Part shown: positions 1-64,000 of the stretch, one piece after another | How positions within the stretch are numbered: position 1 is the stretch's first letter | Layout: every line of letters begins with the position of its first letter | From: Klenkia taihuensis | GTDB lineage: Bacteria > Actinomycetota > Actinomycetes > Mycobacteriales > Geodermatophilaceae | Direction: 5' to 3' | NCBI RefSeq assembly: GCF_900112525.1 | Contig: NZ_FOMD01000004.1 | Span: 248,001 to 312,000 of the forward strand | Length of the DNA: 64,000 nt | Position numbers and translations under genes: made by a program | Notes under the pieces: model-generated | Seen by the model: the letters and a program-made list of their open reading frames with translations, nothing else | The model's database searches: none | Told to the model about the DNA's origin: nothing

Positions 1-1
1 C

Positions 2-988
2 TACGGCCTGGTCGAGGCAGCGGCGAACGGCTGGTCGGCGGTCGGCTCGTGGGGCCCGATCGCGGCCGGCGTCGTCGTGCTGGTCGGCTGGGTGCTGCTC
101 GAGCTGCGCCGCCGGGCGCCGATGCTGGACCTGCGGCTGTTCCGCACCAGCCGCTTCACCGGCATCATGCTGGGCTCGCTGCTGCTCAACCTGGCCGCGT
201 TCGCCAGCAGCCTGTACCTCTCGTTGTGGCTGCAGTCGATCCTCGGTCTGAGCCCGCTGCAGGCGGGCCTGGTCTTCATCCCGCTGTCGCTGGTCAGCTT
301 CGTGACCGCGGCCGTGGTCGGGAAGACGCTCACGGACCGCTCGCCCCGCGTCGTGCTCGGCGTCGGGCTTGCCCTGGTCGGCGCGGGGAGCCTGCTCATG
401 GCCCGGGTGGACGGCGGTGCGAGCTGGGGCATCCTCGTGCCGGGCCTGGCGGTGCTCGGCCTGGGGGTCGGCATCTGCAACCCGGTGGTCACCTCCGCGG
501 CGCTGTCCTCGGTGCCCCGGGAGCGCAGCGGGATGGCCTCCGGTGCGGTGAACACCTTCCGCCAGCTCGGGTTCGCCGTCGGCGTCGCCGTCCTGGGGTC
601 GGTGTTCGCGGCCGGCACCACCCGCGCGCTGACCGACGGCGGCGCGCCCGACCCGGCCGCCACCGAGGCCGCGCTGTCCGGCGGCCAGGCCCAGGCCGTC
701 ATCGCGCAGGCGCCCGTTGAGGCGCGCGGCGGCCTCACCCAGCTGCTGTCCGCCGCCTACGCCGACGGGCTGCGGGACGTCCTGCTGGTGTCGGGGGCGG
801 CCGGGCTGGTGGGTGCGATCCTGGTCGTGCTGCTGGTCCGCGGCCCGGTGCCGCAGACCGACGGCCCGGCCGAGGAGCAGGACGGCGGCGGCCGGCACGA
901 GGCGGGCGGCGAGCACGACGGGGGCCGCCACGAGGCGCCGCACACCCCCGACCACCTCCGGGAGGGCGACGCCGAACCGGTCCGCTGA
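2..988 (+). CDS. MFS multidrug exporter, DHA2-like (5' truncated)
   Basis: This is the C-terminal part (328 residues) of a major facilitator superfamily drug exporter; the start lies before the window. The frame is open from base 2. Several hydrophobic helices are visible, including the stretch around LVFIPLSLVSFVTAAVVG and the helix near the end before RGPVPQTDG. The sequence PRERSGMASGAVNTFRQLG matches the conserved loop of 14-helix EmrB/QacA-type (DHA2) transporters, which expel cations or drugs by proton antiport. The last 50 residues are hydrophilic and rich in His, Glu and Gly, an unusual tail that might bind metal (inference). Substrate cannot be read from the sequence. Confidence 0.85.
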   Translation, partial: YGLVEAAANGWSAVGSWGPIAAGVVVLVGWVLLELRRRAPMLDLRLFRTSRFTGIMLGSLLLNLAAFASSLYLSLWLQSILGLSPLQAGLVFIPLSLVSFVTAAVVGKTLTDRSPRVVLGVGLALVGAGSLLMARVDGGASWGILVPGLAVLGLGVGICNPVVTSAALSSVPRERSGMASGAVNTFRQLGFAVGVAVLGSVFAAGTTRALTDGGAPDPAATEAALSGGQAQAVIAQAPVEARGGLTQLLSAAYADGLRDVLLVSGAAGLVGAILVVLLVRGPVPQTDGPAEEQDGGGRHEAGGEHDGGRHEAPHTPDHLREGDAEPVR

Positions 989-1004
989 GCGGTCGAGGGG
1001 CAGG

Positions 1005-1718
1005 ATGGCGGCCGTGCGCGACGTCGTCCTGGTCCACGGTGCCTGGCACGGCGCCTGGTGCTGGCGGCGCGTGCTGCCCCTGCTCGCCGCCGGCGGGGCG
1101 CGGCCGGTGACCGTCTCGCTGACCGGCGTCGGGGAGAAGGCCCACCTGCTCGGCCCGCAGGTGCGGCTGCGCACCCACGTCGAGGACGTCGTCGCCGTCG
1201 TCCGGGCCGAGGAGTGCCACGACGCCGTGCTGGTCGGGCACAGCTACGGCGGCGTCCCCGTCACCGGCGCCGCCGACGTGCTGGGCGACGCGGTCGGACC
1301 GCTGGTCTACGTCGACGCCGTCGTCCCGGTGCCGGGGGAGTGCTGGTCCTCCCTCAGCCCGCCGGAGGTCCGGGCGTCCCGCCGGGAGCTGATCGCCGCG
1401 ACCGGTGCCCTGCCGCCACCTCCGGCGTCGGCGTTCGGGCTCGGCGGCGCCGACGCCGCCTGGGTGGACCGTCGCCAGACCGCGCACCCCGGCGGGGTCC
1501 ACGACGACCCGCTGGACTTCGACGGCGACCGGTGGGCCGCCCGCCGGCGCACCTACCTCGACTGCACCGACCCGCCGCTGGCCAGCATCGACCCCTCCCG
1601 GGCCCGGGTCCGGGGCCAGCAGGGGTGGGAGGTCGTCGAGCTGGCGACCGGGCACGACCCGATGGTCAGCGACCCGGCGGCGCTGGCCGAGCAGCTGCTC
1701 CGCGTCGCGGCGGGCTGA
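1005..1718 (+). CDS. alpha/beta hydrolase, esterase EstC/salicylate-esterase type
   Basis: A 237-residue alpha/beta hydrolase. The N-terminal VLVHGAWHGAWCW carries the HG oxyanion motif, and GHSYGG holds the nucleophile Ser80. The catalytic His is probably His217 in ATGHDPM near the C-terminus. This layout is that of the family containing plant salicylate and hydroxynitrile esterases and bacterial EstC; substrate unknown. The ATG at 1005 is chosen because GAGGGGCAGG lies just upstream and the family begins directly with the first beta strand. It starts 16 bases after the MFS gene and may be co-transcribed with it. Confidence 0.85.
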   Translation: MAAVRDVVLVHGAWHGAWCWRRVLPLLAAGGARPVTVSLTGVGEKAHLLGPQVRLRTHVEDVVAVVRAEECHDAVLVGHSYGGVPVTGAADVLGDAVGPLVYVDAVVPVPGECWSSLSPPEVRASRRELIAATGALPPPPASAFGLGGADAAWVDRRQTAHPGGVHDDPLDFDGDRWAARRRTYLDCTDPPLASIDPSRARVRGQQGWEVVELATGHDPMVSDPAALAEQLLRVAAG

Positions 1719-1740
1719 GCGCCGGTCCAGACTCGGCCGC

Positions 1741-2460
1741 ATGCCGGCCCCGTTCCCCACCGACTGGTCCCGCGCGCTGGTCGTCGCCGCGCACCCCGAC
1801 GACATCGAGTACGGCGTCGCCGCCGCGGTCGCGGTCTGGACCGCGGCCGGCAAGGAGGTGCACTACCTGCTGGCCACCCGGGGCGAGGCCGGGATCGCCG
1901 GGGTGCCGCCCGCCGAGGCCGGTCCGCTGCGGGAGCAGGAGGAGCGCCGGTCGGCAGCCGTCGTCGGGGTCCCCGAGGTCGAGTTCCTCGACCACCGCGA
2001 CGGCACCCTGGTCGAGGGCCCGGCGCTGCGGGCGGACCTGGCGGCGGCGATCCGGCGGCACCGGCCGGAACTGGTGGTCACCCTGCACGGCGGGGACACC
2101 TGGACGACGCCGGAGGTCACCCCGGCGGCGTGGAACTCCGCCGACCACCGGGCGCTGTCCCGCTCGGTGCTCGACGCGGTGGCCGACGCCGGCAACGAGT
2201 GGATCTTCCCCGACCTGCCGGGCGAGCCCTGGTCGGGCACGCAGTACGTGGCGGTGCAGACGATCGGCGAGCCGCCGCACGTCGTCGACGTGGCCGACGG
2301 GGTCGAGGCGGCGGTGGCGTCGCTGACCGAGCACCGCCGCTACCTGGAGGTCCTCGACCCGGGCACCCCGGTCGAGGAGCAGGCCCGCCACCAGATCGAC
2401 CAGGCCACCCTCACCGAGGACGGCGGACGACGGGTGGGGTTCCGGCTGTTCTGGGGCTGA
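1741..2460 (+). CDS. PIG-L family deacetylase
   Basis: A 239-residue zinc-dependent N-acetylglucosaminyl deacetylase-like protein. The defining AHPDD motif is at residues 17-21; the His and the second Asp bind zinc in characterised members such as MshB. A further ADHRAL segment provides the distal His typical of the family. Actinobacterial relatives act in mycothiol synthesis or tailor glycoconjugates, but this protein could also be a mycothiol-conjugate amidase-like or lmbE-type enzyme. The ATG at 1741 is preceded by CAGACT and 7 bases, resembling the leaderless promoters seen elsewhere in the window. Confidence 0.85.
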   Translation: MPAPFPTDWSRALVVAAHPDDIEYGVAAAVAVWTAAGKEVHYLLATRGEAGIAGVPPAEAGPLREQEERRSAAVVGVPEVEFLDHRDGTLVEGPALRADLAAAIRRHRPELVVTLHGGDTWTTPEVTPAAWNSADHRALSRSVLDAVADAGNEWIFPDLPGEPWSGTQYVAVQTIGEPPHVVDVADGVEAAVASLTEHRRYLEVLDPGTPVEEQARHQIDQATLTEDGGRRVGFRLFWG

Positions 2461-2466
2461 CCCGCC

Positions 2467-3315
2467 TCAGGTCCCGGCCAGCTGGTCGCGCACCGACCGC
2501 GGCGCCCGGCCGAGCAGCTCGCCCAGCAGCGGGTCGGTGCCCGCGAACAGGCCCGCCGCGGCCGCCTCGTACATGCCGAGGGTGAAGCGGGCGACGAACT
2601 CCTGGCGACCGGCGGCCAGCTGGCCGGCCAGCCAGGCGTCGGGGCCCACCACCGCGAGCTCCACGGGCCGGCCGCCCACCTCGGCGGCCAGGGCGGCCAC
2701 GTCGGCGAAGGTCGGTGCCTCGGGTGCGGTGAGGGTGACCGGGCCGTCGAACCCTCCGTCGGAGAGCAGCACCGCAGCGGCGGCCTCCGCGGCGTCGTCC
2801 CGGGCGGTCCAGGAGACCGGGCCGTCGACCGGCACGCAGACCTGGCCGCTCTCCCGCCACGGCCCGGCGAGCCAGTCCAGGCTGTGCGCGTAGAAGCCGT
2901 TGCGCAGCGACGTCCACGGCAGCCCGGAGGCGGCGAGCAGCTGCTCGGTGCGGTGGTGCACCCGGGCAGGGGCGAACGGGGAGACCTCGGCGGCACCCTG
3001 GTGGCTGGTGTAGAGCACCCGGCCGACGCCTGCGGCGACCGCGGCGTCGACGGCCGCGGCGTGCAGCGCCACCGCGTCGGCGCCGGGGTCGTTGGAGGAG
3101 ACCAGCAGCAGCTGGTCGGCGCCGGCGAAGGTGGCCCGCATCGCGGCCGGGTCGTCGTAGCCGGCCTGCCGGACGCCCACGCCGCGGTCGGCGAACCGCT
3201 GCGCACGGGCCGGGTCACGGACCACGACGACGACGTCCTCCGCGGGGACCCGCTCGAGCAGGTGGTCGACGGTGGCGCCGTTCAGTGCGCCGGTCGCGCC
3301 GGTGACGGTGATCAT
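2467..3315 (-). CDS. NmrA-like NAD(P)-binding protein (SDR, atypical)
   Basis: A 282-residue atypical short-chain dehydrogenase of the NmrA/quinone oxidoreductase 2 group. [10 protein letters not shown] at the N-terminus is the Rossmann GxxGxxG nucleotide-binding loop, followed by [17 protein letters not shown], where the Arg suggests NADP(H). Members act as redox sensors or NADPH:quinone reductases. The ATG at 3315 has GAGGAGACACC just upstream. It is divergent from the TetR gene at 3395 and is therefore the likely target of that regulator, through the inverted repeat between them. Confidence 0.8.
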
Positions 3316-3328
3316 GGTGTCTCCTCAT

Positions 3329-3360
3329 AACGTCGATACCTCGATATTGGTATCGACGTT
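3329..3360. promoter_or_regulatory. perfect inverted repeat, probable TetR operator
   Basis: Two 12-bp arms, AACGTCGATACC (3329-3340) and GGTATCGACGTT (3349-3360), are exact reverse complements around an 8-base spacer. The element lies between the divergent NmrA-like gene (start 3315) and the TetR gene (start 3395), upstream of the latter's TATCGT -10 box at 3383-3388. Position and symmetry fit an operator for a dimeric TetR repressor controlling both genes. Binding itself is inferred. Confidence 0.75.
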
Positions 3361-3394
3361 AACACCCGACGCGGACCGGCGCTATCGTCGAGGC

Positions 3395-4117
3395 ATGACC
3401 GCCGGTACCCGACCCCGCGCCGACACCCGCGAGGCGATCGTCGCCGCCGCTGCGGACCTGCTCGGCTCCGCCGGTGCCGAGGCCGTCACCACCCGTGCGG
3501 TGGCCGACGCGGCCGGCGTGCAGGCCCCCGCCATCTACCGGCTCTTCGGCGACAAGGACGGCCTGCTGGAGGCGGTCGTCGAGCACGAACTGGCAGCGCA
3601 CGTCGCCGCCAAGGCCCGCGCCGTGCGCGACGCCGACGACGGGGACCTGGACCCGGTCGAGGACCTGCGCGCCGGGTGGCGCAGCCAGGTGGGGTTCGGC
3701 CTGGCGCACCCCGCCGTGTTCGCGCTGCTCAGCGACCCCGTGCGCGCGCCGCGGTCGGCGGCGGCCCGGGCCGGCCGGGCGGTCCTCGCCGAGCGGGTGC
3801 ACCGGGTCGCCCGGGCCGGGCGGCTGCGGGTGGCCGAGCGGCACGCCGCCGAGCTCGTGCACGCCGCCGGCACCGGACTGGTGATGTCGTTGCTGGCCGT
3901 ACCGGTCGACGACCGCGACCTCGGCCTGGTCGACACGATGCTGGACGCCGTGCTGGGCGTCGTCCTGGTCGAGGCACCGGTGGGCCGCGGCGACGCAGGC
4001 GTGGTGCCGGCCGCCACGCTGCTCCGCGCCCGGGCCGGCGACCTCGCCGTCCTGACCGCGGCGGAGCGGTCGTTGCTCGTGGAGTGGCTCGACCGGGTGG
4101 CCGCCGACCGGTCGTGA
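3395..4117 (+). CDS. TetR/AcrR family transcriptional regulator
   Basis: A 240-residue repressor. The N-terminal helix-turn-helix domain (about residues 10-58) contains [19 protein letters not shown] and [18 protein letters not shown], the standard TetR fold; the C-terminal ligand-binding half is divergent and its ligand cannot be predicted. The ATG at 3395 lies 6 bases after TATCGT, so the message is probably leaderless. The perfect 12-bp inverted repeat upstream is the likely binding site, implying autoregulation and control of the divergent NmrA-like gene. The stop codon lies in the first copy of a 27-bp tandem duplication. Confidence 0.88.
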
Positions 4118-4157
4118 CGGTCAAGCCGTCCCGACCGGTCGTGACGGTCAAGCCGTC
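4104..4157. repeat. 27-bp perfect tandem duplication
   Basis: The 27 bases at 4104-4130 (beginning CCGACCGGTCGTGACGG) are repeated exactly at 4131-4157. Copy one contains the TetR stop codon; copy two contains the stop and last codons of the convergent cutC gene, stop complement at 4148-4150. The duplication therefore lies exactly at the convergent gene junction. Confidence 0.95.
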
Positions 4158-4909
4158 GGCGCGGTGAGCGCCGCGACCACGGCGGCGACCTCCTCGGTCG
4201 AGGTGAGGGTGCGCGTGCCGTCGTCGTAGGAGACCGCCGTCGGGCTGCGGTGCCCGAGGGAGCGCACGGTGCGGGCCGCCCGCAGGTGGACGGCGGGCAC
4301 CCCGGTGGCCCCGACCAGCTCGGCGACGTTCTCGGCCCTGACGCCGCCACCGGCCATGACCTCGATCCGGCCGGCCGCCTGCTCGACCAGTGCGCGCAGC
4401 GCCGCCGTCCCCTCGTGGGCGGTGGCCGCGCCGCCGGAGGTGAGCACCCGGGTGACGCCGGCCTCGACGAGGTCCTCGAGCGCGGCCGGCTGGTCGGCAA
4501 CGGTGTCGAAGGCCCGGTGGAAGGTGACCGGGGCGGACCCGGCAGCGCGCACGACGGCGTCCAGGGCTGCCCGGTCGACCCGGCCCCGCGGGTTCAGCGG
4601 ACCGACGGCGACCCCCGCGACCGGGACGATGCGGCGGGCCGCGGCGACGTCGGCGCACACCACCTCCAGCTCCACCGGGGAGTGCACGAAGTCGCCGCCG
4701 CGCGGGCGGACCAGCACGGTCACGGCCAGCGCGGGCGCCCGCTGCGCCAGCGCGGCGAGGGTGCCCGCGCTGGGGGTCACCCCGCCCTCGCCGAGGGCGG
4801 CGCAGAGCTCCACCCGGTCGGCGCCGACGGCCGAGGCGGCGAGGGCGCCTTCGACGTCGTCCACGCAGATCTCGACGGCGGCTCGGCGGGTGCGGGACGT
4901 GGCGGGCAT
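4148..4909 (-). CDS. cutC: CutC-family protein
   Basis: A 253-residue TIM-barrel protein of the CutC family. The start VEICVDDVEGALAASAVGAD and the segments LCAALGEGGVTPS, VRPRGGDFVHS and TFHRAFD are family signatures. CutC was first linked to copper homeostasis in E. coli, but that role is disputed and the enzymatic activity is unknown. The start is placed at the ATG complement of 4907-4909, which has GGGAGG upstream; longer readings would run back into the RNase P RNA gene. The 3' end lies in the 27-bp tandem duplication. Confidence 0.85.
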   Translation of the reverse strand: MPATSRTRRAAVEICVDDVEGALAASAVGADRVELCAALGEGGVTPSAGTLAALAQRAPALAVTVLVRPRGGDFVHSPVELEVVCADVAAARRIVPVAGVAVGPLNPRGRVDRAALDAVVRAAGSAPVTFHRAFDTVADQPAALEDLVEAGVTRVLTSGGAATAHEGTAALRALVEQAAGRIEVMAGGGVRAENVAELVGATGVPAVHLRAARTVRSLGHRSPTAVSYDDGTRTLTSTEEVAAVVAALTAPTA

Positions 4910-4954
4910 GCGGTGATCCTCCCGGTGCGGACCCGGCGTCCCGCGCCGGGGCGG

Positions 4955-4960
4955 TAGGGT
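4955..4960 (+). promoter_or_regulatory. -10 box of rnpB
   Basis: TAGGGT sits 8 bases before the first base of the RNase P RNA P1 helix, the distance expected between an actinobacterial housekeeping -10 element and the transcription start. The same TAGGGT sequence precedes several protein genes in the window. Confidence 0.6.
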
Positions 4961-4968
4961 GCCGGGCA

Positions 4969-5381
4969 CGACGGACGAGTCGGCTGGGCGGTCGCGTCGG
5001 CGGGGGAGACCCCGTCGCCGAGGAACGTCCGGGCTCCACAGGGCAGGGTGGTCGCCAACAGCGACCCGGGGTGACCCGCGGGACAGTGCCACAGAGAACA
5101 GACCGCCAGTGCTCGCACTGGTAAGGGTGAAACGGTGGTGCAAGAGACCACCAGCGCACCGGGTGACCGGTGCGGCTCGGTAAACCCCACCCGGAGCAAG
5201 GTCAGGAAGGGCCCCCGGTTCGCCGGGGACCCGCGGAGGCGTTCGAGGGCTGCCCGCCCGAGTCTCCGGGTAGACCGCTCGAGCCTGCCGGCAACGGCAG
5301 GCCTAGATGGATGACCGCCCACCGGGACCGCCGCGAGGCGCCCGGGGACAGAACCCGGCGTACAGGCCGACTCGTCCGTCG
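4969..5381 (+). ncRNA. rnpB: RNase P RNA, bacterial class A
   Basis: The catalytic RNA of RNase P, which removes 5' leaders from tRNA precursors. The ends pair as helix P1: 4969-4984 (CGACGGACGAGTCGGC) is the exact reverse complement of 5366-5381. Between them are the conserved core blocks GAGGAACGTCCGGGCTCC, CACAGAGAACAGACCGCC, GTAAGGGTGAAACGGTG, CAAGAGACCACCAGC, AGATGGATGACCGCC and GGACAGAACCCGGCGTACAG in the correct order. The length of about 413 bases fits actinobacterial RNase P RNAs. Ends are set from the P1 helix and could differ by a few bases. Confidence 0.97.
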
Positions 5382-5406
5382 CCCGCACCTGGGGCACCGT
5401 GGGGCC

Positions 5407-5637
5407 ATGCAGACCTACGGCACCGGCCGGGAGACCACCCCCGTCGTCGTCCCCGGCCCCGACGGCGACCTCACCGGGGAGCAGCTGACCGGACCGGTGC
5501 ACGCCGTCCCCGAGGGGGCAGCGGACCTCGAGCTGGTCACGTCGCTGTGCAACCACGGGGTCCGCGCGGTGGCCGGCGCCGCCTTCGACCCGGCCGCCGA
5601 CGACGCCTGCCCGGTGTGCGCCGAGCGGGCCCGGTGA
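5407..5637 (+). CDS. small hypothetical protein with C-terminal CPVC
   Basis: A 76-residue protein starting at ATG 5407, 25 bases after rnpB, ending in ADDACPVCAERAR. The CxxC pair might bind zinc, but a third Cys (in SLCNHGVRAV) is the only other likely ligand. No family is recognised. Its stop overlaps the GTG start of the following SDR gene by a GTGA tetranucleotide, so the two are translationally coupled. It may share the rnpB transcript or a promoter inside it. Confidence 0.6.
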   Translation: MQTYGTGRETTPVVVPGPDGDLTGEQLTGPVHAVPEGAADLELVTSLCNHGVRAVAGAAFDPAADDACPVCAERAR

Positions 5638-6320
5638 GCGACGCGCCCCGCGCCCTGGTCCTGGGCGCCTCGCGCACCCTGGGCCTCGGGCTCGTCCGCG
5701 AGCTGGCCGCCCACGGCTGGCAGGTGACCGGGACCGCCCGCGGCGAGCAGCGCACCCCGCTGCACGACCTCGCCGACGCCGACGGCCGGGTCACCGTCGA
5801 CCGGGTCGACATCACCGTCCCCGACGAGCTCGTGGCCCTGCGCGAGCGCCTGGCCGACCGGTCCTGGGACCTGCTGCTGGTGAACGCCGGCGTCACCGGC
5901 GCCGACGAACCGGTCGGCGACGTGGACGCCGCGGAGTTCGCCCGCGTACTGGTGACCAACGCCTGGGCGCCGCTGCAGGCCGTCGAACTGCTCGACGGCC
6001 TGGTCGCACCCGGCGGCACCGTCGCGGTGATGTCCTCGCGGCAGGGCAGCATCGGCCTGAACACCCGCGGCGGCCACGAGGTCTACCGGGCCAGCAAGTC
6101 CGCGCTGAACCAGCTGATGCGCAGCTACGCCGTCAGGGCGCCGTCGGACCGCACCCTGCTGTGCCTGCACCCCGGCTGGGTGCAGACCGAGCTCGGCGGT
6201 TCCGGCGCGCCGCTGACCGTCGAGCAGAGCGTCGCCGGGCTGGTGCGCACCATCGAGGCGCACCGCGGCGAGCCGGGCCTGCAGTTCCGCGACCACGAGG
6301 ACGCCGTCGTCCCGTGGTGA
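5634..6320 (+). CDS. short-chain dehydrogenase/reductase (SDR)
   Basis: A 228-residue classical-type SDR. The cofactor motif GASRTLGLG is at the N-terminus, VNAGVTG matches the NAG motif, MSSRQGSIG supplies the catalytic Ser, and VYRASKSAL is the YxxxK active site. The C-terminal HPGWVQTELGG is also standard. It resembles the C-factor/YciK-like reductases; substrate unknown. The GTG start overlaps the upstream stop codon (GTGA), indicating coupling. Confidence 0.85.
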   Translation: MSDAPRALVLGASRTLGLGLVRELAAHGWQVTGTARGEQRTPLHDLADADGRVTVDRVDITVPDELVALRERLADRSWDLLLVNAGVTGADEPVGDVDAAEFARVLVTNAWAPLQAVELLDGLVAPGGTVAVMSSRQGSIGLNTRGGHEVYRASKSALNQLMRSYAVRAPSDRTLLCLHPGWVQTELGGSGAPLTVEQSVAGLVRTIEAHRGEPGLQFRDHEDAVVPW

Positions 6321-6351
6321 GCGACGCGCCGGGGCCGGTGGATGCCCGGTG

Positions 6352-6756
6352 TCAGTCGGCGGTCAGCGGCTCGCCGCGGTAGGTCCCGAAGGACCAGTGG
6401 TTGCCCTCGGGGTCCTGCAGCCGGCACTCCCGGCCGTGCCCGGACTCCGCCGGCTCGTCCAGGCCGGTGGCCCCGGCGGCCAGGGCCCGGGCCCAGAGCG
6501 CATCGGGGTCGTCGCAGACCACGTAGGCGCCGAAGGTCCCCGGGCGCAGTGGCCAGCGGTCGCCGTCGGAGGGGCGGGCCGAGCCCAGCATCACGCCGCC
6601 GCCGGCGGGCCAGGACAGCTGTGCGTGGAGCACGACGTCGCCGTCGGTGAAGACGGCCGCTTCCCGGAAGCCGAAGGCGTCGACGAGGAAGCGGATGAGC
6701 GCCGGCGCGTCGGTGGCGCGCACGGTGGGCCAGACCTGGGGTGCCGGGGTCGTCAC
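6352..6756 (-). CDS. VOC-superfamily (glyoxalase-like) protein
   Basis: A 134-residue vicinal-oxygen-chelate fold protein. The opening APALIRFLVDAFGFREA and the closing ECRLQDPEGNHWSFGTY are the hallmark beta-alpha-beta-beta-beta pieces of glyoxalase/bleomycin-resistance proteins. Function within the superfamily (glyoxalase, dioxygenase, antibiotic binding) cannot be told. The GTG start at 6756 is preceded on its strand by CAGGAT and 6 bases, consistent with leaderless transcription. Confidence 0.8.
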   Translation of the reverse strand: MTTPAPQVWPTVRATDAPALIRFLVDAFGFREAAVFTDGDVVLHAQLSWPAGGGVMLGSARPSDGDRWPLRPGTFGAYVVCDDPDALWARALAAGATGLDEPAESGHGRECRLQDPEGNHWSFGTYRGEPLTAD

Positions 6757-6778
6757 GCCCCCATCCTGGCCCGGCGGG

Positions 6779-6985
6779 TCAGCGGCGGGGAAGGCCCGCG
6801 CAGCAGTCGGTGACGATGGCGGCGAAGGTGCGGGTGTCGACCTCGTCGTCCACGGTCACGCGGACGATGTCGGTCACCTGCTGGGCCGAGGTGGCGTGCG
6901 CGGCGGCGACGCGGGCGGCGGCGACGAGGTGGAGCTGGCGGACGCGGGCGGCCTGGTCGCCGTCGACCGGGGAGAGGAGAGGCAT
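6779..6985 (-). CDS. small hypothetical protein
   Basis: A 68-residue reading frame with an ATG start, containing HLVAAARVAAAHATSAQQVTDI and two adjacent Cys near the C-terminus (VTDCCAG). It fills the gap between the VOC gene and the Tad locus. The composition is protein-like, but no ribosome binding site at proper distance and no family is recognised. It might not be expressed. Confidence 0.4.
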   Translation of the reverse strand: MPLLSPVDGDQAARVRQLHLVAAARVAAAHATSAQQVTDIVRVTVDDEVDTRTFAAIVTDCCAGLPRR

Positions 6986-7142
6986 GCCTCGACCATGGCA
7001 GGGGCCCCCGTGTGCGCGACAGCATGCCGCGCCACCGATCCGTCGTCACATGTGACGAAACCGGTCCCGGGCGCTCGGCACACCACCACGGCGGCGGCGC
7101 GACATCCCTGGTGAGGGAGCCGGCCCGTGGCACCCTGCCGCC

Positions 7143-7823
7143 GTGGACGCGCACGTGTGGCTGGGCCTGGGCGGGGCCCTGCTCGGGCTGCCGTTGGGCC
7201 ACGCCCTGAACGTCGCTGCCCAGCAGCTCGTCGCCCGCCGGCCCGACGCCGCGGAGCTGCTGCCCGGTGACCGGCTGGTGCGCCGCACCGCCGTCCGGCC
7301 GCCCTGGGTCGAGCTGGGCACCGCCGCCCTGCTCGCGGTCGTCGCCGTCCGGGTCGGGCCCTCGCCGCTGCTGCCCGCCTGGCTCTGGCTGGCCGGGTGG
7401 GCGGTGCTGCTGACCGTGGTGGACCTGCAGCACAAGCTCCTGCCGAACCGGGCGCTGCTCCCCGCGACGGCGGGCTCGGCGGTGCTGCTGACCGGGGCCG
7501 CGGTGGTCACGGGGGACTGGCCGGCCCTGCTGCGCGCGGTGCTCTCCGCCGTGGCCCTCGGCGTCGTCCTCTACCTGATGGCGCTCGTGACGCCGAACGG
7601 GCTGGGTCTGGGCGACGTCAAGCTCGGGCCCCTGCTGGGCCTGCACCTGGGGTGGCTCGGGGTGGCCGCGGTGTTCCTCGGGGTGTTCCTCGGCTTCGTC
7701 GTGCAGGCCGTGCTCGCCCTCCTGCTGCTGGCCGCCCGCCGCGTCACCACCGACACGCAGCTGCCGTTCGGGCCCGCCCTGCTCGCCGGGACCCTGGTCG
7801 CCGGTCTGCTGACGCTGGGCTGA
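7143..7823 (+). CDS. prepilin peptidase (A24 family), methylase domain absent
   Basis: A 226-residue polytopic membrane aspartic protease that would cleave the leader of the Flp and TadE-type prepilins encoded just downstream. The two catalytic Asp are Asp94 (VVDLQHKLLPN) and Asp158 in GLGDVKL, both typical of the GxGDxK-type A24 peptidases. The cysteine-rich N-methyltransferase domain of the longer PilD enzymes is missing, as is usual for Tad-system TadV/CpaA peptidases. Start GTG 7143 follows CACCCT by 6 bases, a possible leaderless promoter. Confidence 0.85.
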   Translation: MDAHVWLGLGGALLGLPLGHALNVAAQQLVARRPDAAELLPGDRLVRRTAVRPPWVELGTAALLAVVAVRVGPSPLLPAWLWLAGWAVLLTVVDLQHKLLPNRALLPATAGSAVLLTGAAVVTGDWPALLRAVLSAVALGVVLYLMALVTPNGLGLGDVKLGPLLGLHLGWLGVAAVFLGVFLGFVVQAVLALLLLAARRVTTDTQLPFGPALLAGTLVAGLLTLG

Positions 7824-8003
7824 CGCCGACCGGTTCCGGCACCGGCGCGGGACGAAACCCCAGCTCAGCGGTGGTTCACCCCTCGGGGGGAGACCCGGGG
7901 AACTCTGCTCCACCTCGGTTGCCCGCAACCCGATGTGCACCCTGCAGCCGCACCCAGGACCACCGTGGTCCGCCCGGGTGACGGCCACCCGGAGGAGCAC
8001 GAC

Positions 8004-8216
8004 ATGACCCACCTGTTCCAGACCCTCTTCGCCCTGACCGTCACCGCCGGCGACCGCATCGAGGCCCACCTGGCCGACCTCAGGGCCCGCGAGACCGGCG
8101 CCAGCGCCGTCGAGTACGCCCTGCTCGTCGGCGCGCTGGTCGCCGCGATCGCTGCCGGCCTGGCCGTCTTCGGGCCGAAGCTGCAGGCCGCCATCAGCGG
8201 CATCCGGGTCAACTGA
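8004..8216 (+). CDS. flp: Flp/Fap-type pilin
   Basis: A 70-residue prepilin. After a 32-residue charged leader comes GASAVEYALLVGALVAAI: cleavage is expected after Gly32, with Glu and Tyr at mature positions +5 and +6, the Flp signature, then a single hydrophobic helix. It would form the major subunit of the Tad pilus. The ATG at 8004 has GGAGGAG 6 bases upstream; a longer reading from 7935 lacks such a site. The 180 bases before it hold no gene and presumably its promoter; no riboswitch was recognised there. Confidence 0.88.
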   Translation: MTHLFQTLFALTVTAGDRIEAHLADLRARETGASAVEYALLVGALVAAIAAGLAVFGPKLQAAISGIRVN

Positions 8217-8322
8217 CCCGGCCGGTGTTCTCCGGTCCCGGCCGGCGGCGCACGCCGTCGCCGGCCGGCCCGGCCCACCGTCCCCACCTGATCCCCGTCC
8301 GATCCCCGAGAGGAGCAGTCCC

Positions 8323-8739
8323 GTGGTGCACGCCCTGACCCGCACCGCCCGCCGCCTGGCCGGCGAGCGCGGCGCCTCGGCCGTCGAGTTCGCCCTCGTC
8401 GCCCCGCTGCTGATCGCGCTCCTGTTCGGCATGGCCTCCACGGCCCGGGCCTTCCAGATCCAGGCCGGGGTCTCCGGCGCGGCCCGCGAGGCCGCCCGCA
8501 CCCTGGCCATCACCAACGACGTCGGCCAGGCCCGCTCGGTCGCCGTCGACGCCGCCGCCAACCAGTCGGTCCAGCTCGGCAGCGGGTCGGTCAGCATCAC
8601 GCCGACCACCTGCAGCGGCCAGCCGGCCGGCACGAACGTGCGGGTCACGATCGTGTACCGCTACCAGCCGTTCGGCCCGTTCAACGACGGGCTGGCCCTG
8701 GACATCACCAGCAAGGCGGTCATCCGGTGCGGCGCGTGA
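8323..8739 (+). CDS. tadE: TadE-family pseudopilin
   Basis: A 138-residue TadE-like protein. The N-terminus has a short positively charged leader followed by GASAVEFALVAPLLIALLFG, a prepilin-type cleavage site after Gly17 with Glu at +5, then one membrane helix; the rest is an extracytoplasmic domain with two Cys. It is a minor pilin or assembly factor of the Flp pilus. GAGAGGAG lies ahead of GTG 8323. Its stop codon lies inside the next gene. Confidence 0.85.
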   Translation: MVHALTRTARRLAGERGASAVEFALVAPLLIALLFGMASTARAFQIQAGVSGAAREAARTLAITNDVGQARSVAVDAAANQSVQLGSGSVSITPTTCSGQPAGTNVRVTIVYRYQPFGPFNDGLALDITSKAVIRCGA

Positions 8740-9698
8740 GCCGGCCCCGGTGGGCCCGGCTGCGCGGCCGGGACGGCGAGCGGGGCGGCATCGCCGTCGC
8801 GACGGCCCTGCTGCTCCCGGTCTTCATCGGCCTCGCTGCCCTCGCCGTCGACACCGCCGGTGTCTGGGCCGCCCGCCAGCAGGTCGTCAACGGCGCCGAC
8901 GCCGCCGCCCTCGCCGTCGCCACCGACTGCGCCGCCGGCAACTGCGGTGACATCAAGCCCACCGCCGAGTCCTACTTCTTCGCCAACAACGAGGCGGCCA
9001 AGCTGGCCGACCTCAAGGCCGGCTCCGGCTGGATCTACGTCGACGGGCGGCAGATCCGGGCGACCGGCACCTGGCTCATCCGCCACTTCTTCGCCGGCGC
9101 GTGGGGGTCACCCACCGGCTCGCTGTCGGTCGAGTCGACCGCCGCGTGGGCACCGGTCGCCTCGTCGACATCCGGTGTCGGCCTCGCCGTGTCCTGGTGC
9201 ACCTTCCGTGCGGCGGGTCCGGTGAACAGCGGCAGCACCGTGCGCATCGACCTCTCCGCCCAGCCGTCCGGTACCTGCACCGGCCCGACCGGGGGCTCCA
9301 CCACCGCCGGCTCGATGTGGACGACGACCTCCGCCGGATCGGTGTGCGGCACGACCGCCGCCGTCGAGTCGTCGGTCACCCAGTACCAGCCGACCAGCTC
9401 CCGCCCGTCGGGGTGCACCTCCACCTACCTGTCCGGACTCGTGGGCCGCACGGTCGACGTCCCGGTGTGGAGCTCGGTGTCCGGCCGGTCCGCGCAGGTC
9501 TACGGATGGGCCTCCCTCCGGGTGACCGCGGTGGACGCGACCTCCCTGAGCGGCCGCTTCGTGTACCGGCCCCGGCAGGTCGGCGATGCCACCCCGCCGC
9601 CCACCACCGCCCCCGACCTCGGGGCCCGCGCCGTCTTCCTGACCGACCCGTCCACCTGGACCGGGGCCCGGTGCCAGGACGGCGCCACCACCTGCTGA
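8727..9698 (+). CDS. TadG-like Flp pilus assembly protein
   Basis: A 323-residue protein anchored by an N-terminal helix (GGIAVATALLLPVFIGLAAL) followed by AVDTAGVWAARQQVVNGADA, the conserved start of putative Flp pilus-assembly TadE/G-like proteins. The remainder is a Ser/Thr-rich extracytoplasmic region with several Cys pairs (CTFRAAG, CTGPTGG, CGTTAAV) that may be disulfide bonded. The von Willebrand domain of full TadG proteins is not evident. GTG 8727 overlaps the tadE stop by 13 bases; GTG 8736 is an alternative. Confidence 0.78.
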   Translation: MRRVSRPRWARLRGRDGERGGIAVATALLLPVFIGLAALAVDTAGVWAARQQVVNGADAAALAVATDCAAGNCGDIKPTAESYFFANNEAAKLADLKAGSGWIYVDGRQIRATGTWLIRHFFAGAWGSPTGSLSVESTAAWAPVASSTSGVGLAVSWCTFRAAGPVNSGSTVRIDLSAQPSGTCTGPTGGSTTAGSMWTTTSAGSVCGTTAAVESSVTQYQPTSSRPSGCTSTYLSGLVGRTVDVPVWSSVSGRSAQVYGWASLRVTAVDATSLSGRFVYRPRQVGDATPPPTTAPDLGARAVFLTDPSTWTGARCQDGATTC

Positions 9699-9732
9699 CC
9701 AGCCCGACCCCACCCACCACCGAAGGAACCCC

Positions 9733-10443
9733 ATGTCCCGCCGAATCGTCGCCGCCGTCGCGGCAGTCCTGCTGGCCGCCGCCGGTGCCTGGGTGGTCCT
9801 GACCTACGTCGGGTCCGCCGAGAGCCGGGCACAGGCGGGCGAGGAGCTCTCGCCGGTGCTGGTCGTCACGGCCCAGGTGCCCACCGGCACCCCGGTCGAG
9901 GACCTGGCCGACTCGGTGCGGGTCGAGCAGGTGCCCCAGCGGCTCGTCGCCCCGGGTGCCGTGTCCGACCTGTCCGCCCTCGACGGCCTGGCCACCACCG
10001 CGGCGCTGCTGCCCGGCGAGATGCTGCAGACGGGGCGGTTCGCCGACCCGGCGGCCGTGCGCGCCGACGGGTCCCTGCCCACCCCCGACGGGCTCGTCGA
10101 GGTCAGTGGCAGCTTCGACACCCAGCGGGCCGGCGGCGGCACCCTCGTCCCCGGTGACAAGGTCGGGATCACCCTCACCTCCCAGGACGCCGGGTCCACC
10201 GGGCTGACCTCCTACAGCACTTTCCGGGTGCTGCACGACGTCCTGGTCACCCGGGTCACCGCCCCGGCCGACCCCGCCACGGGCACCTGGACCGTCACCG
10301 TGGCGGTCAGCCAGGAGGACGCCTCCACCGTCGTCCTCGGCCTGTCCGCCCAGGCGGTCTGGCTCTCCCTCGAGTCCGACGAGGGCACCGGTTCCACCAC
10401 CTCCAGCACCACCTCCGTCGCGATCACGGGAGACGACCAGTGA
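9733..10443 (+). CDS. cpaB: Flp pilus assembly protein CpaB (RcpC)
   Basis: A 236-residue protein with an N-terminal signal anchor (RRIVAAVAAVLLAAAGAWVV) and an SAF-like domain: VLVVTAQVPTGTPVEDLA and LPGEMLQTGRF match CpaB/RcpC. In didermal bacteria CpaB works with a secretin; this organism has no outer membrane and no secretin gene is present, so a cell-wall role is likely. AAGGAAC precedes ATG 9733. Its stop overlaps the GTG of cpaE. Confidence 0.85.
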   Translation: MSRRIVAAVAAVLLAAAGAWVVLTYVGSAESRAQAGEELSPVLVVTAQVPTGTPVEDLADSVRVEQVPQRLVAPGAVSDLSALDGLATTAALLPGEMLQTGRFADPAAVRADGSLPTPDGLVEVSGSFDTQRAGGGTLVPGDKVGITLTSQDAGSTGLTSYSTFRVLHDVLVTRVTAPADPATGTWTVTVAVSQEDASTVVLGLSAQAVWLSLESDEGTGSTTSSTTSVAITGDDQ

Positions 10444-11624
10444 GCACCGTCCTGACCATCGGCGTCGGCGCCGAGCTCGTCCAGCGCTTCGCCACCGCGT
10501 GCGACGGCGACGTCGTCGCCCTCGGCGTCGAGGCCCTGGACGCCGACGGCGGGCTGTTCGCCCGCGTCGTCGAGGCCGGTTCGCCCGGTGTCACCGTCCT
10601 CGGGCCCGACGTCCCGGAGGAGCGCGCACTGGCCCTGGCCACCCGCGCCGACGTCCTCGCCACCCCGACCTGCATCGTGATGGCGACGAACTCCACCGAC
10701 CCGGACCTCTGGATGCGGGCCATGCACGCCGGCGTCCGCGACCTGCTGACCGCCGATGCCCACCAGGACCACGTCGACGGCGTGGTCTCCCGCGGCGCCG
10801 AGTGGGCCTCCGCCCGCCGGGACGCACTGCGCGAGACCTCCGGCGACCGCGGCCACCGCGTCATCGTCGTCGGCTCGGCCAAGGGCGGGGTCGGCAAGAC
10901 CACCGTCTCCACCAACCTCGCCGTCGGCCTGGCCCGCTCCGGGGTCGGCTCGACGGTCCTGGTGGACCTCGACGTCCAGTTCGGCGACGTGGCCAGCGCT
11001 CTCGGCCTCGCGCCCGAGTACACGCTGCCCGACACCGTGCACGGGGCGGCCTCCACCGACCCGCTGGTGCTCAAGAGCTTCCTGACCCGGCACGAGAGCG
11101 GCCTCTACGTCGTGGCCGGCAGCGACTCGCCGGCCGCGGGGGACGCGGTCACCGCGGAGCAGGTCGCCCGGCTGGTCGACACCCTGTCCCAGGAGTTCCG
11201 GCACGTGGTCGTCGACACCGCCCCGGGTCTGTCCGACCACACCCTGGTGACCCTGGAGCGGGCCACCGACCTGGTGCTCATGAGCTCGATGGACGTCCCG
11301 GGCGTGCGCGGCATGCGCAAGGAGCTGGACGTGCTCACCGAGCTGCACCTGGTGCCGCGCAACCGGCACCTGCTGCTGAACGGCTCCGACGCCGCGGGTG
11401 GCCTGAACCTGGCCGACATCGAGGCCACCCTCGGCGCCCCGCTGGACATCGTGCTGTCGCGCAGCAACACCGTGCCGCTGTCGACCAACACCGGTGTGCC
11501 GTTGCTGGCGGGCCAGAGCAAGGACCAGGTCGCCCGCGGCCTCCAGACGCTGGTGTCCCGCTTCCTGCCCGAGTCCGAGCCCAAGCGCGGTGTCCTCGGC
11601 CGGCTCCGGGTCGGTGCCCGATGA
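10440..11624 (+). CDS. cpaE: CpaE-like P-loop ATPase of the Tad system
   Basis: A 394-residue protein. Residues 1-135 form a degenerate receiver-like domain; residues 140 onward are a MinD/ParA-type ATPase with the deviant Walker A motif KGGVGKTT at 148-155 and VVVDTAPGLSD as Walker B. CpaE/TadZ proteins localise the Tad machine, usually to a pole. The GTG start overlaps the cpaB stop (GTGA) and its stop overlaps the cpaF start (ATGA), so translation is coupled on both sides. Confidence 0.88.
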   Translation: MSTVLTIGVGAELVQRFATACDGDVVALGVEALDADGGLFARVVEAGSPGVTVLGPDVPEERALALATRADVLATPTCIVMATNSTDPDLWMRAMHAGVRDLLTADAHQDHVDGVVSRGAEWASARRDALRETSGDRGHRVIVVGSAKGGVGKTTVSTNLAVGLARSGVGSTVLVDLDVQFGDVASALGLAPEYTLPDTVHGAASTDPLVLKSFLTRHESGLYVVAGSDSPAAGDAVTAEQVARLVDTLSQEFRHVVVDTAPGLSDHTLVTLERATDLVLMSSMDVPGVRGMRKELDVLTELHLVPRNRHLLLNGSDAAGGLNLADIEATLGAPLDIVLSRSNTVPLSTNTGVPLLAGQSKDQVARGLQTLVSRFLPESEPKRGVLGRLRVGAR

Positions 11625-13117
11625 GGCTCGTCGACCGCATCGCCTCCGCGCGGGGCGAGGACGCGCTCGGGCCGGACCCGGTGCGGTTGGCCCGCCAGGC
11701 CCCGGCGGACGCCGAGGTCGCGACGCTGTCGGCCCGCGCGGCGCAGGTGCAGCCGGTCGAGGACCTGGCCGCCCGGTTCGTGCAGTCCGAGGCGCCCGGT
11801 CACACCGGGGACGGCCTCACCGCGCTCCGTGCACGGGCCACCCAGGCGCTGTTCGACCGGCTGGGCAGCAAGCTCTCCAGCGGGGACATCCCCGAGGAGC
11901 AGCTGCACCGCCTGGTGAACTCCGAGCTGCAGCGCGTGGTCGCCAACGACCCCACGCCGCTCTCGGACGCCGACCGCCGCCGGCTGATCACCGAGGTCAC
12001 CGACGAGGTGCTCGGCTACGGCCCGCTGCAGCCGCACCTGGACAACCCCGACGTCACCGAGATCATGGTCAACGGGCCGGACTCGGTCTACGTCGAGCGC
12101 AGCGGCCGGCTGGTCCGCACCGCGTCCACGTTCTCGTCGGAGGAGCACCTGCGCCGGGTCATCGAGCGCATCGTGTCCCGCGTCGGGCGCCGCATCGACG
12201 AGTCCTCGCCGATGGTCGACGCCCGGCTGGCCGACGGTTCGCGCGTCAACGCGGTCATCCCGCCGCTGGCGTTCGGCGGGTCGTCGCTGACGATCCGCAA
12301 GTTCGCCCGCACCCCGCTGGGGATCGGCGACCTCATCTCCTACGGCACGCTGAGCCCGGAGATGGCCGAGCTGCTGCGCGCCTGCGTGGAGGCCCGGTTG
12401 AACATCATCGTCTCCGGCGGCACCGGCACCGGGAAGACGACGCTGCTCAACGTGCTGTCCTCCTTCATCCCGGAGAACGAGCGGATCATCACCATCGAGG
12501 ACGCCGTGGAGCTGCAGCTGCAGCAGGAGCACGTCGTCCGGCTCGAGTCCCGGCCCCGCAACATCGAGGGCCGCGGCGAGATCTCGATCCGTGAGCTGGT
12601 CCGCAACTCGCTGCGCATGCGGCCCGACCGCATCGTCGTCGGCGAGGTCCGCGGCGGGGAGAGCCTGGACATGCTGCAGGCGATGAACACCGGTCACGAC
12701 GGCTCGCTGTCCACCGTGCACGCCAACACCCCGCGCGACGCCATCGCCCGCCTGGAGACCCTGGTGCTCATGGCCGGCATGGACCTGCCGCTGCGCGCCG
12801 TGCGCGAGCAGGTGACCTCGGCCGTCGACCTGGTCGTGCAGATCTCCCGGCTGCGCGACGGCACCCGCCGGATCACCCACGTCACCGAGGTCCAGGGCAT
12901 GGAGGGCGACACGGTGACGATGCAGGACGCGTTCCTCTTCGACCACTCCGCCGGGTCCGACCTCAACGGCCGCCTCCTGGGGAAGGCCGTCCCCACCGGC
13001 GTGCGGCCGCGGTTCGTCGAGCGCTTCGCCGACATGGGGGTCTCGGTCTCCGCCCGCGTGTTCGCCGCGCCGGCCGCCTCGCCGGGGCGTCGGCCGATGT
13101 CCGCCGGGCGGGTCTGA
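11621..13117 (+). CDS. cpaF: CpaF/TadA secretion ATPase
   Basis: A 498-residue type II/IV secretion ATPase that powers Flp pilus assembly. Walker A is GGTGTGKTT at residues 266-274; the Asp box, Walker B (MRPDRIVVGEVRGGE) and His box (GHDGSLSTVHANTP) follow in order, and the upstream YGPLQPHLDNPDVTEIMVNG is the CpaF signature. The first 110 residues are a less conserved N-terminal domain. ATG 11621 overlaps the cpaE stop; its own stop overlaps the tadB start (TGATG). Confidence 0.93.
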   Translation: MRLVDRIASARGEDALGPDPVRLARQAPADAEVATLSARAAQVQPVEDLAARFVQSEAPGHTGDGLTALRARATQALFDRLGSKLSSGDIPEEQLHRLVNSELQRVVANDPTPLSDADRRRLITEVTDEVLGYGPLQPHLDNPDVTEIMVNGPDSVYVERSGRLVRTASTFSSEEHLRRVIERIVSRVGRRIDESSPMVDARLADGSRVNAVIPPLAFGGSSLTIRKFARTPLGIGDLISYGTLSPEMAELLRACVEARLNIIVSGGTGTGKTTLLNVLSSFIPENERIITIEDAVELQLQQEHVVRLESRPRNIEGRGEISIRELVRNSLRMRPDRIVVGEVRGGESLDMLQAMNTGHDGSLSTVHANTPRDAIARLETLVLMAGMDLPLRAVREQVTSAVDLVVQISRLRDGTRRITHVTEVQGMEGDTVTMQDAFLFDHSAGSDLNGRLLGKAVPTGVRPRFVERFADMGVSVSARVFAAPAASPGRRPMSAGRV

Positions 13118-14052
13118 TGCCCGCCGTCGTCTGGGCCGGCGCCGTCGCCGTGGCTCTGGCCCTCGCGATCGCGGTGCTCGTCCTCGGCAACCCGAAGCAG
13201 TCCGTCTCCCGCAACCGGTTGGTCGTGGGTGGCGCCGTCGTCCCCGACCGCCGGGCCACCACGGCGGGGGAGACCGTCGCGCTCGCGCAGCGGGTGCTGC
13301 TCCGGGTCGACCCGGCCAACCGGCTCCCCGTCGCCCTGGAGCTGGCCGGGCTGCAGATCAAGGCACCCGACCTGCTGGTCGTCGGTGCCGTCGCCTCGCT
13401 GACCGGTGCCCTGCTGGGCGCCGTCCTCGGCGGGGTGGCGCTGGCCGTGCTCCTCCTCGTGGGTGCGCCCCTGGGCATCTTCGTGGTCCTGCGGGTGCGC
13501 ACCGACCGCCGTCGGCGGGCCTTCGCCGAGCAGCTCGACGACGCCCTCCAGCTGATGGCCAGCAGCCTGCGTGCCGGGCACAGCCTGCTGCGCGCCGTCG
13601 ACGCCGTGTCCCGCGACACCCAGGCCCCGATGTCGGTGGAGTTCGCGCGCGTGGTCAACGAGGCACGCGTCGGCCGCGACCTCGGCGAGGCCCTCGACGA
13701 GGTCGCCGACCGCACCGGCAGCGACGACTTCCGCTGGGTCGTGCAGGCCATCGAGGTGCACCGCGAGGTCGGCGGCAACCTCGCGGAGGTGCTCGACCGG
13801 GTCGGCGAGACCCTCCGCGACCGCGCGCAGCTCTTCCGCCAGGCCCGCGCCCTGTCGGCCGAGGGTCGGACGTCGGCCATCGTGCTGCTGGTCATGCCCT
13901 TCGCGGTCGGCGCGATCATCTCCGTCACCGCGCCCGCCTACCTCGCGCCGCTGTTCTCCACCGTCACCGGCTTCGTGATGCTCGGTGTCGCCGCCGGCCT
14001 GATGGTCGTGGGCGCCCTCTGGCTCCGCTCGATCGTGAAGGTCAGGTTCTGA
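13117..14052 (+). CDS. tadB: TadB-like inner-membrane platform protein
   Basis: A 311-residue membrane protein with a type II secretion F domain. The hydrophobic N-terminus is followed by RRRAFAEQLDDALQLMASSL and LGEALDEVADRTGSDDFRWV, and a C-terminal helix pair. TadB with TadC forms the platform on which CpaF acts. Start and stop each overlap the adjacent genes by one base pattern (TGATG), so the four genes cpaE-cpaF-tadB-tadC form one coupled unit. Confidence 0.88.
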   Translation: MPAVVWAGAVAVALALAIAVLVLGNPKQSVSRNRLVVGGAVVPDRRATTAGETVALAQRVLLRVDPANRLPVALELAGLQIKAPDLLVVGAVASLTGALLGAVLGGVALAVLLLVGAPLGIFVVLRVRTDRRRRAFAEQLDDALQLMASSLRAGHSLLRAVDAVSRDTQAPMSVEFARVVNEARVGRDLGEALDEVADRTGSDDFRWVVQAIEVHREVGGNLAEVLDRVGETLRDRAQLFRQARALSAEGRTSAIVLLVMPFAVGAIISVTAPAYLAPLFSTVTGFVMLGVAAGLMVVGALWLRSIVKVRF

Positions 14053-14939
14053 TGTCCCCGCTGCTCGCGGCCGCCTCGGTCGCCGTCGTCCTGCCGCTGG
14101 CCCTCGGCGCCTACGCCGTGCTGGGCACCCAGGGCCGACAGCTGGCCATCGCGCACCGCAACCTGACCCGGGGGCTGAGCACCAGCGCACCCATCGCCGG
14201 GTCGCTGGAGTCCCGCGGCAACGGGCGCACCGCGTTCCTGCGCACCGTCACCCCCGAGCGGGAGGCCCGGCGGGTCCGCACCCTGCTCCAGCGTGCCGGT
14301 TCACCAGCCGGCTGGACGATGACCCGGGTGCTGTCGGCCAAGCCGCTGCTGGCCATCGGCACGGGTCTGGTGACGCTGCTCGCGGCCGCCGGTGAGGCCG
14401 GTGCCCTGTGGGTGGTGGTGCTGGCCGCCGCGGCCCTGGGTTCCTACTGGCTGCCCGACGCGGTCCTGCGCAGCCGTGGTGACCAACGCCAGACCGAGCT
14501 GGCCCGTGAGCTGCCCGACGTGCTGGACCAGATGACCATCTCCGTGGAGGCCGGTCTCGGCTTCGAGGCCTCGATGAACTGGGTGGCCAACCACGGCAAG
14601 GGGATCCTGGCCGAGGAGTTCCGCCGCACCATGGCCGACATCAACGTCGGGCGGTCGCGCCGGGACGCCTACGCCGGCCTGGTCGCCCGCGCCGGGGTGG
14701 AGGACCTGCGCCGCTTCGTCGCGGCGATCAACCAGGCCGACAGCTACGGCATCGCCGTGTCCGACGTGCTCAAGGTGCAGGCCGGCGAGATGCGCATCAA
14801 GCGTCGGCAGCGGGCCGAGGAGAAGGCCATGAAGGTGCCGGTGAAGGTCTCCTTCCCGCTGATGCTCTGCATCCTCCCCGCCCTGCTGATCGTGGTGCTC
14901 GGCCCGGCCATCCTGTCGATCGGCGACGTGCTGGGCTGA
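14052..14939 (+). CDS. tadC: TadC-like inner-membrane platform protein
   Basis: A 295-residue membrane protein with a second type II secretion F domain: ELPDVLDQMTISVEAGLGFE and RRFVAAINQADSYGIAVSDVL are characteristic, and RQRAEEKAMKVPVKVSFPLM with the last helix matches TadC. Last gene of the pilus operon; ATG 14052 overlaps the tadB stop. No strong terminator hairpin follows; instead a new promoter-like TAGGGT appears 12 bases after the stop. Confidence 0.88.
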   Translation: MSPLLAAASVAVVLPLALGAYAVLGTQGRQLAIAHRNLTRGLSTSAPIAGSLESRGNGRTAFLRTVTPEREARRVRTLLQRAGSPAGWTMTRVLSAKPLLAIGTGLVTLLAAAGEAGALWVVVLAAAALGSYWLPDAVLRSRGDQRQTELARELPDVLDQMTISVEAGLGFEASMNWVANHGKGILAEEFRRTMADINVGRSRRDAYAGLVARAGVEDLRRFVAAINQADSYGIAVSDVLKVQAGEMRIKRRQRAEEKAMKVPVKVSFPLMLCILPALLIVVLGPAILSIGDVLG

Positions 14940-14963
14940 CCTGCCGGACCTAGGGTCGGCCGC

Positions 14964-15179
14964 ATGACCTCCACGCAGCCGCCCAGCCCCGAGGCGCGGG
15001 CCAACGTCACCGAGCACAACGTGGACACGAGGGCGGAGCTGCTGCCCGAGGAGGAGTCCGCCGGCGGCAGCGACGACGCCCGCGGCCAGGCGGCGGCGAT
15101 CCTCGCCGAGTCCGAGGAGCGCACCCTGCACCCGGACGCGGACGAGGGCGGCCACCGCACGTCGGCCGAGACCGCCTGA
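14964..15179 (+). CDS. small acidic hypothetical protein
   Basis: A 71-residue hydrophilic, strongly acidic protein (ARAELLPEEESAGGSDDARGQ-like composition), probably disordered. ATG 14964 follows TAGGGT (14951-14956) by 7 bases, a textbook leaderless arrangement, which supports expression although no family is recognised. It is followed at 15184 by a thioesterase gene. Confidence 0.65.
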   Translation: MTSTQPPSPEARANVTEHNVDTRAELLPEEESAGGSDDARGQAAAILAESEERTLHPDADEGGHRTSAETA

Positions 15180-15183
15180 GGCG

Positions 15184-15573
15184 GTGCGCCACCGGCACGC
15201 CGTCCAGCTGCGCTGGTCCGACGCCGACCTGTACGGCCACGTCAACCACGCCCGCGCGCTCAGCCTGCTCGAGGACGCCCGTCTCGTGATGGGCTCCGAC
15301 GGCACGCACGCCCCGCCGATCATCCTGGCCCGCCTCGAGGTCGACTACCGCCGGCAGCTCCGCTACCGGGCGGGCGAGTCCGTCGACGTCGACAGCTGGG
15401 TGACCCGGCTGGGCGGCAGCTCGGTCACCGTCCGGCAGGACCTGCACCAGGACGGCGAGGTGGCGATCAGCGTCGTCGCCGTCCTCGTGCACGTCGAGGA
15501 CGATGCCTCGCGGCCGATGACCGACGCCGAGCGGGCGCACTGGGCGACGTTCTCCGACGACGCAGCCGGGTAG
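15184..15573 (+). CDS. acyl-CoA thioesterase, 4HBT hotdog fold
   Basis: A 129-residue hotdog-fold thioesterase. VQLRWSDADLYGHVNHARAL contains the catalytic Asp and the GHVNHA motif of the 4-hydroxybenzoyl-CoA thioesterase family, which hydrolyses acyl-CoA esters. The GTG start at 15184 is 4 bases after the upstream stop, suggesting coupling with the small acidic protein. Acyl substrate unknown. Confidence 0.85.
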   Translation: MRHRHAVQLRWSDADLYGHVNHARALSLLEDARLVMGSDGTHAPPIILARLEVDYRRQLRYRAGESVDVDSWVTRLGGSSVTVRQDLHQDGEVAISVVAVLVHVEDDASRPMTDAERAHWATFSDDAAG

Positions 15574-15583
15574 GAGCGCCCGC

Positions 15584-16012
15584 ATGCCGAAGACGACGAA
15601 GAGCGGGAAGGTCATCGAGGACGAGCTGCCCAGCACCCTGCAGCGCTCCGACGACAAGGCCAAGGACACCTACGCGCAGGCCCACGACAGCGCGCTGGAC
15701 ACCTACGACGGCGACGAGCAGGCCGCGAACCGGGTGGCGTGGGGCGCGGTCAAGCACACCCACGAGAAGGTCGGGGACCACTGGGAGCCCAAGGACCACA
15801 AGGGGCCCTCCGACGAGCAGTCCGCCCACGGCAACCGGGACACCGACCTGGGCACCTCGGGCGGTGTGGACGAGAACGCCATCAAGGAGCACCTGTACGA
15901 GCGGGCGCAGGAGCTCGACGTGGAGGGCCGGTCGACGATGACCAAGGACGAGCTGGTCGACGCCCTGGAGAAGGCCAACGACCGCGAGACCCGGGAGGCT
16001 AGAGGAGAATGA
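15584..16012 (+). CDS. ChaB-domain protein with Rho-N-like tail
   Basis: A 142-residue protein. Residues 12-60 (DELPSTLQRSDDKAKDTY...AWGAVKHTHEK) form a ChaB domain, named after a putative E. coli cation-transport regulator. A charged linker leads to HLYERAQELDVEGRSTMTKD and ELVDALEKAN (about 105-137), resembling the Rho N-terminal/SAP-like nucleic-acid-binding helix-turn pattern often fused to actinobacterial ChaB proteins. Role uncertain. Its last 14 bases overlap the convergent M24 peptidase gene. Confidence 0.8.
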   Translation: MPKTTKSGKVIEDELPSTLQRSDDKAKDTYAQAHDSALDTYDGDEQAANRVAWGAVKHTHEKVGDHWEPKDHKGPSDEQSAHGNRDTDLGTSGGVDENAIKEHLYERAQELDVEGRSTMTKDELVDALEKANDRETREARGE

Positions 16013-17261
16013 GCCGGGTCTGCCGGTCGTCGAGGTAGTCGACCCCGGCGGCGGTCAGCGCGATGCCCTGCTCCAGGGCCATCCGCACGACCTGGCCGCC
16101 CCACTCGGCCACCGGCACCCGCACGCACAGCTCCAGTGCCCAGGTGGTGTCGGTGTGGACGACGGCCTGCCCGGTGCCGGGCACCCCGCCCTGCGCGTCC
16201 CACATGCCGATCGCCGGGCCCGCGCCGTGGCCGTGGTGGCCCACCGGGTGGGAGTAGACGTCGCCGTCGATGCCCTCGGCCGCGGCGCCGGCCCGCGCCG
16301 CGGCGAGCACCTCGTCGCCCGTCCGCCCGGGCACCATCGCGCCGGTGACCAGGTCCTGCATCCGGTTGCCCACCGCGTGCGCGGCGACCAGCCCGGCAGG
16401 GGGCGCGGTCTCTCCCGGGCGCAGCACGTAGGCGTTGCGCTGGGTGTCGGTGGTCAGCCCCAGCGTGCGCAGGCCGACGTCGCAGTGCACCAGGTCGCCG
16501 GGCTCGACGACCAGGTCCTCGTGCACGCCCGGCAGCCCGGCGCGCTGCACGTCGACGGTCGGCTGGAACCACGGGTCGACGCCCAGGTCGTGGAAGCGCT
16601 GCCGGATCCACCACGCGACGTCCAGCGCCGTCGTCGTCCCCGGGGTGACCACGGCCCGGGAGAACGCCTCGTCGATCGTGGTGTGCACCAGCGCGTTCAT
16701 CGCGTGCTGCGCGGCGACCTCCTCGGGCAGCCGGGTCTCCAGCCAGCGCACCGCCAGCTCCTCCGCGGGCACCACCCGCTCCGCCCAGGGCCCGAGCGCG
16801 GCCAGCAGCTGCTCGTGGTCGGTGTGGGACAGGCCGTCGGCGTGCGCGAACGTCGCCGACACGTCGATGCCGATGCGCTGCGGGGCGGCGTCGTCGACCG
16901 CGCGCCGCACGGCGGCCCACTGCGCGTCCCCCTGGGTGGCGGCGGGGTCGTCGTCCTCGGGCCGCCAGGCCGACCGGAACACCCCGACCGGGTAGCGCGC
17001 CACGGCCAGGGCGTCGACGCCGCCGGCGGTGCGGTGCAGCAGCAGCACGGTGCGTCGCCGGGCCGACAACCAGGTGGCCGGCAGCATCGTGGAGAGCACC
17101 GGGTCCTCGTGGTACTCCCGCCCGACCAGCACCCAGAGGTCGATCCCGGCGTCGTCCATCCAGCCCGGCAGCAGCGCGGTGAGCCGGTGTGCCAGCCAGC
17201 GGTCGCGGACCTCGGCCTGCTCGCGGAGGGGGAGGGGCACCTGCTGGAGGGTCGCCGTCAT
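15999..17261 (-). CDS. M24-family (aminopeptidase P-like) metallopeptidase
   Basis: A 420-residue protein with a creatinase-type N-terminal domain and a C-terminal pita-bread domain. Metal ligands appear as Asp-x10-Asp in CDVGLRTLGLTTD, a His in YSHPVGHHGHGAG, and Glu residues near the end (ALELCVRVPV and MALEQGIAL). The distal ligand region deviates from the usual EPG and EDxxLVT motifs, so activity on Xaa-Pro peptides is plausible rather than certain. ATG 17261 lies 6 bases after TCTGAT, possibly leaderless. The 3' end overlaps the ChaB gene. Confidence 0.8.
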   Translation of the reverse strand: MTATLQQVPLPLREQAEVRDRWLAHRLTALLPGWMDDAGIDLWVLVGREYHEDPVLSTMLPATWLSARRRTVLLLHRTAGGVDALAVARYPVGVFRSAWRPEDDDPAATQGDAQWAAVRRAVDDAAPQRIGIDVSATFAHADGLSHTDHEQLLAALGPWAERVVPAEELAVRWLETRLPEEVAAQHAMNALVHTTIDEAFSRAVVTPGTTTALDVAWWIRQRFHDLGVDPWFQPTVDVQRAGLPGVHEDLVVEPGDLVHCDVGLRTLGLTTDTQRNAYVLRPGETAPPAGLVAAHAVGNRMQDLVTGAMVPGRTGDEVLAAARAGAAAEGIDGDVYSHPVGHHGHGAGPAIGMWDAQGGVPGTGQAVVHTDTTWALELCVRVPVAEWGGQVVRMALEQGIALTAAGVDYLDDRQTRLILL

Positions 17262-17288
17262 GGCCCGATCAGACCAGACGCGCAGCCC

Positions 17289-18389
17289 TCAGCTACCGCC
17301 CACCCGGGGCCGGGGGACGACGGGGTCGGCCAGCTCCACGCGGTCGCGGCCGGCCTGCTTGGCCGTGTACATCGCCAGGTCGGCCCGGTCGATGAGCTTG
17401 CGGACGGCGTCCTGCGGGTCGTCGTCGGGGTGCGGCCCGGCCAGGGCCACCCCGACCGAGGCGGTGACCGGGTGCAGCCGGTGACCCGCCCGCTGCACCG
17501 CGGCGCGCAGCCGCTCGCCCAGCTGCCGGGCGTCGGCGGCGCCGTGCACCAGGCCCAGCACGACCATCTCCTCGCCGCCGGTGCGGGCGAGCACGTCGGC
17601 CGGGCGGACGGCGCCGGTGAGCGCGGTGGCGACCGCCTGCAGCACGGCGTCGCCGGCGGCGTGCCCGTGCTCGTCGTTGAGCTCCTTGAACCGGTCGAGG
17701 TCGAGGACGAAGGCGGCCACCGACGCCCCGTCGCGCTGGGCCTGCCGCCACAGCCGGTCGCCGCCCGCCACCAGCGACCGGCGGTTGGCCAGGCCGGTGA
17801 GCGGGTCGGTGGAGGACAGCCGCTCGGTGTCGGCCAGCAGCCGCTGCACCTGGCGGCGCAGCCAGACCACCCCGAGGGTGGTGACGTCGAGGATCACCGA
17901 CTGCACGACCACCTGGACGGCGAGCGCACCGGGGTCGTCGAAGCTGGCCTGCAGCGCCACCCAGCAGGCCAGCGGGACCACGCCCAGGTGCACCCGGAGC
18001 AGCCAGCCGTCGAGGAACCAGGCGGCGGAGAAGGCGCAGAACAGCAGCATCAGCGGCGGGGCGTACCGCATCGGGTCGGTGATCGAGAGCGCCACGACCA
18101 CGTAGACCAGGTCGCCCACCAGCACCAGCGAGGCCACGAAGCGGGGGCCCAGCCGGTCGCGGACCCGGACGACGACGGCCAGCACCACCAGCAGCGCCAT
18201 CGTCCCGGCGTAGACCCACCGGGTACCGCCCGGGCGCAGCACGCCGTCCACGAGCAGGTTGAGCGAGCCCAGCCCGGCACCCACGAGCAGCAGGGCGGCG
18301 ATGAGCCGGGCCGCGGTGCGCCCGTCTGCCCGGCCGGGACCGCGCACCAGCCACCGGCGGCTGTCGGTGGTGGTCGGTGCGGCGGGCAC
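17289..18389 (-). CDS. membrane diguanylate cyclase (GGDEF)
   Basis: A 366-residue protein with about six N-terminal membrane helices (LIAALLLVGAGLGSL to the helix before WLRRQVQ) and a C-terminal GGDEF domain: SSTDPLTGLANRRSL, DLDRFKELNDEHGHAAGD and the active-site GGEEM at residues 271-275. GGEEF-type sites are catalytically competent in making cyclic di-GMP; Met in the last position is a variant. The N-terminal domain may sense a membrane signal. Start is GTG at 18389, 6 bases after CACACT, consistent with a leaderless message; longer frames enter low-complexity sequence antisense to the next gene. Confidence 0.85.
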   Translation of the reverse strand: MPAAPTTTDSRRWLVRGPGRADGRTAARLIAALLLVGAGLGSLNLLVDGVLRPGGTRWVYAGTMALLVVLAVVVRVRDRLGPRFVASLVLVGDLVYVVVALSITDPMRYAPPLMLLFCAFSAAWFLDGWLLRVHLGVVPLACWVALQASFDDPGALAVQVVVQSVILDVTTLGVVWLRRQVQRLLADTERLSSTDPLTGLANRRSLVAGGDRLWRQAQRDGASVAAFVLDLDRFKELNDEHGHAAGDAVLQAVATALTGAVRPADVLARTGGEEMVVLGLVHGAADARQLGERLRAAVQRAGHRLHPVTASVGVALAGPHPDDDPQDAVRKLIDRADLAMYTAKQAGRDRVELADPVVPRPRVGGS

Positions 18390-18516
18390 GCGGGCAGTGT
18401 GCCCCACGGCACCGCCGCCCCCGCACCGGTCGCCGCCGGGCGGGACCCGGCGACCGGTGCCACGCTGGCCGGGCACCGCGCATGCGGGCCGCCGCAACCG
18501 AGGGGAGAGGGTGCAG

Positions 18517-18711
18517 ATGGCCGACGGACCGTGGTTCTGGTGCCTGAAGGACAACGCCGTGGAGGGCCCCGAGGGGTGCGCCGAGCGGCACCGGCTCGGG
18601 CCGTTCGCGACCCGCGAGGAGGCCGAGCACGCGCTGGAGAAGGTCGCCGAGCGCAACGAGAAGGCCGACGCCGAGGACCGCGCCTGGGACCGGGGCGAGC
18701 GCAGCAGCTGA
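18517..18711 (+). CDS. SPOR-like small protein
   Basis: A 64-residue protein beginning MADGPWFWCLKDNAVEGPEG with LGPFATREEAEHALEKV, a pattern (GPF-T-EEA) found in small actinobacterial proteins annotated SPOR-like or methionine-aminopeptidase-associated. It probably has a compact beta-alpha fold; function unknown. ATG 18517 has GGGGAGAGG with 6-base spacing; the in-frame GTG at 18511 is too close to that site. Divergent from the diguanylate cyclase. Confidence 0.72.
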   Translation: MADGPWFWCLKDNAVEGPEGCAERHRLGPFATREEAEHALEKVAERNEKADAEDRAWDRGERSS

Positions 18712-18759
18712 GCGGGGCATGATCACCGCCGGGGTCCGCTTCGAGCTGGGGGAGACGAC

Positions 18760-19467
18760 GTGACGGAGAGCAGCGCGGTGGGACGGCCCGTCGGCGAGCT
18801 GGTGGTCGGGGTGCTGGGCGGCACCGGCCCCCAGGGCCGGGGCCTGGGCGTGCGGTGGGCCGCGGCCGGGCAGCGGGTGCTGCTGGGCTCGCGGGACGCC
18901 GACCGGGCGCAGGAGGTCGCCGACCAGGTGGCGGCCCGGGCGACCGCGGCGTCCGGTGGCGCCGAGGTGTCGGTGCGCGGCGGGTCCAACCAGGACGTCG
19001 CCGGCGCGGCCGACGTGGTGGTCGTGGCCGTGCCCTACGCCGGGCACGCGGAGCTGCTGGCGGAGCTCGCGCCGGTGCTGGCCGGCAAGGTCGTCGTCGA
19101 CTGCGTCGTGCCGATGGGCTGGGACGAGCTCGGTGCCTACGTGCTCGACGTCCCCGAGGGCAGCGTCACCCAGCAGGCCGCGGCCCTGCTCCCCGACAGC
19201 CTGGTGGTCGGTGCGTTCCACCACCTGTCGGCGGTGTCGCTGGAGGACCTGTCGCACCCGACGCTGGAGGGCGACGTCATGGTGGTCGGCGACGACCGCG
19301 GCGCGATGGACCTGGTGCAGGCCCTCGCCGGGCAGCTGCCGGGCCTGCGCGGGGTCTACGCCGGCCGGCTGCGCAACGCCCGCCAGGTCGAGGCGCTGAC
19401 CATCAACCTGGTCTCGGTGAACCGCCGGTACAGGACCCACGCCGGCGTCCGGGTGACCGGCGTCTGA
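18760..19467 (+). CDS. npdG: F420H2:NADP+ oxidoreductase (NADPH-dependent F420 reductase)
   Basis: A 235-residue enzyme transferring hydride between NADPH and coenzyme F420. VGVLGGTGPQGRGLGVRWA is the dinucleotide-binding loop, followed by LLGSRDADRAQ for NADP phosphate recognition; GAFHHLSAVSLEDL is characteristic of Fno/NpdG. The GTG start at 18760 follows GGGGGAGACGAC. It supplies reduced F420 for enzymes such as the LLM and PPOX proteins encoded elsewhere in this window. Confidence 0.88.
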   Translation: MTESSAVGRPVGELVVGVLGGTGPQGRGLGVRWAAAGQRVLLGSRDADRAQEVADQVAARATAASGGAEVSVRGGSNQDVAGAADVVVVAVPYAGHAELLAELAPVLAGKVVVDCVVPMGWDELGAYVLDVPEGSVTQQAAALLPDSLVVGAFHHLSAVSLEDLSHPTLEGDVMVVGDDRGAMDLVQALAGQLPGLRGVYAGRLRNARQVEALTINLVSVNRRYRTHAGVRVTGV

Positions 19468-19473
19468 CGACCG

Positions 19474-19504
19474 GGGACGACGTCCGCACGGAGGCCGTCG
19501 TCCC
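19474..19504. terminator. bidirectional terminator-like hairpin
   Basis: GGGACGACG (19474-19482) pairs exactly with CGTCGTCCC (19496-19504) around a 13-base loop, between the convergent npdG and low-complexity protein genes. No T tract. It slightly precedes the stop complement at 19507. Confidence 0.45.
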
Positions 19505-19506
19505 GC

Positions 19507-20091
19507 TCAGAGGACCTTGACGCAGACGCCCGGCAGGACCAGGTGCAGGGTGTAGCCGGTGGGGCAGGACCCACCGGCCACCAGGGCGATGTCGGCGACC
19601 GACGCGGTCGGGGCCGCGACGCCGACCGACGCGGTGACGCCGGTCGCGGCCGTCGGGGCGGCGACGCCCACGCCGGCGGTGACGCCGACACCGGCGGTCG
19701 GGGCGGTGACCCCGACGCCCGCGGTCACGCCGACGTCCGCGGTGGGCGCGGCGACACCGACGCCGGCGGTGCTGCCCACGCCCGCGGTCGTGCCGACCCC
19801 GGCGGTGACGCCGACGCCGGCGGTGCTGCCCTGCGCGGCGGTCGGAGCGGTGCCGGCGACCGGTGCGGTGTCGGCGGTGGGGGCCGCCGTCCCGACGGCT
19901 GCGGTGGGGGCGGCCGTGCCGGTCGACGCGGTCTCGGCGGTCGGGGCCGCGGCGGCGGTCTCCGCGGTCGCGGCGACGGGCGCGGTGCCCGGGTCGCCGG
20001 GGGCCGCGTTGGCGGCCACGCCGCCCACGACGGCAGCCAGGAAGACGACGCCCGAGGCGACGCCGATGACTGCGGTGCGGTCGATCTTCAC
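19507..20091 (-). CDS. secreted low-complexity Ala/Thr/Val/Gly repeat protein
   Basis: A 194-residue protein with an N-terminal signal sequence (VIGVASGVVFLAAVVGGVA, predicted cleavage around ANA-AP at residue 30). Residues 31-170 are nearly all Ala, Thr, Val, Gly and Pro, with recurrent TAGVGVTAGVG and VAAPTA units. A short C-terminal module, SCPTGYTLHLVLPGVCVKVL, has two Cys that could form a disulfide. GTG start at 20091 has GGAGGAGCAGGACC upstream. No family is recognised; it may be a cell-surface or wall-spanning spacer protein (inference). Confidence 0.75.
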   Translation of the reverse strand: MKIDRTAVIGVASGVVFLAAVVGGVAANAAPGDPGTAPVAATAETAAAAPTAETASTGTAAPTAAVGTAAPTADTAPVAGTAPTAAQGSTAGVGVTAGVGTTAGVGSTAGVGVAAPTADVGVTAGVGVTAPTAGVGVTAGVGVAAPTAATGVTASVGVAAPTASVADIALVAGGSCPTGYTLHLVLPGVCVKVL

Positions 20092-20174
20092 GGTCCTGCT
20101 CCTCCGGGGTCGGTCCTGTCCCGGGGAGTGTCGGCATTGCGGACGGTCCTGTTCAGCTGAACCACCCGCAAGGG

Positions 20175-21044
20175 TCAGAAGCTGTGCTCCGGCCCGGGGA
20201 ACGCGCCGCTGCGCACCTCGGCGGCGTACTCCTGCGCCGCGCGCAGCAGCTCGCCGCGCAGGTCGGCGTACTTCTTCACGAACCGTGGCACCCGCCCGCC
20301 GTTGAGCCCGGCCATGTCCGGCCACACCAGCACCTGGGCGTCGCACCCCACCCCGGCGCCGATGCCGACGGTGGGCACGGCCAGCTCGGCGGTCACCCGG
20401 GCGGCGACGTCGGCCGGCACCATCTCCAGCACGACGGCGAAGGCCCCCGCGTCGGCGACCGCGCGGGCGTCGGCCAGCACCTGGTCGGCGGCGTCGCCGC
20501 GGCCCTGCACCCGGAACCCGCCCAGCGCGTGCTCGGACTGCGGGGTGAACCCGACGTGCCCCATGACCGGGATGCCGTTCTCGGACAGCAGCCGCACCTG
20601 CGGGGCCACCCGGGCGCCGCCCTCGAGCTTGACCGCCTGCGCGCCGCCCTCCTTCATCATCCGCACCGCGGTGGCGAAGGCCTGCTCGGGCGAGGCCTCG
20701 TAGGACCCGAACGGCAGGTCGGCCACGACCAGCGCACGCGACGTCGAGCGGGTGACCGCCTTGGTGAAGACCAGCAGGTCCTCCACGGTGACCGGCACGG
20801 TGGAGGAGTGGCCGAGCACCACGTTGCCCGCCGAGTCCCCGACCAGCAGCACCGGGATGCCTGCCTCCTCGAAGACCCGCGCGGTGTAGGTGTCGTAGGC
20901 GGTGAGCATCGCCCACCTGTCGCCGTCGGCCTTGGCCTGCTGCAGGTGGTGGATGCGCACCCGGGCGGTGGGGGAGCCCCCGCCGTAGAGGACCGGCTCG
21001 GAGCTGGGGGCGGAGGACGACGACGGCGTGGTCACGGCGCCCAT
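20175..21044 (-). CDS. panB: 3-methyl-2-oxobutanoate hydroxymethyltransferase
   Basis: A 289-residue TIM-barrel enzyme adding a hydroxymethyl group from methylenetetrahydrofolate to ketoisovalerate, first step of pantothenate and CoA synthesis. Signatures include [14 protein letters not shown] (Mg-binding Asp), [28 protein letters not shown] and TVGIGAG. The C-terminal FPGPEHSF matches the mycobacterial protein. Start ATG 21044 is used; because CAGGAT overlaps it, a leaderless start at the GTG three codons later (21035) is also likely. Confidence 0.95.
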
Positions 21045-21181
21045 CCTGCACCGGCCCCCCGTGGGTGACACCTGACAACCCCGGAGCGCGACGTCGTCGT
21101 CCCTGGACGCGGCGGAGGCGCCCCCGGGGCAGTGCGCACTGGTTGCATACCGGCACCACCACCTGCCGAGCCGAGGTCGCC

Positions 21182-22381
21182 ATGCCCGTCCGCCACCGCT
21201 GCGCCCCGTTCGCCCTGCTGCTCGTGGTGCTCGCCGGCTGCCAGTCAGGCGTGGACGGCGGGCAGGCCGCCGCACCCGCCACCACCGCGGCACCCACCAC
21301 GGCCGCGCCGGTGCCGGCCGCGGTGATCAGCACGGACCCGCCGCTGGGCTCGACCGGCGTGGACCCGGTGACGCCGCTGCGGGTGCTCGCCGGGCACGGG
21401 ACGCTCACCGCGGTCACCGTCACCGCCGAGGACGGCACCCCGCTGCCCGGCGCGCTGGACCCCGCCGCCGGCACCTGGACCGCCGCGGCCGACCTGGGCT
21501 ACGGCACCACCTACGCCGTGCAGGCCACCGCCACCGACGCCGCCGGCCGCACCAGCACCGCCTCGGGCACGGTCGGCACCGTCACCCCCCGCACGCTCAC
21601 CATGCCGACGGTCTTCCCGGACGCGGACACCCCGGTGGTGGGTGTGGGCCAGCCGGTCTCGATCACCTTCGACGAGGACGTCACCGACCGGGCCGCCGTC
21701 GAGCGCCGGCTGTCGGTGGTGACCACGCCGCACGTCGACGGGTCGTGGTCCTGGCTGTCCGACCGCACCGTGCACTACCGGCCCGCCGCCTACTGGCCCG
21801 CGCACACCCACGTCGTCGTGGACGCCGACCTCTACGGCGTGGACGTCGGCGACGGCGTCCACGGCCAGGCCAGCAAGCACGTGGAGTTCGACGTCGGCCC
21901 GAAGAAGGTCGGCGCCGTCGACGCCACCGAGCACGTGCTGCGCCTCTACGTCGACGACCAGCTGGTGCAGACGATGCCGACGTCCCTGGGCAAGCCCTCG
22001 AGCCCCACGCCGTCCGGCACGTACGTGGTGATGCAGCAGTCCCGGCACTACACGATGGACTCCTCGACCTACGGCGTGCCGATCGACGCCCCGGGCGGCT
22101 ACCGGACCGACGTGGAGTACGCCTCCCGGCTGTCGAACTCCGGCATCTTCGTGCACGCGGCGCCGTGGTCGGTGGGCCAGCAGGGGTACCGCAACGTCTC
22201 GCACGGCTGCCTCAACGTCTCGACGGCGGACGCGGGCTGGTTCTACGAGAACTTCGGCCGCGGCGACGTCGTCGAGGTCAGCAACGCCGGCCCGCGGCTC
22301 GCGGGGTCCGACGGGTTCGGCGACTGGAACGTGGGCTGGGACGAGTGGGTCGCGGGGTCGGCGCTGCACCCCGGCGTGTGA
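21182..22381 (+). CDS. lipoprotein L,D-transpeptidase with Ig-like domains
   Basis: A 399-residue cell-wall enzyme forming 3-3 peptidoglycan cross-links. The signal peptide ends in the lipobox LAGC, giving a lipidated Cys; a Thr/Ala/Pro linker, two immunoglobulin-like domains (about residues 50-250) and a YkuD catalytic domain follow. The active site is HGCLNVS, containing the nucleophile Cys, preceded by [12 protein letters not shown]. The order matches mycobacterial LdtB/LprQ-type enzymes. ATG 21182 directly precedes the basic n-region of the signal peptide. Divergent from panB. Confidence 0.92.
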
Positions 22382-22410
22382 CCGGCCACCCCGACGGGGC
22401 AGGCTCCCGG

Positions 22411-22431
22411 GTGTCGTAACCGAGCCGACAC
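22411..22431. promoter_or_regulatory. inverted repeat upstream of glnA2
   Basis: GTGTCG (22411-22416) and CGACAC (22426-22431) are reverse complements separated by 9 bases, 15 bases before the glnA2 start. The element also reads GTAAC-n6-GACAC (22416-22431), one mismatch from the GlnR half-site pair GTnAC-n6-GAAAC. Regulation by GlnR is speculative. Confidence 0.35.
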
Positions 22432-22445
22432 GACCGGGAGACAGG

Positions 22446-23795
22446 ATGCCCAGCATGGACCGCCAGCAGGAGTTCGTCCTGCGCACCCTGGAAGAGCGCG
22501 ACATCCGGTTCGTCCGGCTGTGGTTCACCGACGTGTCGGGCTACCTCAAGGCCGTCGCCGTGGCCCCCGCCGAGATCGAGGCGGCGTTCGCCGAGGGCAT
22601 CGGGTTCGACGGCTCGGCGATCGAGGGCTTCGCCCGGGTCTACGAGTCCGACATGCTCGCCAAGCCCGACCCGGGCACCTTCCAGGTGATGCCCTCGGCC
22701 AAGGGCGGGGCGAGCGAGACCGCGCGGATGTTCTGCGACATCACGCTGCCCGACGGCAGCCCCGCGTGGGCCGACCCGCGGCACGTGCTGCGCCGGGCCC
22801 TGGGCAAGGCCGCGGACATGGGGTTCACCTTCTACACCCACCCCGAGATCGAGTTCTTCCTGCTCAAGGACCTGCCCGACGACGGCACCCCGCCCACCCC
22901 GGCCGACACCGGCGGCTACTTCGACCTGTCCACGCACAACGTGGCGCACGACTTCCGCCGCGAGGCCGTCTTCGCGCTCGAGGCGATGGGCATCTCGGTG
23001 GAGTTCAGCCACCACGAGGTCGCGCCCGGCCAGCAGGAGATCGACCTGCGCTACGCCGACGCGCTGTCGATGGCCGACAACATCATGACCCTGCGGCACG
23101 TGGTGCGGGAGGTCGCGCTGGCCCAGGGCGTGCACGCCACCTTCATGCCCAAGCCGTTCACCGACCTGGCCGGCTCGGCGATGCACACCCACCTGTCGCT
23201 GTTCGAGGGCGACCGCAACGCCTTCCACGACGCCGGCGACCCGATGCGCCTGTCGACCACGGGCAAGCAGTTCATCGCCGGCCTGCTCAAGCACGCCCGC
23301 GAGGTCACCGCCGTCACCAACCAGACGGTGAACTCCTACCGCCGCCTGCTCGCCGGCACCGAGGCGCCCACCGCCGCGACCTGGGGCAAGGCCAACCGCT
23401 CGGCGCTGGTGCGGCTGCCCTCCTACAAGCCGTCCAAGGCCAACTCCGCCCGCGTCGAGGTGCGCTCGCCCGACAGCGCCTGCAACCCCTACCTCACCTT
23501 CGCCGTGCTGCTCGCGGCCGGTCTCAAGGGCATCGAGGAGGGCTACGAGCTCCCGCCGGAGGCCGAGGACGACGTCTGGTCGCTCACCGACACCGAGCGC
23601 CGCGCCGCCGGCTACGAGGACCTCCCGGTGAGCCTGGGCGAGGCGCTGACCGCCATGGAGGGCAGCGACCTGGTCGCCGAGACCCTCGGCGAGCACGTGT
23701 TCGAGTTCTTCCTGCGCAACAAGTGGGAGGAGTTCAACTCCTACCGCCGCAACGTCACGCCCTTCGAGCTCCAGCGCTACCTGCCCGGGCTCTAG
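22446..23795 (+). CDS. glnA2: glutamine synthetase type I, GlnA2 (GSI-alpha-like)
   Basis: A 449-residue glutamine synthetase. EGIGFDGSAIEGFARV, EIEFFLL, SAMHTHLSLF and NRSALVRLPSYKP cover the ammonia, metal and ATP sites. It matches the actinobacterial GlnA2 branch: it lacks the adenylylation tyrosine, with DDVWSLTDTER where GlnA1 has DLYELPPEE. It may therefore escape GlnE control. GGGAG is 5 bases from ATG 22446; homologues begin at MDRQ, so ATG 22455 is an alternative but poorly spaced. It lies upstream of the amidotransferase and glnE. Confidence 0.93.
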   Translation: MPSMDRQQEFVLRTLEERDIRFVRLWFTDVSGYLKAVAVAPAEIEAAFAEGIGFDGSAIEGFARVYESDMLAKPDPGTFQVMPSAKGGASETARMFCDITLPDGSPAWADPRHVLRRALGKAADMGFTFYTHPEIEFFLLKDLPDDGTPPTPADTGGYFDLSTHNVAHDFRREAVFALEAMGISVEFSHHEVAPGQQEIDLRYADALSMADNIMTLRHVVREVALAQGVHATFMPKPFTDLAGSAMHTHLSLFEGDRNAFHDAGDPMRLSTTGKQFIAGLLKHAREVTAVTNQTVNSYRRLLAGTEAPTAATWGKANRSALVRLPSYKPSKANSARVEVRSPDSACNPYLTFAVLLAAGLKGIEEGYELPPEAEDDVWSLTDTERRAAGYEDLPVSLGEALTAMEGSDLVAETLGEHVFEFFLRNKWEEFNSYRRNVTPFELQRYLPGL

Positions 23796-23802
23796 AGAAG
23801 GA

Positions 23803-23857
23803 CCCCCTCGCCCCCCCCCACGACGCGCTCCGCACACCGCGGGTCCCTGCGAGGGGG
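23803..23857 (+). terminator. hairpin with C-rich loop after glnA2
   Basis: CCCCCTCGC (23803-23811) pairs with GCGAGGGGG (23849-23857). The 37-base loop begins with a run of C (23811-23819) and can form an inner stem. It starts 8 bases after the glnA2 stop and ends before the TAGGCT promoter of the next gene; a terminator is the simplest reading. Confidence 0.5.
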
Positions 23858-23887
23858 CCGGTCCGACCGGAATCTAGGCTTTCTGGC

Positions 23888-24607
23888 GTGACCCGTCTGC
23901 TCGTCGTCGTCCCGTCCGACACCGACCCGCCGGCCCGGCTGGGGGAGTGGCTCGCCGACGCCGGCCTCGAGCTCGACGAGCGGCACCTGGACGCCGGCGA
24001 CGAGGTGCCCGCCGACCTGTCCGGGCACGACGGCCTGCTGGTGCTCGGCGGCCCCCAGTCCTCCCTGGACGAGGGGGCCACCGAGCTCGCCCCGGTGCGC
24101 GACCTGCTGGCGCAGGCCGCCGCCGACGACGTGCCGACCCTGGCCATCTGCCTGGGCGCCCAGCTGCTGGCCCAGGCCGCCGGCGGGTCCACGCGGGTGC
24201 GGCCGGCCGGTCCCGAGGTCGGCGCCACCCTGGTCGCCCGCCGCGACGCCGCCGAGACCGACCCGGTGTTCGCCGGCGTCCCGCTCTCGCCCGACGTGGT
24301 CGCCTGGCACCACGACGAGGTCGAGCGGCTGCCCGACGGTGCCGTGCTGCTGGCCGCCAACCCGGTGTGCGACGTCCAGGCCTACCGCCTGGGGACGGCG
24401 GTCTACGGGCTGCAGTTCCACATCGAGACCACCCCGGAGATCGCCGCGTCCTGGGCCGCGCACGACCCGGTGGGCGTCGCGGCCAGCGGCCTGGACGTCG
24501 AGGAGATCAGCGACCGCGCCGCCGCCGCGCACCCCGACCTGGCCGAGGTCTGGGCGCCGTTCGCCGGCCGGTTCGCCGACGTCGTGCACGCCCGCGCCCG
24601 CACGTGA
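23888..24607 (+). CDS. class I glutamine amidotransferase
   Basis: A 239-residue stand-alone type 1 amidotransferase. The nucleophile lies in LAICLGAQLLA, and GLQFHIETTPE provides the catalytic His and Glu. Such GuaA-like stand-alone proteins hydrolyse glutamine or gamma-glutamyl compounds; a partner synthetase is not adjacent. Its location between glnA2 and glnE suggests a role in glutamine turnover (inference). GTG 23888 follows TAGGCT (23875-23880) by 7 bases, a clear leaderless promoter. Its stop overlaps the glnE start. Confidence 0.85.
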   Translation: MTRLLVVVPSDTDPPARLGEWLADAGLELDERHLDAGDEVPADLSGHDGLLVLGGPQSSLDEGATELAPVRDLLAQAAADDVPTLAICLGAQLLAQAAGGSTRVRPAGPEVGATLVARRDAAETDPVFAGVPLSPDVVAWHHDEVERLPDGAVLLAANPVCDVQAYRLGTAVYGLQFHIETTPEIAASWAAHDPVGVAASGLDVEEISDRAAAAHPDLAEVWAPFAGRFADVVHARART

Positions 24608-27600
24608 CCGACCCGGTCGAGGTCCCGCGCCGCGCCGTCGTCCGGCTGGTCCGGCTCGGCTTCGAGGACGGCGAGCGGGTCGCCCGCACGCTCGCCTCGC
24701 CGGAGCTGGGCCTGTGGGACCTGGCGACCAACGAGCCGGCCGACCCCGAGGCCGCGCCGGTGGTGTCCGCGCTGGCCCGCGCCGGTGACCCCGACCTCGC
24801 CGTCCTCACCCTGGCCCGGCTCGTGGAGGCCCTCGACCGCGAGGACCCCGGCGGCGAGCTGGCCGCGCACCTGCTCGCCCGGCTGCGCGGCTCGGCCAAC
24901 CTCCGCGGGCAGCTGCTCGCCGTCCTGGGGGCCAGCGCCGGCCTGGACGACCACCTGGTCGCCCACCCCGAGGACTGGACCGTGCTCGACACCGACGACG
25001 GCCCGGTGCGCCCGACGCCGCTGTCGCTGGAGCGCCAGATGCTGCGCGCGGTCGGCGCCGACCCCGACGACCCGCCGTGGGGCGTGGGCCTGGGCACCCC
25101 GGCACCGGACGCCGACCTCTCCCGCGTGCGCGACCTGCGCCGGGCCTACCTGCGCGCGGTGCTCTCGGTCGCCGGCCGCGACCTGGGCGGCGGGCTCAGC
25201 GCCGACGAGGTGGCCGGCGAGCTCGCCGACCTGGCCGGCGCGGTGCTGGTCGCCGGGCTGGCGCTGGCCGTCGCCGACCAGCCGCCGGGCGCCCCGCACT
25301 GCCGGATCGCGGTGATCGGGCTGGGCAAGTGCGGCGGCCGGGAGCTCAACTACGTCAGCGACGTCGACGTCGTGTTCGTCGCCGAGCCGCTGGACGGCAG
25401 CGACGACGCCGAGGCCACCGCCACCGCGGCCAAGGTGTGCGCCACGCTGATGCGGGTCTGCCGCGAGGCCGCCTGGGAGGTCGACGCCGCGCTGCGCCCG
25501 GAGGGCAAGGCCGGGCAGCTGGTGCGGACGCTGGCCGGGCACGTCGCCTACTACGAGCAGTGGGCCAGCACGTGGGAGTTCCAGGCGCTGCTGAAGATGC
25601 GCGGCGTGGCGGGGGACCCGTCGCTGTGCCGGGAGTACGTCGACGCGCTGTTCCCGCTGGTCTGGAAGGCCGGCGACCGGCCCGGCTTCGTCGCCGAGGT
25701 GCAGGCGATGCGCCGCCGGGTCGAGTCGCTCATCCCGCCGGCCCAGGCCGGCCGGGAGCTCAAGCTCGGGCGCGGCGGGCTGCGCGACGTCGAGTTCAGC
25801 GTGCAGCTGCTGCAGCTGGTGCACGGCCGGGTGGACATCACGCTGCGCACCGGCGGCACCCTGCCGGGGCTGCTGGCGCTGTCGGTCGGCGGGTACGTCG
25901 GTCGCGAGGACGCCGTGACCCTGGCCGCGTCCTACCGCTTCCTGCGCACCGTGGAGCACCGTCTGCAGCTGCTCCGGCTGCGCCGCACCCACCTGCTGCC
26001 CACCGACGAGGTGCAGCTGCGCTGGCTGGCCCGCTCGCTGGGCTACAAGCCCGACCACCGCGGGGACGCCGTCGCCGTGCTGCGGGCCGAGCTCGCGCTG
26101 CACACCCGCGAGGTGCGGCGGATCCACGAGAAGCTGTTCTACCGGCCCCTGCTGTCGGCGGTGGCCCGGGTGCCCGGCGAGCAGCTGGCCCTGGGGCCCG
26201 AGGCGGCCGGGGCCTGGCTGCGGGCGCTGGGCTTCGCCGACCCCGACGGCGCGCTGCGGCACCTGGCGGCGCTGACCGGCGGGGTGTCGCGGTCGGCGTC
26301 CATGCAGCGCTACCTGCTGCCGGTGGTGCTGCAGACCCTGGCCTCGGCGGCCGACCCCGACGCCGGGCTGCTGGCCTACCGGCAGGTGTCGGAGGCCCTC
26401 GGCGGCAACCAGTGGTTCCTGCGGCTGCTGCGCGACGAGGGCCAGGTCGCCGAGCGGCTGGCGCTGCTGCTCGGGTCCTCGCAGTACGTCGCCGGGCTGC
26501 TCACCCGCACCCCCGAGGCGCTGCGGCTGCTGGCCCGCGACGAGGAGCTGGTGCCCCGCCCGGCGGCCGCGCTGACCTCGGCCTGGCGGCAGTCGGTGGC
26601 CCGTGCGGGCGACGCGGCCGAGGGCGTGCGGGTGCTGCGCGGGCTGCGCCGCACCGAGCTGCTGCGGATCGCCTGCGCCGACCTGCTGGGCCAGCTCGAC
26701 GTCGTCGGGGTCGGGGTGGCGCTGCGCGACGTCGCCGTCGCCACCCTGGAGGCCGGCCTGGACGCCGCGGTGCGCAGCTGGGCCGCCGAGGCCAAGGTGC
26801 CCGCCGACCAGGTGCCGGTCGACCTGGCGGTCATCGGGATGGGCCGGCTCGGCGGCCGGGAGATGAGCTACGGCTCGGACGCCGACGTGCTCTTCGTGCA
26901 CCGGGTGCGTGCGGGCGCCGACGAGTCGCGGGCGGCCGCGGCGGCCAACCAGGTCGCGCACGCGCTCCGCCGGCTGCTGGCCGAGCCGGCGCCGGACCCC
27001 GCGTTCGAGGTCGACGCCAACCTCCGCCCCGAGGGCCGGCAGGGGTCGCTGTCGCGCAGCCTGTCGGCGTTCGCGGAGTACTACCAGCGGTGGGTGTCGG
27101 TGTGGGAGGTGCAGGCCCTGCTGCGCGCCGAGCCGGTGGCCGGCGACGCCGAGCTGGGCCGGGAGTTCTGCGCCCTGGTCGACCCGCTGCGCTGGCCCGC
27201 CGAGGGGCTCACCGACGCCCAGGTCGCCGAGATCCGCCGGATCAAGGCGCGGGTGGAGAGCGAGCGGCTGCCGCGCGGTGCCGACCCGGCCACGCACACC
27301 AAGCTCGGCCGCGGCGGGCTGGCCGACGTGGAGTGGACCGTGCAGCTGCTGCAGCTCCAGCACGCGCACGACCACCCCGCCCTGCAGGTCACCACGACGG
27401 TCGACGCGCTGGTCGCCCTCGGCGGCGCGGGCCTGCTGCCGGCCGAGGACGTCGCCGCGCTGCGGGACGCCTGGGAGCGGGCCAGCCGCGCGCGCAACGC
27501 CGTCTTCCTGGTGCGCGGCCGCCCCGGGGACCAGCTGCCGCGGCCGGGCCTGGAGCTGTCCGGGGTGGCGCGGGCCAGCGGCTACCCGGCCGACGCCGAC

Positions 27601-27690
27601 CCCGGCGAGTTCGTCGACGACTACCGCCGGGCCACCCGGCACGCCCGATCGGTGGTCGAGCGCGTCTTCTACGGCCGCGCCGACGACTGA
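24604..27690 (+). CDS. glnE: glutamine synthetase adenylyltransferase/deadenylase
   Basis: A 1028-residue bifunctional enzyme that adds or removes AMP on glutamine synthetase. Both nucleotidyltransferase domains are intact: YVSDVDVVFV (Ser252, Asp253, Asp255) in the N-terminal deadenylase half and YGSDADVLFVH (Ser758, Asp759, Asp761) in the C-terminal adenylyltransferase half; ELKLGRGGLRDVEF and KLGRGGLADVEW recur once in each. Its target is GlnA1 (31086-32522). GTG 24604 overlaps the amidotransferase stop, so the two are co-translated. Confidence 0.96.
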   Translation: MTDPVEVPRRAVVRLVRLGFEDGERVARTLASPELGLWDLATNEPADPEAAPVVSALARAGDPDLAVLTLARLVEALDREDPGGELAAHLLARLRGSANLRGQLLAVLGASAGLDDHLVAHPEDWTVLDTDDGPVRPTPLSLERQMLRAVGADPDDPPWGVGLGTPAPDADLSRVRDLRRAYLRAVLSVAGRDLGGGLSADEVAGELADLAGAVLVAGLALAVADQPPGAPHCRIAVIGLGKCGGRELNYVSDVDVVFVAEPLDGSDDAEATATAAKVCATLMRVCREAAWEVDAALRPEGKAGQLVRTLAGHVAYYEQWASTWEFQALLKMRGVAGDPSLCREYVDALFPLVWKAGDRPGFVAEVQAMRRRVESLIPPAQAGRELKLGRGGLRDVEFSVQLLQLVHGRVDITLRTGGTLPGLLALSVGGYVGREDAVTLAASYRFLRTVEHRLQLLRLRRTHLLPTDEVQLRWLARSLGYKPDHRGDAVAVLRAELALHTREVRRIHEKLFYRPLLSAVARVPGEQLALGPEAAGAWLRALGFADPDGALRHLAALTGGVSRSASMQRYLLPVVLQTLASAADPDAGLLAYRQVSEALGGNQWFLRLLRDEGQVAERLALLLGSSQYVAGLLTRTPEALRLLARDEELVPRPAAALTSAWRQSVARAGDAAEGVRVLRGLRRTELLRIACADLLGQLDVVGVGVALRDVAVATLEAGLDAAVRSWAAEAKVPADQVPVDLAVIGMGRLGGREMSYGSDADVLFVHRVRAGADESRAAAAANQVAHALRRLLAEPAPDPAFEVDANLRPEGRQGSLSRSLSAFAEYYQRWVSVWEVQALLRAEPVAGDAELGREFCALVDPLRWPAEGLTDAQVAEIRRIKARVESERLPRGADPATHTKLGRGGLADVEWTVQLLQLQHAHDHPALQVTTTVDALVALGGAGLLPAEDVAALRDAWERASRARNAVFLVRGRPGDQLPRPGLELSGVARASGYPADADPGEFVDDYRRATRHARSVVERVFYGRADD

Positions 27691-27749
27691 GCGCCCGCAC
27701 CGCGGGGGACCGGCCGGCGGGGTTGAGGCCCCGCGGCGCCGGGCAGGGG

Positions 27750-28025
27750 ATGTCGGTGCCCGACGACCGCGAGCCCGCCACCATCACCCCCTACCGCGAC
27801 GGCCCGCTGGTCGTGCGCGGTGACTTCCGGCTCGTGGACGCCGACGGCGTGGAGTTCGACCCCGGCCGGGACGTCGTCGCGCTGTGCCGGTGCGGCAAGT
27901 CCGGGCTGAAGCCCTTCTGCGACGGCAGCCACAAGCGGACCGGTTTCTCCGCCCCCAGCGCGCCGCGGTCGGACCGGCCCAGTCAGCGGCTGGCGGCGCT
28001 CGAGTCCGACCTCGGGGAGGACTGA
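27750..28025 (+). CDS. CDGSH iron-sulfur protein (mitoNEET-type)
   Basis: A 91-residue protein with one CDGSH domain: CRCGKSGLKPFCDGSHKRTG holds the three-Cys one-His ligand set (Cys46, Cys48, Cys57, His61) for a redox-active 2Fe-2S cluster. Such proteins act in electron transfer or cluster handling. ATG 27750 follows GGGCAGGGG. Its last 43 bases overlap the convergent haem-oxygenase-like gene, and the two families are frequently neighbours in actinobacteria, hinting at a joint function. Confidence 0.88.
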   Translation: MSVPDDREPATITPYRDGPLVVRGDFRLVDADGVEFDPGRDVVALCRCGKSGLKPFCDGSHKRTGFSAPSAPRSDRPSQRLAALESDLGED

Positions 28026-29023
28026 GCCACGGGGCGGAGAGCCGAGCGGCCCGCCGTCCACTCCTGCAGCACCCGGGCCCCGGCTCGGGACTCCAGCTCC
28101 AGCGCGATCGCCGCACCCAGCAGGACGTCGTCCCGCAGCTCCGGTTCGGCGGCCACCAGCGAGCCGCACATGTCGACCGAGGCGACCTGCTCGTGCACGG
28201 CGTCGGCCTCGACGTGCTCGTCGTAGAACAGCGTGGCGTCGTCGCCCTTGCCCAGCCGGCGCAGCCCGGAGGCGTACCGGCGGCTGGGCGCGGTGGAGGT
28301 CATCTCGACCAGTGCGAGGTGGCCCACGACGGCCCCGCGCAGCCGCCGGTGCAGGCCGAGGAAGCTCATCGCGTTCAGCGTGGCCAGCACCTCGGCGGGC
28401 GCGGCGTCCACGTGCGCGCCGTGGGTGTCGTCGAGGTCGAAGGTGCGCATCAGCCGGGCGAACAGCGCCGAGTGCATGCGCACGGGCGACCCGCCGCCGT
28501 ACTCGTCGGCCTGGATCTCCACCAGCGCGGCCTTGGCCCGCCCGGCGATCCGCGGGATCGCCCAGGTGTGCGGGTCGGCCTCCTTGAGGTGGTAGACCGA
28601 GCGCAGGGTGAGGAACTCCGCCCACTGCTCCTCGTCGGCCTGCTTGGCCATGTGGCCCGACAGCGACGGGCCGTCGTCGGCGGCGACCATCGCGGCCAGC
28701 TGCCGGTCGACCGTGCCCTCGGGGCAGGCCCGCACCCAGGGTGCGGCGGCGTCGCGGAGGGCGGCCTCGAACGCGCGCTCCAGGACCGCGCGCAGCGCGA
28801 GCAGCTGCGGGTCCCACTCCCAGCGGTCGTCGACCTCGTCGAAGCCGCGGTAGTGCAGCTCGTAGCAGGTGTAGAGGGCGACCTGCAGGTCGTCGTCGGC
28901 CAGCGGCACCGGGGAGGCGGCGGCCTGGTCGGCCAGCGCGAGGGTGGCCGGGCGCAGCGTCCCGGAGGTCAGGTCGGCGCAGAGCGCTTCGGACAGCGGG
29001 CCGCGCGGGGTGGGGAGAGGCAC
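27983..29023 (-). CDS. iron-containing redox enzyme, haem-oxygenase-like fold
   Basis: A 346-residue helical protein of the iron-containing redox enzyme family, related to haem-oxygenase-like diiron oxidases. Candidate ligand segments are ELHYRGFDEVDDRWEWDP near the N-terminus, ADEYGGG (Asp/Glu with Tyr), EMTSTAPSRRYASGL and EHVEADAVHEQVASVDM, containing the Glu/His pattern of this fold. Substrate is not known. Start is GTG 29023. The C-terminal coding end overlaps the CDGSH gene by 43 bases, a convergent arrangement that may reflect coordinated or antagonistic expression. Confidence 0.82.
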   Translation of the reverse strand: MPLPTPRGPLSEALCADLTSGTLRPATLALADQAAASPVPLADDDLQVALYTCYELHYRGFDEVDDRWEWDPQLLALRAVLERAFEAALRDAAAPWVRACPEGTVDRQLAAMVAADDGPSLSGHMAKQADEEQWAEFLTLRSVYHLKEADPHTWAIPRIAGRAKAALVEIQADEYGGGSPVRMHSALFARLMRTFDLDDTHGAHVDAAPAEVLATLNAMSFLGLHRRLRGAVVGHLALVEMTSTAPSRRYASGLRRLGKGDDATLFYDEHVEADAVHEQVASVDMCGSLVAAEPELRDDVLLGAAIALELESRAGARVLQEWTAGRSALRPVAQSSPRSDSSAASR

Positions 29024-29084
29024 CGTGGTCCCATGCCCGGGGGCGGGGGATCCGGAACCTCCCCGGACGAGGGGACCGGGCGGC

Positions 29085-29258
29085 TCAGGAGGCCAGGCGG
29101 AGAGCCTGCCGCCGGCGGACGGGACGGACGGCGAACCGCTCGTCGGCCAGGGTGGTCTCCAGGCACGGGCCGGTCATCGAGCAGCGGGCGGGACCGCACG
29201 CGCACTCGCTGAGGGCCAGCAGCTCGGGACGGCTGCTGCGCGTGGCGGTGCGGGTCAT
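29085..29258 (-). CDS. small Cys-rich hypothetical protein
   Basis: A 57-residue basic protein containing four Cys in SECACGPARCSMTGPCLETT, a spacing that could bind a metal or cluster. ATG 29258 has GAGGAG with 6-base spacing, good evidence for translation. It is upstream of and co-directional with the iron-containing redox enzyme gene (61 bases between), so it may belong to that transcription unit and share its iron chemistry (inference). TAACTT on its strand (29290-29295) is a possible -10. Confidence 0.68.
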   Translation of the reverse strand: MTRTATRSSRPELLALSECACGPARCSMTGPCLETTLADERFAVRPVRRRQALRLAS

Positions 29259-29415
29259 TCCTAGCTCCTCGTGGTTGGGTGTGCACACGAAGTTACCGTC
29301 TGGGGACTTGTCGACTCATCGGCAGACACTGCCCAGCCTCGGACGCAGGTCGGTCGAGTCGTGCCGTCGACCTGGACGCGTCCCCGGGGCGCCGTCCACC
29401 CCTCACCGTGCCGAC

Positions 29416-30960
29416 TCACCAGGTGTCGAACGCCGCCGCCATCCGGGCCTGCTCCTCGAGCACCTCGTCCATCCGCGCCTGGACCGCACCCAGCCGGCCG
29501 ATCTCCGTGCTGGTGGCCAGGATGCCGTCGGCGACCGTGCGGGTGGTCTCCTGCATGCCGGTGATCTGGTCGGCGACCCGCTTGGTCGCCCCGGCGGTCT
29601 CCCGGGCCAGCTCCTTGACCTCGTTGGCCACCACGGCGAACCCGCGGCCCAGCTCGCCGGCGCGGGCGGCCTCGATGGTGGCGTTGAGGGCCAGCAGGTT
29701 GGTCTGGTCGGCGATCCGGCTGATGATCGCGATGACCTCGCCGACCGCGGCCGAGGCCTGTGCCAGGGCGTCGACCTCGGTGGTCATCGACGAGGCCTGC
29801 GCGACCGCGGCGGCGGCGACCCGGCCGGCGTCGTGCCCGGCCTCCCGCAGCCGCGAGATCGTCTCCGACAGCGCGCGGGCGTTGGCGGCGTCGTCCTCGA
29901 CCCGGCGCAGCACCTCCAGGCGCTGGGAGACCAGCTGGGCCACGTTGCGCAGCGCCGAGGCGCGCGACTCCGACAGCGCGATGGTCTCGGTGCTGAAGAA
30001 GTCCATCGTCCCGATGACCTCGCCGCCCACCAGGACCGGGAAGCAGACGCCCGACCGGACGCCGGCGCGCTGGGCGGCGGGGGCCCGCACGCAGTCGGTG
30101 ATGTCGGCGAGGTTGGGCACGAAGACCAGGTCGCGGGCCCGCCACGCCCGCCCGGACAGGCCCACCCCCTCGGCGAAGCTGGCGGCCAGGGTGACCTCGC
30201 GGAACTCCGGCCCGGCCGAGCCGGACTCGAACTCGAACCGCAGCACCCGCTCGACCGGGTCCATCGCCCAGTACGAGCCGTAGGCCCAGCCGAAGGCGGT
30301 GCGCACCGTCTCCAGCGCGACGTGCAGCGCGCTGGCCCGGTCGGTCGCGGCCGCGACGCTGGTGACCACCTCGGTCACCGCGCCGCGGTCGTCCACGGTC
30401 TCCTGCAGCTGGGCTGCGGCCAGCGCCGCGCGGCGGGCGTGGGTGGCCAGCCGGCTCAGCGTCTGCCACTTCTCGGTGCGGCCGCCGAAGAAGGGCAGCT
30501 CGGCGGCGCTGTAGTACTCGTGCAGCGCGACCACCCGGTCGTCCTCGACCAGCGGGATGACCGCGCCGTGCCGGGCACCGGCCCGGGCCGCGGCGGCCCA
30601 GCGGAGGCAGACGGTGCGGTCGCTGCCGGCGTCGACCAGGACCGGGCGGCGGGTGCGGATGGCCTGGCCGGTGTAGCCGACGTCGGCCCGCTCGCGCTGC
30701 CCGACGGTGCCGGGGGCGGCGGCCATGGCGCGGGTCATCGGCCCGGCCTCGCTGACCAGCACCACGTCGTCGCCGTGGACCATCCAGGCCGCGCCGTAGG
30801 ACAGCTCCAGCGAGCCCACCAGCGAGGTGACGATCTTGACGTGCCCGTCGGTCTCGCTCGAGATGCCCGCGTCGAGGACCTCGATGACCTTCTCGATCGC
30901 CTCGACGTCGTGCGGCACCACGGGAGCCGTGGAGGAGACCGGGGCGGAGCTGCGGAACAC
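29416..30960 (-). CDS. soluble methyl-accepting chemotaxis-type receptor with GAF domains
   Basis: A 514-residue protein without membrane helices. Two GAF-like sensory regions (about residues 20-185 and 210-370; note [16 protein letters not shown] and [18 protein letters not shown]) precede a methyl-accepting signalling domain whose hairpin tip reads [20 protein letters not shown] then [15 protein letters not shown]. Such cytoplasmic receptors steer motility or other outputs through CheA. GTG 30960 has GGAGGACCCC upstream. A GCCGATAG element 35 bases upstream resembles a flagellar sigma factor -10 site. It lies downstream of glnA1, separated by a terminator. Confidence 0.88.
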
Positions 30961-30994
30961 GGGGTCCTCCTGCGGACGTCGAGCGGTACCCGAT

Positions 30995-31019
30995 CTATCG
31001 GCAGGATCAGTTCCGTTTC
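30995..31019 (-). promoter_or_regulatory. possible FliA/sigma-28-type promoter of the chemoreceptor gene
   Basis: On the minus strand GCCGATAG (31002-30995) matches the flagellar sigma factor -10 consensus GCCGATAA at 7 of 8 positions. GAAA (31019-31016) lies 13 bases upstream as a weak -35. A start point about 7 bases downstream would leave a short leader with the GGAGG ribosome site of the receptor gene. Confidence 0.45.
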
Positions 31020-31037
31020 GGTCGGCCCCGGGACGAC

Positions 31038-31072
31038 GACGGCCCCCGACCTCGGGGAGGTCGGGGGCCGTC
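31038..31072 (-). terminator. glnA1 terminator
   Basis: A perfect 15-bp stem, GACGGCCCCCGACCT (31038-31052) with AGGTCGGGGGCCGTC (31058-31072), and a 5-base loop, 14 bases past the glnA1 stop. No T tract, as is common in actinobacteria. Confidence 0.8.
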
Positions 31073-31085
31073 GGGACGACGTGGA

Positions 31086-32522
<1,437 letters not shown>

Positions 32523-32556
32523 CGATCCTCCGGGAGTGGGCGGACGGCCGAGCCGG

Positions 32557-32610
32557 AACCTACGAGCGGGCGGTTGCCCGCCGGTGTCCCGTGTGTTTCC
32601 GATCCGTTAC
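32557..32610 (-). promoter_or_regulatory. glnA1 promoter with GlnR-like box
   Basis: Reading the minus strand from 32610: GTAAC, GAAAC, GACAC and GCAAC, each separated by exactly six bases (32610-32606, 32599-32595, 32588-32584, 32577-32573). This is the a1-b1-a2-b2 layout of actinobacterial GlnR sites (GTnAC-n6-GAAAC repeated). The TAGGTT -10 follows at 32562-32557, so the last two pentamers overlap the -35 region. Binding is inferred from consensus. Confidence 0.65.
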
Positions 32611-32646
32611 AGCGGCCCCGGCGTGTCGCGCGCCTAGGCTGGCGGC

Positions 32647-33066
32647 ATGGCCGGGGACGAGAGCACACCCTCCCAGAGCCGCGCCCGGGGCGCGGCGCTG
32701 GGGCTGCCGGCCGAGGGCCCGGGCTCGATCGCACCCTTCGGCACCCGTGCGGTCGCCTTCGTCGTCGACGTCCTGGTGGCCGCGGTCGTGGCCGGGCTGG
32801 TCCTGCAGCGGCTGCCGCAGAACTGGAGCCTGCTGGCCTTCGGGCTGATCACCGTGGTGTCGCTGGTGCTCGTCGGCCGCACGCCCGGGCACGCCCTGCT
32901 GGGCCTGCAGCTGGCGCACCCCCGGCCGGGCGAGCGGGTCGCGGTCTGGCGGGCCGTCGTCCGCACCGCGCTGCTGGTGGTGCTGGTGCCGGCGCTGGTC
33001 GTCGACGGCGACGGCCGCGGTCTGCACGACCGGCTCACGCAGACCGCGGTCATCCGCCGCGTCTGA
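32647..33066 (+). CDS. RDD-family membrane protein
   Basis: A 139-residue membrane protein with three hydrophobic segments: GTRAVAFVVDVLVAAVVAG contains the RDD-type Arg and Asp, followed by LLAFGLITVVSLVLVGR and TALLVVLVPALVV. TPGHALLGLQL and HDRLTQTAVI are family signatures. A small RDD protein next to glnA1 also occurs in mycobacteria. Function unknown, possibly ion exchange. ATG 32647 follows TAGGCT (32635-32640) by 6 bases: leaderless. Confidence 0.82.
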   Translation: MAGDESTPSQSRARGAALGLPAEGPGSIAPFGTRAVAFVVDVLVAAVVAGLVLQRLPQNWSLLAFGLITVVSLVLVGRTPGHALLGLQLAHPRPGERVAVWRAVVRTALLVVLVPALVVDGDGRGLHDRLTQTAVIRRV

Positions 33067-33069
33067 TCC

Positions 33070-34188
33070 CTACGCCCGGGCGGCGTGCACCGCCTCGGCC
33101 AGCCGCCGGACGCCGTCCTCGACGTCGTCGACCTGCACCGCGGAGTAGGCCAGCCGGAAGGAGTTCTCGCCGCCCTCGAGCAGGAAGTCGGTGCCGGCCA
33201 CGATGGCCACGCCCCGGTCGGCGGCCTCGGTGACGATGCGGGCGACGTCGTGCCCGGCGTCGGCCGGCAGCGAGACCCACAGGAAGTACCCGCCCTCGGG
33301 ACGGCGGAAGGTGGCCTCGGGCAGGTGGGTGCGCAGCGCGGCGTCCAGCGCGCCGACCCGCTCGGCCAGCGCGGACTTCACCCGCTCCAGCGCCGCGGGG
33401 AACCGCTCGCCGGTGAGGTAGGCGTGCACGATGCCCTGCGCCACCATGTTCGGGGCGATGTAGGTGTTGGTGGCCCGCACCCGGACCTTCGCGATCAGCG
33501 CCGGCGGGCCGACCAGGTAGCCCACCCGGATGCCGGGGCAGATGGTCTTGGAGAACGAGCAGGCGTAGACCACGTGCTCGCTGGCCGCGCCGCCGTCGAG
33601 CTCCAGCATGCGGGGCAGCGGCTCGCCGCTGAACCGGACGTCGACGTAGGGGTCGTCCTCGAAGACCAGGAACCCGTGCTCGCGGGCCAGCTCCAGCAGC
33701 CGCTCCCGCTTGGCCAGCGAGAGCGTGTAGCCGGCCGGGTTCTGGAAGGTGGGGATGACGTGCGCCAGCGCCGGGCGCAGGCCGCCCTCCAGCAGCTGCG
33801 CGACCTCGTCGACGGCGATGCCGTCCTCCTCGAGGGTCACCAGCCGGACGTCGGCGCCGCGCTGGCGCAGGCCCAGCAGGGTGCGGTCGTAGGTGGGCCG
33901 CTCGGCCAGCACCGCCGTGCCCGGGGTGACCAGCTCGTCGAACAGGAACGCGTCGGCCTGCATGGAGCCGTTGGTGACCAGCACGTGGTCGACCGGGACA
34001 CCGTGCTTGTCGGCGATCCACTGCCGCAGCGGCGGGTAGCCCACCGCGGTGCCGTAGCCGGTCATCCCGGCCGGGTCGGCGGTGAAGGCGTCGACGGCGG
34101 CCTGCTTCAGGCCCTCGACGTCGACGATGTCGGTGGACGGCGCGCCACGCGCGAAGGAGACCGGACGGACGGCGGGGGAGCTGCTCAC
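33070..34188 (-). CDS. PLP-dependent aminotransferase, class I/II (2-aminoadipate-type)
   Basis: A 372-residue fold type I aminotransferase of the LysN/MocR-C-terminal group. The PLP lysine is in YACSFSKTICPGIRVGY; GYGTAVGYPPLRQWIA, TNGSMQADA, IPTFQNPAGYTL and FEDDPYVDVRF are the substrate and cofactor loops. There is no N-terminal DNA-binding domain, so this is an enzyme rather than a MocR regulator. The amino donor or acceptor is not evident. GTG 34188 is preceded by GAGACT and 7 bases. Convergent with the RDD gene, 3 bases apart. Confidence 0.87.
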   Translation of the reverse strand: MSSSPAVRPVSFARGAPSTDIVDVEGLKQAAVDAFTADPAGMTGYGTAVGYPPLRQWIADKHGVPVDHVLVTNGSMQADAFLFDELVTPGTAVLAERPTYDRTLLGLRQRGADVRLVTLEEDGIAVDEVAQLLEGGLRPALAHVIPTFQNPAGYTLSLAKRERLLELAREHGFLVFEDDPYVDVRFSGEPLPRMLELDGGAASEHVVYACSFSKTICPGIRVGYLVGPPALIAKVRVRATNTYIAPNMVAQGIVHAYLTGERFPAALERVKSALAERVGALDAALRTHLPEATFRRPEGGYFLWVSLPADAGHDVARIVTEAADRGVAIVAGTDFLLEGGENSFRLAYSAVQVDDVEDGVRRLAEAVHAARA

Positions 34189-34240
34189 GGCGGACAGTCT
34201 CCCCGACGGCCCGCCCCGGTGCTCCCGGTGGTGCCCGCCG

Positions 34241-35023
34241 TCAGCGGCGGCGCATCTGCCGCTGGCTGACCGTCATCTGCCGGCCGCCGGGCATGGGCCC
34301 GCCGGGGATCGGCATCCGGGCGCCGCCCAGGGCGTTCATCCGCTTGCCCAGGCTGTTGACCTCGGCACCGTCGAGGTTGCGCGGCAGCTTCATGACGTGC
34401 GACGAGAGCTTCTTCAGCGGGACCTGGCCCTCGTCGTCGCCGACGGTGATGTCGTAGATCGGGGTGTCGCCGACGACCTTGGCGATGCGCCGCTTCTCCT
34501 GCGCGATGAGACCGCGCACCCGCTGCGGGTTGCCCTCGGCGACCAGGATGATGCCGGGGCGGCCCAGCACCCGGTGGACGGCGTCCAGCTGCGGGGTGCC
34601 GGCGACGCCGGAGGAGACCCGCCAGTCACCGCGCATGCCCTCGAGGACCCACGCGGCGGCGCCGGGCTGGCCCTCGACCTGCCGGTAGGCCGACCCCTGC
34701 GCCCGGCGGCTGAACACGACGAGCGCGGCGAGGGCACCCAACAGGATCGCGATGGGGAGGAACAGCAGCGGCGCGCCGAACAGGATGGCGACCAGCTCCA
34801 CCACCGCGGCGACGGCCACGAAGGCGATGAGCATGTACCAGGGCAGCTTGGGGTCGTTCCTGTAGGTGAGCTTGTAGGCCTGCCCGACCTGCTTGAGGGT
34901 CGTCTTGACCTTCGTCAGCCGGCCGACCTTGGGCTTGCCGTCCTTGCCCACCTTGGCCGCCGTCGAGCCCTTCCCCTGCTTGGTCGCGGGGGCGGGGGCG
35001 TCTGTGGACTTGCTGCGGGCCAT
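34241..35023 (-). CDS. DUF4191 membrane protein
   Basis: A 260-residue protein with a Lys-rich N-terminus and two adjacent membrane helices (WYMLIAFVAVAAVVELVAIL and FLPIAILLGALAALVVF). The cytosolic rest includes GIILVAEGNPQRVRGLIAQE and ends in a Met/Pro/Arg-rich tail. It corresponds to the conserved membrane protein beside lipA in mycobacteria; function unknown. ATG 35023 follows TATCCT (minus strand 35036-35031) by 7 bases: leaderless. Downstream of lipA on the same strand. Confidence 0.82.
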   Translation of the reverse strand: MARSKSTDAPAPATKQGKGSTAAKVGKDGKPKVGRLTKVKTTLKQVGQAYKLTYRNDPKLPWYMLIAFVAVAAVVELVAILFGAPLLFLPIAILLGALAALVVFSRRAQGSAYRQVEGQPGAAAWVLEGMRGDWRVSSGVAGTPQLDAVHRVLGRPGIILVAEGNPQRVRGLIAQEKRRIAKVVGDTPIYDITVGDDEGQVPLKKLSSHVMKLPRNLDGAEVNSLGKRMNALGGARMPIPGGPMPGGRQMTVSQRQMRRR

Positions 35024-35059
35024 GCCGCCCAGGATAGGCCCGGGGTCGGCCGGGGGGTC

Positions 35060-36004
35060 TCAGCTGGTCGGCGCGAGCCCGCGGGCGGCGATGGCCTGCT
35101 GGTAGAGGCGGCCGGCGCGGTAGGAGCTGCGGACCAGCGGACCGCCGAGCACCCCGGCGAACCCGATCTCCTCGGCCTGGGCCGAGAAGTCGACGAACTC
35201 CTGCGGCTTGACCCACCGCACGACGGGGTGGTGGCGGGGGCTGGGGCGCAGGTACTGGGTGATGGTGAGCAGGTCGCAGCCGGCGTCGTGCAGGGCCTGC
35301 ATGGTCTCGGTGACCTCGTGCGGCTCCTCGCCCATGCCCAGGATCAGGTTGGACTTGGTGACCAGACCGGCCTCGCGCGCGGCGGTGATGACCGCCAGCG
35401 ACCGCTCGAACCGGAAGCCGGGGCGGATCCGCTTGAAGATGCGCGGCACGGTCTCGACGTTGTGCGCGAGCACCTCGGGCCGGGAGGAGAAGACCTCGGC
35501 GAGCTGGTCGGGGTCGGCGTTGAAGTCGGGGATGAGCAGCTCGACGCCGCAGCCCTCGATCTGGGCGTGGATCTGCCGGACGGTCTCGGCGTACAGCCAG
35601 GCGCCGCCGTCCTCGAGGTCGTCGCGGGCGACGCCGGTGACGGTGGCGTACTTCAGCTGCATGGTGGCGACGCTCTCGGCGACCCGGCGGGGCTCGTCGC
35701 GGTCGAACTCCGCGGGCTTGCCGGTGTCGATCTGGCAGAAGTCGCAGCGCCGGGTGCACTGGTCACCGCCGATGAGGAAGGTGGCCTCGCGGTCCTCCCA
35801 GCACTCGTAGATGTTGGGGCAGCCGGCCTCCTCGCACACGGTGTGCAGGCCCTCGCGCTTCACCAGCGACTTGAGGTCGGTGTACTCCGGGCCCGTGCGC
35901 AGCCGGGTCTTGATCCAGTCGGGCTTGCGCTCGATCGGGGTCTGGGAGTTCCGCACCTCCAGGCGCAGCAGCTTGCGCCCGGCCGGCTCGATCGTCGCGC
36001 TCAT
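35060..36004 (-). CDS. lipA: lipoyl synthase
   Basis: A 314-residue radical SAM enzyme inserting two sulfurs into octanoyl groups to make lipoyl cofactors. The radical SAM cluster is Cys83, Cys87, Cys90 in CTRRCDFC; the auxiliary, sacrificed cluster uses Cys57, Cys62, Cys68 in [12 protein letters not shown]; the C-terminal RSSYRAG closes that site. It acts after LipB (44470-45129). ATG 36004 is 7 bases after TACCGT on its strand (36017-36012), so it is probably leaderless. Confidence 0.97.
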
Positions 36005-36021
36005 GATCCCCACGGTACGCG

Positions 36022-36062
36022 CCGAGGGGGCGCCCCGGCGGTCGGCCGGGACGCCCCCTCGG
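36022..36062 (-). terminator. terminator after the repeat protein gene
   Basis: CCGAGGGGGCG (36022-36032) pairs with CGCCCCCTCGG (36052-36062), and an inner CCCGG/CCGGG stem extends the hairpin. It sits 20 bases past the stop of the gene at 36082 and before the lipA promoter. Confidence 0.75.
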
Positions 36063-36081
36063 GTCGTCGTGCTGGTGCTGG

Positions 36082-37395
36082 TCAGCCTTCGCGGCCCAGC
36101 GGCGGCTTGTTCAGCGTCTCCTCGGTCGGGACCGGGTTGACCTGGGGCGCGGCGTCGGGCGAGGTCGACTGGGCGTCGTGGTGCTTGCCGTCGCGCCAGC
36201 CGAGGTCGGTGCTCTCCGGGGTGGCGTCGCCGGGGGCGTCCTCGGCGGTGGAGACGGCCTGGCCGCCCTCGGTGGGCTCGACCGACTCGTCGGCGGGGGT
36301 GCTGGGGCTGCTGGGCACGGGGTCCTCCCGGTAGGTGGGCACCGGGCCGTCGCCGGTGGGGGCGGGGGTCCACGGGTCGTCGGCCGCGGTGGCCCGGCGG
36401 ACGACGGCGAAGGCCACCCCGCCGACGCCGAGGGCGACCAGCAGCCAGGGCCAGCGACGCGGCTTCTTCTCGATGCCGACCCGCTGCGCGAGCTCGTGGG
36501 TGGTGGACAGCGTCTGCTTGCGCGCGTCCTTGGTCGCCTTGGCCGCGGTCCTGGCCAGCTCCTTGCGGCGCTTCTCGGCCTTCTTGGACAGCTTGTCGGC
36601 CTTCTTGCCGACCGCCTTGCGGTTGGCCTCGGCGGCGGCGCGCAGCTCGGCGACCCGGGCCGCCGCGACGTCGCGGGCGGCCTCGGCGGCGGCCACGGCG
36701 TCCGAGCGCCCGGCCTTGACCTGCTTCGTGGCGACCTTGGCCCTCTTGGCGGCCTCCTTGCGCGCCGCACGGGTCCGCTTGCCGCCCTGCTCGGCGGCGG
36801 TGGCCACGGTGCCGCCGACGGCGGCCGCGGCGGTGCCGAGCTCGCCGCGCGCGGACTCCAGGGTGGCCACGACGGACTCGCGCGCCTGGGCCAGCGCCGG
36901 GACGACGGTGCTCTGCACGCGGGGGACGACGTCCTTCTCCAGCGTCTTCTGCGCGTTCTTGACCGCGGCCTCGACCCGGGGGGCGGCGGCGTCGCGGGCG
37001 TCGGCGAGCTTGGGCCCGGCCGCGGCGACGGCGGTGGCCACACCCGCGGCGGCTGCCTCGCGGGCGGCCTCCAGGCGGGGGACGACGTCCTTCTCGTAGA
37101 CCTTCTGCGCGTTCTTCAGCTGGGGGGCCAGCGACTTCTGCGCGTTCTTCAGCTGCGGCTCGAGCGCGTCGCGGGCGGCCTCCAGCTTCGGGGCGACGGC
37201 GGCGACGGCGGCCTCCACGCGGGGAGCGACGTCCTTCTCCAGGGTCTTCTGCGCGCTCTTCGCCGCGGCCTCGTAGCGCGGGCCGAGGTGCTCGGCGGTG
37301 GCCCGGCCGGCCTCGCTGACCGCCGAGCCGATGTGCGCGAGGCCCTCCTGCAGCTCTTCGCCGATGACCTGGGCATGGCTCTTCTTGCGGAACAC
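36082..37395 (-). CDS. apolipoprotein-like helical repeat protein with one membrane helix
   Basis: A 437-residue protein of unknown function. Residues 1-310 are Ala/Lys/Glu/Arg-rich and predicted helical, with three related units around [17 protein letters not shown] (47-63), [17 protein letters not shown] (95-111) and [14 protein letters not shown] (147-160), resembling amphipathic apolipoprotein-type helices. A Lys/Arg-rich stretch (205-310) precedes one membrane segment (about 315-333, [18 protein letters not shown]) and an acidic Pro/Ser/Thr-rich tail. Start is GTG 37395. It could bind membrane or DNA from the cytosolic side; this is inference. Confidence 0.75.
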
Positions 37396-37512
37396 CTACG
37401 CACCTCCGGGTTGATCGTCTCGGGCCATCCTGCCCGCATCGGTCCCGGGCCACACCCCGAGACCGCCACCTGTGACCTGCGGCTCGGCGCCGGGCCTGCC
37501 AGCCTGGGCCGC

Positions 37513-38442
37513 ATGCAGCTGCGCGTGTTCACCGAGCCCCAGCAGGGCGCCACCTACGACGACCTGCTGGCCGTCGCCCGGCGGGCCGAGGAGACCGGCT
37601 TCGACGCCTTCTTCCGGTCCGACCACTACCTGGCGATGGGCGGGGACGGCCTGCCCGGGCCCACCGACGCCTGGCTGACGCTGGCCGGGCTGGCGCGGGA
37701 GACCAGCACGATCCGGCTGGGCACGCTGATGACCGCGGGCACCTTCCGGCTCCCCGGCCCGCTGGCGATCTCGGTGGCCCAGGTCGACCAGATGAGCGGC
37801 GGCCGGGTGGAGCTGGGCCTGGGGTCGGGCTGGTTCGAGGCCGAGCACACCGCCTACGGCATCCCGTTCCCGTCGCTGGGGGAGCGGTTCGACCGCTACG
37901 CCGAGCAGCTGGCGGTCATCACCGGGCTCTGGTCGACCCCCGCGGGGGAGACCTTCTCGTACGCCGGTGAGCACTACGCCGTGACCGACTCCCCGGCGCT
38001 GCCCAAGCCGGTGCAGGACGGCGGCATCCCGGTGCTGGTCGGCGGCCGGGGGGCCAAGCGCACCCCCGCGCTGGCCGCCCGGTACGCGACCGAGTTCAAC
38101 ACCCCGTTCGTCCCCGCCGAGGACGCCGCCGGGCTGTTCGACCGCGTCCGCGCCGCCTGCGCCGACGCCGGCCGCGACCCGGCCACCATGACGATGAGCT
38201 CGGCGCTGGTGCTGTGCGTCGGGGCCACCGACGCCGAGCTCGCCCGCCGCGCGGCGTCCATCGGCCGGGACGTCGACGAGCTGGTGGCCAACGGCGTGGC
38301 CGGTTCCCCGGCGCAGGCGGTCGACACCCTGGGCCGGTTCGCCGAGGCCGGCGCCGGCCGGGTGTACCTGCAGGTGCTCGACCTCGCCGACCTCGACCAC
38401 CTCGACCTGGTCGCCGCCGAGGTGGCTCCGCAGCTGCGCTGA
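37513..38442 (+). CDS. LLM-class F420-dependent oxidoreductase
   Basis: A 309-residue luciferase-like monooxygenase family protein. [53 protein letters not shown] and [16 protein letters not shown] follow the TIM-barrel pattern of F420-dependent members rather than FMN luciferases. Substrate unknown. With the F420 reductase at 18760 and the PPOX protein at 44096 it implies F420 metabolism. ATG 37513 is the first in-frame Met before the conserved start. Confidence 0.83.
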
Positions 38443-38443
38443 G

Positions 38444-38917
38444 TCAGCCGAGCGGGGTCCACCGCCACCCCGGGTGGTGGCCCCCGCCGTGCTCGACCTG
38501 GTAGCCCCGGCCGCAGGCGGTGCAGACGCAGACGCCGTCGTCGACCCGCTGGCGCTCGTCGGTCGCCGTGCCCTCGACGCGGACGTGCCCCCGCGCCTGC
38601 TCGCGCTCGGGCTCGGGCTCGTAGCAGCTGTCGCCGGGGTAGCAGGTGCACAGGCACTCGCCCCGGCCGAGGGTGCGCGCCCGCTCCAGGGCCGAGGCGA
38701 GGTGGCCGGCGTCCGGGGCCGGCGCCCCGCCGAGGCGCAGGCCCGCGGTCGCCGACTCGATCGCCGGCAGCGCCGTCAGCACCGGGGTCAGGACGGCGGG
38801 GTCGCGGGTGCCCAGCACGGTCCACGCCGCGCCGACGACGCGGGCCGGGTCGCGGGACAGCACGTCCTGCACGACGGGCGAGCGCAGCGCCTCCTCCTCG
38901 GCGCCGGGCGGGCCCAT
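38444..38917 (-). CDS. hypothetical protein with Cys-rich C-terminal half
   Basis: A 157-residue protein with a helical N-terminal half and a Cys-rich C-terminal half: ECLCTCYPGDSCYE and GVCVCTACGRGY, seven Cys in three clusters that could hold zinc or form disulfides. A Glu/Arg linker lies between them. No family is recognised. Its ATG (38917) directly abuts the stop of the upstream gene at 38918, so the two are translationally coupled and probably act together. Confidence 0.65.
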   Translation of the reverse strand: MGPPGAEEEALRSPVVQDVLSRDPARVVGAAWTVLGTRDPAVLTPVLTALPAIESATAGLRLGGAPAPDAGHLASALERARTLGRGECLCTCYPGDSCYEPEPEREQARGHVRVEGTATDERQRVDDGVCVCTACGRGYQVEHGGGHHPGWRWTPLG

Positions 38918-39361
38918 TCACCGGGCGGGGAGCACCAGCACGAGGAGCCGGTCGTCGTGCGGGGCCGACGCGGTGGAGTCGAGCAGCAGGACGGCGTCCC
39001 CGTCGTGCCGCCACCAGTCGGCCGTGGTGGTGTCGATGGAGCGCAGCAGCCGTGCCACGGTGCGGTGCCGGTCGTTCTCCCGGCCCCCCGCCGGGCGGTC
39101 GACGTGGAACTGCAGGCGAGGGCCCCACCGCTCGTCGAGCAGCGGCCGCAGCCGCCGGGCGAGGGCCGTGGCCGCCTTCCCGGCCCGGTGCGCGAGCGGC
39201 AGGGCGTGGAACAGCCAGGTGGTCTCGCCCTCCAGGCCGGAGAGCTCCCAGGCCAGCTCCTCGTCGCCCTCGGGCCAGGGCAGGTCGAGCATCTGCTCGA
39301 CGACCCGCACGGTCGTCGAGGGCGGGGCGTCGACGACCGTGTCGGGGTCGGCGTCGCTCAC
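38918..39361 (-). CDS. hypothetical protein
   Basis: A 147-residue protein starting at GTG 39361 (an earlier GTG at 39412 would lie within a terminator-like hairpin). It contains VVEQMLDLPWPEGDEELAWE, WLFHALPLAHRAGKAA and DWWRHDGDAVLLLDSTA. The pattern suggests an alpha/beta fold, but no family or active site is recognised. Stop and next start are adjacent, coupling it to the Cys-rich protein. Confidence 0.6.
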   Translation of the reverse strand: MSDADPDTVVDAPPSTTVRVVEQMLDLPWPEGDEELAWELSGLEGETTWLFHALPLAHRAGKAATALARRLRPLLDERWGPRLQFHVDRPAGGRENDRHRTVARLLRSIDTTTADWWRHDGDAVLLLDSTASAPHDDRLLVLVLPAR

Positions 39362-39378
39362 CCGGACAGCGTGCCGGA

Positions 39379-39405
39379 CGGGCCCGCCCCCACGGAACGG
39401 GCCCG
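39379..39405 (-). terminator. possible terminator hairpin
   Basis: Two copies of the self-complementary octamer CGGGCCCG (39379-39386 and 39398-39405) can pair around an 11-base loop, just beyond the stop of the TIGR03086 gene at 39418. Confidence 0.45.
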
Positions 39406-39417
39406 CCCGCACCGGCG

Positions 39418-39999
39418 TCAGGGCGTCCAGCGGGGGTCGCGGCCCAGCCAGGCCACCAGCGCCTCGAGCGGCGTGGCGTCCTCGGGGGCGGGCACCTCGT
39501 CGCCGAACGGGTACTCCGCGGGACGGCGTCCCGGGGGCAGGATGCGCAGCGACGGCGCGGCACCCGCGGCCACCACGTCGTCGGCCACCTCCACCGGGCG
39601 GCCGAGGGAGACCCCGAGGTCCCAGGCGTGGGTGAGGACCTCGCCGGTGTAGGTGGCCAGCAGGGCCCGGCCGGGCATCGGGCCGGCCGGGTGGGTCAGC
39701 GTGCGGTCGAGCAGTTCGGGGTCGGACCAGACGGCGAGGGCGTCGTCGGCGGCGTCGGTCAGCGCGGCGTCCACGTCGGGGACGTCGGTGGTGACGTGCG
39801 GCAGGTCGAGCGGGGCGCCACCCCGGCCCACGTGGGCCACCCGGAGGAGGACGGTCAGCAGGTGGCCGCGCAGCGTGGCCACGTCGAACTCATCGCACGG
39901 GGTGGGCCGGTGCAGGTCCTCGGCGGGCACGTGCAGGGCCACCGGCAGGGCGGCGCGCACGGCGGCGGTGAAGGCGGGGCGGGGGTCGGTGTCGGTCAT
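39418..39999 (-). CDS. TIGR03086 family protein (DinB/maleylpyruvate isomerase fold)
   Basis: A 193-residue protein of the mycothiol-dependent DinB/MDMPI superfamily. TPCDEFDVATLRGHLLTVL carries the first metal-binding His, and YTGEVLTHAWDLGVSLGRP the second metal-binding His, matching TIGR03086. Relatives are mycothiol-dependent transferases or isomerases; actual reaction unknown. ATG 39999. It is divergent from a WYL regulator with a 9-bp inverted repeat between the starts, a likely operator. Confidence 0.8.
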   Translation of the reverse strand: MTDTDPRPAFTAAVRAALPVALHVPAEDLHRPTPCDEFDVATLRGHLLTVLLRVAHVGRGGAPLDLPHVTTDVPDVDAALTDAADDALAVWSDPELLDRTLTHPAGPMPGRALLATYTGEVLTHAWDLGVSLGRPVEVADDVVAAGAAPSLRILPPGRRPAEYPFGDEVPAPEDATPLEALVAWLGRDPRWTP

Positions 40000-40018
40000 G
40001 CACCCACCATCGGGGGTG

Positions 40019-40041
40019 AAGTGGCCACCTCCTGGCCACTT
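40019..40041. promoter_or_regulatory. inverted repeat, probable WYL-regulator operator
   Basis: AAGTGGCCA (40019-40027) and TGGCCACTT (40033-40041) are exact reverse complements with a 5-base spacer. The element is centred between the divergent starts at 39999 and 40062 and lies just upstream of the CAGAAT -10 (40049-40054) of the regulator gene, so it would overlap both promoters. Confidence 0.7.
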
Positions 40042-40061
40042 CTGCGGGCAGAATTCGGTCC

Positions 40062-41012
40062 GTGCGCGCCGACCGGTTGATCGCCGTCCTGCTGCTCCTG
40101 CAGCGGCGCGGCACGGTGACGGCCGGCCAGGTGGCCGGCGAGCTGGAGATCTCCCCGCGCACCGCCCGCCGGGACCTGGAGGCGCTCGCGCTGGCCGGGG
40201 TGCCGGTCTACAGCACCGCGGGCAAGGGCGGCGGCTGGTCGCTGGTCGGTGGGGCGCGCACCGACCTGACCGGGCTCACCGAGGGCGAGGCCCGCGCGCT
40301 GTTCCTGGGCACCGGGGTCGGGGACACCCCGGCGGCCCGCGCGGGGCTGCGCAAGCTGCTGGCCGCACTGCCCGCGCAGTGGCGCGCCGACGCCGAGCGG
40401 GCCGCCGACGCCGTCCTGGTGGACGCCGCCTCCTGGGGCGCCGAGCCGCAGCCCGAGCCGCCGTCCCTCGCCGTCCTGCTGCGCGCGGTGGTCGACGGCG
40501 AGCAGGTCGAGCTCGACTACCGCAGCCGCGGCACGGCCAGCACCCGCACCGTCGACCCGCTGGGCCTGGTGAACAAGGACGGCCGCTGGTACCTGCTCGC
40601 CGGCACGCCGGCGGGGGAGCGCACCTTCCGGCTGGACCGGGTGGTCGCCGCCTCGCCGACCGGGGCACCGGCCCGCCGTCCCGAGGGCTTCGACCTGCGC
40701 CGGGCGTGGGCCGCGCGGCGCGGGGAGTTCGAGCAGCAGCGGCACGTCGAGCGCACCCGGGTGCTCGTCGAGCCGGCCGCGCTGCCGCGGCTGCGGTGGC
40801 TGCTGGCCCACCGGCTGGTCGAGGTGGGCGAGCCGGGCGCGGACGGCCGGGTGCCCGCCGTCGTCCTGGGGCCGGTGGCCGAGGTGGTCGCCCTGGAGCT
40901 CGCCGGCTTCGGCGACCGCGTGGAGTTCACCGACCCCGCCGCCCGCGCGCAGCTGGCCCGGCTGGCCGCCGAGCTGCATTCCCGGTACGGATCCGGCCCG
41001 GGTGCGGGGTAA
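40062..41012 (+). CDS. HTH and WYL domain transcriptional regulator
   Basis: A 316-residue regulator. Residues 1-55 form a DeoR/HTH_11-type DNA-binding domain (LLQRRGTVTAGQVAGELEIS, then PRTARRDLEAL). The central WYL domain (about 145-215) contains VELDYRSRG and KDGRWYLLAGTP, a likely ligand-sensing fold, and a WCX C-terminal extension follows. It probably represses itself and the divergent TIGR03086 gene. GTG 40062 is 7 bases after CAGAAT, suggesting a leaderless message. Its stop codon overlaps the promoter of the leuS leader. Confidence 0.87.
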   Translation: MRADRLIAVLLLLQRRGTVTAGQVAGELEISPRTARRDLEALALAGVPVYSTAGKGGGWSLVGGARTDLTGLTEGEARALFLGTGVGDTPAARAGLRKLLAALPAQWRADAERAADAVLVDAASWGAEPQPEPPSLAVLLRAVVDGEQVELDYRSRGTASTRTVDPLGLVNKDGRWYLLAGTPAGERTFRLDRVVAASPTGAPARRPEGFDLRRAWAARRGEFEQQRHVERTRVLVEPAALPRLRWLLAHRLVEVGEPGADGRVPAVVLGPVAEVVALELAGFGDRVEFTDPAARAQLARLAAELHSRYGSGPGAG

Positions 41013-41015
41013 CCT
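41010..41015 (+). promoter_or_regulatory. -10 box of the leuS leader
   Basis: TAACCT ends 6 bases before the GTG of the Leu-rich leader peptide at 41022, the same spacing as other leaderless genes in this window. It overlaps the stop codon of the WYL regulator gene. Confidence 0.55.
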
Positions 41016-41021
41016 CGCGGT

Positions 41022-41057
41022 GTGACCGGTGGCCTGCTCCTTCCGAGGCCGTGCTGA
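41022..41057 (+). CDS. leuS leader peptide with three Leu codons
   Basis: An 11-codon frame reading [11 protein letters not shown] (GTG start, TGA stop), with three consecutive Leu codons CTG CTC CTT at 41034-41042. It would let ribosome stalling during leucyl-tRNA shortage control transcription into leuS. The GTG lies 6 bases after TAACCT, so it would be the first codon of a leaderless transcript. Too short for gene finders; support is positional: the hairpin and terminator directly follow. Confidence 0.65.
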
Positions 41058-41108
41058 CCCGCTCCCCGCACGTCAGCACGGCGACCCCTCCTGCGTGAGG
41101 GGTTTTTT
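41048..41108 (+). promoter_or_regulatory. leuS attenuator: stop-codon hairpin plus intrinsic terminator
   Basis: First, CCGTGCTGAC (41049-41058), containing the leader stop codon, pairs exactly with GTCAGCACGG (41072-41081), extended by one more G-C pair. Second, ACCCTC-type stem ACCCCTC (41084-41090) pairs with GAGGGGT (41097-41103) over a 6-base loop and runs into six T (41103-41108), a classical intrinsic terminator, 40 bases before the leuS start. A terminator with a T tract is exceptional in this GC-rich window. Which alternative pairing disables it is not obvious by eye. Confidence 0.7.
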
Positions 41109-41148
41109 CATGCCCACCACCGGCAGCGACACCCAGGAGCCGAAGACG

Positions 41149-44001
41149 ATGAGCGAGACCGTCCCCCCGCACCGGTACACCCCGGAGCTGGCCCAGCAGA
41201 TCGAGCTGGCCTGGCAGGACCGGTGGGAGGCCGAGGGCACCTTCGCCACGCCCAACCCCACCGGGACGCTGAGCGGGGGGTTCGACCGCGTCGCCGACCG
41301 GCCCAAGGCCTTCCTGATGGACATGTTCCCCTACCCCTCGGGGGCGGGGCTGCACGTCGGGCACCCGCTGGGCTACCTGGGCACCGACGTCACCAGCCGC
41401 TTCCTGCGCATGGACGGCCACAACGTGCTGCACCCGATGGGCTACGACGCCTTCGGCCTGCCCGCCGAGCAGTACGCCGTGCAGACCGGCCAGCACCCCC
41501 GGGTGACCACCGAGGCCAACATCGCGGCCATCTCCGCGCAGCTGCGCCGGCTGGGCGTCGACCACGACCGTCGCCGCACCTTCGCCACCATCGACCCGGG
41601 CTACTACAAGTGGACCCAGTGGATCTTCACCCAGATCTTCGGTGCCTGGTTCGACGACGTCGCCGGCAAGGCCCGCCCGATCGAGGAACTGGTCACCGAG
41701 CTGGACGCCGGGACCCGGCAGCCCGCCCCCGGCACCCTGCCCGACGGGACCTCCTGGGCCGATCTCGACGAGGTCGGGCGGCGCCGGGTCGTCGACGCGC
41801 ACCGCCTGGCCTACCTGAACCAGGCCCCGGTCAACTGGTGCCCCGGGCTGGGCACGGTGCTGAGCAACGAGGAGGTCACCGCCGACGGGCGCTCCGAGCG
41901 CGGCAACTTCCCCGTCTTCCGGCGCCCGCTGACCCAGTGGATGATGCGGATCACCGCCTACTCCGAGCGGCTGCTGGCCGACCTGGACCGGCTGGACTGG
42001 TCGGACTCCCTGAAGCAGATGCAGCGCAACTGGATCGGCCGTTCGCGCGGTGCCCGGGTCCGGTTCGGCGACGTCGAGGTGTTCACCACCCGCCCGGACA
42101 CCCTGTTCGGCGCCACCTACCTGGTGCTGGCCCCCGAGCACCCGCTGGTCGCCTCGCTGACCGCGTCGGCCTGGCCCGACGGCACCGACCCGCGCTGGAC
42201 CGGCGGCGCCGGCACCCCGGCCGAGGCGGTCGCGGCCTACCAGCTGCAGGCCTCGCGCCGCTCCGAGCTGGACCGGCAGGCCGAGGGCCGGGAGAAGACC
42301 GGCGTGTGGACAGGCTCGTACGCGACCAACCCGCTGACCGGCCGCGAGCTGCCCGTCTTCGTCGCCGACTACGTGCTGACCGGCTACGGCACCGGCGCGA
42401 TCATGGCCGTGCCCGGCGAGGACACCCGCGACTTCGAGTTCGCCGACGTGTTCGGCCTGCCCGTGGTGCGCACCGTGCAGCCGCCGGAGGGTTTCGAGGG
42501 CGGGGCGTACACCGGCGCCGGCCCGATGATCAACAGCTCGAACGAGCACGTGCAGCTGGACGGCCTGGACAAGGCCGAGGCCATCGCGGCGGTCACCGAC
42601 TGGCTGGTCGCGCACGGGCACGGCGAGTCCACCACCACCTACAAGCTGCGCGACTGGCTGTTCAGCCGGCAGCGCTACTGGGGAGAGCCGTTCCCGGTCG
42701 TGTACGCCGTCGACGGCCCGGACGCCGACCTGCCGGTCGCCGTCCCCGCCGACCAGCTGCCCGTGCTGCTGCCCGACGTCGACGACTACTCCCCGACGAC
42801 CTTCGCCGACGACGACGCGACGTCCTCCCCGGAGCCGCCGCTGTCGCGGGCCACCGAGTGGACGACGGTCGCGCTGGACCTGGGCGACGGGCCGCGCCGC
42901 TACCGCCGCGAGACCAACACGATGCCCAACTGGGCCGGGTCGTGCTGGTACTACCTGCGCTACCTGGACCCGGCGAACGACGAGCAGTTCGTCGACCCGG
43001 AGCTGGAGGCCTACTGGATGGGGCCGCGCTCCGAGGGCGACGTCGGCGGCGTCGACCTGTACGTCGGCGGCGTCGAGCACGCGGTGCTGCACCTGCTGTA
43101 CGCGCGCTTCTGGCACAAGGTGCTGTTCGACCTGGGCCACGTGTCCTCGGAGGAGCCGTTCCGCCGGCTGGTCAACCAGGGCTACATCTCGGCCTACGCC
43201 TACACCGACGCGCGCGGCTTCTACGTGCCCGCCGCCGAGGTCGTCGAGAAGGACGGCGCCTTCTTCTTCGAGGGCCAGCCGGTCAACCGCGAGTACGGGA
43301 AGATCGGCAAGAGCCTGAAGAACATGGTGACCCCCGACGAGATGATCGGGGCCTACGGCGCGGACACCTTCCGGGTCTACGAGATGTCCACCGGGCCGCT
43401 GGAGCAGTCCCGCCCGTGGGAGACCAAGGCGGTCGTGGGCTCGCAGCGGCTGCTGCAGCGGATCTGGCGCGTGGTCGTCGACGAGGAGACCGGGGAGGTC
43501 CGGGCCGCCGACGTCGAGGTCGCCTCCGAGACGCTCAAGGTGCTGCACCGGGCCGTCGACGGCGTCCGCGACGGCATGACCACGCTGCGGTTCAACATCG
43601 CCATCGCCCGCACCACCGAGCTGACCAACCACCTGACCCAGGTGTACGGCCAGTCCGGGCCGGTGCCGCGGCAGGTCGCCGAGTGGCTGACCCTGCTGGT
43701 CGCGCCGCTGGCCCCGCACCTGGCCGAGGAGCTGTGGTCGCGGCTGGGCCACCAGGGGTCCTCGGCGTGGGCCCCGTTCCCGGTGGCCGACCCCGCCTAC
43801 CTGGTCGACGACACCGTGCAGATCGCGGTGCAGGTCAACGGCAAGGTGCGGGCGCAGCTGGACGTGCCCGCCGACGCCGACGCCGCCGCGCTGGAGGCCG
43901 CCGCGCTGGCCGACGCCCGGATCGCGGAGCTGCTGGCGGGCAAGACGGTGCGCAAGGTGGTCGCGGTGCCCGGCCGCCTGGTCAACGTCGTCGCCGGCTG
44001 A
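41149..44001 (+). CDS. leuS: leucyl-tRNA synthetase
   Basis: A 950-residue class I synthetase charging tRNA-Leu. [16 protein letters not shown] contains the HIGH-type motif [15 protein letters not shown] holds the KMSKS-type loop (KIGKS variant common in actinobacterial LeuRS). An editing CP1 domain ([33 protein letters not shown]) and C-terminal anticodon domain are present. The start is ATG 41149, with AGGAG 9 bases upstream; an in-frame ATG at 41110 directly follows the terminator T tract and has no ribosome site. Expression probably depends on the upstream attenuator. Confidence 0.97.
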
Positions 44002-44039
44002 GGCCCGGCCCCCGCAGCGTTGATCAGGGGGGTTGATCG

Positions 44040-44083
44040 ATGTCCGTCCTCCTGCACGAGATCTGGCGCAGGAGGACGGACGT
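44040..44083. terminator. bidirectional terminator between leuS and the PPOX gene
   Basis: GTCCGTCCTCCTGC (44042-44055) and GCAGGAGGACGGAC (44068-44081) form a perfect 14-bp stem with a 12-base loop, extendable by two pairs. It lies between the convergent leuS and PPOX genes. A third partial copy, GCAGGAGG, follows at 44088. Confidence 0.8.
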
Positions 44084-44095
44084 TATTGCAGGAGG

Positions 44096-44473
44096 TCAGG
44101 CGGGGGAGATGCGGATGAGCGCCCGGCGCTCGCGGCGGCGCAGGATCCCGACCAGGCGCCCGGCGCCGTAGGTGATCCGCCACTGCCAGCCGTAGCGGCG
44201 GGCCAGCGCCGCCAGGGCGGGCTGCCACTCCCCGGGCGGCAGCAGCCGGGCCTGCGCCTCGACGGCCTCGCCCTGCAGGTTCCCGCGCACGTCGCAGGGC
44301 GCGACGGTCACCCGGCTGGTGTGCCGCAGCCGCTTGACCTTGCCCGAGTCGGCGCGCGTCCAGACCACGAGGTCGCCCCCGTCGGGTGCGGCCCACACCG
44401 GGGTGGGGACGGCGACGCCGGACCTGCGGAACGTCGTCAGGCTGACGTACCGGCTGTCGGGCAGCGCGCTCAC
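44096..44473 (-). CDS. PPOX-class flavin/F420-binding protein
   Basis: A 125-residue split-barrel protein of the pyridoxamine-phosphate-oxidase-like class. [20 protein letters not shown] and [20 protein letters not shown] followed by [11 protein letters not shown] is the pattern of small actinobacterial PPOX enzymes, many of which use F420 (FDOR-B type); FMN cannot be excluded. GTG 44473 overlaps the lipB stop (GTGA), so it is co-translated with lipB, although a functional link to lipoylation is not apparent. Confidence 0.8.
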
Positions 44474-45129
44474 GACGCGGGGACGGCGGTGAGCACCGCC
44501 CGCATCTCCTCCTCCACGGCGTCGACCACCTCGGCGACCGGGACGTCGCGGCCCAGCTCGGCCGACAGCGAGGTGACCCCGGCGTCGGTGATGCCGCACG
44601 GGATGATGCCGCCGAACCCGGCGGTCAGGTCGGGGTCGCAGTTGAGCGCGAAGCCGTGCATGGTCACGCCCCGGGAGACCCGCACCCCGATGGCGGCGAT
44701 CTTGCGGTCGGGCTGCGGGCCGACGCCGGGCTGGTAGCCGGCGCGCACCCAGGCCCCGCTGCGGCCCTCGACCTGCTCGGCGGCGACGCCGAACCGGGCG
44801 CAGACGGCGATCAGCGCGGTCTCCATGCGGCGGACGTGGGCGACCACGTCGACCGGGTCGGGCAGCGTGACGATCGGGTAGCCCACCAGCTGCCCCGGCC
44901 CGTGCCAGGTGATCTTGCCGCCGCGGTCGACGTCGACGACCGGGGTGCCGTCCTGCGGGCGCTCGTGCGGCTCGGTGCGCTTGCCGGCGGTGTACACCGG
45001 CGGGTGCTCCAGCAGCAGCATCGTGTCGGGGCCGGTGCCGGCGACGACCTCGGCGTGGATCGCCCGCTGGCGGTCCCACGCCTCCTGGTACTCGACGAGA
45101 CCGGCCCGCACCACCCGCAGTTCGCTCAC
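44470..45129 (-). CDS. lipB: octanoyl-ACP:protein octanoyltransferase
   Basis: A 219-residue enzyme transferring octanoyl groups from acyl carrier protein to lipoyl domains. The catalytic dyad is Lys143 ([10 protein letters not shown]) and Cys178 (GIIPCGI); [18 protein letters not shown] is the family signature. LipA then adds sulfur; the SucB protein encoded at 49202 is a substrate. TAGGCT on its strand (45141-45136) is 6 bases before the GTG at 45129, favouring a leaderless start there over the adjacent GTG at 45132. Confidence 0.96.
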
Positions 45130-45138
45130 CACCCCAGC

Positions 45139-46383
45139 CTATGCCTGCCCGGCGCCCGGGCGGAGGCGTCGCAGGACCGCGCGGGCGGTGCGGGCCCCGC
45201 TGGCCATGGCGCCCTGGATCGAGGGCGTGTCCCGGTGGTCGCCGCAGACGAACAGGCCGCCGCCGAGGTCGACCGGCCGGCGGTGCTGCAGCGGCGGGAC
45301 GGCGGCGGGCTGCGCGCCGGTGACGGTGACGCTGGTCAGGTGCTCCAGGTCGGTGGCGGCCACGCCCTGCGCCCTCGCCACCTCCTCGCGCACGTCGGCC
45401 TCGCGGGTCGGGGCAAGGGTCGAGCTGGCCACCAGGGCCCGGCCGTCGGGGCTGTAGGCGGGCTGGGCGTCGGAGACGACGACCGAGTTGACCAGCTGCC
45501 CACCGGGCTCACCCAGCACCACCAGCGGCACGCCGCGGGGTGACGTGTCGAGGACGTGCAGGTGCGTGGTGACCTGCCGCGGTGCCGACGCGCCGACCGG
45601 GGGCAGCAGCCGGGACGCGGTGCCCGGGTCGGTGGCGACCACGACCGCGTCGGCCCGGGTGCTTCCGGTGGTGGTGCGCACCTCGTCACCGGCCACCCCG
45701 GTCACCTCGGTGCCCCAGTGCCGGGCGGCGGCGGGCAGCCGGTCGGCCAGCTGCTCGCCCACGGCCTGCATACCGCGCGCGGGCAGCCCGATCCGGCCAC
45801 GGACGAAGCTGCGCCACACCAGGTCCAGGTAGCGGCTCGAGGTCTCCAGGCCCGACTCCAGCAGCACGCCGGACAGGAACGGCCGGAAGAAGCGCTCCAT
45901 CGCCGCGTCACCGACCCGCGCGGCCCGCAAAGCCTGCTCGGCGGTGCGCTCCGGCGCGGCCAGCAGCCGCTCGACCGGCGCGTAGCCGGCCCGCGCCGAG
46001 AACAGCCCGATGGCCGCCTCGTGCAGCAGGCCGCCCAGCGGCGCCCGCACGGTGTCCACGACCGCGGTGGGGTGCTTGCGGGGGTCGACCACCCGGTGCT
46101 CGCGGCCGTCGTGCCGGACCACCGCGCCGGTCCAGAACCAGCCCAGGTCCAGCGCCGCCAGGTCGAGGTCGGCGGCCACCCGCGGGTAGCCGGTGTTGAG
46201 CACCTGGAAGCCCCGGTCGACGGTGAACCCGTCGACCACCTGCGTGCTCAGCCGCCCGCCCGGGTGGTCGGCGGCGTCGACGACGTGCACCTCGGCCCCC
46301 GCGGCGGCGAGCCGGACCGCCGCGGACAACCCCGCCAGCCCCGCCCCGACGACGACGACCTCGGCACGCGGTGGGAGTGGCAT
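45139..46383 (-). CDS. FAD-dependent amine oxidase/phytoene desaturase-like protein
   Basis: A 414-residue flavoprotein. VVVVGAGLAGLSAAVRLAAA is the GxGxxG FAD-binding motif, and HPGGRLSTQVVDGFTVDRGF the conserved second motif of protoporphyrinogen/monoamine oxidase-type enzymes; GGLFVCGDHRDTPSIQGAM near the C-terminus closes the FAD site. It is a plastid-like NAD(P)/FAD protein family member with unknown substrate. ATG 46383 is 7 bases after TAGGTT on its strand (46396-46391): leaderless. Divergent from the kinase. Confidence 0.85.
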   Translation of the reverse strand: MPLPPRAEVVVVGAGLAGLSAAVRLAAAGAEVHVVDAADHPGGRLSTQVVDGFTVDRGFQVLNTGYPRVAADLDLAALDLGWFWTGAVVRHDGREHRVVDPRKHPTAVVDTVRAPLGGLLHEAAIGLFSARAGYAPVERLLAAPERTAEQALRAARVGDAAMERFFRPFLSGVLLESGLETSSRYLDLVWRSFVRGRIGLPARGMQAVGEQLADRLPAAARHWGTEVTGVAGDEVRTTTGSTRADAVVVATDPGTASRLLPPVGASAPRQVTTHLHVLDTSPRGVPLVVLGEPGGQLVNSVVVSDAQPAYSPDGRALVASSTLAPTREADVREEVARAQGVAATDLEHLTSVTVTGAQPAAVPPLQHRRPVDLGGGLFVCGDHRDTPSIQGAMASGARTARAVLRRLRPGAGQA

Positions 46384-46493
46384 GCCGCTGAACCTAGGCG
46401 GGTGCAGCGACGCGGACCTGTCGGGGCTGTGGACGACCGCCGGCCTGTGGACGACGCCGGTCGCCGTCGTCGCGGCGCCCTACCGTGCCGTCC

Positions 46494-48164
46494 GTGCCCG
46501 ATCGAGACCCGTCGACCGCCCCGGACCGCTGCCCGGTGGTGCCCGGCTACGTGCTCGAGGAACGGCTGGGGCGCGGCGGGTCCGGCGAGGTGTGGCGGGC
46601 CCGGCCGCGCCGCGGTGGCCTCCCGGTGGCGGTCAAGGTGCTGCACCGGGGCGACCCGGAGCAGCAGGTGCGCGAGGCCGGGCTGCTGGCCAACCTCGAC
46701 CACCCGCACCTGGTCCGGCTGCACGAGGTGGTCCGGCGCCGCACCCGCGACGGGGAGCAGGTCGCGCTGGTGCTCGACCTGCTCGCCGGCGGCAGCCTGG
46801 CGGACCTGCTGGCTGCCCGGGGGCGGCTGCGGCCGGGGGAGGTGGTCACCGCGGTGGCACCCGTCGCGGCGGCCCTCGCCCACCTGCACGACCGCGGCAT
46901 CGTGCACGGCGACCTGTCGCCGGGGAACGTCGTGCTCACCGCGGAGGGCCGCCCGGTGCTCACCGACCTCGGTGTGGCCCGCGCAGTGGGGGAGCAGGGC
47001 AGCGGCGAGGTCACCCCGCCCTACGTCGACCCGGTGGTCGCGCGGGGCGGTGCGCCGGGACCGGCGTCGGACGTGTTCGGTGCCGCGGCGGCGGCCTTCC
47101 ACGCCCTCACCGGGATCCCGCCCTGGAACGCCGCGGGGCCGGGGCAGACGGTGGTGGTGGCTGCGGCCGGCGAGCTCCCCGACCTGGCGCTGCTCGCCCC
47201 GGGGGCGCCGGCGGAGCTGGTGGCGGTGGTGCGGCGGGGGCTGTCCCCGCACCCGCACCTGCGGGGCACCGCGGCGGCCTTCGCGCTGGACCTGCGGCAC
47301 GCCTGCCGGCCCGAGCGCATCGCCCTGCCCGCACCGGGGGTGGACCGCGCGGCGCTGGCCCGGACCGGCCACGTACCGCGCACCGAGCTGACCCACCAGG
47401 TCCGGCGACCCGCGGGTGCGCACGCCGCGCCGCCCCCGGTTCGCCGCTGGGCGGGATGGTCCGGGCGGGTGGCGGCCCGGGTCCCGGTGCGGGAGGGCGG
47501 GCCGGCCCGCGCGGCCCGCCGCGCCCTGGTGGTCACCGCGGTGCTCGCCGCGCTGGCGGGGTCCGGGTGGCTCGGCGTGCAGTGGGGCCGGGGCGCGGAC
47601 GCCGGGGCGGTCCCCGCCGCGCGCACCGCCCCGGCTGCGTCGCCGACCGCGCCCACCCCGGCGCCTCCGTCCGGGGCGGTGACCGGCACGCCGGCCGGGC
47701 CACCCGGCAGCCCGGACCCACCGGCCCCGGTGCCCGCGGACGGGGCGCCGGTCGTCGACGCAGACTCGACGATCGCGCCTACCGACCCGGCGGGGTGGGC
47801 GCGGCTGGTGGGCGAGCTCTACGCGCGCCGCGCGACGGCGCTGGCGGAGGGCGACCCCGCGGCACTGGACGGCGTGTACGGCTCGGCCGGGCCGCTGCTC
47901 GACACCGACACCGCCTGGGTGGCGGCCCTGGCCGCCGCCGGGCAGCAGGTGGTCGGGTTCGCGCCGGAGGTGGTCACCGTCGGGGCGGTGACCCCCGTCG
48001 ACGGCGGGGTGCGCGTCGCGCTGGTCGACCGGGTGCCGGCCTACCGGGTCGGGTCAGCGGCGGGCGAGCAGGCCGTGCCCGGCCGGGGCGACCGGCCGGT
48101 GCTGCTCACCCTGCTCGCGACCCCGGCGGGCTGGCGCATCGGCGCCGCGGAGCTGACCGGGTGA
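46494..48164 (+). CDS. atypical serine/threonine protein kinase with membrane anchor
   Basis: A 556-residue protein with a kinase-like domain (residues 18-270), one membrane helix (about 344-365), a Pro/Ala/Thr-rich linker and a C-terminal extracytoplasmic NTF2-like region. The P-loop GRGGSGEV and Lys48 (VAVKVL) are intact, but the catalytic loop reads HGDLSPGN (no Arg before Asp140) and the DFG motif is DLG. It is therefore a non-RD kinase or a pseudokinase. GTG 46494 is 7 bases after TACCGT (46481-46486); GTG 46485 would lie inside the -10 box. Confidence 0.82.
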   Translation: MPDRDPSTAPDRCPVVPGYVLEERLGRGGSGEVWRARPRRGGLPVAVKVLHRGDPEQQVREAGLLANLDHPHLVRLHEVVRRRTRDGEQVALVLDLLAGGSLADLLAARGRLRPGEVVTAVAPVAAALAHLHDRGIVHGDLSPGNVVLTAEGRPVLTDLGVARAVGEQGSGEVTPPYVDPVVARGGAPGPASDVFGAAAAAFHALTGIPPWNAAGPGQTVVVAAAGELPDLALLAPGAPAELVAVVRRGLSPHPHLRGTAAAFALDLRHACRPERIALPAPGVDRAALARTGHVPRTELTHQVRRPAGAHAAPPPVRRWAGWSGRVAARVPVREGGPARAARRALVVTAVLAALAGSGWLGVQWGRGADAGAVPAARTAPAASPTAPTPAPPSGAVTGTPAGPPGSPDPPAPVPADGAPVVDADSTIAPTDPAGWARLVGELYARRATALAEGDPAALDGVYGSAGPLLDTDTAWVAALAAAGQQVVGFAPEVVTVGAVTPVDGGVRVALVDRVPAYRVGSAAGEQAVPGRGDRPVLLTLLATPAGWRIGAAELTG

Positions 48165-48172
48165 GCGGCCCG

Positions 48173-49078
48173 TCAGTGCTGGTCCAGCGCCCACCTCAAC
48201 GCCGACTCCACGTCGCCGTGGGTGAAGGTGAAGCCGGCCTCCATGAGCACCCGCGGCAGGGCACGCTGGCCGGCCAGCACCCCGAGCTGGGCGAACTCGC
48301 CCAGCACCGCCGACAGGGCGAAACCGGGCACCGGGAGCACGGTCGGCCGGTGCAGGACCCGCCCGAGTGCCTGGGTGAAGGCCGCGTTGGTGACCGGCTC
48401 GGGCCCGGTGAGGTTGACCGGGCCGGCGACGTCGGCGGTGAGCAGGAAGCGGATGGCGTCGACCTCGTCGCGCAGGCTGATCCAGGGCCACCACTGGTCC
48501 CCCGACCCCAGCTTCCCGCCGACGCCGAGCTGGAACAGCGGGCGGATCTTGGCCATCATGCCGCCGCGGGCGAGCACCAGGCCGGTGCGCAGGTGGGCCA
48601 CCCGGATGCCGGCGGTCTCGGCCGGGGCGGTGGCCGCCTCCCACTGGACGCAGACGTCGGCGAGGAAGTCGCTGCCGGCCGGGCTGCTCTCGTCGAGCAC
48701 CTGGTCCCCGCCGTCGCCGTAGAACCCGACCGCGGAGGCCGAGAGCAGCGCCCGGGGCCGGTCGGGGTCCGCCGCGGCGGCCTGGGCGAGCGCGGCGGCG
48801 ACCGTGGCGGTGCTGTCGACCCGGCTGTCGACCACCTCGCGCTTGTAGGCGTCGGTCCAGCGCTTGTCCCCGATGCCGACACCGGCGAGGTTGACCACGG
48901 CGTCGACGTCGGCGAGCACGCCGTCGTCGAGCTGGCGGTGGGCGGGGTCCCAGCGGTGCTCGTCGGCGGTGCGGGGCGTCCGGCGCACCAGCCGGCGGAC
49001 CTCGTGGCCGTCGGCCTGCAGGGTGCGGACGAGCTCGGTGCCGACCAGACCGGAGGAACCGGTCACCGCGATGCGCAT
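48173..49078 (-). CDS. TIGR01777 family epimerase-like protein
   Basis: A 301-residue extended SDR-type protein. VTGSSGLVGTELVRTLQADG is the nucleotide-binding motif; VNLAGVGIGDKRWTDAYK and ASAVGFYGDGGDQVLDESS are TIGR01777 hallmarks, and ALPRVLMEAGFTFTHGDVES the C-terminal DUF1731. Function unknown, though the gene adjoins the sucB/dlaT homologue in mycobacteria too, so the association is conserved. ATG 49078. It follows sucB on the same strand, after a strong hairpin. Confidence 0.87.
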   Translation of the reverse strand: MRIAVTGSSGLVGTELVRTLQADGHEVRRLVRRTPRTADEHRWDPAHRQLDDGVLADVDAVVNLAGVGIGDKRWTDAYKREVVDSRVDSTATVAAALAQAAAADPDRPRALLSASAVGFYGDGGDQVLDESSPAGSDFLADVCVQWEAATAPAETAGIRVAHLRTGLVLARGGMMAKIRPLFQLGVGGKLGSGDQWWPWISLRDEVDAIRFLLTADVAGPVNLTGPEPVTNAAFTQALGRVLHRPTVLPVPGFALSAVLGEFAQLGVLAGQRALPRVLMEAGFTFTHGDVESALRWALDQH

Positions 49079-49147
49079 GGTCTGGGTGGTCCTCCGGGTC
49101 GGGGGCGGATCAACGGCCCCAGCGTGCCCGCAACGGCGCCCGACGGC

Positions 49148-49184
49148 ACCTCGGGCCCCGGCGGAGTCCGCCGGGGCCCGAGGT
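49148..49184 (-). terminator. sucB terminator
   Basis: ACCTCGGGCCCCGGCGGA (49148-49165) and TCCGCCGGGGCCCGAGGT (49167-49184) form an 18-bp perfect stem, with the central bases opening as the loop. It lies 18 bases past the sucB stop. Confidence 0.82.
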
Positions 49185-49201
49185 GGTGGTGCGGGGTCGG
49201 G

Positions 49202-51058
49202 TCAGTTGATCCCGAGCTCGCCGTGGAACGCGCCGGCCTCCAGCCGCTCCTTCACCGTGGTGAGGAAGCGGGCGGCGTCGGCGCCGTCGACGATGCGGTG
49301 GTCGTAGGACAGGGCCAGGTAGACCATCGAGCGCACGGCCACGACCTCGCCGAGGTCCGCGTCCTGGACGACGACCGCACGCTTCACGACCGAGCCGGTG
49401 CCGAGGATGGCGACCTGCGGCTGGTTGATGATCGGCGTGTCGAACAGGGCGCCCCGGCTGCCGGTGTTGGTCAGCGTGAAGGTGCCGCCGCCCAGCTCGT
49501 CGGGGGTGACCTTGTTCGTGCGGGTCCGCTCGGCCAGGTCGGCGATCTTCCGGGCGATGCCGGCGATGCTGAGGTCGCCGGCGTCCTGGATGACCGGGAC
49601 GAGCAGACCGCGCTCGGTGTCCACCGCGATGCCGAGGTTCTCGGCGTCGTGGTAGGTGACCGTGCCGGCCTCCATGTCCAGCGAAGAGTTCACCGTCGGG
49701 TGCGCCTTGAGGGCCTCGACGGCGGCCTTCGCGAAGAACGGCAGGAACGAGAGCTTGACGCCCTCGCGGGCGGCGAAGTCGGCCTTGACCTGGTCGCGCA
49801 GCTTCGCGATACGGGTGACGTCGACCTCGACCACGGTGGTGAGCTGCGCGCTGATCTGCAGCGACTCCACCATCCGCTTGGCGATGACCGAGCGGAGCCG
49901 GGAGAGCTTCTCGGTGCGGCCGCGGAGCTTGGTGTCCGGGGCGGGCACCGAGGGGGTGGGCCGGGAGGCGGCCGGGGCCTGCGCAGCCGGGGCCGCCGGC
50001 GCGGCGGCGGGCGCCGAGGCAGCGGGGGCGGCGGACTCCGCCGCGGCCAGCACGTCCTGCTTGCGGATGCGGCCACCGACACCGGTGCCCGAGACCGACG
50101 CCAGGTCGACGCCGTGCTCGGCGGCCAGTCGCCGGACCAGCGGGGTCACGTAGGCGCCGCCGCCGTCGCCGGAGGGGGCCGAGGGCTGCGCCGGGGCCGC
50201 CGGGGCCTGCGGGGCGACCTGGGGGGCCGGCTGCGAGGTCGGCGACTGCGCGGGCAGCGCGCCGCTGGAGCCGTAGTCGGCGCCCGGGGTCTCCGAGGAG
50301 GTCTCGGCCTTGTCCGGGGTGGGCTGGGCCTGCGCGCCGTCGGACTGCTGGGCCGGCTGCTCGGCCTCGGCCGGCTCCGGGGCCTTCTCCTCGGCCGCGG
50401 GGGCGGACCCGCCGCCGCTGCCGCCGCCGATGACGGCCAGCTGCGCGCCGACGTCGACGGTCTCGTCCTCGCCGACCAGGATCTTGGTCAGCGTGCCCGC
50501 CGCGGGGGAGGGGATCTCGGTGTCGACCTTGTCGGTGGACACCTCGAGGAGGGGCTCGTCGACCTCGACGGTGTCGCCCTCGGACTTCAGCCAGCGGGTG
50601 ACGGTGCCCTCGGTGACGCTCTCGCCCAGCGCCGGCATGGTCACCGGGGTGCCCTCGCCGGACCCGCCGTCGGACCCGCCGCCGGACCCACCGCCCGACG
50701 ACGCCGGGGCAGGCTCGGGCTCCGGGTCGGCCTGCGGCTCCGGCTCGGGGGTGCTCTCCGGCTCGGGTGCCTGCTCGGCGGCGGGCTCCTCGGCGGGCGC
50801 GGACCCACCGCCGCCCTCGCCCTCACCGCCGATGACGGCCAGCTCCGCGCCGACCTCCACCGTCTCGTCCTCGGCGACCACGATCTTGGTCAGGACACCG
50901 GCCGCCGGCGAGGGGATCTCCGTGTCGACCTTATCGGTGGAGACCTCGAGGAGGGGCTCGTCGACCTCGACGGTGTCCCCCTCCTGCTTCAGCCAGCGGG
51001 TGACGGTGCCCTCGGTGACGCTCTCGCCCAGGGCGGGCATGGTGACGGACGTCGGCAT
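49202..51058 (-). CDS. sucB: dihydrolipoamide acyltransferase (E2)
   Basis: A 618-residue E2 component of the 2-oxoglutarate and/or pyruvate dehydrogenase complex. Two lipoyl domains (about residues 2-77 and 137-212) each carry the lipoylated Lys in STDKVDTEI (Lys43 and Lys177), joined by Glu/Pro and Ser/Gly linkers. The peripheral-subunit-binding domain ([19 protein letters not shown] then [12 protein letters not shown]) and the catalytic domain ending in YDHRIVDG (His587, Asp591) follow. In mycobacteria the equivalent DlaT serves pyruvate dehydrogenase, so the exact complex is open. ATG 51058; 48 bases after lpdA. Confidence 0.94.
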
Positions 51059-51106
51059 CGAGTGCAGTTCTCCTCAGGTCAGGGGTGGGTCAGGGGGACG
51101 GTCGGG

Positions 51107-52486
51107 TCAGCTGTGCGAGTGCAGGGGCTTGCCGGCCAGCGCGAGGTGGGCCTCGCCGACGGCCTCGCTCTGCGTCGGGTGCGGGTGGATCAGGGAGGCC
51201 ACCTCGTCGGGCAGCGCCTCCCAGTTGTAGATCAGCTGCGCCTCGGCCACGAGCTCGCCGACCCGGCTGCCGACCATGTGCACGCCGACGACGGGACCGT
51301 CCTTGGCCCGCACCAGCTTGACCGCGCCGGAGGTCTTGAGGATCTGGCTCTTGCCGTTGCCGCCCAGGTCGTAGTTGACGACCTCGACCTCGCCGAACTT
51401 CTCCTTGGCCTGCGCCTCGGTGAGGCCGACCGAGGCGACCTCGGGCTCGGAGTAGGTGACCCGGGGGACACCGGCGTAGTCGATCGGCACGACCGGCAGG
51501 CCGGCCAGCCGCTCGGCGACGAGGATGCCCTCGCCGAACCCGACGTGGGCCAGCTGCAGGGTGGGCACCAGGTCGCCGACGGCGGAGATGGTGGGCACGT
51601 TGGTCTGCATGTACTCGTCGACGAGCACGAAGCCGCGGTCCATGGCGACGCCGGCCTCCTCGTAGCCCAGGCCCTGGCTGACCGGGCCGCGGCCGACGGC
51701 CACGAGCACGATCTCGGCCTCGTAGGACTTGCCGTTCTCCAGCTCGACGGTGACGCCGTCCGAGCCCGGGGTGACCTTGGAGACCCGGCTGCCCAGCGAG
51801 AAGTCGATCTTGCGGCGGCGGTAGGCGCGCTCGAGCAGCTTGGAGGAGGCCTCGTCCTCCAGCGGCACCAGGTGGGGCAGGCCCTCGATGATCGTCACGT
51901 CGGCGCCGAAGGACTTCCAGACGCTGGCGAACTCGCAGCCGATGACGCCGCCGCCGAGGATGATCACCGAGCTCGGGACGCGCTCGAGCTCGAGGGCCTG
52001 GTCGCTGGTGATGACGGTCGTGCCGTTGATGTCGATGCCGGGCAGGCTGCGGGCGTAGGAGCCGGTGGCCAGCAGGACGTGCTTGCCCTCGTAGGTGGTG
52101 TCGCCGACGGCCACCGCGGTGGCCGAGACCAGCCGGCCCTCGCCCTCGACGTAGGTGATCTTGCGGCTCTTGATCAGGCCCTGCAGGCCCTTGTAGAGCT
52201 TGGCGGTGACGCCGCCCTTGTAGTCGTTGACCCCGGCCATGTCGATGCCGGCCAGCGAGGTCTTCACGCCGAACTGCTCGCCCTCGCGGGCGGAGTCGGC
52301 GACCTCGGCGGCGTGCAGGAGGGCCTTGGTGGGGATGCAGCCACGGTGCAGGCAGGTGCCGCCGACCTTGTCCTTCTCGATCAGCACGACCGACAGGCCG
52401 AGCTCGGCACCGCGCAGGGCTGCGGCGTAGCCCCCCGACCCACCACCCAGGATGACGAGGTCGGCGGTCTGGGTGGGTGCGCTCAC
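51107..52486 (-). CDS. lpdA: dihydrolipoyl dehydrogenase (E3)
   Basis: A 459-residue flavoenzyme re-oxidising dihydrolipoyl groups and passing electrons to NAD+. ILGGGSGGYAAALRGAELG binds FAD; the redox disulfide is Cys45-Cys50 in GGTCLHRGC; IILGGGVIGCEFA binds NAD; HPHPTQSE supplies the His436-Glu441 pair. GTG 52486 has GAGGAGAACCC upstream. It precedes sucB by 48 bases on the same strand, so E3 and E2 are made from one operon closed by the hairpin at 49148. Confidence 0.96.
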   Translation of the reverse strand: MSAPTQTADLVILGGGSGGYAAALRGAELGLSVVLIEKDKVGGTCLHRGCIPTKALLHAAEVADSAREGEQFGVKTSLAGIDMAGVNDYKGGVTAKLYKGLQGLIKSRKITYVEGEGRLVSATAVAVGDTTYEGKHVLLATGSYARSLPGIDINGTTVITSDQALELERVPSSVIILGGGVIGCEFASVWKSFGADVTIIEGLPHLVPLEDEASSKLLERAYRRRKIDFSLGSRVSKVTPGSDGVTVELENGKSYEAEIVLVAVGRGPVSQGLGYEEAGVAMDRGFVLVDEYMQTNVPTISAVGDLVPTLQLAHVGFGEGILVAERLAGLPVVPIDYAGVPRVTYSEPEVASVGLTEAQAKEKFGEVEVVNYDLGGNGKSQILKTSGAVKLVRAKDGPVVGVHMVGSRVGELVAEAQLIYNWEALPDEVASLIHPHPTQSEAVGEAHLALAGKPLHSHS

Positions 52487-52686
52487 GGGTTCTCCTCGGT
52501 GCGGGACGGCGCGGTCGGCGTCGGGCAGGTCATGCCCGGTCGACCTGGTGCGGGGGAGTGCGGTGCCCATCCTGCCACCTGTCGGGAACGCGTACCCGAC
52601 CTGCTCCGTTGGCCCGCTGGGCACCGGAACGGGAGCCCCGCCCGCCCGGCGCGCACGCCGGTGGCGCTGCACGGGAGGAGCGTGTC

Positions 52687-53043
52687 GTGGGGTTCTTGGA
52701 TCGACTGCGGGGACGCCGTCCGGCCAGCGGGCAGGGCGCCCGGGGCGACCGGCACGGCACGCTGGACCGGGCGTCGGGCAAGGCCGACCTCAGCCACGTC
52801 GAGCAGTTCGTCGCCACCCGGCGCGGCGTCGAGGGCTACGTCGAGCCGCGCACCGCGGTCACCGAGACGACCATCCTGCTGGTCGCCGCCGACGGCGAGT
52901 GGACCCGGCGACGGATCGCCGGGCCCGAGGTGGGCCGCAAGCTGTCCCGGGACCTGGGCATCCCGGTCTACGACGCCCAGGTCACCGGTTACCCGCAGCG
53001 GATGCGCGACTGGTCGGCCCGGCAGCAGGACAAGCTGGGCTGA
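52687..53043 (+). CDS. conserved small protein between lpdA and pepA
   Basis: A 118-residue protein starting MGFLDRLRG, with HVEQFVATRRGVEGYVEPRT, ETTILLVAADGEWTRRRI and RDLGIPVYDAQVTGYPQRMR. It belongs to a small actinobacterial family, often loosely labelled oxidoreductase, found next to lpdA or pepA; no catalytic motif is seen. GTG 52687 has GGGAGGAG upstream. The 200 bases separating it from lpdA presumably hold divergent promoters; nothing else was recognised there. Confidence 0.75.
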   Translation: MGFLDRLRGRRPASGQGARGDRHGTLDRASGKADLSHVEQFVATRRGVEGYVEPRTAVTETTILLVAADGEWTRRRIAGPEVGRKLSRDLGIPVYDAQVTGYPQRMRDWSARQQDKLG

Positions 53044-53065
53044 ACGGGCCACCCGGGCCCGGCCC

Positions 53066-54577
53066 TCAGTCGCCGATCAGGCCCTCGATGGTCGCCAGCA
53101 GGGTGCGCACCGGGACGCCGGTGCCGCCGACCGGGGTGAAGCCCCACGGCCGGCCGGTGTTGTAGGCCGGTCCGGCCACGTCGATGTGCGCCCAGGGCAG
53201 ACCGGCCGGCACGAACTCGGCGAGGAAGTGGCCGGCGACCAGCATGCCGCCGAGCCGGTCCGGGTTGGCGTTCACGAAGTCGGCGGTGGCCGAGTCCAGG
53301 CCGCGGCGCAGCTCGGCCGGCAGCGGCATCCCCCACATCGGCTCGCCGACCCGGCTGCCCGCGGCGACCACCGCGTCGCGCAGGTCGTCGCTGCCCATGA
53401 CGCCGGCGGTCCGACCGCCCAGGGCGACGGTCTGCGCGCCGGTGAGCGTGGAGGTCTCCAGCAGGTAGTCGGGGGAGTCCTCGGCGGCCCGCGCGATGGC
53501 GTCGGCCAGGATGATCCGGCCCTCGGCGTCGGTGTTGGTGATCTCGGCCTTCTTGCCGTTGCGGAAGGTGACCACGTCGGCGGGCCGGTAGGCGCTGCCC
53601 GAGGGCAGGTTCTCGGCGATCGGCACGGTGGCGGTGACGTCCACGGGCAGGCCCAGCTCGGCGACCAGGCAGACGGTGGCGATCACGGCCGCGGCACCGG
53701 CCATGTCGCTCTTCATGTCCTCCATCTTCAGCGCGGGCTTGATCGAGAGGCCGCCGCTGTCGAAGGTGATGCCCTTGCCGACCAGCGCCACCGACCGGCG
53801 GGCGCGGCGGCCGCGGTAGGACAGCCGCAGCAGGCGGGGGCCGCGGGTCGAGCCGCTGCCGACGGCCAGGACGCCGCCGTAGCCGCCGGCGGCCAGCTGC
53901 TCCTCGTCGAGCACCTCGACCGACAGCCCGGCCTTCTTCCCGGCGGCCGCTCCGCGGGCGGCGAGCTCGGCGGGGAAGAGGTCGTTGGGCGGGGTGTTGA
54001 CCAGGTCGCGGGTCAGCGCGACCGCGTCGGCGACCGCGCGCACCCGCGCCAGCGCCGACTTGGCCGCGCCGGCGTCGGGGACGACGAGCTCGAAGGCCCG
54101 GGGCGGGGCCGGCCGGTCGGCGGGCAGGTCGGACTTGTAGGCGGTGAACTCGTAGGCGCCCAGCAGTGCGCCCTCGCCCACCGCGTGCAGCCGCTCGTCG
54201 TCGGGCGCGCCGCCGACGGCGGCGAGCAGCGACACCACCGAGGCCCGGCCGGTCAGCGAGCGGGTCGCTGCACCGCTGGCGCGGCGCACGGCGTCGGAGC
54301 CGTAGCCGCCGTCCGCGCGGGGCGTCCCGAGGCCGGCCACCGCGACCACCGGGAACGGGCCCTGCCCGAAGGTGGCCAGCCGGGTGACCTCGTCCTCGCC
54401 GCCGCGGGCGCCGAGGTCGGCCAGCGCCCCCATCAGGCGACCGCCGAGCAGGCGGTCGACCGCCTCCGCGCCCGGGGTGGTGAGGGGGCCGTCGGGGCCC
54501 TTCCCGACGCCGACGACGACGGCGTCGCCGGTCAGCTTCTCGAGCGGGCGGTCGGTGGCGGAGATCGTCGGCGGCAC
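53066..54577 (-). CDS. pepA: leucyl aminopeptidase
   Basis: A 503-residue M17 metalloaminopeptidase. GKGITFDSGGLSIKP and MKSDMAGAAAV carry metal ligands and the catalytic Lys; NTDAEGRIILADAI is the family signature. It removes N-terminal residues from peptides. GTG 54577 is 6 bases after TAGGGT on its strand (54589-54584), so it is leaderless. That promoter overlaps the divergent gcvT promoter, whose -10 box is only 12 bases away. Confidence 0.95.
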   Translation of the reverse strand: MPPTISATDRPLEKLTGDAVVVGVGKGPDGPLTTPGAEAVDRLLGGRLMGALADLGARGGEDEVTRLATFGQGPFPVVAVAGLGTPRADGGYGSDAVRRASGAATRSLTGRASVVSLLAAVGGAPDDERLHAVGEGALLGAYEFTAYKSDLPADRPAPPRAFELVVPDAGAAKSALARVRAVADAVALTRDLVNTPPNDLFPAELAARGAAAGKKAGLSVEVLDEEQLAAGGYGGVLAVGSGSTRGPRLLRLSYRGRRARRSVALVGKGITFDSGGLSIKPALKMEDMKSDMAGAAAVIATVCLVAELGLPVDVTATVPIAENLPSGSAYRPADVVTFRNGKKAEITNTDAEGRIILADAIARAAEDSPDYLLETSTLTGAQTVALGGRTAGVMGSDDLRDAVVAAGSRVGEPMWGMPLPAELRRGLDSATADFVNANPDRLGGMLVAGHFLAEFVPAGLPWAHIDVAGPAYNTGRPWGFTPVGGTGVPVRTLLATIEGLIGD

Positions 54578-54583
54578 CCCGCC

Positions 54584-54607
54584 ACCCTAGGCGGGCCCCG
54601 CTACGGT
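54584..54607. promoter_or_regulatory. overlapping divergent leaderless promoters of pepA and gcvT
   Basis: TAGGGT of pepA (minus strand, 54589-54584) and TACGGT of gcvT (54602-54607) are 12 bases apart. Each -35 region would lie on the -10 of the other, so polymerase binding should be mutually exclusive. Both transcripts would begin at or next to the GTG start codon. Confidence 0.55.
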
Positions 54608-54614
54608 CGCCTCC

Positions 54615-55727
54615 GTGACCGCCCTGACCTCGCCCCTGCACGAGCGCCACCTCGCCCTCGGCGCCAAGCTGGCCGACTTCGGCGGCTGGTCGATGCCGCT
54701 GGAGTACGCCGGGGGCGGGGTCATCGCCGAGCACACCGCGGTGCGCGAGGGCGTCGGCCTGTTCGACGTCTCGCACCTGGGCACGGGCACGGTCCGCGGG
54801 CCGGGCGCCGCCGCGTACGTCGACCGCTGCCTGACCAACGACCTGGGCCGGATCGGCCCGGGCCAGGCGCAGTACACGCTGTGCTGCCTGCCCGACGGGG
54901 AGGACCGGGCCGGCGGGGTCGTCGACGACCTCATCGTCTACCTGCACGCCGACGACGACGTGCTGCTGGTGCCCAACGCGGCGAACGCGGCCGAGGTCCT
55001 GCGCCGGCTGGCCGACGGGGCGCCCGAGGGCGTGGTCGTCGCCGACCGGCACACCGAGGTCGCGGTGCTGGCGCTGCAGGGCCCCCGGTCGGCCGAGGTG
55101 CTCGCCGCGGTCGGGCTGCCCGGTGCGCTGGACTACATGGGTTTCGCCCGCACCCCGGGCACCGGGGACGTCACCGTCTGCCGCACCGGCTACACCGGGG
55201 AGCACGGCTACGAGCTGCTCGTCGAGGCGGACCGGGCCGGGGAGCTGTGGGACGCACTGCTGGCGGCGGGGCAGACCGAGCAGATCCGGCCCTGCGGCCT
55301 GGGTGCGCGCGACACCCTGCGCACCGAGATGGGCTACCCCCTGCACGGCCACGAGCTGTCGCTCGACATCAGCCCGGTGCAGGCCCGGGCGGGCTGGGCG
55401 GTCGGCTGGCGCAAGCCCGCGTTCTGGGGCCGCGATGCCCTGCTGGCCGAGCGGGAGGCCGGTCCCGCCCGCCAGCTGTGGGGGCTGCGTGCCCCCGGCC
55501 GTGGCATCCCGCGCCCGGGCATGCAGGTCCTGGACGACGCCGGCGCGCGGGTCGGCGAGGTCACCAGCGGGACCTTCTCGCCGACCCTGCGCGCCGGGAT
55601 CGCGCTCGCCCTGCTCGACACCGCGGCCCAGCCGGCCCCCGGTCTGGGGCTGGCCGTCGACGTCCGCGGCCGCACCTCACCGGTCGAGGTGGTCAAGCCG
55701 CCCTTCGTCGACTCGCACGTGCGCTGA
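54615..55727 (+). CDS. gcvT: aminomethyltransferase (glycine cleavage T protein)
   Basis: A 370-residue tetrahydrofolate-dependent enzyme that releases ammonia and methylene-THF from the aminomethyl group on lipoylated H protein. [40 protein letters not shown] and [19 protein letters not shown] are characteristic; [18 protein letters not shown] is the C-terminal domain. No gcvH or gcvP is present in this window. GTG 54615 lies 7 bases after TACGGT: leaderless. Confidence 0.95.
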
Positions 55728-55730
55728 GGG

Positions 55731-56876
55731 TCACCCGGTCTTCGCGGTCTCCTTCTCCTCCTTCGCCGGGGTCGGCGGCTCGGGCAGCTCGTCGGCCACC
55801 GTCGCCCGCCGGTCACCCATCGGGACAGGCTCGCCCTGGGTGGTGTCCTGCGCGGTCTGGTGCTCGGTCTCGGCGTTGATCTCCGCGCCGAGCAGGACCA
55901 GGAAGACGGTCAGCTGCAACCACAGCATCAGCACGACGACACCGGCGACGGCGCCGTAGGTGGCCGAGTAGGAACCGAAGTTGCTGACGTAGAAGCTGAA
56001 CGCGACCGACACCACGATCCAGGCGACGGTGACCACGACCGAGCCGAGGGTGACCCAGCGGAACTTGGGTGCGTCCCGGTCCGGCGCCAGCCGGTAGAGG
56101 ATGGCCAGCGCGCCGGCCATCAGGCCGAGGAGCAGCACCCACCGCAGCACCTGCGCGAGGATCGTGCCCACGATGCCCAGCGGCAGGGCGTCGAGGACGA
56201 CGGGCGCCACGGCCACCAGCGAGACGGTCACCAGCACGAAGACGATCGCGCCGAGGGTCAGCAGCAGCGACAGCCCGCGGAGCTTGACGAAGCCGCGGGT
56301 CTCGACCTCGTCGTAGGCGATGTTGACCGCGGTGATCAGGTTGTTCACCCCGCCCGACGCCGACCACAGCGCCGCGAGGATGGAGATCACGAGGCTGACC
56401 GACAGCGCCCCGCTGTTGGCGCTGGCCACCGAGTCCAGCTGGGTCTCGATGATCGACAGCACTTCCTCGGGCACTGCGCCGCGCAGGCTCATGACCTGCT
56501 CCTGCACGGTGGCCGGTGACGCGACCAGGCCGTACAGCGAGATGGCCGCGATCAGCGTCGGGAAGATCGCGAGGAACCCGAAGAAGGCCACGCCGCCGCC
56601 GATGATCGGCATGTTGTCGGCCTTGTTCTCCGCCCACGCCCGCTTGAGGATCTGCTGCCAGCCCCGCTTGGGGATCTGGGTGGGGCTCTCGGCGTCCACC
56701 CCGGGCAACCGGGCCTGCTGGCCCTTCGCCTGCGGCGGGTCGGTCGCCGTCCGCCTCGGCCCGTGCTCCTGGGCGTGCTCGGCGGCCTCCCGGGCCGCCA
56801 CCCGGCGGGCTGCCTTCTCCTCGACGCGCTGGCGGATGCGGTCCACCGCGCTGTCGGGGCGCTTGATGCCGTCCAT
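55731..56876 (-). CDS. YihY/BrkB-family membrane protein
   Basis: A 381-residue membrane protein with about six helices: GGGVAFFGFLAIFPTLIAAI is the family signature and SGGVNNLITAVNIAYDEVET a second conserved block. It was once called ribonuclease BN, which is incorrect; function unknown, possibly transport. Charged N- and C-terminal tails flank the core. ATG 56876 has GAGGTCCGACC upstream. It is the last gene of a four-gene cluster reading 57880 to 55731, and converges on gcvT with 3 bases between. Confidence 0.88.
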   Translation of the reverse strand: MDGIKRPDSAVDRIRQRVEEKAARRVAAREAAEHAQEHGPRRTATDPPQAKGQQARLPGVDAESPTQIPKRGWQQILKRAWAENKADNMPIIGGGVAFFGFLAIFPTLIAAISLYGLVASPATVQEQVMSLRGAVPEEVLSIIETQLDSVASANSGALSVSLVISILAALWSASGGVNNLITAVNIAYDEVETRGFVKLRGLSLLLTLGAIVFVLVTVSLVAVAPVVLDALPLGIVGTILAQVLRWVLLLGLMAGALAILYRLAPDRDAPKFRWVTLGSVVVTVAWIVVSVAFSFYVSNFGSYSATYGAVAGVVVLMLWLQLTVFLVLLGAEINAETEHQTAQDTTQGEPVPMGDRRATVADELPEPPTPAKEEKETAKTG

Positions 56877-56889
56877 GGTCGGACCTCCG

Positions 56890-57162
56890 TCAGTCGCCCG
56901 GCCAGGAGCCGGTCAGCTTGGTGAACGCCTGCGCGCCGAACCGGTCGACCGCGGCCTTGGTGACGGCGAAGATCGCGCCCTGGATGGCCGCCGCGAGCAG
57001 CACGTGCGACGTCCGGTACTCGCTCTGCAGGGCGCCCGGCGCGTCGTCCTCGCCGGCGATGCGCTTCCAGACGACCTTGAACACCCGGCCGGAGATGGCG
57101 CCCGCGGCGATGCCGGCGACGAGGCCGACCGGGCGGTAGGCGGCCTTCGCGCCGGCGCTCAC
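56890..57162 (-). CDS. DUF4235 small membrane-associated protein
   Basis: A 90-residue protein with two hydrophobic segments, GLVAGIAAGAISGRVFKVVW and SHVLLAAAIQGAIFAVTKAA, matching DUF4235. Found with DUF3618, holin-X and BrkB-type genes in actinobacteria, where the set is often linked to membrane or general stress; function unknown. GTG 57162 overlaps the upstream stop (GTGA). Confidence 0.8.
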   Translation of the reverse strand: MSAGAKAAYRPVGLVAGIAAGAISGRVFKVVWKRIAGEDDAPGALQSEYRTSHVLLAAAIQGAIFAVTKAAVDRFGAQAFTKLTGSWPGD

Positions 57163-57449
57163 CGGCGGGCCCGCCGCACGACCAGGGCCACCACGACCGC
57201 GACCAGGGCGACGCCGACGCCGATGACCACCGGCGGGTTCTCCCGGTAGGTCTCCACCGCGGTGTCCTTGGTGCGGGCGGCGGTCTCCTTGGCGCGCGAG
57301 CCGACGTCCAGCCGGTGGCTGAGCTCGTCGACGGTGGCCGCCAGCTGCTCACGGGTGGCCTCGATTTCGGCCTTGATCTCGTCAGGCTCGGTGGGGCCGG
57401 ACACGTCCGGTGCTCCCGGGCCGTGGGCGCCCTCGGGTCGGCTGGTCAT
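57159..57449 (-). CDS. DUF3618 protein
   Basis: A 96-residue protein. IKAEIEATREQLAATVDELS is the DUF3618 core, a coiled coil, followed by a Lys/Thr-rich stretch and one C-terminal membrane helix (VVIGVGVALVAVVVALVVRR). Tail-anchored orientation is likely. Start ATG 57449 and stop both overlap neighbouring genes by four bases, showing coupled translation in the cluster. Confidence 0.83.
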   Translation of the reverse strand: MTSRPEGAHGPGAPDVSGPTEPDEIKAEIEATREQLAATVDELSHRLDVGSRAKETAARTKDTAVETYRENPPVVIGVGVALVAVVVALVVRRARR

Positions 57450-57880
57450 CGCGTGGCACTCCCCTTCACGGCGGCGACGTCGGCCTTGACGCTGTCGAGG
57501 GTGTCCGTCGGCAGCGGCGGCTTGGCGTCCTGCACGTCCTTCTTGCCCAGCAGCGCGAGCACGCCGGCGACGGCGAAGAGGACGACGGCGATGATGATCG
57601 CGGCCAGGTAGCCGGGCAGCACGTTCGCCAGCCCCAGGATCGCGGCGGTGATCAGGGCGTTGAGGCCGAGCAGCGCGACCAGTCCGGCGCCGCCGAACAG
57701 GCCCGCGCCGACGCCGAGCTTCTTGGCCTTGCCCTTGACCTCGGCCTGGGCGAGGCGGACCTCGTCGCGGACGAGCCGGGTGACCAGGTCGGGCAGCTCG
57801 CCGATCAGCTGGCCGGTCGAGGCCTGGGACGGGTCGGTGGGTGTGCGGGACGCACCGTGGGCCCCGGTGGAGCCGGTCAT
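57446..57880 (-). CDS. actinobacterial holin-X/phage holin superfamily III-like protein
   Basis: A 144-residue protein with an N-terminal amphipathic segment (GQLIGELPDLVTRLVRDEVR, then LAQAEVKGKAKKLG) and two membrane helices (GLFGGAGLVALLGLNALITA and GYLAAIIIAVVLFAVAGVLA), the layout of PF07332. The name reflects holin-like topology; no phage genes are near, so lysis is unlikely. ATG 57880 has AGGAGGTCCG upstream. It heads the cluster DUF3618, DUF4235, BrkB. Confidence 0.85.
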   Translation of the reverse strand: MTGSTGAHGASRTPTDPSQASTGQLIGELPDLVTRLVRDEVRLAQAEVKGKAKKLGVGAGLFGGAGLVALLGLNALITAAILGLANVLPGYLAAIIIAVVLFAVAGVLALLGKKDVQDAKPPLPTDTLDSVKADVAAVKGSATR

Positions 57881-57998
57881 CGGACCTCCTGTGCGTGGGA
57901 TGAGTTCGCACAGCCCCATGCCCGTCGTGATCAGGCGCCAACCCTGGGTATCCAGCACCGGACGGTCCCAGATCGGCACCGTCACTAGGGTGACCCGC

Positions 57999-58223
57999 AT
58001 GACCTCGCCCACCGGTTGGACCTGGCGGCTGCTCGACGCGTCGGGGGCCGAGCTCGACCCGGCCGACCTGGACGTCGAGGTCCCGGTCGAGGACGCGCAG
58101 GCCGAGGCCGAGTCGTGGCTCGGGGAGCACTGGCGCACGCTGCTGGAGCGCGGCGCGGCCAGTGCCACCCTGCTGCGCGGGGACGCCGTGGTCTACGGGC
58201 CGATGGGCCTGTCGGCGTCCTGA
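57999..58223 (+). CDS. small conserved hypothetical protein
   Basis: A 74-residue acidic protein, MTSPTGWTWRLLDASGAEL then VEVPVEDAQAEAESWLGEHW, ending VYGPMGLSAS. It resembles a small actinobacterial family of unknown function. ATG 57999 is 7 bases after TAGGGT (57986-57991), a leaderless layout that supports the start. Divergent from the holin-X cluster and converging on the aldo/keto reductase gene. Confidence 0.72.
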   Translation: MTSPTGWTWRLLDASGAELDPADLDVEVPVEDAQAEAESWLGEHWRTLLERGAASATLLRGDAVVYGPMGLSAS

Positions 58224-58227
58224 GGGG

Positions 58228-59211
58228 TCAGCCCCGGCTGGTCTTGGCCGGGTCCCGCTCGACGACGTCGCCGAGCACCTCGTCGATGCGGGTCAGCACG
58301 TCGGCCGACAGCTCGACGCCGGCGGCCTTGACGTTGTCGTGCACCTGCTCGGGGCGGGTGGCGCCGATGATGGCCGCGGCGACGTTCCCGTTCTGCAGCA
58401 CCCACGCCAGCGCGAGCTGGGCCATGGACAGCCCCAGGTCGTCGGCGATCGGCACCAGACCCTGCACCCGGGTCAGGATGTCGTCGGTCAGGTAGCCCTT
58501 CATCGAGCCGCCGGCGCTGGCGTGCCCACCCCGGCTGTCGGCCGGCGGCGCCTGGCCCGGCAGGTACTTGCCGGTGAGCACGCCCTGGGCGAGCGGGGAC
58601 CACACGATCTGCGAGACGCCCTCGGCCTCGGACGTCGGGACGACCTCGGCCTCGATGACCCGCCAGAGCATGGAGTACTGCGGCTGGTTGCTGATCAGCT
58701 GGATGCCCAGGTCGCGGGCCAGCGCGGCACCGGCCGCGATCTCCTCGGCCCGCCACTCCGAGACACCGATGTAGAGCGCCTTGCCCGACCGGACGAGGTC
58801 GGCGAAGGCGGTCATCGTCTCCTCGAGGGGGACGGTCGAGTCGTAGCGGTGCGCCTGGTAGAGGTCGACGTAGTCGGTCTGCAGCCGGCGCAGCGAGGCG
58901 TGGCAGCTCTCGATGACGTGCTTGCGACCCAGCCCGCGGTCGTTGGCCCCGTCCCCGGTCGGCCAGTAGACCTTGGTGGCGATCTCCAGGGACTCCCGGC
59001 GCTGGCCGGCGAGCGCGCGGCCGAGCACGGACTCGGCCTTGGTGCCGGCGTAGACGTCGGCGGTGTCGAAGGTGGTGATGCCGGCGTCGAGGGCGGCGTG
59101 CACGCAGGCGTGCGCCGCGTCCTCCTCGACCTGGCTGCCGTGGGTCAGCCAGTTGCCGTAGGCGAGTTCGGTGATGTTCAGGCCGGAGCGGCCCAGTCGG
59201 CGTGTCTGCAC
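58228..59211 (-). CDS. aldo/keto reductase (Kv-beta/YghZ-like)
   Basis: A 327-residue NADPH-dependent reductase. FDTADVYAGTKAESVLGRAL carries the catalytic Asp and Tyr, TKVYWP the Lys, and YVDLYQAHRYD the His region; SPLAQGVLTGKYLPG and IIGATRPEQVHDN bind NADPH. The length and motifs match the voltage-gated potassium channel beta subunit-like subgroup. Substrate is unknown. GTG start at 59211. Confidence 0.9.
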   Translation of the reverse strand: MQTRRLGRSGLNITELAYGNWLTHGSQVEEDAAHACVHAALDAGITTFDTADVYAGTKAESVLGRALAGQRRESLEIATKVYWPTGDGANDRGLGRKHVIESCHASLRRLQTDYVDLYQAHRYDSTVPLEETMTAFADLVRSGKALYIGVSEWRAEEIAAGAALARDLGIQLISNQPQYSMLWRVIEAEVVPTSEAEGVSQIVWSPLAQGVLTGKYLPGQAPPADSRGGHASAGGSMKGYLTDDILTRVQGLVPIADDLGLSMAQLALAWVLQNGNVAAAIIGATRPEQVHDNVKAAGVELSADVLTRIDEVLGDVVERDPAKTSRG

Positions 59212-59241
59212 GCCCCCGAACGTAGGCCCGGGCCCGGCGGG

Positions 59242-59841
59242 CTACACCTCGGCGCCGAGGCCGACCTGGGGCTTGGGGAACCGCCACCGGCGGACCATCG
59301 TGGCGCGGCTGATGCCGTACCAGACCAGACCCTTGGTGCGGGCGTTCGGGAACCGCTCGCCGACGACCTTCTTGATCCGCCGGCCGAGGACGAAGGAGTC
59401 GCCGATGATGACCAGGAAGAAGGCGAACCAGAGGAACACGGTGTAGCTCTGCACCGCCTGGTTCGGGATGAAGTAGCCGACCAGCACGAGCGCGGCGACG
59501 ACCAGGAAGAGGCTGCCGGCGTTGCGCCGGGAGTCCACCACATCGCGGACCAGGCGCTTCTCCGGGCCGCGGTCGCGGGCGGGCAGTGCGCTGTCGTCCC
59601 CGCGCGCGGCGGCCTCGCGAGCGCTGCCGCGGTTGGCGGCCTGCTGTTCGCGCATCCGCTTGTAGGCCTCCTTGCGCGTGGTGGGCGGAGGCGGCGGGGG
59701 ACCCTGCCGACGGCCCTGGGCCTCGCTGCGCTTGGGCGTGGGGCGGCCCTTGCCGACGGCGGTGAGCTGCTGGGCGGTCAGGTCGGCGGCCGGCTCCGGG
59801 ATGGTCTCGGCGGGCCGGCGGCCGGGCAGGCGGAACTTCAC
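59242..59841 (-). CDS. DUF3043 membrane protein
   Basis: A 199-residue protein. The N-terminal 90 residues are charged and Pro-rich (GKGRPTPKRSEAQGRR then polyproline), followed by RRNAGSLFLVVAALVLVGYF and TVFLWFAFFLVIIGDSFVLG helices, and a basic C-terminus. It matches DUF3043, a conserved actinobacterial family near the HesB gene in mycobacteria; function unknown. GTG 59841 lies 8 bases after TAGACT on its strand. Confidence 0.82.
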   Translation of the reverse strand: MKFRLPGRRPAETIPEPAADLTAQQLTAVGKGRPTPKRSEAQGRRQGPPPPPPTTRKEAYKRMREQQAANRGSAREAAARGDDSALPARDRGPEKRLVRDVVDSRRNAGSLFLVVAALVLVGYFIPNQAVQSYTVFLWFAFFLVIIGDSFVLGRRIKKVVGERFPNARTKGLVWYGISRATMVRRWRFPKPQVGLGAEV

Positions 59842-60000
59842 AGCTGCGGAGTCTACGTGCCCGCCGGGGGTGCCCGACCCCGTCGAGTGATGTGCGCGGC
59901 ACCCGGCCCGGGGGGTTCGCGCCGTACAGTGGGAAGCAGCTCCGCCACGGCGGTGTTGGTCTGATCAGATGCACCGGACCTCGATGTGGGAGGACAGAAC

Positions 60001-60351
60001 ATGACCGTGCAGGACACGACCGCCGCCACCGGCGTCATCCTGAGCGACCCGGCCGCGGCCAAGGTCAAGGCGCTGCTGGACCAGGAGGGTCGCGACGACC
60101 TGCGCCTGCGCATCGCCGTGCAGCCGGGCGGCTGCTCCGGCCTGCGCTACCAGCTCTTCTTCGACGAGCGCTTCCTCGACGGCGACCAGACCCACGAGTT
60201 CGGTGGCGTCGAGGTCATCGTCGACCGGATGAGCTCGCCCTACCTCGGTGGCGCGACCATCGACTTCGTCGACACCATCGAGAAGCAGGGCTTCACGATC
60301 GACAACCCCAACGCGGGCAGCTCGTGCGCCTGCGGCGACAGCTTCAGCTGA
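60001..60351 (+). CDS. erpA: HesB/IscA-family iron-sulfur insertion protein
   Basis: A 116-residue A-type carrier of iron-sulfur clusters. The three ligand Cys are Cys45 (GGCSGLRYQLFF), Cys109 and Cys111 in SSCACGDSFS. It would deliver clusters to enzymes such as LipA or the respiratory chain. ATG 60001 has GGGAGGACAG upstream, preferred over an in-frame upstream GTG. TACAGT at 59925-59930 is a possible -10, giving a leader of about 65 bases. Confidence 0.92.
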   Translation: MTVQDTTAATGVILSDPAAAKVKALLDQEGRDDLRLRIAVQPGGCSGLRYQLFFDERFLDGDQTHEFGGVEVIVDRMSSPYLGGATIDFVDTIEKQGFTIDNPNAGSSCACGDSFS

Positions 60352-60360
60352 CGTAGCCAC

Positions 60361-60400
60361 GACGAAGGCCCGGCCCCCGCACGGGGGCCGGGCCTTCGTC
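60361..60400. terminator. bidirectional terminator between erpA and asnB
   Basis: GACGAAGGCCCGGCCCCCG (60361-60379) pairs perfectly over 19 bp with 60382-60400, between the convergent erpA and asnB genes. Confidence 0.88.
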
Positions 60401-60404
60401 GTCC

Positions 60405-62366
60405 CTACAGCGTCACGGGGTAGACGGTCTCGGGCACGTCGACGACGATCCGCTCCTCGACGAAGATGCCGTGCCAGACCATGAACACCAGCACCTCCCA
60501 CAGCTGACGGGCGGTCCGCTTGTTCGGGGCCGCGCCCTGGGCCGCCGCCGCGCGGAGCCGCTCGAGCAGGCCGAGGACGACCTCGCGGTCGAGCCACTGC
60601 TGCGTCTGGCTGCTCATGACGACGTCCCGCGCCCAGTCGTGCAGCGGGCCGGCGAGGAAGTCCGCCGTCGGCACGGGGAAGCCGAGCTTGCGGCGGTCCA
60701 TGATCCGCGGCGGCACGATCTGCCGCATCGCCTGCCGGAGGGCGTACTTCGTCGTCCCCGCCTGGGCGTGGGCCCGGCCACGGGGCGTGCGCATCCCCAG
60801 CGGGAGGGTCGCGGCGAGGGCGAACACCTCCGGGTCCAGGAAGGGCACCCGCAGCTCGAGGGAGTTGGCCATGGTCATCTTGTCGGCCTTGACCAGGATG
60901 TCCCCGCGCAGCCAGGTGAACAGGTCCACGTACTGCATGGCGGTGACGTCGTCGTAGCCCACGGTGCGGGCCTGCTCGTAGAGCGCCTCGGTGACCTGGA
61001 CGTGGGACAGGTCGCGGTCCCGACCGGGCATGAGCGCGGCGAGCTCGTCGTCGCGCAGGTTGCGGGCGTTGCCGTAGTACCGCTGCTCCAGCGGGGTGGC
61101 GGCCCGGCGCAGCAGGTCCTGGCCGCGGACACCCTCGGGCAGCAGGCCGGCCAGCCGGGTCAGGGCCCGGCGCCCGGGGGCGGGCAGGTTCTTGGCCCAC
61201 GACAGGCTCAGCGGCTCGCGGTAGATCGTGTAGCCGCCGAACAGCTCGTCGGCGCCCTCGCCCGACAGCACCACCTTGACGTGCTTGCGGGCCTCGCGGG
61301 CCACGAAGTAGAGCGGCACGAGCGCGGGGTCGGCGACCGGGTCGTCGAGGTACCAGACGACCTCGGGGATGGCGTCGGCGAACTGCTGCGCGGTGATCTC
61401 CACCGGGATGTGCCGCACACCCAGGATCGAGGCGGACTCCGCAGCGATGTCGACCTCGGACGTCGACTCGCGGGCGAACCCGACGGTGAAGGTCAGCAGG
61501 TCGGGGTTGTACCGGTGCGCCAGGGCGGCGATCGCGGTGGAGTCGATCCCGCTGGACAGGAAGGACCCGACGGTGACGTCGGCGCGCATGTGCTTGGCGA
61601 CCGAGTCGTCGAGCACCTCGGCGATCCGGTCGTACAGCTCCTGCTCGCCGCCGGCGGGCACGGGACGCGGGGTGAACCGGGGGTGGAAGTACCGCTCGGT
61701 GCGCAGCTCGCCACCGGCCACGGTGAACCGGGTGCCGCTCTCGACCTTGCGGATGCCGCGGTGCAGGGTCGCGGGCTCGGGCACGTACTGCAGGGTCAGG
61801 TAGTGCTGCAGCGACGCCGGGTCGACCCCTCCGGCTGCCTCGGACCCGCCGAGCAGCTCGAGCAGGGCCTTCTTCTCGCTGCTGAACACCAGCCCGCCGT
61901 CGGCCAGGCGGGCGGTGAACAGCGGCTTGATGCCGAAGGGGTCCCGGGCGCCGAACGCCGTCCCGGTCTCGGTGTCCCAGATGACGAAGGCGAACATGCC
62001 GCGCAGCCGGGTGACCACGTCGGGACCCCAGTGGTGGTAGCCGGCGACGATGGCCTCGGTGTCGCCCTCGGTGGCGAACTCGGCGCCCAACGCGCGCAGC
62101 TCGGCGCGCAGCTCGACGTAGTTGTAGACCTCGCCGTTGAACAGGATGCGGTAGCGGTCACCGGCGTAGGGGAGGGGCTGCGGGCTGCCCTCGACGTCGA
62201 TGATCGACAGCCGGTTGAACCCCAGGACGGCGTGGCCGTCGGCCCACACCGCGGTGTCGTCGGGGCCGCGGTGGTGCAGGCAGTGCAGCGCATGGCGGAC
62301 GCCGTCGACCCGGGGCTGGTCGACCCGCTCGGCATCGGTGGACAGGTACGCGAGCAGGCCGCACAT
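60405..62366 (-). CDS. asnB: asparagine synthetase, glutamine-hydrolysing
   Basis: A 653-residue enzyme. Cys2 is the glutaminase nucleophile of the N-terminal Ntn domain (MCGLLAYLS, then HHRGPDD and FNGEVYNY); the synthetase domain has the ATP pyrophosphatase loop SFLSSGIDSTAIAA and LSGEGADELFGGY. It converts aspartate to asparagine with glutamine nitrogen, tying it to the glutamine synthetases upstream. Mycobacterial AsnB homologues can also amidate peptidoglycan precursors; which substrate applies here is not clear from sequence. ATG 62366 is fixed by Cys2. Confidence 0.95.
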   Translation of the reverse strand: MCGLLAYLSTDAERVDQPRVDGVRHALHCLHHRGPDDTAVWADGHAVLGFNRLSIIDVEGSPQPLPYAGDRYRILFNGEVYNYVELRAELRALGAEFATEGDTEAIVAGYHHWGPDVVTRLRGMFAFVIWDTETGTAFGARDPFGIKPLFTARLADGGLVFSSEKKALLELLGGSEAAGGVDPASLQHYLTLQYVPEPATLHRGIRKVESGTRFTVAGGELRTERYFHPRFTPRPVPAGGEQELYDRIAEVLDDSVAKHMRADVTVGSFLSSGIDSTAIAALAHRYNPDLLTFTVGFARESTSEVDIAAESASILGVRHIPVEITAQQFADAIPEVVWYLDDPVADPALVPLYFVAREARKHVKVVLSGEGADELFGGYTIYREPLSLSWAKNLPAPGRRALTRLAGLLPEGVRGQDLLRRAATPLEQRYYGNARNLRDDELAALMPGRDRDLSHVQVTEALYEQARTVGYDDVTAMQYVDLFTWLRGDILVKADKMTMANSLELRVPFLDPEVFALAATLPLGMRTPRGRAHAQAGTTKYALRQAMRQIVPPRIMDRRKLGFPVPTADFLAGPLHDWARDVVMSSQTQQWLDREVVLGLLERLRAAAAQGAAPNKRTARQLWEVLVFMVWHGIFVEERIVVDVPETVYPVTL

Positions 62367-62405
62367 CAGGCAGAGGTCTCCGGGGGTCTGGGGGAGCGGA
62401 GCGGG

Positions 62406-62771
62406 TCAGACGCGCTCGCCGGCGCGGGTCCGGCGGGTCACGATGCGCTCGGCGACGAAGGACAGGAAGGGGACGGTGCCGGCGAGCAGCACGCCGAGGA
62501 TGCCCTTCGCCGTCCACCGGGCGCGCAGCGCGAGGTCGAAGGCGGTGAGCAGGAAGACCGCGTAGAGGAACCCGTGCAGGGTGCCGATCACCTCGACGAG
62601 CCGGGGCTCGTCGGCGAGGTACTTCAGCGGCATGGCCACCAGCACCAGGACGGCGAGCAGGACGCCGACGACGTAGGCCATCACGCGGTAGCGCAGCAGA
62701 GCGGCCGGGATCCTGCGCTGCTCCCAGGTTTTGCCGCCGGGCTTCGGGGCGGTGGTGGGCTCAGCTGCCAT
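62406..62771 (-). CDS. DUF3817 integral membrane protein
   Basis: A 121-residue protein with three hydrophobic helices; YRVMAYVVGVLLAVLVLVAM and GTLHGFLYAVFLLTAFDLAL match DUF3817, and GILGVLLAGTVPFLSFVAER follows. Function unknown. ATG 62771 overlaps the 3' end of the upstream gene by 11 bases, so the two are co-translated. It lies upstream of asnB on the same strand. Confidence 0.82.
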   Translation of the reverse strand: MAAEPTTAPKPGGKTWEQRRIPAALLRYRVMAYVVGVLLAVLVLVAMPLKYLADEPRLVEVIGTLHGFLYAVFLLTAFDLALRARWTAKGILGVLLAGTVPFLSFVAERIVTRRTRAGERV

Positions 62772-63120
62772 CTCGACCTCGCAACGCCTTCTCGTTCAGC
62801 TCGGCCAGGTACCGGTTGTAGGCGGCGAGCTCGGGGTCGCCGGTGGTGTCGATGCGGGGACGCTGGTACAGCACGACCTCCTGGCCGGGCTCGTCCTCGT
62901 CGGGGTCGCGGTTCAGCTCGACCTTGACCATCTTCCCGTAGAAGAACAGGCCCATGAAGCCGTACAGCGGCCACTGCAGGGCGTAGCTCCAGTTGACCGC
63001 GCCGCCGCCGTTCTCCGCCTTGGTGAGCTGCCAGTAGCCCAGGAAGAAGGTGGCCACGAAGAGCACGGCCACCAGCAGGTGCAGGAGCACCCAGCGCGGG
63101 GTCAACAACCGGGGGAGCAC
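62761..63120 (-). CDS. small membrane protein, conserved near cytochrome oxidase genes
   Basis: A 119-residue protein with two helices (WVLLHLLVAVLFVATFFLGY and LYGFMGLFFYGKMVKV) and an acidic, Tyr-rich cytosolic tail. WVLLHLLV...GYWQLTKAE resembles the beginning of SURF1 cytochrome oxidase assembly proteins, but the rest of SURF1 is missing. A role near the oxidase is suggested only by the divergent ctaC gene. GTG start at 63120. Confidence 0.7.
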   Translation of the reverse strand: MLPRLLTPRWVLLHLLVAVLFVATFFLGYWQLTKAENGGGAVNWSYALQWPLYGFMGLFFYGKMVKVELNRDPDEDEPGQEVVLYQRPRIDTTGDPELAAYNRYLAELNEKALRGRDGS

Positions 63121-63238
63121 GCCCCCGACTGTAACCGTCCACCCGGTGCCGACCGGCCGTCCGGACCCAGGTCACACCCGGTCCGACACCCGCCTGCCGG
63201 CGCCGTCGGCCAGGGGTCGCCGTCCCGGTGCGGTCGGC

Positions 63239-63244
63239 TACGCT
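63239..63244 (+). promoter_or_regulatory. possible ctaC promoter -10 box
   Basis: TACGCT within the 233-base divergent region before ctaC, placing the start about 100 bases upstream of the gene. No other element was recognised in this region. Confidence 0.35.
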
Positions 63245-63353
63245 CGCCCTGACTGTGGTCGAAGTGGGCAGGACCTGTCGGGACACCGTGCAGGCCGCCA
63301 CCAGCCGGACCGCGCGGGGCACCTCGCGCGGAGGAACAAGGAGGCAGCGGGCA

Positions 63354-64000
63354 GTGGCTCGACGGAGCAAGCTCGCGCGGACCGCCGCGCTCGGGGTCCT
63401 GGCCGTGCTCACCCTCGCCGGGTGCGACCTGAACAACGAGTTCTGGCGGTTCGGGTGGCCCGAGGGCGTCACCGACCAGGCCGAGCAGATGCGTCACCTG
63501 TGGACCGGCTCGGTCATCGCGGCGCTGGTCGTCGGCTTCGCCGTCTGGGGCCTGATCTTCTGGTCGATGATCCGCCATCGGAAGCGCGGCGACGAGCTGC
63601 CGAAGCAGACGGCGTACAACCTGCCGCTGGAGATCGTCTACACGATCATCCCGTTCGTCATGATCGCGGTGCTGTTCTTCTACACCGTCGTCGTGCAGAA
63701 CCGGGTCCAGGAGCGCAGCAACGACCCCGACGTGACGATCGCGGTCAACGCGTTCAAGTGGAACTGGCAGTTCGTCTACCCGCAGACCACCGAGTCCAAC
63801 GGTGGCACGCCGGTCAGCACGACCGGGTCCAGCACCGAGATCCCGATCCTGGTGGTCCCGGTCGACCAGACCATCCGGTTCGAGGTCGCCTCGGCCGACG
63901 TCATCCACTCGTTCTGGGTGCCGGAGTTCCTCTTCAAGCTCGACGTCATCCCGGGCAACGAGAACGGCCGCGACAACGTCTTCGAGGTGACCGTCCGCGA
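63354..64000 (+). CDS. ctaC: cytochrome c oxidase subunit II (3' truncated)
   Basis: The first 215 codons of subunit II of the aa3 oxidase. An N-terminal signal with lipobox LAGCD suggests a lipidated Cys, and two membrane helices follow (SVIAALVVGFAVWGLIFW and LEIVYTIIPFVMIAVLFFY). The cupredoxin domain begins with VNAFKWNWQF and includes VIHSFWVPEF, holding the first CuA His; the Cys-rich rest of the CuA site lies beyond the window. GTG 63354 has AAGGAGG 9 bases upstream. Confidence 0.94.
   Translation, partial: MARRSKLARTAALGVLAVLTLAGCDLNNEFWRFGWPEGVTDQAEQMRHLWTGSVIAALVVGFAVWGLIFWSMIRHRKRGDELPKQTAYNLPLEIVYTIIPFVMIAVLFFYTVVVQNRVQERSNDPDVTIAVNAFKWNWQFVYPQTTESNGGTPVSTTGSSTEIPILVVPVDQTIRFEVASADVIHSFWVPEFLFKLDVIPGNENGRDNVFEVTVR

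Follow-up and report, generated by a model that had tools for sequence, protein, structure and literature searches.

A predicted leucine-responsive leader-peptide attenuator in front of leuS and its distribution among actinomycetes

The region in front of leuS, the gene for leucine--tRNA ligase, in a 64-kb stretch of Klenkia taihuensis DNA (the window, meaning the whole stretch analyzed) is very probably a ribosome-mediated transcription attenuator that responds to leucine; no other reading fits the sequence nearly as well. This supports the interpretation given in a preliminary description of the region, which had also considered the arrangement unfamiliar for leuS. However, leuS attenuators had already been predicted in two species, Streptomyces coelicolor and Streptomyces avermitilis (Seliverstov et al. 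2005; PMC1262725), and the 2021 reannotation of Streptomyces lividans TK24 with RNA-seq reported a peptide, LeuL2 (MRAVRLLLSEPR), before leuS on a leaderless transcript (PMC8079986). The same peptide was also encoded in many of the Streptomyces loci examined here. The leuS attenuator itself is not new; what is new is its spread and anatomy. An element in print for a few Streptomyces species now appears common across actinomycetes, and the presence of three such elements in one genome, together with a rare CTT codon at a fixed position, makes direct tests feasible.

Organization of the leuS leader

All features described here are on the + strand. The 5' neighbor, identified from the ORF list and Pfam, is a gene for a WYL-domain regulator with a helix-turn-helix domain (positions 40062 to 41012), whose product matched Pfam PF13280 (WYL; E = 6.9e-18) and HTH_11 and had no match in an NCBIfam search. 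The TAA stop codon of this gene is part of a −10 hexamer of the form TAnnnT (TAACCT, 41010 to 41015). The GTG start of the leader-peptide ORF, which has 11 codons and a stop (41022 to 41057; sequence, alignment A1, and the parse described below), lies 6 nt 3' of the hexamer, a spacing of the leaderless type. The ORF includes the regulatory Leu codons CTG CTC CTT (41034 to 41042), which the parse separates by a 5-nt spacer (41043 to 41047) from arm A of hairpin 1 (41048 to 41058; sequence, folding, and covariation). In this genome the leader stop codon sits inside arm A. Arm B (41072 to 41082; sequence and folding) completes a stem of 11 bp and adjoins an intrinsic terminator stem-loop (41083 to 41104; folding and covariation), whose stem has 8 pairs when a basal G-U pair is counted (41083 to 41090 with 41097 to 41104). 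With that pair the two stems touch; otherwise they are 1 nt apart. The U-tract (T6, 41103 to 41108) is followed by the AGGAG ribosome-binding site (41135 to 41139) and the ATG start of leuS (41149 to 44001; TIGR00396, E = 2.7e-256). By eye, M-S-[EQ]-T was found at the LeuS N-terminus in loci L001 to L013.

The hexamer with its six following bases, the GTG ORF, the Leu run, the 11-bp stem, the T6, and the AGGAG that belongs to leuS are all where the preliminary description had placed them; its terminator stem is also present, but with 8 pairs rather than the claimed 7 bp once the basal G-U is counted. The minimum-energy fold includes both hairpins (−42 kcal/mol), and none of 200 shuffled sequences was equally stable. 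A short ORF with a run of Leu codons, predicted to be translated, thus stands before a leucine gene, and an intrinsic terminator is predicted between the two.

A scan of 40900 to 41300 with the sigma-70 consensus returned no promoter. Rfam T-box models had no match in the window at the gathering threshold or in 40900 to 41300 at E values up to 10, and RNase P RNA was the only Rfam family found in the whole window at the gathering threshold. Below that threshold, the leader region and three of six loci gave Rfam matches to unrelated families, which were judged to be chance.

Conserved anatomy and covariation

Elements were compared with a parse in which 173 aligned rows gave 164 leuS rows and, after identical elements were merged, 157 distinct elements (84 from loci fetched with the LeuS protein and 72 via the covariance model described below). 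Eight rows were not parsed: four from leuS (L104, L142, L179, and L187), in which the outer arm departs from GCCG or the gap differs, three from cimA (L160, L178, and L185), and one spurious row, a reverse match in L114. L186, a further cimA row, was taken out of the leuS counts.

TAnnnT was present 6 to 9 nt 5' of the leader start in 156/157 elements, and 6 or 7 nt in 151, with the start codon chosen in the parse as one having TAnnnT 3 to 10 nt before it. This conserved spacing bears out the leaderless-type start of the preliminary description and shows the predicted transcript start to be at or beside the GTG. Of the last three codons before the 5-nt spacer, the first encoded Leu in 141 of the 157 elements and the second and third in all 157, even though the parse required no Leu codon. 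The third was CTT in 145/157, a codon used for none of the 82 Leu codons of leuS in the source genome. The position of the leader stop codon varied (−2 in 7 elements, +7 in 139, and +10 to +25 in 11), as did the A-B span of hairpin 1 (21 to 87).

In a free search that took the best terminator over 0 to 40 nt with no distance penalty, no more than 3 nt separated arm B from the terminator stem in 153/157 elements, and the gap was 0 in 108/157 with the basal G-U counted and in 46/157 without it. A constrained parse gave gaps of 0, 1, 2, and 3 nt in 125, 23, 6, and 3 elements, or 52, 83, 17, and 5 with Watson-Crick closing pairs; it demanded GCCG and allowed only gaps of 0 to 4, and the free search is the one relied on.

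Both stems covaried in alignment A2, a diverse set (80 rows, 4 of them from cimA, fitted to the covariance model), in which 14 of 17 pairs were altered on both sides. Doubly changed cells numbered 129, compared with a shuffled mean of 28.3, and 0/500 shuffles, a test that ignores phylogeny, reached 129. In the closer set, A1, the two doubly changed pairs were not above chance (392/500 shuffles reached this number); doubly changed cells and the covariation score were above all shuffles. The kept Leu register and the covariation on A2 provide the conserved Leu codons and compensatory stem changes that the preliminary description had looked for in relatives.

The terminator loop sequence was also conserved across most A1 rows. 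This conservation fits an alternative in which hairpin 1 does no more than pause RNA polymerase until the ribosome arrives, while the choice at the terminator is made otherwise, for example through arm B touching the conserved loop. Leader hairpins serve as pause signals in classical attenuators, and by eye the C-R-C-G of arm B can oppose N-G-Y-G of the loop in many sequences, with L113 and L115 as exceptions. However, a pausing role would not require arm B to lie so close to the terminator (≤3 nt in 153/157), a proximity kept across A-B spans of 21 to 87, and we consider this alternative quite improbable.

Distribution among genomes

A covariance model trained on 41 elements, Streptomyces ones included, matched 111 of 112 Geodermatophilaceae genomes, including all 96 near-complete ones. 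It also matched 204/298 genomes of the order and 168/394 genomes of the class, with no match in the other 226 class genomes. The LeuS motif was in the same stretch in 74 of 79 loci fetched around matches; part of the fetched loci were hand-picked for diversity, and several for having two matches per genome, so that they are not a random sample. Of the 110 loci fetched with the LeuS protein, 99 were covered by the covariance-model search. These searches show that the predicted leuS attenuator is common across actinomycetes.

The stop codon of the WYL gene is ∼70 nt 5' of the terminator stem, as would be expected if the stem were an unregulated terminator of that gene accompanied by a chance ORF. 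However, DNA 5' of the element differs between genera while the element remains with leuS, and conservation of the Leu register and of the TAnnnT spacing also disfavors this explanation, which is hardly credible.

The + strand of the window contains 13 instances of TAnnnT. A pattern of TAnnnT, a short ORF, a hairpin, and a terminator 0 to 3 nt beyond was sought in 467 kb of the source genome (the window, 400 kb of contig 10, L258, and L265). With a strict hexamer there was one match, the leuS leader, versus 2 in 20 shuffled 464-kb passes; with a relaxed hexamer there were two, the leuS and cimA leaders, versus 15 in 20 shuffled passes. The ilvB leader was missed in both scans. The leuS leader is taken as real because of its conservation in 111/112 genomes of the family; the element as read from the sequence is confirmed to be real and conserved far beyond chance.

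Search for an antiterminator

Folding states were computed for 156 of the 157 elements, with L144, which is cut by a contig end, omitted. The probability of the terminator exceeded 0.9 in 145/156 elements as free RNA, in 150/156 with the sequence 5' of arm A masked, and in 142/156 with a ribosome at the stop codon. Since the terminator is stable in all three states, thermodynamics alone predicts no switch. The median probability of A:B pairing was 1.0 with a ribosome at the first Leu codon and 0 with arm A covered, the latter value following from the mask. Geometry and constrained folding indicate that hairpin 1 is an alternative hairpin dependent on ribosome position.

The classical competing form, in which antiterminator and terminator have bases in common, was not found in the 157 elements by folding or extension analysis. 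The preliminary description had held that all elements of an attenuator were present and had suggested a search for antiterminator pairing; the leader, Leu run, and both stems are there, but no pairing that shares bases with the terminator was found. Outward extension of A:B added 0 pairs in 132/157 elements, 1 in 19, 2 in 5, and 3 in 1. Terminator bases were captured past a small interior loop in 11/157, equal to a control with re-dealt spacers (11.0), and a boundary-overlap antiterminator was rejected because its frequency was at control level. A longer antiterminator that precedes synthesis of the terminator 3' arm was also rejected as not general; the 5' arm was more than half paired in only 17/156.

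In a rival reading, hairpin 1, alone or extended, pairs with part of the terminator 5' arm, as the boundary GCC does in Corynebacterium glutamicum ilvBNC, in which the bases of the hairpins are adjacent with a three-base overlap (PMC11857589). The Streptomyces leuS elements have been called classical, with antiterminator and terminator hairpins (PMC1262725). However, the absence of extension in 132/157 elements, capture at the control level, and a terminator probability above 0.9 for most elements in all three states make this alternative unlikely.

Proposed mechanism

In the preferred reading, a leucine-responsive attenuator, a 70S ribosome would load onto the leaderless 5' end and translate the Leu codons. 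With ample Leu-tRNA, it would reach the stop codon and cover arm A, so that the terminator forms and transcription ends at ∼41108. With scarce Leu-tRNA, it would stall once the first Leu codon occupied the A site. Because of the 5-nt spacer, the ribosome would then end just short of arm A, leaving hairpin 1 free to form, and RNA polymerase would read through into leuS. In this window, a ribosome at these positions contacts neither arm B nor the terminator, and thus hairpin 1 is the sole structure that it can change.

Because hairpin 1 directly abuts the terminator base without having any nucleotide in common with the terminator, a steric block is proposed. A helix held against the terminator base on its 5' flank may be unable to enter the RNA exit channel of the polymerase, and the last terminator pairs would therefore fail to close. 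We infer that hairpin 1 acts in this way as an antiterminator without base overlap. No published mechanism of steric abutment was found in the portions of the literature searched, in which related titles concerned antitermination proteins, riboswitches, and Nun.

The small gap would also permit coaxial stacking of hairpin 1 on the terminator. Such stacking might strengthen the terminator, and stalling would then turn leuS off. In that case leuS would drop when leucyl-tRNA is scarce, the opposite of other synthetase attenuators and of T-boxes, and this alternative is highly improbable.

A separate observation concerns the conserved rare codon, which is Leu3. Stalling at that codon would place ∼5 nt of arm A under the ribosome, which counts against the scheme.

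Related leaders of cimA and ilvB

The same genome has a cimA leader with Ile codons and an ilvB leader with Leu, Val, and Ile codons, both of much the same plan: a regulatory codon, ∼5 nt, a GC-rich arm A, and arm B 0 to 3 nt from a terminator. Among 70 cimA and ilvB places, 11 (8 cimA and 3 ilvB) were not parsed. The 5-nt register between codon and arm A was kept in 45/62 cimA places. It was also kept in 8/8 ilvB leaders when their anatomy was read by pattern with the arm taken as starting after TA, the automatic parse having failed in three of the eight and shifted the register in four. Folding of ilvB leaders (terminator probability above 0.9 in 0/5, median 0.6, in all states) was set aside because the parse had assigned incorrect pairs. 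The cimA leader was not described in the literature searched.

It is possible, though we hold it only tentatively, that these leaders represent an actinobacterial class of attenuators in which a ribosome-gated hairpin beside the terminator acts by steric block, with one plan for leuS, ilvB, and the unreported, putatively Ile-sensing cimA. The likelihood of a shared steric plan is lowered by the looser cimA register and by an ilvB gap larger than first estimated.

Comparison with known attenuators

Enterobacterial trp, his, and leu attenuators have the logic proposed for the leuS leader, with a stalled ribosome, a choice of hairpins, and a terminator. Unlike in the leuS leader, one strand is common to their antiterminator and terminator, and their leaders have a Shine-Dalgarno sequence.

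The actinobacterial leuA LEU element likewise has a leader peptide with Leu codons 5' of a leucine gene, but it is described as a pseudoknot in which the Leu codons pair with the Shine-Dalgarno box (PMC1262725), and the leuA leader is reported to have no typical terminator (PMC8079986). In C. glutamicum ilvBNC, stalling lets an antiterminator hairpin form with its base against that of the terminator, as proposed here, but the two hairpins there overlap at a trinucleotide (PMC11857589); no overlap was found in leuS leaders. The Mycobacterium ilvB1 leader has codons for branched-chain amino acids (LVVI), and changing these to AAAA gave a low, dose-independent reporter (PMC13236596), which favors a regulatory role of such codons. 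Its structures are called mutually exclusive in that account, whereas no overlap was found in leuS leaders. For S. coelicolor ilvB, codon substitutions without effect, as cited in PMC1262725, count against such a role of the codons.

The closest known system is Streptomyces LeuL2, which resembles the leuS leader described here in its gene, Leu-Leu-Leu peptide, leaderless start, hairpin, and U-stretch. The Streptomyces attenuator is called classical in print (PMC1262725), whereas no shared bases were found here. Arm A contains GCCGTGC here and GCCGCGC in the Streptomyces rows, the A-B span is shorter here, and the peptide and taxa differ. A single covariance model, built from both groups, finds both, and by their gene, Leu register, stems, and leaderless-type start they are the same element.

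The leader of leuS

Inspection of the sequence between leuS and the gene upstream of it, which encodes a WYL-domain regulator according to its domain match, located every element that the preliminary description had named in the leuS leader. The stem of the first hairpin has 11 bp (arm A, 41048-41058; arm B, 41072-41082), and the predicted terminator (41083-41104) has 8 pairs including a basal G-U, so that the two stems touch, or lie 1 nt apart if the G-U pair is not counted. The ATG start codon of leuS is at 41149; its product matches TIGR00396, and the nearest named match is LeuS of Klenkia brasiliensis (96% identical). Elsewhere in the window, a bacterial class A RNase P RNA is found at 4976-5378 (RF00010, 270 bits).

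The anatomy of the leader was compared among 157 distinct parsed leuS elements. A run of three codons stops 5 nt short of arm A; these codons encode leucine in 141, 157, and 157 of the elements, respectively, and the third (41040-41042 here) is CTT in 145 leaders, CTC in 11, and CTG in 1. CTT is absent from the leuS coding sequence of this genome (0 of 82 Leu codons). In one Geodermatophilaceae locus (L005) the codon at the CTT position keeps its distance from arm A despite a longer Leu run. The constancy of arm A is not explained by coding, because the leader stop codon is variable in position and starts ahead of arm A in 7 elements. The span from arm A to arm B ranges from 21 to 87, and the gap between arm B and the best terminator, searched over 0 to 40 nt with no gap penalty, is ≤3 nt in 153/157 elements; it is 0 in 108/157, or in 46/157 when the basal G-U is excluded. 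A TAnnnT hexamer, which also helped in choosing the leader start codon, stands 6 to 9 nt before that codon in 156/157 elements (6 or 7 nt in 151/157). For Streptomyces lividans, mapped starts are reported to lie on average 6.3 nt from the −10 hexamer (PMC8079986).

Both stems were examined for covariation with controls, shuffling and column sliding, that ignore phylogeny. In the alignment of 41 sequences, only two pairs had double changes, no more than in shuffles, while doubly changed cells numbered 27 versus 10.0 in shuffles, and both these cells and the covariation score were above all 500 shuffles. Among 80 more diverse matches, double changes were found in 14/17 pairs, with 129 doubly changed cells versus a shuffled mean of 28.3 (reached by 0/500 shuffles) and at most 14 when the partner column was slid by 1 to 3, counts that lean somewhat towards structure because this alignment was fitted to the model and includes four cimA rows. 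The four outer pairs of the first hairpin, on the terminator side, are among the least variable, with the commonest pair in 75 to 79 of the 80 rows. The terminator loop, C-T-G-N-G-Y (41091-41096), shows sequence conservation across most of the 41-sequence alignment, beyond the needs of a terminator.

Ribosome position and the terminator

The usual ribosome footprint extends about 15 nt past the first P-site base. When the A site holds the first Leu codon, the footprint would stop just short of arm A, whereas a ribosome at the stop codon would cover arm A, leaving arm B and the terminator out of reach in this window. In constrained folding of 156 elements, the terminator formed with P > 0.9 in 145 when free, 150 when all sequence before arm A was masked, and 142 when a ribosome occupied the stop codon; the first hairpin alone changed much between ribosome states. 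Outward extension of this hairpin was 0 pairs in 132/157 elements, and its capture of terminator bases was not above control in the 157 elements. A classical shared-strand switch was therefore not found: in each state the terminator is stable in most elements, with no excess base capture. As the first hairpin responds to the ribosome and sits beside the terminator, it might itself hinder closing of the terminator base without sharing bases, a proposal that comes from physical reasoning and is not a result.

Distribution among actinobacteria

Thirteen LeuS loci from Geodermatophilaceae (L001-L013) have the identical order of elements before leuS, and the DNA farther upstream is dissimilar. Pattern parsing accepted elements in 99 of 110 LeuS loci from two retrievals (80 + 30). 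It skipped the locus of this genome (L089), L024 lacks a leuS start, and L105 and L106 have an element that the parse missed and that R1, a covariance model built from 41 elements, matches. Seven of the 110 loci had no R1 match (L015, L025, L054, L058, L071, L077, and L078). In five of these (L015, L025, L054, L058, and L077; Amycolatopsis acididurans and four Aeromicrobium), TAnnnT lies 6 to 7 nt before an in-frame GTG of leuS, so that leuS itself looks leaderless there.

In genome searches with strict filters, which lost some weak matches, R1 matched 111/112 genomes of the family (the sole exception is 73% complete), 204/298 of Mycobacteriales, and 168/394 of Actinomycetes, in 71/138 genera. 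The 20 listed of the 226 class genomes that were negative all belong to one family. The gene behind the match was examined in 79 fetched loci: 74 had a LeuS motif, 4 had cimA, and 1 was at a contig end.

Related leaders of cimA and ilvB

R1 also matches genes other than leuS. In four genomes a matched leader with Ile codons precedes cimA, for citramalate synthase (TIGR00977 best match, one fragment tested). The cimA leader of K. taihuensis, MHTTGTITIT, has the arm GCGCGCAGTC / GACTGCGCGC (G000:C10:1464961-1465046; L258:562-648), and TIGR00977 is the best match of its cimA over the 69 residues tested. Judged from sequence, this leader and its relatives (L199-L264) may be isoleucine-type attenuators with a geometry similar to that of leuS. 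A covariance model from 25 cimA-type sequences (R2) had double changes in 8/20 pairs and matched 108/112 family and 222/394 class genomes. Because each model also matches some places of the other, the R2 tallies combine cimA, ilvB, and a small number of leuS elements. Among 62 cimA places, the distance from the end of an Ile codon to the arm is exactly 5 nt in 45 and 8 nt in 6; the remaining 11 have neither spacing, several of them missing it by a single base that depends on where the arm is taken to begin. The gap was 0 in 48/54 parsed elements (0 to 3 allowed), and terminator P was >0.9 in 54/54 when free and 53/54 with arm A masked. Searches of open-access papers gave no report of a cimA leader; judged by their titles and the beginnings of their abstracts, the papers matched are unrelated.

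Most family genomes contain another match to R2, which precedes ilvB in all 8 genomes examined, with ilvB identified as acetolactate synthase by model in K. taihuensis and by translated frame or position in the others. The K. taihuensis leader, MLRSALLVVID, contains Leu, Val, and Ile codons (G000:C10:1453240-1453331; L265:341-432), with a gap of about 2 nt between hairpin and terminator. In 8/8 leaders (L265-L272), 5 nt separate the last Ile or Val codon from a GCGC arm. By eye, the leader codons CUCCUCGU are complementary to the 3' arm of the terminator, ACGAGGGG.

Comparison with known systems

The interpretation of the leuS leader as a leucine attenuator holds, but the suggestion that the arrangement was new does not, as leuS attenuators had been predicted in two Streptomyces (Seliverstov et al. 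2005; PMC1262725). The same study predicted ilvB leaders in several genera, their mode being unclear, and LeuL2 is listed before leuS as leaderless in S. lividans (PMC8079986). No further report of actinobacterial leuS attenuation was found among the papers listed by searches of the open-access literature; term searches found neither leuS nor cimA in a paper on Corynebacterium ilvB-II (PMC10272879) and no leuS in PMC2965389. Among published systems, ilvBNC of Corynebacterium glutamicum is described with hairpins that adjoin and share a trinucleotide (PMC11857589), and Mycobacterium ilvB1 is described as requiring the LVVI codons of its leader (PMC13236596). The leuS leader belongs to a system already known in kind, as an anatomical variant of known attenuators that is worth testing.
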